The notes beneath the pieces are model-generated. The model was not told where the DNA came from and made no database searches. It was given only the letters and a program-made list of their open reading frames with translations. A stretch of 21,929 nucleotides of DNA from a virus: positions 1-21,929 of the IMG/VR virus record IMGVR_UViG_3300031746_000193. One strand, written 5' to 3'. Shown one piece after another: positions 1 to 21,929 of the stretch. Positions within the stretch are counted from its first letter, which is position 1. Each line of letters opens with the position of its first letter. The position numbers and the translations under genes are program-made.

Positions 1-45
1 GTTTTTCTCCTTTTTTTGTTCTCAACTCACCCGGAGAACTTAGGT

Positions 46-82
46 CCCGGGGTTCCCTCCATGTTCCGAGGGATTACCCGGG
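46..82 (-). other. Strong nested hairpin downstream of the capsid gene
   Basis: The outer arms CCCGGG (46-51 and 77-82) pair, and inside them TCCCTC (54-59) pairs with GAGGGA (68-73) around an 8-nt loop. It lies in the 111-nt stretch between the capsid stop and the left edge of the window. There is no T-run after it on the minus strand, so it does not look like a standard Rho-independent terminator. It could instead block 3' decay or act as an attenuator on the capsid mRNA. A second inverted repeat, GTTCTC/GAGAAC (about 19-40), sits just before an AAAGGAG motif at the window edge, which is probably the ribosome site of the next late gene outside the window. Confidence 0.5.
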
Positions 83-111
83 AGGGTTATAGTCTAACTA
101 CCTTTACACTT

Positions 112-975
112 CTACACGCATGCAATTTCAACAACCATTGCATCTTCTACACGAATCGCGCCCATATCCATGGACACATATGGCTGCCAAGAAAAATTCT
201 TGGTTGATTCTTCTGTCAACCTTACCGTAATATCTTGGATATTCCCGTACCCAATTGCTCCTTTGCAGTAGGCATAAGAAAACCAGGCTGCCGGAACAGA
301 ACCGTTTTCCTGATAGATCAATTCCGTCTGGATGAACTTGAATCCCAGGAAGGTATCAATCTGACCGGAAACAAGTGTTCTTACGGTGTTATAATCTGCG
401 CTTGTCGCTTCGACGGTTCCCAACAGATCAATAAGGTCTTCAGACGTATGAACAAAGTACCTATTTTCTATCGGAGCTTCCGCTTCATCAAGAAGCTGTT
501 TGGCGTTCAAGAGTTTAGCAACGGTCATCCCAACTCCACCCGCAATAATATGTTGAGCGGGGGGAAGAGCCAAAGCTGTACCCGCAGCTCCTACAAACGT
601 ATTTCCCCCAAGTGCCGCAAGAATAAGCCTATCTTTTCTCCTATTCATTGCATTTTTGGCGGCTTGCTGATATTGCCCCTTGGGATCAACAAGCATCCTG
701 GCCGCATCTATTCTGTCAAGCAATGTAGCCCAGACATAACCTTCCGAGGGGCATCTCCTTCTTGCATGTTCTGGTTCGATATTAGGTGTATTTCCGTGGC
801 GGGCACCCATGGGAATAGCTTCAGTTGCAGCAAGACTTTCCCAATAAAGGTATTCACCTTCCATTTTTATAGGAGGGATTGTGGTTCCTTCGAGGCGGGA
901 ATCCGCTTGCTGGCATAGCAAGCGCATTGTGTTCTGGTACTGTTGAACGTAAAGTTCGGTGATTGTTTCAGCCAT
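112..975 (-). CDS. Major capsid protein (BPP-1/BcepC6B podovirus type)
   Basis: A 287-aa protein that I recognise as the phage capsid family found in podoviruses with Bbp17-like capsids. It forms the icosahedral shell. The N-terminus begins MAETITELYVQQYQ and is followed by the segment that typically reads ADSRLEGTT and a Trp-containing WESL motif. A central alanine-rich stretch (residues about 120-150, including AALGGNTFVGAAGTA) and the later FVHTSEDLIDLLG region fit this family. Its position as the last gene after scaffold in a portal, Bbp19, scaffold, capsid series supports the call. The ATG has a GGAGAA ribosome site a few bases upstream. The 151-nt leader before it is structured and may carry extra expression signals suited to an abundant protein. 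The assignment is by pattern; no alignment was run. Confidence 0.85.
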   Translation of the reverse strand: MAETITELYVQQYQNTMRLLCQQADSRLEGTTIPPIKMEGEYLYWESLAATEAIPMGARHGNTPNIEPEHARRRCPSEGYVWATLLDRIDAARMLVDPKGQYQQAAKNAMNRRKDRLILAALGGNTFVGAAGTALALPPAQHIIAGGVGMTVAKLLNAKQLLDEAEAPIENRYFVHTSEDLIDLLGTVEATSADYNTVRTLVSGQIDTFLGFKFIQTELIYQENGSVPAAWFSYAYCKGAIGYGNIQDITVRLTEESTKNFSWQPYVSMDMGAIRVEDAMVVEIACV

Positions 976-1126
976 GACAGTTCTCCTTTTAAACCCAAAT
1001 TTTTAGTTTGAGATTTATCGAAGAACTGCCCGACCTTTTCGGATTCTCCTTGGCCTTGAGGTGGCCCCAACCGCCTTCTTTCGGGCTGTCAGCCGACCCT
1101 TTCGGGCTCCCGGACTCTTTTATAAT
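976..1126 (-). promoter_or_regulatory. GC-rich structured leader before the capsid gene
   Basis: This 151-nt gap is unusually long for the tightly packed head operon. Its far end (about 1111-1133) is AT-rich and holds a TATAAA-like box on the minus strand that could serve as a -10, with no convincing -35. The middle is GC-rich. On the minus strand it contains AGCCCGAAAG twice, about 21 nt apart. The first copy can fold as CCC-GAAA-GGG, a GNRA tetraloop hairpin. A related CCGAAAAGGTCGG occurs closer to the capsid start, and GGCC-ACCTCAA-GGCC forms another hairpin. No convincing gene is present. It may be a capsid-specific leader that tunes translation or mRNA stability. Confidence 0.4.
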
Positions 1127-1516
1127 TTACCAATTAATAACTTGTTGGTTTATCTTCTTTCTGCACGTTCTAACCAAGGAAAGAAAATCTCCTTCACCCA
1201 TCCATCCTGATAGAATTTTAGGTTCACCTGAAATCTGTTCTTTTTCTGATTCTTTAGGCCTACCTTGTTTTCTTTTAAAGCCGAGAACCATACTAACTTC
1301 GTATCCAATGAACCTGACACCTTCTGTATTTTGGATTGTTTTTCTTCGGGCATATTCCAACTCTACAAAATCGTTGATTGGAATATCATCAAGCTTTATT
1401 TCATTTTCGATCTTTGGCCTTTCAGGTTCAGATCTCTTAATTTTCTCAACCTTTAGGGGTGGCAATCCCTTCTCCGCTCTGTCCCAGTCTTTCTTGCTCA
1501 TCGCTTCGGTTTGCAT
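1127..1516 (-). CDS. Hypothetical protein between scaffold and capsid
   Basis: A 129-aa basic, highly charged protein with no family I recognise. The N-terminal half is rich in Lys, Glu and Pro (KVEKIKRSEPERPKIENEIK). A more hydrophobic centre reads FVELEYARRK and VRFIGYEVSMVLGFKRK. The tail is again charged. No membrane segment or signal peptide is seen. The gene starts 3 nt after the scaffold stop (1520), so the two are probably translationally coupled, with an AGGAGGTAAATAA-like ribosome site overlapping the scaffold end. By position it could be a minor head component or an accessory to assembly, but nothing in the sequence shows this. Confidence 0.7.
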   Translation of the reverse strand: MQTEAMSKKDWDRAEKGLPPLKVEKIKRSEPERPKIENEIKLDDIPINDFVELEYARRKTIQNTEGVRFIGYEVSMVLGFKRKQGRPKESEKEQISGEPKILSGWMGEGDFLSLVRTCRKKINQQVINW

Positions 1517-1519
1517 GGT

Positions 1520-2398
1520 TTATTTACCTCCTAAGCGAATGAATTGCTGTTGTAATTGGGTATATTCCTCAACGGCCTCTTTGTGCTGCCGATGGCTGAT
1601 GTCGTTAATGGGATGTTTCGGATCATTCATCATGGCATCAATCTTGCCCTTCACCTGCTCTTTGGTGATCACTCCCGGGATCCCTCCAGTTATCAAATCA
1701 TCTTCAAGAAGAGGATCTCCTATCTCAGCAAAGGCCATGACCAATCTTTTCCCGATCGCTGGAGGAAGTTGACTCATAATCTCATCCCCGTCCACACCGA
1801 GATACTTTGCCGCCGCTCTCCTTGCGGCTTCCATCTTCCGGGTATAAAGACCACCAAATTCCTTCTTCATTCCCTGTTTCATCGTTTCAAATGCAGTTTG
1901 TTCCTGTCTGTCAGATTCTTCTTGAAAATTCAGATACCAGTCAAAAAGTCCCTGTGCAACCGAGGGAGCAACCCCTAACTTGTGAGCAGTTTGTTTAAAA
2001 GAATTCACAAGTGGCTCATTAGCCTTGAACCCCTCAATCGTCGGCATCTTGATATCATACTTATCTGGGGATTCTGGAACATTCTCAAGAACCCCATTCG
2101 CCCTGAGTTTTCCGAGAATATCCTTGACCGCCCTATCCCTATCCTCTGGTTTCGCATCCTTCGCTGGAAGTTGGATTGAACCCCCAATCATTTTCTGACT
2201 ATTAATGAAACTCTTTGTCAGTCCGTGAAAATCCTTGATCGGTTCAAGGGATTTGTCTTTGCCGAGATCTCCCAAGGATTCTTTGAACCCCTGAAAATGT
2301 TCGGCTCCCCCCTTCGACCAATCAATACCCGCAGATCCGGTTCCCTCTCCCAAAGGAAGGGTTCCCTGACTCCCTGCCGTTACAACTTCTTCTCCCAT
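1520..2398 (-). CDS. Putative head scaffolding protein
   Basis: A 292-aa protein, acidic and Gly/Lys-rich at the N-terminus, with long helical charged regions (about 130-190 and 250-285). This is the usual look of podovirus scaffolds (T7 gp9-like and similar). Such proteins fill the procapsid and guide shell assembly before leaving. A segment near residues 45-80 (ending TKSFINSQKMIGGSIQLP) recurs in phage scaffolds by my recollection: a helix with an SQKMIG-type motif. The centre has WYLNFQEESDRQEQ and the C-terminus is Gln-rich (YTQLQQQFIRLGGK). It sits one gene before the major capsid protein, the standard place for a scaffold. A GGAGGTAATTTT ribosome site precedes the ATG. The function is inferred from composition, motif and order. 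Confidence 0.75.
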   Translation of the reverse strand: MGEEVVTAGSQGTLPLGEGTGSAGIDWSKGGAEHFQGFKESLGDLGKDKSLEPIKDFHGLTKSFINSQKMIGGSIQLPAKDAKPEDRDRAVKDILGKLRANGVLENVPESPDKYDIKMPTIEGFKANEPLVNSFKQTAHKLGVAPSVAQGLFDWYLNFQEESDRQEQTAFETMKQGMKKEFGGLYTRKMEAARRAAAKYLGVDGDEIMSQLPPAIGKRLVMAFAEIGDPLLEDDLITGGIPGVITKEQVKGKIDAMMNDPKHPINDISHRQHKEAVEEYTQLQQQFIRLGGK

Positions 2399-2411
2399 AA
2401 AATTACCTCCT

Positions 2412-2561
2412 TTATTTTATTCTTCTTAAAATTTCATCTTGAACTATTTCATATTCCTTTATTGTTAATTTTGGATCGTCCTTTAGTTGAATAAGTTCAA
2501 GGTTTGAAAGTTTTTTTAGTTTTTTCCCCAACAGTACGACTTCTCTGAAAGTCATATACAT
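2412..2561 (-). CDS. Small hypothetical protein (49 aa)
   Basis: A 49-aa reading frame starting MYMTFREVVLLGKK and ending in a charged helix (YEIVQDEILRRIK). GGAGG lies 4 nt before the first ATG and 10 nt before an in-frame ATG two codons later, so either start is possible. It fills the gap between the decoration-like gene (2571) and scaffold (2398) exactly, with another GGAGG for scaffold just after its stop. Predicted helical, no Cys, no membrane segment. No function is recognisable; the perfect fit between neighbours and the ribosome site argue that it is real. Confidence 0.65.
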   Translation of the reverse strand: MYMTFREVVLLGKKLKKLSNLELIQLKDDPKLTIKEYEIVQDEILRRIK

Positions 2562-2570
2562 AAAACCTCC

Positions 2571-2996
2571 TTATATTGCAAACGTGATAGTGACAGTCGC
2601 CGTAGCAGTGGAGTTGACCGTGCCAGTAACCTGGACTGAACTATCAATGGTGGCAATAACAGAACCGGCTCCCACCCCTGTTCCAGTGATTGCCATACCA
2701 ACGACCAATCCAACGGTAGATGGCAACCCAGCAATGATCTTATTGCCGTTAGTTGTCCCCCCAGCCATTACAGCCCTAACCCCATGATATATATATTCAG
2801 TATCACCGAGTGCAGCAAGACGGGTGGCTTTTAAGCCCATAATTGTAGCAATCTGTTGCCCATCTGCATAATTATACCCAAGACCATGTAGTCCTGCGGC
2901 ATCCCCTTGAAAGGGAGCCCTTGGCATTTGGGAAACCAAGGGTCTAATCGTACTTCTTAAAATATTAATCGCCTCAACAAGTTCTGATCTAAGCAT
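2571..2996 (-). CDS. Putative decoration or minor head protein
   Basis: A 141-aa protein in two parts. Residues 1-75 are helical and include PRAPFQGDAAGLHGLGYNYA. Residues about 85-141 are Gly/Ala/Thr/Val-rich beta sequence: VVGMAITGTGVGAGSVIATID followed by VTGTVNSTATATVTITF. This second part matches a repeat-like beta motif (G..V.GTG...G..I..I......V) that I know from many phage head and tail surface proteins, often as a C-terminal add-on. It probably sits on the capsid surface or helps stabilise the head, since it lies between the portal-side genes and scaffold. The GTG-rich C-terminal sequence has no Cys or Trp. No signal or membrane segment. Family assignment is loose. Confidence 0.65.
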   Translation of the reverse strand: MLRSELVEAINILRSTIRPLVSQMPRAPFQGDAAGLHGLGYNYADGQQIATIMGLKATRLAALGDTEYIYHGVRAVMAGGTTNGNKIIAGLPSTVGLVVGMAITGTGVGAGSVIATIDSSVQVTGTVNSTATATVTITFAI

Positions 2997-2997
2997 T

Positions 2998-3255
2998 TCA
3001 TTCCTCCTTTTGTTCTTCTTCTACTTCAAGACCACTTTCTGCCCTTCTCAACATTTCTTTGATTCTTTCAAGTAAATCTCTATTCGAACTTCGATGAAGA
3101 GTTTCATATAAATCCCCCCTCACATAACACTCTCCGCCGTATTCTGCCTCAAGATCCTCCAACACTCTTTCCCCGGAAGAAGAGGTAAAGGTGATCGCAT
3201 AATCATGGATCATCTCCAGTTGGGCCTGATTAACCTTGAGCGGTTTTCTCTCCAC
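2998..3255 (-). CDS. Bbp19-like small head protein
   Basis: An 85-aa acidic protein that resembles the Bbp19 family of Bordetella phage BPP-1 and relatives. After a short N-terminus comes the typical pattern of a hydrophobic strand, GERVLEDLEAEYG, then a conserved loop and LLERIKEMLRRAE. It ends in a Glu-rich tail. Its place directly after the portal gene and before scaffold and capsid is the usual one. The start is GTG at 3255, overlapping the portal 3' end by 26 nt, with GGAG about 10 nt upstream. In-frame ATG starts would remove part of the conserved region. The role is not established in this family; a head assembly or head-completion function is inferred from position. Confidence 0.7.
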   Translation of the reverse strand: MERKPLKVNQAQLEMIHDYAITFTSSSGERVLEDLEAEYGGECYVRGDLYETLHRSSNRDLLERIKEMLRRAESGLEVEEEQKEE

Positions 3256-4891
3256 CTGCCATTTGCTCCATCAACATTCTCCCGGCCGGCGCCACGTCCT
3301 TAATTCCTGCGGCAAGTCGTTCGAGGTCTTGTTTCTTCTTTTCTTCCGCCTGTGCCTTTGCCCTGTCTTTCCTGATTACATCCCTCTCTTCTACTGATCT
3401 CATTGTCTTAGAAGGCATCCCTTCCACTTCTGCGGTGTGCCTCATTACTTCATCGCCGTCAAAGTTATCGAAAATTTCTGGATAAGCAGGGGCAATCTGA
3501 GCGGCAACTTGAATCACCTTCTGCATCCTCGTTACTTCTGCCTGTCTCTGGGACTTCGCCAGGGGTCCCTCATATTCAATATCTATGTCTCTCACGCCCA
3601 TGCGTGCAAGAATCGGAGGGGGAGGAGGAAGAACCTGATACTTCCCGGAAGTTGCCCTCATCATAATCCCAAATTCTCTTTCGATAAGAGGATTCAACCC
3701 TTCCCCCTCAAATCTTCCAAGAGTGGGTCCCAAAATTCTCTGCATGAGCTCATATCTCACGGCCACTTCCATTTCCCTCATGTCAGATTTTTCAGGTAGA
3801 CTTAATTGATCGCAACTAAAAATCTCTTTAATAGATTGGCGTAAGTCAACTACATTTAATTGAGTAAGATCGTGCCGAGCCTTACGATCGAGTGTCCAGA
3901 TCGAATCTTTATCACGGGCAATATTCCGGCCACCCGGCCATAACTTCAGAGACCCAATGACTCCGCCATCTTTCTCAAACGTGGCTGGATCGACATCTTT
4001 CGCCAATGACTTTAGACCCAGTTCTTTAAGTTTGTTTAAACTCTTAACATCGGGCGAAGCCGTATGTCCCCGTCCCCTACCGTAATCTTCATCTGAGCGT
4101 TTTGACCAACGTGGAACAATGAAAGGGAACTCATAATAACCGGCCTCAGAGACTACATTCTTGTCATCGACACCGATATAGTAAGAGACAAATTGTTTTG
4201 TTCCATCCATTCTTTGAAATTCCATTTCCTTCGGATACACACAATGGATAAATTTAAATTTGTCAAATGGTTTCTTGTCAACCTGTTTAGTTATTTTCTC
4301 TCCGAGTTTTTTCTCTCCCCATTTTTTGACTGCCGCCCTTGCCGAAAGTTCAAATTCCCTATAAAGAGTATCAACCTTTCCTTCTGCATTTTCGGAAGTG
4401 CAGTATTCGGAATTTGAAAGAGATTTGTACTGAAGACCATTGAATCCAGGATAAAAAATCTGTTTTTCTTCGACAAAAACACAACATTGTCCAAATCCTA
4501 CCATGTCAAGATATCCTTCATGGATTTCAGAGTTGAAATTGGATTGGTGTCGTGCGACACTCATAATATTCGCACATGCCTCAACCCAATCCATGACCTC
4601 CTTCATCCGATTAAGTCTATCGTCTCTAAGTTTGAAGGAAGACCAGATAGAAGAAGAAGGAGTGAGTGTTCCGTGCATTGAAGCCGCAAGAAGATTGATG
4701 CAATGTTCAGCGGTAGAATCGTATTGGTATGTAGTCTGTTTCTGTCCGGGAGTAAGTGTGTATCCAATACCGACTCTACGAGTAAATTGATATTCCGCTA
4801 TCTCTTCCCAAAGGGGTTCATAAAGAAGACGGATGGATTTCAAATCTTCATTTCGGTCAATGTGAAACTTGATTTCTTCGTCAGTTAACAT
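3230..4891 (-). CDS. Portal protein (podovirus head-tail connector)
   Basis: A 553-aa protein of the podovirus head-tail connector family, forming the dodecameric ring at the head vertex through which DNA is packaged and ejected. The N-terminal part has the helical LLYEPLWEEIAEYQFTRR segment. It is followed by the typical YDSTAEHCINLLAASMHGTLTPSSSIW block, in which phage connectors carry a similar D(S/T)TA...LAA...G.LT motif. The long C-terminal half contains EKSDMREMEVAVRYE and a coiled, Lys/Glu-rich region. ATG at 4891 is 4 nt after the preceding stop. An in-frame GTG at 4948 (19 codons upstream, with a GAGGAAGAGG ribosome-site-like stretch) is possible and would give 572 aa, but it would overlap the upstream gene by 53 nt. 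Family confidence is high; start choice is moderate. Confidence 0.9.
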   Translation of the reverse strand: MLTDEEIKFHIDRNEDLKSIRLLYEPLWEEIAEYQFTRRVGIGYTLTPGQKQTTYQYDSTAEHCINLLAASMHGTLTPSSSIWSSFKLRDDRLNRMKEVMDWVEACANIMSVARHQSNFNSEIHEGYLDMVGFGQCCVFVEEKQIFYPGFNGLQYKSLSNSEYCTSENAEGKVDTLYREFELSARAAVKKWGEKKLGEKITKQVDKKPFDKFKFIHCVYPKEMEFQRMDGTKQFVSYYIGVDDKNVVSEAGYYEFPFIVPRWSKRSDEDYGRGRGHTASPDVKSLNKLKELGLKSLAKDVDPATFEKDGGVIGSLKLWPGGRNIARDKDSIWTLDRKARHDLTQLNVVDLRQSIKEIFSCDQLSLPEKSDMREMEVAVRYELMQRILGPTLGRFEGEGLNPLIEREFGIMMRATSGKYQVLPPPPPILARMGVRDIDIEYEGPLAKSQRQAEVTRMQKVIQVAAQIAPAYPEIFDNFDGDEVMRHTAEVEGMPSKTMRSVEERDVIRKDRAKAQAEEKKKQDLERLAAGIKDVAPAGRMLMEQMAGGEKTAQG

Positions 4892-4895
4892 TAAT

Positions 4896-5369
4896 TCACC
4901 GGCCCAAAATGCTTCTTCGGTAAATAGGTGCAGTCCCAAGAACTCCACCCTCTTCCTCGGTGAGAAGGCTACGTCTCCTTTTCTTCCTACTGATCGCAGG
5001 TTCCTCTTTGCCTTTCACGGTTGCACTCTCTATGGTCGCTTCCCAGGCCCGGGGCGTGGGAAGCTCTACGGCTGCGGCACCGCCAGCAGGAGAGACAGTT
5101 CCTTCGGGAGCTGGAGTACCGGGCACCTTATCGGCCGGAAGATTTGTTTCAAACCTTCCTACTTCTGGATTAAATTCAGCAGCAGGTGCACCCCCAGGAT
5201 AACTTTCATCAACATTAAACATTCCTCCACTTTCACTTCCACCATCAACCCCAGCATCTCCCATCGTCCTCGCCTCCTTTGCGTCACGCATTATTTTAGC
5301 TGTTACTTTACCCATTGAGCACCCCGCTATGAAAATCATTAAGAATACGATTAAAACTAATCGCCCCAA
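4896..5369 (-). CDS. Portal-preceding small protein with lipobox-like N-terminus
   Basis: A 157-aa frame. The C-terminal 30 residues carry the pattern RRRSLLTEEEGGVL then Y-R-R-S-I-L-G at the end. I recognise this motif (R-S-L-L-T-G...LG) from small proteins encoded just before portal genes in BPP-1-type phages. The middle is Ala/Pro/Gly-rich and probably disordered. Unusually, the N-terminus reads as a lipoprotein signal: a hydrophobic core LVLIVFLMIFIAGC with a lipobox IAG-C at Cys17. That form needs a TTG start at 5369, which has only a weak ribosome site and overlaps the upstream gene by 13 nt. A rival start is the ATG at 5264, with AAAGGAGG 8 nt upstream. It would give a 122-aa soluble protein with no signal. 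The C-terminal call is solid; the N-terminus is open. Confidence 0.65.
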   Translation of the reverse strand: MGRLVLIVFLMIFIAGCSMGKVTAKIMRDAKEARTMGDAGVDGGSESGGMFNVDESYPGGAPAAEFNPEVGRFETNLPADKVPGTPAPEGTVSPAGGAAAVELPTPRAWEATIESATVKGKEEPAISRKKRRRSLLTEEEGGVLGTAPIYRRSILGR

Positions 5370-5488
5370 TCCACACCTTTGATGGTTCCTTTATTCTTCG
5401 AGGCCCAGAATACTTGCTCCCCTTTTTTCTTTCCATAACTGGCTCTCATGGATTTTTTTATCTTCTTACCTTTTTTTGTAAGTGGCAT
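5357..5488 (-). CDS. Conserved small basic phage protein (43 aa)
   Basis: A 43-aa protein beginning MPLTKKGKKIKKSMRASYG, continuing KKKGEQVFWASKNKGTIKG and ending VDWGD. I recognise this pattern (LTKKG.K....M...YG.KKG..VF.ASKNKG.I.G) as a small protein widespread in tailed phages and some plasmids, often annotated as a DUF7218-type protein. It is very basic, so nucleic-acid binding is plausible, but no activity is known to me. A GAGGTAGAAT ribosome site precedes the ATG. It lies between the 62-aa gene and the portal-preceding gene. Its reading frame is intact, which supports a real gene. Confidence 0.8.
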   Translation of the reverse strand: MPLTKKGKKIKKSMRASYGKKKGEQVFWASKNKGTIKGVDWGD

Positions 5489-5496
5489 ATTCTACC

Positions 5497-5685
5497 TCAA
5501 ATTTCTTCCTCAATATTTACTATTTCATCCAACCTGGGAATACTATAAATCTCAACAACATTATGTGCCTTTGATTTGTGATTTAATTTAGCTTCTTTAG
5601 CTTTCTCGATTCCAGTAAAAATTCCTATAACCATAGAAGATTCTCCACATTCAAGACAACCAATATCAATAACTATATAATACAT
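5497..5685 (-). CDS. Hypothetical protein after the large terminase (62 aa)
   Basis: A 62-aa acidic protein. The N-terminus MYYIVIDIGCLECGES carries two Cys in a C-x2-C arrangement and looks like a beta strand. The centre (GIFTGIEKAKEAKLNHK) looks like a strand-helix unit, and the end is acidic (NIEEEI). Start and ribosome site (GGAGG, 5 nt from ATG) overlap the last codons of the terminase gene, so it is translationally coupled. The alternating strand-helix pattern resembles small single-domain phage proteins of unknown function. I cannot assign a role. Confidence 0.7.
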   Translation of the reverse strand: MYYIVIDIGCLECGESSMVIGIFTGIEKAKEAKLNHKSKAHNVVEIYSIPRLDEIVNIEEEI

Positions 5686-5687
5686 TC

Positions 5688-7328
5688 CTACCTCCAGACA
5701 TTAAACTCCGTCTCGCTTTCCCTTATCCCGTACCCGGGTTGAAATACGTTAAACTCCGTCTCAGATTTTAGATTCTCACCATCCCTTCTGGGTTTGCTGT
5801 ATTTCACTCCGGTTAAAGTAACTCGGTAAAGATTCTCCATAAAGTGATCGTTCTCGTCCCGGGGTTTGTTATTGTCATCATAAGTCCAGCGCTGGATCTC
5901 CCAGATATGGCCCTCCTTCTCGATCTTGTCCAAACTTCGAAAGAAGAAAAGGGTCGGGGTTTTGTTGGGTCCCTCCAGCATCTTCTCGACGTTCCTGATC
6001 CCGGAGTCTTTATCCTTACTCGCAACGAAGAGGTCTATTCCATGTCTCCAAAGTCTTTCCTTTAGGACCGTGAAGGTATCGGGAATATCGAGGCCCCTGT
6101 TCTTGATATAGGCCATGTCCCCCTTCGACAAAGGATCAATGAAAACTTCTTTTATCCTCCAGGCATTGCGGGTCTGATGGCGGATGATATCGTCCGCCTC
6201 CTGTTCCGGTGACATATGCCCCCAGGTTTCGTCAATGGCGTAGATCCTGTCAAAAGGATCGACGGCATAGTAGGATATGGCATTGGGACGTGAAGGATGG
6301 TGATCAATCATGGGAACCACAGGCCAGTCGGTAGGGATGTCGAAGGGGTCAATGATGTGGATGTCGGGATTGAACGAAGGCCAAACACGCCCTTCCAGGT
6401 TTAGCCATCCCCCTTGGATTCGGGCTACTATCTCGGATTTACTTAAAGATACCTCAAAAGAATGTATCCCTTCTTCGGTCAAGTATGGATTGGCTCTAAT
6501 CGGAATTTCGGTAACGCTCGCAAATGAAGGATCGCGATTAAGAACAATTTCATCTAAAATCCATGATTCTTTCACTGCTGTCATGGTGAGAATAAAAATG
6601 CCGTTTGAAGCGATGAGTCCTCTTTTATTTGCTACATACTTATCTCTCTCCGGGGGCTCATCCGCCCATATAAAGTCTCCCTTCCAACCCTCATGGTCTC
6701 TCGTATCCTGCTTATTCGTTATCAATTCCAGACTGGATCCGTTCTTAAATTCCCAAAAATACTCTACCCCCACATTGTTCTTAGAGGTCTTATATTGGCC
6801 TTTGGGTATCCACGTTTGCAATTCAGGAACAATGACCGTAGCCGCGTGTTTCTCCCAATCCGAACATAGAATCCTGCCCCTTACCGACTTTCTTCCGAAT
6901 ACTGTTTCTTTCTTGTCCCAAGGCTGGATCCCTAAACAAAAACTCCCGACAATCACACTTCCCAAGACGGTCTTTCCAATTTGATTCGCTCCCTGAAGCG
7001 TTATGGTTTTCTTTCCAGCATGAAGATATTCCAAAATTTTACTTTGGTGAGGAGGTTTTTCATCATCTGTCCACCCACATTTGGGACATTCCCATGCAAA
7101 GTTGTTGCCTTTATAAAACTTTGCCCAATCATAAACCATCTCGATTCCGCATTTCTTACATAAAATACTCCTGATCGGCTTGAAAAAATGAATCCTATTT
7201 TCCTCAATATACTTTGGCACATCCACCCCGGACAACTGCCTGTCGTATTCCGCCCTCTTCTTATAAAGTTCCGCAAGGCGGGGATTCTTGGTATCGGGAA
7301 CAACCTCAGTTTTTCTGGGTTTTCTCAT
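5688..7328 (-). CDS. terL: Terminase large subunit
   Basis: A 546-aa packaging motor that cuts concatemeric DNA and pumps it through the portal using ATP. The N-terminus carries a zinc-ribbon insert (Cys57, Cys60, Cys81, Cys84). Walker A is GANQIGKT (about 113-120) and Walker B is FIWADEP (about 219-225), with the catalytic Glu in the DEPP motif. The nuclease half shows Asp in PMIDHHPS (about 342), Asp in VFIDPLSKGD (about 398) and the acidic DENDHFMENLYR near 494, which fits an RNase H-like fold. ATG at 7328 has GGAG 5 nt upstream; a GTG two codons earlier is the alternative. The C-terminus carries a 16-residue partial duplication (SETEFNV twice), described separately. The gene overlaps the upstream Cys-rich gene by 23 nt. 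Confidence 0.93.
   Translation of the reverse strand: MRKPRKTEVVPDTKNPRLAELYKKRAEYDRQLSGVDVPKYIEENRIHFFKPIRSILCKKCGIEMVYDWAKFYKGNNFAWECPKCGWTDDEKPPHQSKILEYLHAGKKTITLQGANQIGKTVLGSVIVGSFCLGIQPWDKKETVFGRKSVRGRILCSDWEKHAATVIVPELQTWIPKGQYKTSKNNVGVEYFWEFKNGSSLELITNKQDTRDHEGWKGDFIWADEPPERDKYVANKRGLIASNGIFILTMTAVKESWILDEIVLNRDPSFASVTEIPIRANPYLTEEGIHSFEVSLSKSEIVARIQGGWLNLEGRVWPSFNPDIHIIDPFDIPTDWPVVPMIDHHPSRPNAISYYAVDPFDRIYAIDETWGHMSPEQEADDIIRHQTRNAWRIKEVFIDPLSKGDMAYIKNRGLDIPDTFTVLKERLWRHGIDLFVASKDKDSGIRNVEKMLEGPNKTPTLFFFRSLDKIEKEGHIWEIQRWTYDDNNKPRDENDHFMENLYRVTLTGVKYSKPRRDGENLKSETEFNVFQPGYGIRESETEFNVWR
5701..5762. repeat. 14-bp direct repeat at the terminase 3' end
   Basis: TTAAACTCCGTCTC occurs at 5701-5714 and 5749-5762, a period of 48 nt or exactly 16 codons. 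It encodes SETEFNV twice at the terminase C-terminus. The flanking bases (ACATTAAAC versus ACGTTAAAC) are also close. It looks like the remains of a short in-frame tandem duplication that extended the protein. Confidence 0.7.
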
Positions 7329-7527
7329 CCACACTCCACTTCCAACACGAAGTCCCCCCGCTCACCGGAGGGAAGAAGCTCTGAAGCCTCATCTGTCCTT
7401 GCCCCGCCAATGGCCCAGGAGCCATATAGGGAAACACCCGAGGAGGGTCCTTATGGCAGAACCCCTCATCCACCTTCTCGTCAGGCTGTACCCAATATCT
7501 ACAAGTACGACAGTTGCCAGGAGTCAT
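7306..7527 (-). CDS. Small Cys-rich, zinc-binding-like phage protein
   Basis: A 73-aa protein with Cys at NCRTCRYW, GFCHKDPP and SCWKW, the layout of a common small phage protein (C.xC.yW...G.C...PP......C..W). The four Cys probably bind one metal ion. It precedes the large terminase and overlaps its start by 23 nt, which suggests coupled translation. An AAGGTGG ribosome site lies 6 nt before the ATG, overlapping the end of the small membrane gene at 7531-7674. Its function is not known to me. Similar proteins occur at many positions in phage genomes, so context adds little. Confidence 0.75.
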   Translation of the reverse strand: MTPGNCRTCRYWVQPDEKVDEGFCHKDPPRVFPYMAPGPLAGQGQMRLQSFFPPVSGGTSCWKWSVDEKTQKN

Positions 7528-7530
7528 AAC

Positions 7531-7674
7531 CTACCACCTTCCCCAAATCATAATTGTTCCAAATGCAGCAAATAGAAAGGCGAATAGTCCTAAACCCCCA
7601 AGCCACTTACACGATATCGCCGCTGCAATCCAAATACAACCAGTTGTTATCGCCCTTGCTAATTCAATACCCAT
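7531..7674 (-). CDS. Small membrane protein (47 aa)
   Basis: A 47-aa hydrophobic protein, MGIELARAITTGCIWIAAAI then SCKW then a Gly/Leu/Phe-rich second segment ending IMIWGRW. It predicts two short membrane-spanning segments with a positively charged turn. GGGG lies 4 nt before the ATG. Its stop is followed within 3 nt by the ATG of the Cys-rich gene, and its start overlaps the 35-aa frame upstream by 16 nt. A late-expressed micro-membrane protein could take part in lysis or superinfection exclusion, but this is a guess from composition only. Confidence 0.6.
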   Translation of the reverse strand: MGIELARAITTGCIWIAAAISCKWLGGLGLFAFLFAAFGTIMIWGRW

Positions 7675-7766
7675 AAAACCCCTTTATATTTTCGTACCCA
7701 GGAGCCATATACATCGATATCCCAGAATCCCGGTCGAGGGGGGCCCGGGGGGGTCCCGGGAATCAT
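7659..7766 (-). CDS. Possible 35-aa protein with a Pro/Gly-rich start
   Basis: A 35-aa frame beginning MIPGTPPGPPRPGFWDIDVY and ending WVRKYKGVLWVLN. GGGAGGG lies 4 nt before the ATG. The Pro/Gly start is encoded by a striking run of C and G (7734-7762). The frame overlaps the next gene by 16 nt and its own start overlaps the preceding mini-frame's TGA (ATGA), a pattern repeated across this operon. Aromatic residues suggest a small amphipathic peptide. No known family. The frame could be chance, though the ribosome site is among the best in this stretch. Confidence 0.45.
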   Translation of the reverse strand: MIPGTPPGPPRPGFWDIDVYGSWVRKYKGVLWVLN

Positions 7767-7861
7767 TTTACCCTCCCTACATTGTGAATCTTAAGGTTTA
7801 CGTAACATATATTATCAGACATAACGCTCGTAGGTGCTAATGAATTCAATAGGTTAGTCAT
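7763..7861 (-). CDS. Possible 32-aa protein after the small terminase gene
   Basis: A 32-aa frame starting MTNLLNSLAPTSVMSDNICY, 32 nt after the stop of the small terminase candidate. AAGG lies 7 nt before the ATG. The TGA overlaps the next ATG (ATGA), the coupling seen elsewhere in this genome. There is no recognisable motif. It is listed because otherwise 7767-7893 would be an unexplained gap in a dense operon; it may equally be a leader with no product. Confidence 0.3.
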   Translation of the reverse strand: MTNLLNSLAPTSVMSDNICYVNLKIHNVGRVK

Positions 7862-7893
7862 TACAAACCTTGTGAATCAGCTATAACAATAAG

Positions 7894-8436
7894 TCAAATC
7901 CCTGTTTTACCCTCATTACTGGACATATTGTCAACTACTTCTGCCTCCTGGATCTCTTGATCTACTATCTGCTTTGCCTTAATCAGGTCAGCGTAGAAGA
8001 CTATCGATGTTGATTTGCCCTCTTCCAAGCGTTCTTTATCATATTTAGTGCCAAAAGAGTTATTCAGAACATTGATAAGGCCAATTTTTGCTTGGTCACC
8101 CATTGCATTGATTGACTCTTTATTCCTATCCAAATAGCTCTTAACCAATCTATTATGAAGTTCTAAGTCATTACATTGGATAATTTTTAATATCTCTGAT
8201 CTATGAGCTGTGTAGTAATTTATATCTTTAGCTTCTATATTACTTCTTTTAAGGAATCTCCATATTGTTGAGGGGTTAACGTCTTGGTGTTGGGCGATAT
8301 CTGCATTTGAGACACCAGCCATTGCGAGGGCTTTAACTTTTTGTGGGTTCAGTTTATTTGGTTTGGTTATGCGTTTTAATTGCGGAGATGTGATTGATTG
8401 ATCTATTTTTATTACGGCTTGAGTTTGTTTATCCAT
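7894..8436 (-). CDS. Putative terminase small subunit (HTH protein)
   Basis: A 180-aa protein with a clear helix-turn-helix at about residues 28-65: NPQKVKALAMAGVSNADIAQ followed by NPSTIWRFLKR. The C-terminal region is helical with a Glu/Lys-rich stretch and an acidic tail. Small terminases recognise the packaging site with an N-terminal HTH and form rings through helical C-terminal domains. This gene is first in the late operon, upstream of the large subunit, with only very small genes between, so the assignment fits well. AAGGA lies 4 nt before the ATG and a near-consensus promoter is about 100 nt upstream. It could alternatively be a transcription regulator of the late operon. No alignment was possible. 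Confidence 0.65.
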   Translation of the reverse strand: MDKQTQAVIKIDQSITSPQLKRITKPNKLNPQKVKALAMAGVSNADIAQHQDVNPSTIWRFLKRSNIEAKDINYYTAHRSEILKIIQCNDLELHNRLVKSYLDRNKESINAMGDQAKIGLINVLNNSFGTKYDKERLEEGKSTSIVFYADLIKAKQIVDQEIQEAEVVDNMSSNEGKTGI

Positions 8437-8538
8437 TCAGTCCTTATTGAGTGTATTGTAAGTCACTTCGGGAATGGATCCTTTATTTCATCCCTGGAGC
8501 TCGTTCTTTTTTTAGCTGCTTGCGAATCAATAAATAGG

Positions 8539-8568
8539 AATATATACACAGATTGGAAAAGATGTCAA
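8539..8568 (-). promoter_or_regulatory. Predicted late-operon promoter
   Basis: On the minus strand, TTGACA (8568-8563) is followed by TATATT (8544-8539) with an 18-nt spacer, or by TATATA (8546-8541) with 16 nt. It points at the small terminase gene with a leader of about 95 nt. The gap 8437-8745 holds this promoter, the rightward one at 8695-8723 and no convincing gene. Confidence 0.6.
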
Positions 8569-8694
8569 GATAAATCAGCAGAGGATAATGATATTGGTGG
8601 ATTGTAAGTTGTATATTTATACATTCAGGTGTGTGCGTGATTCATTTAAGAATGGTTTGTGAAAAGATAAACATCTAAAACAACAAAATAAACC

Positions 8695-8723
8695 TTGACA
8701 ACCTGAATTACTTTTGTTATGTT
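8695..8723 (+). promoter_or_regulatory. Predicted promoter for the RHH-HNH island
   Basis: TTGACA (8695-8700), a 17-nt spacer and TATGTT (8718-8723) form a good sigma70-type promoter. The expected start is near 8730, just before the AAAGGGGGTG ribosome site of the ribbon-helix-helix gene. It is divergent from the late promoter at 8539-8568. Confidence 0.65.
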
Positions 8724-8745
8724 AGTTTTGAAAGGGGGTGATTCG

Positions 8746-8895
8746 ATGAAAGCCTACACGTTAAAAATTGAGGATGATGCACTCTGGAGGGCAGTTAAAG
8801 GTAAGGCCGCATTAAAGGGAATATCTATTAAAAATTTAATAGAAAAATTATTAAGAAATTGGATTAAGGATACGGAAGATGGGAAGAAAGCCTAA
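8746..8895 (+). CDS. Ribbon-helix-helix (CopG/Arc-like) protein
   Basis: A 49-aa protein with the classic layout of a short strand (AYTLKIED), helix A (ALWRAVKGKAALKG) and helix B (SIKNLIEKLLRNWIKD). RHH proteins bind DNA as dimers through the strand, here with Tyr4, Leu6 and Ile8 alternating. A strong AAAGGGGGTG ribosome site lies 5 nt before ATG, downstream of a good promoter. The 3' end overlaps the HNH gene start by 17 nt in another frame, so the two are translated together. It probably autoregulates this island or the divergent late promoter 150-200 nt away; that is inference from position. Confidence 0.7.
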   Translation: MKAYTLKIEDDALWRAVKGKAALKGISIKNLIEKLLRNWIKDTEDGKKA

Positions 8896-9169
8896 AGATG
8901 GGTTTATTAGTGCCTGTAGGTCAAGGCAAATTGCCAGAGTCAAATTAGAGAAGGCTTTGGGTTATGAATTACCAAATAATATTTGTGTCCATCATATCAA
9001 CGGCAATCCTTTTGACAATGACATTTCTAATCTCAAGCCATTAACCAATTCAGAACATAGCAAGTTGCATCTTAAAGAATGGTGGGACCAGTTATATTTA
9101 GAATCCCCAAATAATTTATTAATTGAATTGGAAGAAGCAATCCAGGATCTAAATAATTCATATAATTAG
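8879..9169 (+). CDS. HNH endonuclease
   Basis: A 96-aa protein with an HNH core near residues 35-70: CVHHINGNPFDNDISNLKPL followed by TNSEHSKLH. This matches HNH_3-type homing endonucleases, with His-His as the metal and catalytic pair, Asn in NDISNL and the final His. There is no separate DNA-binding domain apart from the basic N-terminus (GRKPKDGF...SRQIARVK), so it resembles free-standing phage HNH enzymes. The start overlaps the RHH gene; AAGAT-type sequence precedes it, so coupling is likely. It may be a mobile homing gene inserted between the head and replication modules, or it may nick DNA near the packaging start, as HNH proteins near terminases do in other phages. A probable terminator follows. 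Confidence 0.85.
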   Translation: MGRKPKDGFISACRSRQIARVKLEKALGYELPNNICVHHINGNPFDNDISNLKPLTNSEHSKLHLKEWWDQLYLESPNNLLIELEEAIQDLNNSYN

Positions 9170-9199
9170 GGCCTCAAATCTATTGGATGCCCTTTTTTT
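9169..9199 (+). terminator. Possible terminator after the HNH gene
   Basis: GGGC (9169-9172) can pair with GCCC (9189-9192), with a weak ATC/GAT extension inside, followed by seven T (9193-9199). The stem is short and bulged, so termination may be partial, letting some transcripts reach the tiny genes downstream. Confidence 0.45.
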
Positions 9200-9214
9200 G
9201 AAAGGAGAATGAAG

Positions 9215-9370
9215 ATGTGGGATCAAATAGCTGAAGTAGAGGCGATAGACGGAACAAAACATATCATATCCTGTAAATCGTCCTGGAGTAACTTAGAAGT
9301 TATAGCCTATGCTGGTTTGGTGTGGCGATATCGTGTAAAAATTATCTCAAGAATAGATATCCAACCTTAA
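9215..9370 (+). CDS. Hypothetical protein (51 aa)
   Basis: A 51-aa protein starting MWDQIAEVEAIDGTKHIISC and ending in basic and hydrophobic strands (LVWRYRVKIISRIDIQP). AGGAG lies 7 nt before this ATG; an ATG two codons earlier is too close to the site. The pattern of alternating strands suggests a small beta-sheet protein. No family is recognisable. It is separated from the HNH gene by the possible terminator, and no separate promoter is obvious. Confidence 0.55.
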   Translation: MWDQIAEVEAIDGTKHIISCKSSWSNLEVIAYAGLVWRYRVKIISRIDIQP

Positions 9371-9413
9371 TTAGTCGCTGACCTATCGGCATGACGGGGA
9401 GAAAGGATTTGAA

Positions 9414-9524
9414 ATGAAAAAGCAAGTTTGGTATTGTCCTAAATGTAATTATCATTCAACCTATCATCGCCAAGGATATCCTTGCCCTTGTTGTGGACAT
9501 CCTGAAATGAAGGAGAAACTATGA
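9414..9524 (+). CDS. Zinc-ribbon mini-protein (36 aa)
   Basis: A 36-aa protein with YCPKCNY and CPCCGHP, giving the C-x2-C ... C-x-C-C arrangement of a rubredoxin-like zinc ribbon that fills nearly the whole length. GGAGAAAGGATTTGAA precedes the ATG. The TGA overlaps the next ATG (ATGA). Small zinc ribbons of this kind are common in phages; they may bind nucleic acid or host proteins, but no role is shown. Confidence 0.6.
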   Translation: MKKQVWYCPKCNYHSTYHRQGYPCPCCGHPEMKEKL

Positions 9525-9586
9525 AACAGGCATTTTTTATCTTAGGCTATATGGCTATTTGGCTTTGGCTTTTGAGCCGGATTTAA
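9521..9586 (+). CDS. Possible single-pass membrane micropeptide (21 aa)
   Basis: A 21-aa frame, MKQAFFILGYMAIWLWLLSRI, almost entirely a membrane helix with a Lys at the front and an Arg at the end. GGAG lies 5 nt before the ATG, which overlaps the preceding TGA. Its 3' end runs 32 nt into the convergent minus-strand zinc-ribbon gene (9555-9809). Such peptides can be real in phages; the evidence is the ribosome site and coupling only. Confidence 0.4.
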   Translation: MKQAFFILGYMAIWLWLLSRI

Positions 9587-9809
9587 TCCTTCTCCTATTC
9601 GCTCCTTTATGTACTCTTTTCTTCCTTTGGTATCCAGCCTCATGTCCTTTGCCTTTCCAGAGTGGACCATGTTCAGGCTCAAGGATATTATGCTGGTCCT
9701 GTTTGGCCTTAACCTTTGACTCATACTCGAAGTCATCGCTTCTTCCGCAATGCAGACAGCGCCTTTCATTCCCAATTGTACCATTACACCAGAGGCATTT
9801 CTTATTCAT
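9555..9809 (-). CDS. Zinc-ribbon protein with basic tail (84 aa)
   Basis: An 84-aa protein. The N-terminus MNKKCLWCNGTIGNERRCLHC has two C-x2-C pairs (Cys5/Cys8 and Cys18/Cys21), a compact zinc ribbon. The rest is charged and ends in a strongly basic tail (RKKRVHKGANRRRIK and KAKAK), which suggests nucleic-acid binding. GGAGG lies 4 nt before ATG and is inside the 3' end of the upstream 37-aa frame. It is the last gene of the leftward replication operon and converges on the plus-strand island. Competing frames on both strands lack a ribosome site of this quality. Confidence 0.65.
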   Translation of the reverse strand: MNKKCLWCNGTIGNERRCLHCGRSDDFEYESKVKAKQDQHNILEPEHGPLWKGKGHEAGYQRKKRVHKGANRRRIKSGSKAKAK

Positions 9810-9915
9810 CTAACCTCCAAATATAAGCCTGTGAGCTTACTGGATGCCCCTTAAACAAGACTTTATTGTATCCTCCAGCCCTTATCCCACCACCAAGGGT
9901 CTTTAGGCTTTCCAT
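9802..9915 (-). CDS. Possible 37-aa protein resembling an HNH-associated segment
   Basis: A 37-aa frame starting MESLKTLGGGIRAGGYNKVL and ending SSQAYIWRLDE. GGAG lies 5 nt before the ATG, inside the preceding gene. It overlaps that gene by 13 nt and the zinc-ribbon gene by 8 nt. The pattern G-Y-x3-L-x-K-G-H-P ... Y-I-W-R recalls the segment G-Y-x-L-V-x-x-x-x-H-P ... G-Y-x-x-E-H that precedes the HNH core in many phage endonucleases. The catalytic part is absent, so if related it is a remnant or a repurposed domain. The similarity is by eye and weak. Confidence 0.45.
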   Translation of the reverse strand: MESLKTLGGGIRAGGYNKVLFKGHPVSSQAYIWRLDE

Positions 9916-10262
9916 CTGATCTCCGCTTCTTCGACGGCGCCCGAGTTCTTGACAATAAATACGCGATAGAATACCCGACCATTGGATACCCGGGACCAGA
10001 CCCAGCCCGGCATTCCTTTGGCTTGGATAGTCTTGATTTTCTCAGACTTATGGCCCAGATCGCTAACTTGGTGGAAAAAATATCCGCCTTCAAAGAAAGA
10101 AATAAGATCAAAGACAGAAAAGTAATCCTTATGTATCGCATTGGTTTTACCTCCAAAAAAGGCCGTCGTATAACCCGGACCCTCTACTTGATGACCGATA
10201 CCCTCAAGGATCTTCTTTACCTCGCGACAGAAGATTAAACCTTTAGCGCGGTTGTTTGGCAT
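9903..10262 (-). CDS. PD-(D/E)XK-like nuclease or resolvase candidate
   Basis: A 119-aa protein matching the compact phage PD-(D/E)XK/Holliday-junction-resolvase-like layout. The N-terminal helix is RAKGLIFCREVKKILEGIGH, followed by a strand and then FSVFDLISFFEGGYFFHQVS. In this fold the catalytic acid is in FDLI (Asp52) and the second position often reads QVK or QVS (Gln65), as here. The later WVWSRVSNGRVFYRVFIVK forms further strands. It may process recombination or replication intermediates. It follows the DUF1376 replication gene with a 20-nt overlap, which fits. The lack of a clear Lys after Gln-Val means activity is not certain. Confidence 0.6.
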   Translation of the reverse strand: MPNNRAKGLIFCREVKKILEGIGHQVEGPGYTTAFFGGKTNAIHKDYFSVFDLISFFEGGYFFHQVSDLGHKSEKIKTIQAKGMPGWVWSRVSNGRVFYRVFIVKNSGAVEEAEIRWKA

Positions 10263-10944
10263 TCCACTCTCCTATAGTCCCATCCCTATCAAGATACTTG
10301 ACGGGTTCGATTGGTTTAATGGATTTTGGAATTTGAATGGGTTTGTCTTTTTGCTTATTAAGAATCCAATTCGTTATGAATCGCCTTGTCTTTTGTCTTT
10401 TTGGATTATTTAAAAGCCAAGTATCCATTTCTTTATTTAATTGATCCCAATCTATCCAGGAATTGAGCTTTTTAATTTCCTCAATCCATTCTTCATCGGA
10501 TAATTTTCTTTTCTTTATATATTTCTTTTCTTTATTAGAAGATGAAGAAGAAGATGAAGAGCGATCTTCCGGCAATCGCACAGGGATCGCACCGGCGATA
10601 TGATCTTTCCACCTTTTTCTATTACCATATATCCCTTTTTGTGATTGTAATTCTGCATATTTAGCTTGTTTTTCCCTTTCCTCTTCCAACCTTTTATTAA
10701 ATAGTAAATTTCCACCGTTCGATATGAACTTTTTTCCCACGGTCCCTGACCACATTTTATACATCGTTCGTGTATCGGAAATTCCCGCTATTCTTGAAAG
10801 AGAAGCCATGTCACAAGGTATCGGACCATTTACCCATTCATACATTAAGAGCCTCGCATAAGCGCCTACCTGTGCTACTGTCCAGCCAGCCGTATCCATA
10901 TAAAAGTCAGAAGCATAAAGTTGGAATGCAGGAGCTTTACCCAA
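10243..10944 (-). CDS. DUF1376/YdaU-like replication protein
   Basis: A 233-aa protein. The first about 90 residues match the DUF1376 family: PAFQLYASDFYMDTAGWTVA, then GAYARLLMYEWVNGPIP and the DMASLSRIAG helix. These proteins occur in phage replication modules in place of a DnaD-like or O-like initiator. A linker of eight Ser encoded by (TCT/TCA)n follows at about 129-136. The C-terminal part (WIDWDQLNKEMDTWLLNNP then QKTRRFITNWILNK) resembles the DnaD/DnaB-like tail used to recruit helicase. The start is TTG at 10944 with AAGGA 6 nt upstream; no in-frame ATG is available upstream. It is the second gene after the HTH regulator. A role in origin loading is inferred from the family. Confidence 0.8.
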   Translation of the reverse strand: MGKAPAFQLYASDFYMDTAGWTVAQVGAYARLLMYEWVNGPIPCDMASLSRIAGISDTRTMYKMWSGTVGKKFISNGGNLLFNKRLEEEREKQAKYAELQSQKGIYGNRKRWKDHIAGAIPVRLPEDRSSSSSSSSNKEKKYIKKRKLSDEEWIEEIKKLNSWIDWDQLNKEMDTWLLNNPKRQKTRRFITNWILNKQKDKPIQIPKSIKPIEPVKYLDRDGTIGEWNAKQPR

Positions 10945-10964
10945 TGGGTATCCTTATCCGGGAT

Positions 10965-11141
10965 CTACCCCAACAGGTAGTCCAGTGAGGCCCCGGTATG
11001 CTGTTTGATTAAAATCGCCCTCTTCTTAGAAAGCTTGGCGTCCCCTCGCCATATCTTGTAGGCAAGATCGGGATGACCACCTATAATTCTGGAAAGTTCT
11101 TTGGGCGATTCTATACCAACGGATTTAAGTTTCTTTTCCAT
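10965..11141 (-). CDS. Cro/CI-like helix-turn-helix regulator (58 aa)
   Basis: A 58-aa protein with a Cro/XRE-like fold: KSVGIESPKELSRIIGGHPD (HTH helices 1-2), AYKIWRGDAKLSKKRAILI and the family-typical end TGASLDYLLG. It lacks a C-terminal dimerisation or protease domain, so it is more Cro-like than CI-like. Its promoter at 11152-11178 has consensus -35 and -10 boxes and would start transcription only about 4 nt before the ATG, so the message is probably leaderless. Palindromic sites lie in that promoter and next to the divergent one (see operators), and it is the obvious candidate to bind them. It is the first gene of the leftward replication operon. No integrase is nearby, so its name as a lysogeny regulator is not proven. 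Confidence 0.75.
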   Translation of the reverse strand: MEKKLKSVGIESPKELSRIIGGHPDLAYKIWRGDAKLSKKRAILIKQHTGASLDYLLG

Positions 11142-11151
11142 TGAGAAACAG

Positions 11152-11178
11152 ATTATAGAAGTATTTTCTTTTTGTCAA
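11152..11178 (-). promoter_or_regulatory. Leftward promoter for the HTH regulator
   Basis: On the minus strand TTGACA (11178-11173) and TATAAT (11157-11152) are both perfect matches, with a short 15-nt spacer. The predicted start is near 11145 and the ATG is at 11141, so almost no leader remains. An operator copy lies in the spacer. The short spacer may make it a weak or regulated promoter. Confidence 0.65.
11157..11169. promoter_or_regulatory. Operator copy 1 (AGAA-N5-TTCT)
   Basis: AGAAGTATTTTCT on the plus strand, which reads AGAAAATACTTCT on the minus strand, is an exact copy of 11228-11240 in opposite orientation. It fills the spacer of the leftward promoter. Binding there would block that promoter. 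Its centre is 71 nt from that of the second copy. Confidence 0.6.
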
Positions 11179-11186
11179 GTGTTTTT

Positions 11187-11201
11187 TAGGTGGAGAACCT
11201 A
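11187..11201. promoter_or_regulatory. Inverted repeat TAGGT-GGAGA-ACCTA
   Basis: A perfect 5-5-5 inverted repeat of a sequence different from the AGAA operators, lying between them in the divergent control region. It may bind another regulator or be a third, unrelated site. Confidence 0.4.
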
Positions 11202-11227
11202 TTGTGAAAAGAAAAACAGGTTAAACA

Positions 11228-11240
11228 AGAAAATACTTCT
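11228..11240. promoter_or_regulatory. Operator copy 2 (AGAA-N5-TTCT)
   Basis: AGAAAATACTTCT, extended to a 6-bp-arm inverted repeat CAAGAA-AATAC-TTCTTG at 11226-11242. It abuts and overlaps the -35 of the rightward promoter by one base (three with the extended arms), so a bound repressor would exclude RNA polymerase. Confidence 0.6.
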
Positions 11241-11268
11241 TGACATTTCCGAAAAAGTTATTTAAGAT
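11240..11268 (+). promoter_or_regulatory. Rightward promoter for the early operon
   Basis: TTGACA (11240-11245), a 17-nt spacer and TAAGAT (11263-11268) point rightward. The predicted start near 11275 coincides with the ATG at 11276, suggesting a leaderless first message. It would drive the long plus-strand operon to the terminator at 18379. Confidence 0.6.
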
Positions 11269-11275
11269 GAAAACC

Positions 11276-11470
11276 ATGAAATCGAATCCCAAGATCTCAG
11301 TCATGTCTTATGAACTCAATCATAATCGGGTTGAATGCGTTTATGATCAAATTGACTGGCTCTGGTATATTGTATATCAGGGCCATACCACTTGTTATGG
11401 CGGCTTCCCGGAGGCCTCAGGCCGGATGGATGATGCGATAAAGGAGATAAATGATCTTCTGCCCAATTAG
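11276..11470 (+). CDS. Hypothetical first gene of the rightward operon (64 aa)
   Basis: A 64-aa protein, MKSNPKISVMSYELNHNRVE followed by a Trp/Tyr-rich strand region (YDQIDWLWYIVYQGHTTCYG) and a helix ending EINDLLPN. No known family. The ATG at 11276 lies at the expected transcription start, with no room for a ribosome site, as in leaderless phage regulator genes. An ATG nine codons later (11303) also lacks a good ribosome site; an upstream TTG at 11240 lies inside the promoter. As the first gene under a repressed promoter it may be an early host-takeover or control protein, but nothing in the sequence says so. Confidence 0.6.
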   Translation: MKSNPKISVMSYELNHNRVECVYDQIDWLWYIVYQGHTTCYGGFPEASGRMDDAIKEINDLLPN

Positions 11471-11481
11471 GAGAAACTTGA

Positions 11482-11673
11482 ATGAGATGTCATCAATGTC
11501 AACAGGAAATTACTTACGATCCTCCAACTACAAATAAAGGTCATGGGATGTTTTGGAAAATATCTTATCACGAAATGGTTTGGGGGGAATCTTCGATTTA
11601 CCCATTTCAAGTAGCGATGCAAATATTTTGTTGCATTGGGTGTTTAATAGACTGGTGCAGAAAACGGAAATGA
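11482..11673 (+). CDS. Cys-rich small protein (63 aa)
   Basis: A 63-aa protein with CHQCQQEITY at the start and IFCCIGCLIDWC near the end, so Cys pairs at both ends could bind a zinc ion. The central part is aromatic and polar (MFWKISYHEMVWGE). GGAG lies 8 nt before the ATG. Such two-Cys-cluster mini-proteins recur in this operon and in the leftward one. No specific family is recognised. It is followed by an unusual gene-free, GC-rich stretch. Confidence 0.65.
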   Translation: MRCHQCQQEITYDPPTTNKGHGMFWKISYHEMVWGESSIYPFQVAMQIFCCIGCLIDWCRKRK

Positions 11674-11940
11674 ATCCCATCTTTCCTGAGACTCCATAGG
11701 TCGGTCATTCCCGTTAATCGGGAAACCCGCAGGCGGTCCGTGACGGAGAGTTAGCGATAGACTCGGGGTAGGTAGTAGTTCTTTGAAAATGGCCGGTGCC
11801 TCACCACAGAGACAGCAGGGCGCGTTATAAAGGGGAGCAATGTCTGTGACCATCCTCTACCGGTCAGTAACTCCTGAGCCAATTGGCACAAGGGAAGGCC
11901 AAGCCCATAAGGGATGAGGGGGTTAGAAAGGGGTAATCTC
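11674..11940 (+). ncRNA. Candidate structured RNA element A (no gene)
   Basis: A 267-nt stretch inside the operon that is more GC-rich than its neighbours and contains no convincing gene. Visible stems on the plus strand are GGAAA/TTTCC (11666-11670 with 11682-11686), TTCCCG/CGGGAA with a 5-nt loop (11708-11724), TCCG/CGGA (11737-11747), GAGT/ACTC (11748-11764), and a nested domain closed by CCGGT/ACCGG (11793-11797 with 11859-11863) in which CACAG and ACA pair with TGTCTGTG (11841-11848) across a two-base bulge. CCC-ATAA-GGG (11904-11913) follows. It ends at the ribosome site of the next gene. A 25-codon frame (11840-11917) with AGGGGAG before it could be a leader peptide. The boundaries are approximate and no known RNA class is recognised. 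Confidence 0.4.
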
Positions 11941-12099
11941 ATGCCATATTTCCTCTGCGAGAAATCAAGTCAAAAATTCAAACTCAGCGATGAAGTCTGT
12001 ACCCTAAAGAAATGTCCATACTTGGTTGATCTCAAATGTACTGCACAGGTCAAATATGTTTGGAAGGTGATTAAGAGGAAAAGAGAGAACGGGAAATGA
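11941..12099 (+). CDS. Cys-containing small protein (52 aa)
   Basis: A 52-aa protein, MPYFLCEKSSQKFKLSDEVC then CPYLVDLKC and a basic helical tail (VWKVIKRKRENGK). Four Cys in C-x13-C-x6-C-x8-C may bind metal. AAAGGGG lies 7 nt before the ATG, directly after structured element A, so that element could control its translation. An in-frame ATG at 11914 would add nine residues but lacks a comparable ribosome site. Its TGA overlaps the methyltransferase ATG (ATGA). Function unknown. Confidence 0.6.
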   Translation: MPYFLCEKSSQKFKLSDEVCTLKKCPYLVDLKCTAQVKYVWKVIKRKRENGK

Positions 12100-12650
12100 A
12101 AGTTCTGATAGCCTGTGAATTTTCTGGAATAGTAAGGGATGCTTTTACTGCAAGGGGGCATGATGCTTGGAGTTGCGATTTATTGCTATCAGAAACGAAT
12201 GGAAATCATATTCAGGATAATGTTCTTAATATATCTGATGATACAATTTGGGATATGATGATTGCCTTTCCTCCCTGTACCCATCTGGCAGTAAGCGGGG
12301 CAAGGTGGTTTAAAGATAAGAGTGATGAACAATTGTGGGCATTGGCTTTTGTAAAAGCCCTTATGGATTCTCCTATTCCTAAAATTTGTATAGAAAATCC
12401 AATAGGGATAATTTCAACAAAGATCAGGAAACCAGATCAGATAATCCAACCTTGGATGTTTGGACACGGTGAAACTAAGGCGACTTGTTTATGGTTAAAA
12501 AATCTTCCTAAATTAAAACCTACAAAAATTGTTAATGGTAGAGAAAGCAGGGTGTGGAAAGAATCTCCATCTCCAGATAGATGGAAGAACAGAAGTAGAA
12601 CCTATACTGGAATTGCTCAAGCAATGGCTGAACAATGGGGGACAAAATGA
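12096..12650 (+). CDS. C5-cytosine DNA methyltransferase-like protein
   Basis: A 184-aa protein resembling the compact phage branch of cytosine-5 methyltransferases. The SAM-binding start is KVLIACEFSGIVRDAF. FPPCTHLAVSG carries the catalytic PPC (59-61), and CIENPIG carries ENP (100-102). IIQPWMFGHGETKATCLWLK, then PTKIVNG, completes the usual pattern. It is about half the length of typical bacterial enzymes and lacks an obvious large target-recognition domain. It would methylate phage DNA, perhaps as protection against host restriction. It is the first of three unrelated methyltransferases in this window. The ATG overlaps the preceding stop. Whether it modifies C5 in DNA or has another base as target is not certain. 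Confidence 0.8.
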   Translation: MKVLIACEFSGIVRDAFTARGHDAWSCDLLLSETNGNHIQDNVLNISDDTIWDMMIAFPPCTHLAVSGARWFKDKSDEQLWALAFVKALMDSPIPKICIENPIGIISTKIRKPDQIIQPWMFGHGETKATCLWLKNLPKLKPTKIVNGRESRVWKESPSPDRWKNRSRTYTGIAQAMAEQWGTK

Positions 12651-12775
12651 GAAGAAAGCCGAAGAAAAAGATTGGATGGAGGCTGTGGCTGATAAGAAAA
12701 CTGCTACCTAAAGGATCGCATGTCCACGGTGATCCGGTGAGGAAGGAAAAGTTTATCGAGCCGGCGGAGGTGTGA
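12647..12775 (+). CDS. Small basic protein (42 aa)
   Basis: A 42-aa frame starting MRRKPKKKIGWRLWLIRKLL, strongly basic and amphipathic, ending VRKEKFIEPAEV. The ATG overlaps the methyltransferase TGA, and the gene stops 1 nt before the next ATG, whose GGAGG-type site lies in its last codons. No known family. The charge suggests nucleic-acid or membrane binding. Confidence 0.5.
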   Translation: MRRKPKKKIGWRLWLIRKLLPKGSHVHGDPVRKEKFIEPAEV

Positions 12776-12776
12776 G

Positions 12777-12989
12777 ATGAAAAGATTATGGGTAATAGAA
12801 TGTCAATTTGGTGATGATGAATGGGCTAACTGCGATTTTGCACAGAAACAATTTGCATATACCAATTACTATGATGCCCATAAAATCAAAAGGGAAATAC
12901 AAAGATTTCTTTTCCGAACCGGATCAGATTGTTGGACTAAAAACAGATTTAGAGTGGTTGAATATATCCGAAGGGGAGGTGTAAGATGA
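12777..12989 (+). CDS. Hypothetical protein (70 aa)
   Basis: A 70-aa protein rich in aromatic residues, MKRLWVIECQFGDDEWANCD then a helix (AHKIKREIQRFLFRTG) and a strand ending RFRVVEYIRRGGVR. GCGGAGGTGTGAG precedes the ATG. Its layout (strand, helix, strand, with VIE near the start and VVEY at the end) fits a small modulator-type phage domain that I cannot name. The TGA overlaps the next ATG. Confidence 0.65.
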   Translation: MKRLWVIECQFGDDEWANCDFAQKQFAYTNYYDAHKIKREIQRFLFRTGSDCWTKNRFRVVEYIRRGGVR

Positions 12990-13147
12990 ATATTCCCTGG
13001 CAACCCGAGCAAGGCCTTCAAGCCGTCTTAGGAATGCCTGAATCCATTTTTATAATCATCCTCATCTTCCTTGGCGCTTGTGTCGTGGGATACATATTTT
13101 ACTGGATCTTCCGACTACTCTTCTGGATTTTTAGGATGGATGCATAA
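12986..13147 (+). CDS. Membrane protein (53 aa)
   Basis: A 53-aa protein with a polar start (MNIPWQPEQGLQAVLGMPES) and a long hydrophobic stretch (IFIIILIFLGACVVGYIFYW, IFRLLFWIFR) that would form one or two membrane helices, ending MDA. GGGGAGGTG lies about 6 nt before the ATG, which overlaps the preceding TGA. No family is recognised. An overlapping frame (from 13071) shares its 3' end but not its ribosome site. Confidence 0.6.
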   Translation: MNIPWQPEQGLQAVLGMPESIFIIILIFLGACVVGYIFYWIFRLLFWIFRMDA

Positions 13148-13148
13148 C

Positions 13149-13367
13149 ATGATCGGAGCCCTAACCCTTCCAACCTTAAAAGACCTTTGCCGCCTACATT
13201 GCGGTAAGAGAAATTGCGAATGGCTAAAGAAGGGTGTGGCATGCGTGTATATTTCAGGATGGTGGAGAAAAGCAGTAATAGAAGATTGTGATCATAATTA
13301 CCCTACTTCTGTCCATACTAAAGAATGCCTGGCTTGTCACGAAATTATTGGGAAAGGGAGGAAATGA
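13149..13367 (+). CDS. Cys/His-containing small protein (72 aa)
   Basis: A 72-aa protein, MIGALTLPTLKDLCRLHCGK then CEWLKKGVACVYISGWWRK, and a zinc-ribbon-like end (CDHNYPTSVHTKECLACHEI). Cys and His residues in the last 30 residues could form one zinc site. ATG at 13149 is 1 nt after the preceding stop; ATG at 13140 is an alternative. The stop overlaps the next ATG. Short zinc-ribbon proteins ending in KECLACHE or similar are common in phages. No role is known. Confidence 0.6.
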   Translation: MIGALTLPTLKDLCRLHCGKRNCEWLKKGVACVYISGWWRKAVIEDCDHNYPTSVHTKECLACHEIIGKGRK

Positions 13368-13582
13368 TGAAAACGAAAATCACTAAAAAAGAATATTTAC
13401 AAATAGTGGGACTTCTTGCATTGGCAGAAAAACACATGAATGCGACAGAGGACATAGAAGAGGCGTTAAGAGAAATAGTTGGCGAGAAGGAGAAATATGG
13501 TCATTGTGGAGATGCTGTGATTGACAAGGAACTTCGGAATGCTAACTCACTTTTGAAAAAACTAAACATTAAATGTGTATAA
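13364..13582 (+). CDS. Hypothetical helical protein (72 aa)
   Basis: A 72-aa protein, MMKTKITKKEYLQIVGLLAL then a helical stretch with EDIEEALREIVGEKE and a C-terminal helix (DKELRNANSLLKKLNIK). GGGAGGAA lies directly before the ATG pair. It starts inside the preceding stop and ends 37 nt before the next good ribosome site. It looks all-helical. The family is not recognised. Confidence 0.6.
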   Translation: MMKTKITKKEYLQIVGLLALAEKHMNATEDIEEALREIVGEKEKYGHCGDAVIDKELRNANSLLKKLNIKCV

Positions 13583-13619
13583 CAACAGAATATACGGAAA
13601 GATGAAAGGAGGGAATGAT

Positions 13620-14567
13620 ATGGTAATGGAAAACGAATTGATGGTTAGAAAAGAACGAAAGCCTTTGACGGCGGCAGAAATCGTGGCTCAAGTCAAACTT
13701 ATTCAGGAAGTCATGGAAGCCGTCATGGTGAAAGATGTTCATTATGGAAAGATTCCAGGAACGGCAAAACCGACACTTTATAAGCCAGGAGCAGAGAAAC
13801 TTTTGTCTACCTTTCATATCGGAGTGGACCCGGAAGGCAGAATCACTGATCTTTCGACCGAGGATGAGATCCGTTACCGAGTTTTGGTTCAAGGATATCG
13901 TCAAATGACAGGAGATCCCCTGGGAACCGGTCTGGGTGAATGCTCATCTAACGAGGAAAAATACAAATGGAGGAAGCCTGTTTGTGATGAGGAATTTGAT
14001 GAAACGGTGAGCGACCGCAAAAGGATAGTATGGAAGAAGGCGGAAGGGAAGGCATACCAACAGAAGCAGGTCAGGATGAATCCTATCGACATTGCCAATA
14101 CTATTTTGAAGATGGCAAAAAAGAGAAGTCTTGTGGATATGACCCTCACGGTACTCTCGGCGTCAGACATTTTTGACCAGGATCTCGAAGATCTACCGGA
14201 TGGCATGGAATTAGGGGCCAATGGGAAGCAACCGATAAAAGAACCTCAAAAGAAGACTTCCCCGCAGCCCGAGGGAAAGGACAAACCCAAACCAGAAAGT
14301 GCCATGATCATCGTCAAGAACGTCACCACACAGACCAAGAAAAAGGATGGCACAGTTATGAAGTCTCCCCTTTACATCATCACGAGCGATACTGGGATTG
14401 AATACCGGACTTTTTCTGAATCGCTTATGAAGATCGCCAATAAGGAAAAGGGAATGGGTATGGCGCTTCTGGTTGAATTTGAGAAAGGCCCATACGGCAA
14501 CACGATCATTGAGGATGGGCTAAGTTATGTCGATCAGCCGCCAGGGGATGGGGAGAATGCTCAATGA
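13620..14567 (+). CDS. Conserved 315-aa phage protein, putative recombination accessory
   Basis: A 315-aa protein whose N-terminal block reads EIVAQVKLIQEVMEAVM, then DVHYGKIPGTAKPTLYKPGA and EKLLSTF. I know this HYG.IPG...KP.L.KPGAEKL signature from phage proteins annotated only as hypothetical, often close to single-strand annealing and nuclease genes. Later segments include YRVLVQGYRQMTGDPLGTGL and RMNPIDIANTILKMAKKRS. After a Pro/Lys-rich linker (about 212-240) comes a beta-rich C-terminal domain (IIVKNVTTQTKKKDG ... VEFEKGPYGNTIIEDG) that looks like an OB fold. The ATG at 13620 has GGAGG 7 nt upstream. It is followed by a MazG-like gene and a PD-(D/E)XK nuclease, so DNA recombination or single-strand binding is a reasonable inference. 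Confidence 0.75.
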   Translation: MVMENELMVRKERKPLTAAEIVAQVKLIQEVMEAVMVKDVHYGKIPGTAKPTLYKPGAEKLLSTFHIGVDPEGRITDLSTEDEIRYRVLVQGYRQMTGDPLGTGLGECSSNEEKYKWRKPVCDEEFDETVSDRKRIVWKKAEGKAYQQKQVRMNPIDIANTILKMAKKRSLVDMTLTVLSASDIFDQDLEDLPDGMELGANGKQPIKEPQKKTSPQPEGKDKPKPESAMIIVKNVTTQTKKKDGTVMKSPLYIITSDTGIEYRTFSESLMKIANKEKGMGMALLVEFEKGPYGNTIIEDGLSYVDQPPGDGENAQ

Positions 14568-14836
14568 AGGAATATACTGATCAATGTTTAAGAAATGATA
14601 CTTGGATTATCAAAAAAATAATTAATGAAAAATCCAGACAGCTTGCAAAATGGGGAATACAAACTCATTCCGCCTTTGAATGGCTTACCTATACGGCAGA
14701 AGAATTAGGTTCAGTCGCCAAGGCGATTGGAGAATATGAATATCGTAATGGCACAAAAGAAAAAATCGTTTCTGAGGCCGTTCAGGTTGCGACACTCGCC
14801 CTAACAATTGCTGAAATGTACGAAAAGGAAAATTGA
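14564..14836 (+). CDS. MazG-like nucleotide pyrophosphohydrolase
   Basis: A 90-aa all-helical protein with KSRQLAKWGIQTHSAFEWL, EELGSVAKAIGEYEY and IVSEAVQVATLALTIAEMY. The paired EE (46-47) and the later E-A-V-Q-V-A helix (from Glu71) match the metal- and nucleotide-binding helices of MazG-type NTP pyrophosphatases as found in phages. It may hydrolyse (d)NTPs or lower the alarmone signal during infection. The usual second-helix E..D pair reads as EAVQ here, so the enzyme may be atypical. Both ends overlap neighbours (ATGA and TGATG). Confidence 0.7.
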   Translation: MKEYTDQCLRNDTWIIKKIINEKSRQLAKWGIQTHSAFEWLTYTAEELGSVAKAIGEYEYRNGTKEKIVSEAVQVATLALTIAEMYEKEN

Positions 14837-15420
14837 TGCCCAAACTTGAACTCGATGAATCTACACATACCTATACTTTAGATGGCCGTCGCCTTCTGTC
14901 GGTCACTCAGGCCCTTAATATCCTTGACGACCGATGGAAGGTTGACCCGTTCTATCTGGAGAGGGGACGGATCATCGACCTTGCCTGCGAACTTTATGAC
15001 ATGGGTGAATTGGATGAGAATTCAGTTGATCCACAGATTGAGGGTTATATTGAAGCATACAAGAAATTTATCATCGAAACTAAATTTAAAGTCGTCTACC
15101 CTAAGGCAGGGGAGGGCCAAATTATACTTTATCATCCCCATTATCTGTATGCGGGTAAACCTGACGTCATTGGTATTTTAAATGATAATTTGGATTTGAT
15201 TGACAGGAAGTCTGGAGCAAAATCTAAGATTGATGAACTTCAAGAAGTGGCTTATTGGGAATTGGCAAGAATAAATAATATCCCTGTGAAAAAATTATTT
15301 GATCTCTATTTACACAAGAACGGAAATTACAATTTGGAGCCAGTAAAACAAATACCACGTCATCTCTTACCCGTGTTTCTGGCGGCCTTGACCTGTGCGA
15401 GATGGAAGGAGAATCTTTAG
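14836..15420 (+). CDS. PD-(D/E)XK nuclease (RecB/Cas4-like exonuclease)
   Basis: A 194-aa protein with a clear PD-(D/E)XK core: GKPDVIG (107-113, catalytic Asp110) followed by DLIDRKSG (120-127, with Asp123 and Lys125 as D-x-K) and the family Gln/Tyr helix IDELQEVAYWELA. Upstream are SVTQALNIL and a helical part, as in RecB-like phage exonucleases. It would resect DNA ends for strand annealing together with a recombinase; the 315-aa conserved protein two genes before is the best local candidate partner. It has no Cys cluster, so it is not Cas4 itself. ATG at 14836 overlaps the MazG-like TGA. Confidence 0.8.
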   Translation: MPKLELDESTHTYTLDGRRLLSVTQALNILDDRWKVDPFYLERGRIIDLACELYDMGELDENSVDPQIEGYIEAYKKFIIETKFKVVYPKAGEGQIILYHPHYLYAGKPDVIGILNDNLDLIDRKSGAKSKIDELQEVAYWELARINNIPVKKLFDLYLHKNGNYNLEPVKQIPRHLLPVFLAALTCARWKENL

Positions 15421-15421
15421 T

Positions 15422-15847
15422 ATGTCTTATAATGGAGCAAAAGATGGTAAGCATTACTGGTTAACTCCCAAAGAAGTTTATAAGAAGTTAGATGATGAAT
15501 TTCATTTTGATTTTGATCCTTGCCCTTATCCAAAACCAGACTATTTTGATGGATTGATAATTGATTGGGGGAATTCCAATTATGTTAACCCTCCGTTCAA
15601 TGGTCCTACCAAATGGGTAAATAAAGCAATTCTTGAATATCAAAAAGGTAAAAGAGTTATTTTCGTTTTTCCAATTGATAAATGGATACATCGGATGATA
15701 GAAGTTGGCGCAGAAATACGGAATTTGGGTGACATTAGATGGCTTAGTACCGAAAGGAATATGTTTGGGAATCATTATCCAGGAGTTGGAACGGGCCGAT
15801 GGATAGCCTGTTTTGTTTTGGATCCATTAAAAAAGGAGACCCCATGA
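15422..15847 (+). CDS. DNA N6-adenine methyltransferase (phage Dam type)
   Basis: A 141-aa protein matching the phage N6-adenine methyltransferase family. The N-terminus has HYWLTPKEVYKKLDDEFHFD, followed by DPCPYP and then NYVNPPFNGPTKWVNKAI with the catalytic NPPF (56-59). RVIFVFPIDKWIH and the C-terminal GRWIACFVLD strand complete the fold. The usual protein of this family is 150-180 aa, so it is compact but complete. GGAG lies 10 nt before the ATG; a GTG-type start at 15395 would overlap the nuclease gene. It overlaps the next gene by ATGA. It is the second methyltransferase in the operon. Confidence 0.85.
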   Translation: MSYNGAKDGKHYWLTPKEVYKKLDDEFHFDFDPCPYPKPDYFDGLIIDWGNSNYVNPPFNGPTKWVNKAILEYQKGKRVIFVFPIDKWIHRMIEVGAEIRNLGDIRWLSTERNMFGNHYPGVGTGRWIACFVLDPLKKETP

Positions 15848-16614
15848 ACGAACTCAATCAAGTGGAAATTGTGAAAAAAGAAGTGATGAATCCTGAAGAG
15901 GAAGTAAAAGCCAAGGCACTACCTATCGCAACCGAAGCCATGGGCATTATTGTCAGAGATCAGACTACTCTGATTAAGGCTAACCAAGCCTTCCTTCTGA
16001 TTGATGCTGCTCGTAAAGAGATCAAAGATTATTTCGGTCCGATTGTAGAGAAATGGAAGGAAACTAAAAAAAGTGCAGATGAAGGCCGAGCTCTAAGTCT
16101 TAGGAAATGGGAGAAGGCCGAGGAACCTCTTGTCCGTGCTCGTGCATATCTCGATATTCAGATTGTAGACTACAAGCGAGAGCAAGATAAAAAGCGTGAA
16201 GAAGAACAAGAAAGACTACGGCAAGAAGCAATCATTGCGGAGATGGAGAGACGCAAAAAAGAGGTCGAAGAAAGAATCGATCAAGCTACCGAACTGGAAA
16301 AGGCAGGAGCTCATGACGAAGCAATGGCAATTTTAGATGAGACGATTGAGGAGAAGCCGATTGAAATCTACATCCCCCCACCGGAAACCCAGAAAGTGGA
16401 ATTGGATGGGATGGCAATGGTCACAACCTGGCATGCTGAGGTGGTAAATCCGAAGGAACTTTTTCTCGCCATAGGACAGGGAAGATGTCCATTGGCTTAT
16501 GGAGATCCAAATATGCCAGCCTTAAATTCTCAAGCTACGCATCTAAAAAAAGAAATGAGAATTCCGGGAGTAAAATCAGTATCAGAAACAAAGAGTAGGC
16601 CAACGGGAAGATAA
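15844..16614 (+). CDS. Coiled-coil phage protein of unknown function (256 aa)
   Basis: A 256-aa protein. An N-terminal helical domain carries IVRDQTTLIKANQAFLLIDA and ARKEIKDYFGPIVEKWKETK. A long Lys/Glu-rich coiled coil follows (about 95-165). The C-terminal part has IYIPPPET, then a beta unit (VTTWHAEVVNPKELFLAIGQ) and an HLKKEMRIPGVKS end. This architecture, with the IPGV ending, is familiar from phage proteins next to recombination genes that are annotated as hypothetical. AAGGAGACCCC precedes the ATG. Its TAA is inside the first stem of structured element B, which could link translation ending to folding of that element. Confidence 0.7.
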   Translation: MNELNQVEIVKKEVMNPEEEVKAKALPIATEAMGIIVRDQTTLIKANQAFLLIDAARKEIKDYFGPIVEKWKETKKSADEGRALSLRKWEKAEEPLVRARAYLDIQIVDYKREQDKKREEEQERLRQEAIIAEMERRKKEVEERIDQATELEKAGAHDEAMAILDETIEEKPIEIYIPPPETQKVELDGMAMVTTWHAEVVNPKELFLAIGQGRCPLAYGDPNMPALNSQATHLKKEMRIPGVKSVSETKSRPTGR

Positions 16615-16914
16615 GGTGGGCAACTATGCGGATTAAGTCCGATCTAAGCCATGCAAATAAGGACCAGCTAGGGATGGTGGACGATGATTGTGCTACTTTG
16701 AGTCTGAAAACAGGAGAAGGTGCACACCTTTAGCAGCTCCTGCCCACCCCACACAAGATTCATGGCTGCTGGTTGTTGCCCACTTTAATTTAGAGAATGA
16801 GGCGGGTCGGTGGCTGCTCGCTATGCGAGAGAGCCAATTACTCACACCAAGAAAGCAGGATAAAATGAAAGTCTCGATGGTGGTATGCAGCAGGTAATCC
16901 TGCCCGACCTGCCT
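16612..16914 (+). ncRNA. Candidate structured RNA element B, two closed domains
   Basis: This gene-free stretch folds by eye into two domains. Domain 1 (16612-16787) is closed by a 13-bp helix: TAA plus G-GTGGGCAAC (16612-16624) with GTTGCCCAC-TTTA (16775-16787), including one G-U pair. Inside are CGGA/TCCG (16629-16641), ACCA/TGGT, and CAGGAG/CTCCTG (16711-16742) holding AAGGT-GCAC-ACCTT. Domain 2 (16800-16914) is closed by an 11-bp helix with one G-U pair (AGGCGGGTCGG with CCGACCTGCCT). It holds CTCGC-TAT-GCGAG (16817-16829) extended by GGCT/AGCC, and GCAGG-TAAT-CCTGC (16890-16903). AGCAGC (16732-16737) and GCTGCT (16765-16770) can also pair. A ribosome site for the 37-aa gene follows at once. 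The class is unknown; these are hand pairings. Confidence 0.6.
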
Positions 16915-16925
16915 GAAGGATTTAG

Positions 16926-17039
16926 ATGAAAACTTTTCAAGATTATCTCAAGGAAGAATATAGTTGGTGGGGAAGATTGAAATTGAAAGTCAGAGTTAAA
17001 TTAACTCTATTGTGGTGGTGGATTATTAGAAAGAAGTGA
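16926..17039 (+). CDS. Small basic, Trp-rich protein (37 aa)
   Basis: A 37-aa frame, MKTFQDYLKEEYSWWGRLKL, then KVRVKLTLLWWWIIRKK. AAGGA lies 5 nt before the ATG and immediately follows the closing stem of structured element B. It is amphipathic with a Trp/Leu hydrophobic end, so it may associate with the membrane. No known family. Confidence 0.5.
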   Translation: MKTFQDYLKEEYSWWGRLKLKVRVKLTLLWWWIIRKK

Positions 17040-17063
17040 AGCATTCTGGGAAGGAGGAGGAAG

Positions 17064-17258
17064 ATGGGAATATGTCTCAAATGTGGAACATGGCATAGTT
17101 CAAAAGAATGTCCATCCGTCAAACGAGTTACTTGTCAATGCGGAAATTCTTTTCTGATGTCTTGGGATGCAACTGGAATGTTATCAGATATTACTTGTGG
17201 AAAATGTAAGAGAGGAATGATTAATGCAAAAATTGAAGATGAACCAGAAGGAGGTTGA
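17064..17258 (+). CDS. Zinc-ribbon protein (64 aa)
   Basis: A 64-aa protein with several Cys pairs: CLKCGTWHSSKEC, then CQCGNSF and CGKCKRG. This gives a two-knuckle zinc-ribbon layout. AAGGAGGAGGAAG precedes the ATG. It ends 3 nt before the next ATG. Its size and Cys spacing are similar to those of zinc-ribbon proteins elsewhere in the window, but the sequences are not obviously duplicates. Function unknown; nucleic-acid or protein binding is typical for such folds. Confidence 0.65.
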   Translation: MGICLKCGTWHSSKECPSVKRVTCQCGNSFLMSWDATGMLSDITCGKCKRGMINAKIEDEPEGG

Positions 17259-17261
17259 AGG

Positions 17262-17597
17262 ATGAGTGAGATTGAGGAGATTGAAAAAGAAGTTAATGCT
17301 CAATACACCTATATCAATCCTTTTAAGGCGATAGAGTATATGAAAACTCTCCTCTCTCATATTCACAGTCTTGAAGAAAAGGTAAAGGAGTTACAAGAAG
17401 AACGAGACGGCTACAAAAATGGGCAGATACAATTACAAGAGATGGTCAGTGATCTCATGGATGTGAATGCTAAATGGGCAAAAAGGGTAGAGAAATTGGA
17501 AGAGGCGATTGATCGGCATGAGATATTTAAAAGGACTCACGAGAAAGTTGTGGCATTAGAGGATGAAGAACTCTATCAAAAGAGAAAGGAGATTTAA
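17262..17597 (+). CDS. Coiled-coil protein (111 aa)
   Basis: A 111-aa acidic protein, helical almost throughout. SLEEKVKELQEERDGYKNG and VEKLEEAIDRHEIFKRT are strong coiled-coil heptads. AGGTTGAAGG-type sequence precedes the ATG, 3 nt after the zinc-ribbon gene. There is no membrane segment or Cys. This kind of short coiled-coil protein is common in phage early operons and cannot be given a role from sequence alone. Confidence 0.65.
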   Translation: MSEIEEIEKEVNAQYTYINPFKAIEYMKTLLSHIHSLEEKVKELQEERDGYKNGQIQLQEMVSDLMDVNAKWAKRVEKLEEAIDRHEIFKRTHEKVVALEDEELYQKRKEI

Positions 17598-17623
17598 TTT
17601 AACAATTGAAAGGAGGTGATGCC

Positions 17624-17701
17624 ATGCAATGTACCTGTCAAGTTCCATGGGCGGGAGATATAGCCTTTAAACCACCTTGTCCGGTACACGGTGGGCAATA
17701 A
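17624..17701 (+). CDS. Cys/Pro mini-protein (25 aa)
   Basis: A 25-aa frame, MQCTCQVPWAGDIAFKPPCP followed by VHGGQ. The C-x-C start and the PPCPVHGG end resemble short Cys/His phage proteins I have seen. It has the best ribosome site in the window, AAAGGAGGTGAT, with ideal spacing, which argues for expression. The 66 nt after it hold only the ribosome site for the lipoprotein gene. Confidence 0.55.
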   Translation: MQCTCQVPWAGDIAFKPPCPVHGGQ

Positions 17702-17767
17702 CCGTGGGGGGAAATAACTGGTGAAGCATCCCACTTATTTACAAACTCAATCAAAAGGAGGTAATCT

Positions 17768-18154
17768 ATGAGAAAGTTCAAGTTTTTGGCAGTATTGGCT
17801 ATGGTGGTTTTGTTTGCTATAAGTTGCGCGGGGTGGAGGGGGGCGGCGGTTGCTAACTATGAGACTGGGGCAAAGACACTCAACTTATACAAGGCTCAGG
17901 CAATGACGGCTTGCGATACCAAACTCATTACCCCTGAGAATTGCCAGAAGTTGAAGGATTCCTACAATAAGGCCCGGAAACCCTATATTCTGGCCGGAAG
18001 TGCCTTGGATGCCGCTATTGAGACGGATGATGCCATTCAGCAGAATTCATGGAAGGAGAAATATAACGAACTTATCAACAGTTACACCACGATCCTACTT
18101 GAATTCATCAATGTGGGGTATGATCTTGGAATCTTTAAAAAAGGAGGTATTTAA
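17768..18154 (+). CDS. Predicted lipoprotein (128 aa)
   Basis: A 128-aa protein with a basic start (MRKFKFL), a hydrophobic core (AVLAMVVLFAISC) and a lipobox ending at Cys20, so it should be lipid-anchored after export. The mature part is helical and has two further Cys (TACDTKLITPENCQK) that may form a disulphide. A Tyr-rich helical end (YNELINSYTTILLEFINVGY) follows. It is the second-last gene before the strong terminator. Possible roles are superinfection exclusion at the envelope or outer-membrane spanin work, but it lacks the Pro-rich look of o-spanins. AAAAGGAGGTAATCT precedes the ATG. Confidence 0.75.
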   Translation: MRKFKFLAVLAMVVLFAISCAGWRGAAVANYETGAKTLNLYKAQAMTACDTKLITPENCQKLKDSYNKARKPYILAGSALDAAIETDDAIQQNSWKEKYNELINSYTTILLEFINVGYDLGIFKKGGI

Positions 18155-18156
18155 CC

Positions 18157-18354
18157 ATGCCCGAAGAACAACCCAAAGCTATTGTATTTACAGCGGAAAT
18201 GGCTGGCCTTTTTGTCCTACTCGTTGAGACTGCCTTGAAGTTGGGTCCTATCATCGCAGAGGGCATCGCGAATATGAACCTTCCAGAACAGACCAAGGAA
18301 GAATATAAGGCGAGAATTAATGCGGCACAGGAGAGTTTAATCCCCTGGGCATAG
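18157..18354 (+). CDS. Small protein paired with the lipoprotein (65 aa)
   Basis: A 65-aa protein with a helical hydrophobic centre (MAGLFVLLVETALKLGPIIA) flanked by polar ends (NLPEQTKEEYKARINAAQES). The central part may form one amphipathic or membrane-associated helix. It starts 2 nt after the lipoprotein stop with AAAGGAGG within the lipoprotein end, so the two are co-translated. The terminator follows 24 nt downstream. No named family; possibly an envelope partner of the lipoprotein. Confidence 0.65.
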   Translation: MPEEQPKAIVFTAEMAGLFVLLVETALKLGPIIAEGIANMNLPEQTKEEYKARINAAQESLIPWA

Positions 18355-18378
18355 CCAGAATGGCCTTAAAACAAGAGA

Positions 18379-18415
18379 AAGGGCGACCATATTCACCGAA
18401 TGGCCGCCCTTTTTT
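18379..18415 (+). terminator. Rho-independent terminator of the rightward operon
   Basis: AAGGGCG (18379-18385) pairs with CGCCCTT (18405-18411). After one A/C mismatch, CCAT pairs with ATGG, around a 9-nt loop. Six T follow (18410-18415). It is a strong canonical terminator just before the start of the third methyltransferase gene. Confidence 0.85.
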
Positions 18416-18423
18416 GGATTAAT

Positions 18424-19221
18424 ATGAGCCAACTTAAAGATTATCTCTTTTACCAAGACGATTGGGCAACGATATATTGTGGCGATTGCCTTGAAATCAT
18501 GCCCCTGATGGAGCCTGAGAGTGTGGATTTGGTGGTAACTGACCCGCCATTTGGAACAAATCTTAATGACCATGATGTTAATCCAGACAAGAAAGTTTGG
18601 CAAGAAATAAAAAGAATATCTGATCACAATCCGATTGCTATAATTGCATATCCAAGTAAATTATTTGAATGGTTCATGTCATTTCCGAATAAAAAAATAA
18701 TCGGATACATTATATGGTTTAAATATAACCAGCCGATGGTATCTCAAGGTTTAACAAGAATACATCAAGATATTTTAATACTTGGGCAATCAATTAGACA
18801 GTTTAAAATGGATAATTTCAGAGAACCATACCAATATAAAGAATCAGATTATGGCAAGATTCAGAAGTTAGGTCGTGCAAATCCCCTTGCGAAACGGTTA
18901 AATAAAGGAACATGGGAACCAAATCCGAATGGGAGAAGATGCACAGACCTTTGGAAAATCGCAGTTCCACAAAATGGGGCCAATAGTTTCCTTAAATTCC
19001 ATCCAAATCAAAAGCCAATAGAGTTAATACAAAGATTGATTTTACTCCTCTCTACTGAGATGCAACTTATTTTCGATCCCTTCCTCGGTTCTGGCACAAC
19101 CTGTGTTGCAGCTAAGAACCTAAACCGTAAATCTATCGGGATAGAAATTAACCCTAAATATTGTGAAATAAGTGTTAAACGTCTAAGGCAAGAAGTATTT
19201 GATTTTAGGAGAAAAGAATAG
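18424..19221 (+). CDS. DNA methyltransferase, N4-cytosine/N6-adenine (beta class)
   Basis: A 265-aa protein of the N6_N4_Mtase family. ATIYCGDCLEIMPLM, then DLVVTDPPFGTN, contains the catalytic DPPF (40-43). The C-terminal SAM-binding motif FDPFLGSGTT (217-226) and GIEINPKYCEISVKRL are clear, and KFHPNQKPIELIQRLI precedes them, as usual in beta-class enzymes. The order (catalytic motif first, SAM motif last) marks the beta class. It transfers a methyl group to an adenine or cytosine amino group. The start was set at 18424 because an upstream in-frame ATG lies inside the terminator; only a weak ribosome site (GGATTAAT) is present. The gene is flanked by two terminators and has no obvious own promoter, so it may be an acquired single-gene cassette. 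Confidence 0.9.
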   Translation: MSQLKDYLFYQDDWATIYCGDCLEIMPLMEPESVDLVVTDPPFGTNLNDHDVNPDKKVWQEIKRISDHNPIAIIAYPSKLFEWFMSFPNKKIIGYIIWFKYNQPMVSQGLTRIHQDILILGQSIRQFKMDNFREPYQYKESDYGKIQKLGRANPLAKRLNKGTWEPNPNGRRCTDLWKIAVPQNGANSFLKFHPNQKPIELIQRLILLLSTEMQLIFDPFLGSGTTCVAAKNLNRKSIGIEINPKYCEISVKRLRQEVFDFRRKE

Positions 19222-19248
19222 GGCGGTCCAGTGACCGCCCCTTCTCCT
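19207..19248. terminator. Likely bidirectional terminator between convergent genes
   Basis: GGGCGGTC (19221-19228) pairs with GACCGCCC (19233-19240) around CAGT. Outside this, AGGAGAA (19207-19213) can pair with TTCTCCT (19242-19248). The stop codons of both convergent genes lie in the structure. T-runs are only moderate on either side, so it may act more as a structural barrier. Confidence 0.65.
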
Positions 19249-19552
19249 ATTTAGGTGGAGAGATAGGCACCCCCGGGGTGATCTTAGCCATATTAAAAAT
19301 CCCCACAGCTCCAGCTCCGATATAGAAGCCATCAAGAATATAACCAACAATATTAATCAGTGTCGCAGGGACTCCGGCCATAAATAGAGCCAGGATTCCT
19401 AACCCTATCCCGACAAGCACCGCGATATAGATCTTCCCCCAATCTGGTATCTTGGAGCTCCCATCCGGCTTATCAAAGGGTTTGTAGATCAATGCCAGAA
19501 ACACCATCAGGATAATCGGCAGCGTGTATCTTCCTATTTGAATCTCATTCAT
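19247..19552 (-). CDS. Holin-like membrane protein (101 aa)
   Basis: A 101-aa protein with three likely membrane segments: TLPIILMVFLALIYK, YIAVLVGIGLGILALFMAG and INIVGYILDGFYIGAGAVGI. Charged loops (DKPDGSSKIPDWGK) and the tail (KITPGVPISPPK) separate them. I recognise the pattern IGRYTLP...LALIYK...GIGLGILALF as a phage holin-like protein that comes with an endolysin. It would form lesions that release the endolysin at the end of infection. Its ATG overlaps the preceding TGA. It is the last gene of the leftward lysis cluster. The holin role is from family-like pattern and position. Confidence 0.7.
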   Translation of the reverse strand: MNEIQIGRYTLPIILMVFLALIYKPFDKPDGSSKIPDWGKIYIAVLVGIGLGILALFMAGVPATLINIVGYILDGFYIGAGAVGIFNMAKITPGVPISPPK

Positions 19553-19686
19553 TTCTTCACCCCCTTTTTCTTTTTCTTGCCCCCAATGATTGCCTCTATG
19601 GGACAGAGGCAGTTAGGGCAGAGTTTAACAACCTTCACTATATAGTCAGCCTTTCGGTATTTCTCTAAACCAAGATGATCTTTCAT
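19549..19686 (-). CDS. Small basic Cys-containing protein (45 aa)
   Basis: A 45-aa frame, MKDHLGLEKYRKADYIVKVV then KLCPNCLCPIEAIIG and a run of Lys (KKKKKGVKK). The CPNC-x-C cluster could bind a metal ion. Both ends overlap neighbours by ATGA (19683-19686 and 19549-19552), which is good evidence for a real gene within a coupled operon. The Lys-rich tail ends in the ribosome site of the holin-like gene. Function unknown. Confidence 0.65.
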   Translation of the reverse strand: MKDHLGLEKYRKADYIVKVVKLCPNCLCPIEAIIGGKKKKKGVKK

Positions 19687-19988
19687 TTTACCTTTCCCAA
19701 CTCGTCTAATTGTTTTTCATATTGTTTTTTAGTTTCTTTAATCTTGTCCAAATCCTCTTTGGCTGTTTCATCTTTTGGGTTCTGTTCAATTCTTTTTTGT
19801 AACTGCCAACTCCGTTCATTTAATTTCTCTAATTGATTTGATTTGAGTTCATATTTTGTACTTTGAGCAAAACGTTGAAAATCTTCCGCAAGGCAATAAT
19901 GTCCCTCAAACCAAAAATAAACCCCAAAACAAACAGAGATTAGTGCAATTATTCCAGCAATACATCCAATGAGTTCTTTTTTAGTCAT
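19683..19988 (-). CDS. TM plus coiled-coil protein, spanin-like (101 aa)
   Basis: A 101-aa protein. An N-terminal membrane helix (ELIGCIAGIIALISVCFGVY) is followed by FWFEGHYCLAEDFQRFAQST and a long coiled coil (LEKLNERSWQLQKRIEQN ... KKQYEKQLDELGK). One TM and a periplasmic coiled coil is the layout of inner-membrane spanins (Rz), which join with an outer-membrane lipoprotein to fuse the membranes. The YFWFEG.Y.LA pattern is familiar from many environmental phages. ATG at 19988 has AAAGGAAAGAT upstream; longer frames lack a ribosome site. No overlapping Rz1-like gene is seen inside it. Confidence 0.7.
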   Translation of the reverse strand: MTKKELIGCIAGIIALISVCFGVYFWFEGHYCLAEDFQRFAQSTKYELKSNQLEKLNERSWQLQKRIEQNPKDETAKEDLDKIKETKKQYEKQLDELGKVK

Positions 19989-19998
19989 ATCTTTCCTT

Positions 19999-20355
19999 TC
20001 ATCCCGCAAAATGCGGATAATCCTTATTCCCGTTAGAAAAGATGACCAATGGCTTTCCCCCCATCTTAAACCACTCATTATGCCAATAGTCCCAGCCGCG
20101 CAAAGGTGGTATGAGCTCGGCTGTAATCCCATCCTTGTCAATGTCTCCAACATCTTGAAAGAAGATATCCAATGCTCTTCCTATCTGGTGATCGCTAATC
20201 TTAATAGTCCCATCACACTGAGATAGACCAAGATCAAAATACCGTTTTTGTTCTTCTCTTGATCTCTTCCACCCGTCTCCGATAGGAGCTTCTCCTGCCA
20301 CAACCATTCTACAAAGAAGAAGGGCAATTTTGTGAGAAAATTCTATCCTATTCAT
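19999..20355 (-). CDS. Endolysin, M15-type L,D- or D,D-peptidase
   Basis: A 118-aa enzyme of the peptidase M15 (VanY/L-alanyl-D-glutamate peptidase) type that cuts the peptide stems of peptidoglycan. GWKRSREEQKRYFDLGLSQC precedes the zinc site. The motif SDHQIGRALD gives His56 and Asp63, and the third ligand is His92 in YWHNEW, followed by GG. This matches the S-x-H-x2-G-x-A-x-D ... H-x-E-W pattern. No signal peptide or cell-wall binding domain is seen, so release depends on the holin-like protein. The start overlaps the previous gene by 8 nt. It is short for the family but has all the key residues. Confidence 0.85.
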   Translation of the reverse strand: MNRIEFSHKIALLLCRMVVAGEAPIGDGWKRSREEQKRYFDLGLSQCDGTIKISDHQIGRALDIFFQDVGDIDKDGITAELIPPLRGWDYWHNEWFKMGGKPLVIFSNGNKDYPHFAG

Positions 20356-20536
20356 TCTTCAGTATCCACTGCTTCAAATCGTCAAGTAGTACCTTAATTG
20401 GAATATCCAGTCTCATCCCAAGAGATGCCATGTCATCTTTAATAAGATTCTCTCTTCTGTTGTAAAGTGCTGCTACTCTAAAACAGAGATCACACAATTT
20501 CTCTTGTGAGGCCGTTAGGAATTCTTTATCATTCAT
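20348..20536 (-). CDS. Hypothetical helical protein (62 aa)
   Basis: A 62-aa protein, MNDKEFLTASQEKLCDLCFR, then VAALYNRRENLIKDDMASLG and LDIPIKVLLDDLKQWILKNE. Two Cys (CDLC) near the N-terminus and three likely helices. It overlaps the upstream gene by 8 nt and the endolysin start by 8 nt, so the three are co-translated. No family recognised; it could be a lysis accessory. Confidence 0.6.
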   Translation of the reverse strand: MNDKEFLTASQEKLCDLCFRVAALYNRRENLIKDDMASLGMRLDIPIKVLLDDLKQWILKNE

Positions 20537-20777
20537 TTTTCATTCCATTAGCTTTCCTGATTTCCTTCAATACGACATTCTCAATCTTGAGATCGAAATA
20601 TTCCTTTACATCTTTGAATTCATCCTTAATAAATTTCTTCATACTTTCTTGACTTTCACCCATGTTTTTTTTACAGAGTTCAGCATGTTCAGACTTGGTA
20701 AGAACTCCTTGGTAGATTACCGCTATTAATCCCATAATCACTCCTCCGACCAATATTGAAATTAACCATTCAGGCAT
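20529..20777 (-). CDS. Membrane-anchored coiled-coil protein (82 aa)
   Basis: An 82-aa protein with an N-terminal membrane helix (MPEWLISILVGGVIMGLIAV then IYQG) and a charged helical remainder (SMKKFIKDEFKDVKEYFDLK), ending RKANGMKNE. This one-TM plus coiled-coil form resembles antiholin-like or spanin-like phage lysis proteins. The ATG at 20777 has GGAGATAG about 11 nt upstream. A longer frame back to 20816 needs a TTG and lacks a better ribosome site, so the shorter form is preferred. It is the first gene of the lysis cluster after the tail spike. Confidence 0.55.
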   Translation of the reverse strand: MPEWLISILVGGVIMGLIAVIYQGVLTKSEHAELCKKNMGESQESMKKFIKDEFKDVKEYFDLKIENVVLKEIRKANGMKNE

Positions 20778-20823
20778 TATGCTGCTATCTCCGTGATTTT
20801 CTCCTATGCTGTGCAATCATGGA

Positions 20824-21929
20824 TCAATAATCCCATTCTCCGATGATGTCATAGAAAACAAATCCAGCTAAATCTCCACCGGCATAGTTAATTCCTATCT
20901 CGACAACTCCCACTGGCACCCAATCACTGTCTATTCCGATCTGTGGGATTCTCGCATCGATCTGAGCCGCTACTTTAATTCCAACAACTATATTTCCTGC
21001 CCCATCTGAATCAATACAAAGAAGGACTTTACAATATTGCACTCCTGTTGTGCTTACTCCAGTTAAATCAAATAGATCATCGGTTCCCGCCTTTGTTACT
21101 ACGAAATCATCATATGAGATTTTAACTGAATTGGTCGTTTTTGCCTTTCCTGCGGTTGTACCATCTGCCACACCTGCACCCGTAACTCCCAGAACTTGCC
21201 TTTTTCCTATTCTCGCACCATTTTTGTAGTTATTTCTTACGATGGCTTTTCCTGGTTGATTCCATGGAAGATAAATAACTCCACCAGCTTTTTGATAACT
21301 TGCTGATTCGGCGGTTAATGTTGCCATAGTAGTTATTTTATTTCCTATTACCTTGGTCCTTGGTGCTGCCGTTAATCCTATCCCAGAAACATCAATTGAT
21401 TGTTGATCGTTTCCATCTAAATGAATAATTTCATTGTTATAAACTTCCGTCCATTCATTCCCACCATAACCATCCGTCTCATAAGAAATTTTTATGGCTT
21501 GCTGCGTTCCGACTGTCGAACTTCTTACGATCATATTTTCCGAAATGACAATACTTCCGGTTGGAGAGGGAGGAGTCGTAACTTGTATCCCCGATGAGAA
21601 TCCACCCTTGATAAGATTGTTCTTTATTGAGACGTACTTTACATAACTATCAGTAGTATAAGAACCTTCGTCTGTGATCCTTATTCCAGTAGATTCAATG
21701 CCATCGTAGGTTGCATTCAAATCCATCTGATTGTTGTGAATGGAACATCTTATTGATTCATTATATTGGGATGTTCCAACATGGATGGCTGATATCGGAT
21801 TTCCAAGAATGGTAGCTCCACCGATTCCACTCATTACGTTATTACAGATTTCGCCATAGACAGGACCTATCTGTATCGCCGCTCCGGTATCAATAAAGTG
21901 ATTGTGAGAAATTAACACAGTTTTTAGCG
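20824..21929 (-). CDS. Tail spike or tail fibre, right-handed beta-helix (partial)
   Basis: At least 368 residues; the 5' end runs off the window edge in an open frame, so the true start lies outside. The N-terminal half has repeated Asn-ended coils typical of a parallel beta-helix (HNHFID, CSIHNNQMDL, KNNLIKGG, ISENMIVRS, YNNEIIHL, VIGNKITT). The pattern resembles pectate-lyase-like spikes that bind or cut surface glycans. After the helix (about 250 residues) comes a separate beta-rich C-terminal domain from about YDDFVVTKAGT to the end, with GVQYCKVLLCIDSDGAGN and DSDWVPVGVVEIG. This is probably the trimerisation or receptor-binding tip. It is on the lysis-side end of the late region. Catalytic residues cannot be placed without the full sequence. 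Confidence 0.75.
   Translation of the reverse strand, partial: LKTVLISHNHFIDTGAAIQIGPVYGEICNNVMSGIGGATILGNPISAIHVGTSQYNESIRCSIHNNQMDLNATYDGIESTGIRITDEGSYTTDSYVKYVSIKNNLIKGGFSSGIQVTTPPSPTGSIVISENMIVRSSTVGTQQAIKISYETDGYGGNEWTEVYNNEIIHLDGNDQQSIDVSGIGLTAAPRTKVIGNKITTMATLTAESASYQKAGGVIYLPWNQPGKAIVRNNYKNGARIGKRQVLGVTGAGVADGTTAGKAKTTNSVKISYDDFVVTKAGTDDLFDLTGVSTTGVQYCKVLLCIDSDGAGNIVVGIKVAAQIDARIPQIGIDSDWVPVGVVEIGINYAGGDLAGFVFYDIIGEWDY

Follow-up and report, generated by a model that had tools for sequence, protein, structure and literature searches.

Putative mobile structured RNA elements, one nested within another, in an early-operon spacer of a podovirus-like virus

MITEs, ERIC and REP sequences of bacteria are non-coding, imperfectly palindromic intergenic repeats, which are transcribed and are conserved by sequence. 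The RNase III sites between the early genes of phage T7 are single irregular hairpins with no signs of movement. In T4-type phages, PeSLs are reportedly mobile intergenic stem-loop cassettes which take part in the modular shuffling of plastic small-gene regions, and they are said to be promoter-terminator composites, made of an early promoter and a terminator-like stem-loop. ESAS of cluster K mycobacteriophages are inverted repeats that lie shortly upstream of the start codons of some of the non-structural genes (Pope et al., 2011, PMC3203893; PMC12699233). They occur several per genome, mostly in one orientation, with repeat letters that differ between subclusters; the repeats are imperfect and 17 bp long, have spacers of mostly 4–13 bp and are tied to the 13-bp SAS (PMC3203893; PMC12699233).

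The elements described here come from one spacer of the window, i.e., the whole stretch of DNA analysed, a virus record of 21,929 bases, and from other virus contigs (L numbers below). They are best read as nearest in biology to ESAS and PeSLs while being members of neither; they sit in a similar place and may work alike. Like ESAS, they are found just upstream of the starts of non-structural genes, in several copies and in one orientation, and their repeat letters vary between phage groups. However, their stems enclose 47–107 nt with further helices, unlike the short ESAS spacers, and one element is inserted into another. SAS itself (GGGATAGGAGCCC, up to two mismatches) gave a single chance-level match in the window, at 6422–6434, far from the element. 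With PeSLs they share the character of mobile intergenic structured cassettes among small genes, but no promoter-like site (sigma-70 consensus only) or terminator-like site was found within 16612–16914. MITEs, ERIC and REP are likewise non-coding, imperfectly palindromic repeats between genes, whereas in the present elements conservation concerns the pairing and a few letters at the junctions, and the orientation is strictly sense. The T7 sites are also structured sites between early phage cistrons, but they are single irregular hairpins and not multi-helix mobile elements, and RNase III cleavage at the present elements would be hypothetical.

The window encodes a podovirus-like portal (PHROG head-tail adaptor, E 1e-114), and its early operon runs rightward. 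The spacer is flanked by a gene of 258 aa (15838–16614; PHROG 10477-like, coiled coil), with its stop TAA at 16612–16614, and by a small gene of 37 aa (16926–17039); these genes and all window features listed below are on the + strand. An initial annotation had described the spacer as a candidate two-domain structured RNA of about 300 nt, and most of its individual observations were reproduced. Helices of 13 bp (16612–16624/16775–16787) and 11 bp (16800–16810/16904–16914), each with one G-U, were found exactly where it had placed them, the first including the upstream stop. With no more than one G-U allowed, these two rank first in length among the helices of 16612–16914, and each has a pairing probability near 1. 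Among 300 mononucleotide shuffles, the longest helix under this limit was 11 bp or more in 13 and 13 bp in one. The ribosome site lies right after the second helix as described (Shine-Dalgarno region at 16915–16925, ATG at 16926, 11 nt past the helix end), and the placement of the feature between upstream stop and downstream ribosome site holds. The RNA fold of 16600–16930 had an energy of −111.8 kcal/mol (z = −2.87), and none of 100 dinucleotide shuffles was as low. The annotation had recognised no known class; correspondingly, Rfam 15 gave no matches on the window at gathering thresholds, and below them (E ≤ 10) just weak unrelated matches, nothing convincing. Compensatory changes in relatives, which the annotation had suggested looking for, were present in the closing stems of both domains. 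What stands is thus a real RNA feature conserved by structure, but not a single RNA of about 300 nt with two domains. The two domains are independent modules, which other phages carry apart from each other, in different orders and between different genes, and the first is itself interrupted by an insert of the same family as the second. On sequence evidence, the spacer 16612–16914 is composed of three modules, a class A element (16612–16787), a class B element nested in it (16671–16750), and a second class B element (16800–16914).

The class A element has homologues at L112:8527–8617 and L020:12262–12346, in which all three helices are kept. The common plan comprises a closing stem P1, a 4-bp hairpin P2, a linker AUCUA or AUCA, and a stem P3 of the form AGC.../...GCU. 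In the window P1 is the 13-bp helix (strands 16612–16624 and 16775–16787), P2 is the hairpin CGGA-loop-TCCG at 16629–16641 (TCGG/CCGA in L112, CGAG/CTCG in L020), and P3 pairs AGCCATG at 16647–16653 with CATGGCT at 16761–16767 (AGCGAG/CTCGCT in L112, AGCCCT/AGGGCT in L020). P1 reads GGTGGGCAAC in the window, TGTGGGCAAC in L112 and GGGGCAGC in L020, and compensatory variation was seen in every class A helix across the three. Unconstrained folding of the window gives P3 a probability of about 0.4 with rival pairings competing, so that this helix rests on the comparison with relatives. The L020 copy follows the same gene as the window copy, and the L112 copy follows another gene. The coiled-coil gene, which the annotation had proposed as an anchor for comparison, is not reliable in that role: L021, L023 and L078 carry it with no such element in that spacer, and the cases of L021 and L078 indicate that a polycistronic mRNA needs no such element. 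When the termini were inspected for the attC core sites RYYYAAC/GTTRRRY, the class A termini GGGCAAC/GTTGCCC broke both consensus strings, and the class B termini, as read from sequence, contained none.

The P3 loop of class A measures about 30 nt in L112, 26 in L020 and 107 in the window, where it holds the nested class B element of 80 nt (16671–16750; P1 GGGATGG/CCACCCC). The window copy was compared to the uninterrupted L112 copy by scanning all single deletions of 60–99 nt at every start, and the best of them was exactly 16671–16750, from P1 to P1'. With this deletion the alignment z was 8.6, and without deletion 5.9. The insert was flagged independently by a covariance model, R1 (E 0.58 in 1 Mb), and 15 nt at its 3' end are identical to part of a class B element in L108, a related phage. 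From the deletion scan, the model match and this identity we conclude that a class B element was inserted into one of class A. The nested copy has one A-C mismatch in P1, and its fold is no better than alternatives. A target duplication is not clearly seen for this single nested insertion, as its flanks read GCTA/.../ACAC compared with GCTA/AAAACC in L112. The annotation had also proposed a contact AGCAGC/GCTGCT; the letters exist (16730–16738/16764–16772, 9 bp with three G-U), but the contact is probably incidental, since it would link the insert with the class A element around it and is not supported by any relative.

The second class B element, formerly the second domain, was matched by the covariance model with E 1e-7, itself being in the training set. 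Its P1 5' strand (16800–16810) is followed by UGG, the P2 hairpin GGCT...AGCC occupies 16812–16835, and the P3 hairpin GCAGG-TAAT-CCTGC (16890–16903) is joined directly to the P1 3' strand (16904–16914). Positions 16796–16920 of the window are 93% identical to L112:8884–9010, with the match stopping within a few bases of the element and with different genes on both sides. This change of neighbours identifies the element as a separate unit, although the 93% identity could also be explained by constraint. In P1 the two copies differ by an extra A on one strand that is matched by an extra U on the opposite strand, so that pairing is retained. A protein-coding reading of the spacer was rejected on the same comparison (125 against 127 nt), in which indels are unpaired with respect to frame and P1 is kept instead.

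A nearby RecT-like protein served to fetch 46 loci of virus contigs for comparison, and further contigs came from an alignment of the upstream protein, from the portal and from element-derived patterns. Spacers of the nearest relatives had strong closing stems at several intergenic places. Searching the spacer by blastn against phage and plasmid collections gave no matches, the exact 16-mer GTGGGCAACTATGCGG had 18 matches in viral contigs, all of them unrelated, and weak blast matches at L020:15573 and L021:11703 shared ribosome-site letters only. The element-derived pattern gave 10 matches in seven of ten records, while its reversed control gave none. Three matches from a pattern scan of a bacterial and archaeal genome collection, and a covariance-model match at L059:14648, fell in coding sequence and were considered chance. 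In total 17 class B copies were found, two in the window and 15 in ten other virus contigs, and every copy was intercistronic. L022 has three, L032, L020 and L108 (the same contig as L111) have two each, and L023, L067, L069, L072, L074 and L112 one each; the count is a lower bound (at least 17), as model R1 misses copies with other P1 letters, such as those of L108/L111. Rfam families had no match to the class B copies of six loci. The T-arm-like P3 (GCAGG...CCTGC) and 5' letters like those of tRNA-Leu led to consideration of a tRNA-derived origin, which received no support from Rfam or ARAGORN: the Rfam tRNA model had no match to the class B copies and ARAGORN reported none on the window. 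A sub-threshold tRNA match (RF00005, 23.1 bits) was observed at L067:1707–1765, in a virus contig of 101.8 kb that also has a class B element.

All class B copies follow one plan, P1 of 6–16 bp, usually ending GG, then UGG, the P2 hairpin, variable hairpins, P3, and P1'. P3 ends with CCUGC or a close variant and meets the P1 3' strand directly or across a single base, and P1 encloses 47–93 nt, the interiors varying greatly in length and letters. P1 reads GGCCAATGG or nearly so in seven phages, TGGCTGCGG in L020, GGGTCGG in the window and L112, and GGGGTGG and GTGCGG in L108, so the pairing is kept while the letters change between phages. In an alignment of 12 copies (A4), 98.8% of P1 cells were paired against 84.8% in shuffles and five of the seven pairs had changed on both sides, with fewer independent changes than copies, the seven GGCCAATGG phages contributing few. 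None of 500 shuffles reached any of the measures, and sliding the partner strand destroyed the signal. Within A4 it is the window, L020 and wobble variants that carry the support; L108 and L112 are further cases outside it. P3 and P2 also beat shuffles of the interior (2 of 500 and 1 of 500, respectively). Departures from Watson-Crick pairing in P1 were nine G-U against one A-C (p = 0.02), as expected if the RNA is on the gene strand.

Placement of the elements was equally regular. An upstream stop was found at most 20 nt from P1 in 16 of 18 elements, some of the upstream frames being short and unproven, and a start codon lay 10–21 nt past P1' in 14 of the 15 elements with a called start, the caller having required a Shine-Dalgarno sequence. 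The gap leaves just room for such a sequence. Each of the 17 class B copies has the same orientation as its flanking genes, and the genes downstream of elements are small and unrelated. The order of stop, element and start, the sense orientation and these downstream genes led us to put an RNA-level role in cis first. Predicted accessibility of the ribosome site was unchanged when the elements were deleted in silico; a masking switch is therefore not favoured, and no direct effect on initiation is predicted.

We incline, by a little more than an even chance, to the reading that these are mobile intercistronic structured RNA elements of the early operon, which punctuate the polycistronic early mRNA in cis. 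The sequences show the element family with its fold, its sense orientation, its position between stop and ribosome site, and its movement as a unit; we infer that the elements are transcribed, that they act in cis as punctuation or insulation, and that they are mobilised in some way. In the window, class A starts at the upstream stop with class B inserted into its P3 loop, and the second class B follows class A and ends immediately ahead of the next gene's ribosome site. Through its closing stem P1, the spacer would be gathered into one compact unit of several helices, which keeps adjacent cistrons apart and leaves the Shine-Dalgarno sequence outside the fold. Such a unit might protect mRNA ends or define them, perhaps by serving as a site for processing or protection of the RNase III type. 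A wider proposal, which we advance tentatively, is that phages trade several mobile RNA modules that are unrelated to one another (classes A and B with at least one other), conserved in fold and not in sequence, to punctuate early operons, the spacers and not the genes being mobile and able to nest.

Some of the same features would suit selfish, MITE-like DNA. A non-autonomous transposon that is tolerated in spacers would then have P1 as its terminal inverted repeat, with RNA folding as a by-product. There are inverted repeats at the element ends, the P1 letters are similar within a phage and unlike between phage groups, and the insertion of one element into another is clean. This reading is nevertheless unlikely, as random orientation would place 17 of 17 class B copies in gene sense with a probability of about 1e-5 (the copies are not all independent), P1 departures are biased to G-U over A-C, and the inner features UGG, CCUGC, P2 and P3 are kept while the termini change; no clear target-site duplication was seen at the nested insertion and no transposase was identified. 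Trans-acting processed small RNAs or decoys, e.g., against a host nuclease or defence, would fit the compact closed-end folds present in several copies per phage in the early operon, but the interiors are not conserved and thus offer no common target sequence, the tight spacing to the next start suggests a role in cis, and there is no resemblance to tRNA or other Rfam families, which makes this account rather improbable.

A riboswitch or attenuator of the downstream gene would explain a multi-helix junction immediately upstream of a ribosome site. We give it very little credence, since several copies occur per operon before unrelated genes, a conserved binding core is absent beyond UGG/CCUGC, no terminator is found in or after the element, and the ribosome site is not sequestered. 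Neutral spacer folding by chance, for which it speaks that about 4% of shuffles contain a helix of at least 11 bp with no more than one G-U, is hardly credible in view of the homologues, the covariation and the enrichment of the pattern over its control.

Spacers separating small early genes of phages are usually ignored, and here they hold pairing-conserved folded RNA modules, absent from Rfam, which appear mobile as exact units and are always in gene sense. The elements tie RNA structure to phage mosaicism, i.e., the shuffling of small early genes, and offer a concrete system in which ideas about ESAS, the unexplained inverted repeats that other phages carry close to start codons, could be tested. 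If, as the favoured punctuation in cis would have it, they set mRNA ends or the independence of cistrons, this would help to account for the immediate expression of small genes newly taken up into a foreign operon.

Several further observations were made in the same contigs. Tandem pairs of elements occur elsewhere, in the orders A then C and C then B (L112, L108). A third element type, class C, was seen at L112:8621–8743 and on the reverse strand of L108 at 6287–6397, with P1 TCTGCCCCTG/CAGGGGCAGA; its ends are conserved between the two phages and its interior differs. Class B comes directly after it in L108, and class A precedes it in L112. A short spacer motif, AACTGxGTGAGCATCCTGCG with a small stem, is located just before a ribosome site at L112:9113–9147 and L020:15363–15395, and is possibly another small element. 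An intergenic block of the window at 11766–11870 has 93% identity with L108 between unlike flanks and folds no better than shuffles; in L108 the adjoining segment 11868–11931 comes after a class B element instead. Finally, at the start of the rightward early operon, window positions 11157–11268 contain a 14-bp perfect inverted repeat (AGAAGTATTTTCTT) beside a promoter-like site TTGACA-17-TAAGAT, and this repeat is a candidate operator.
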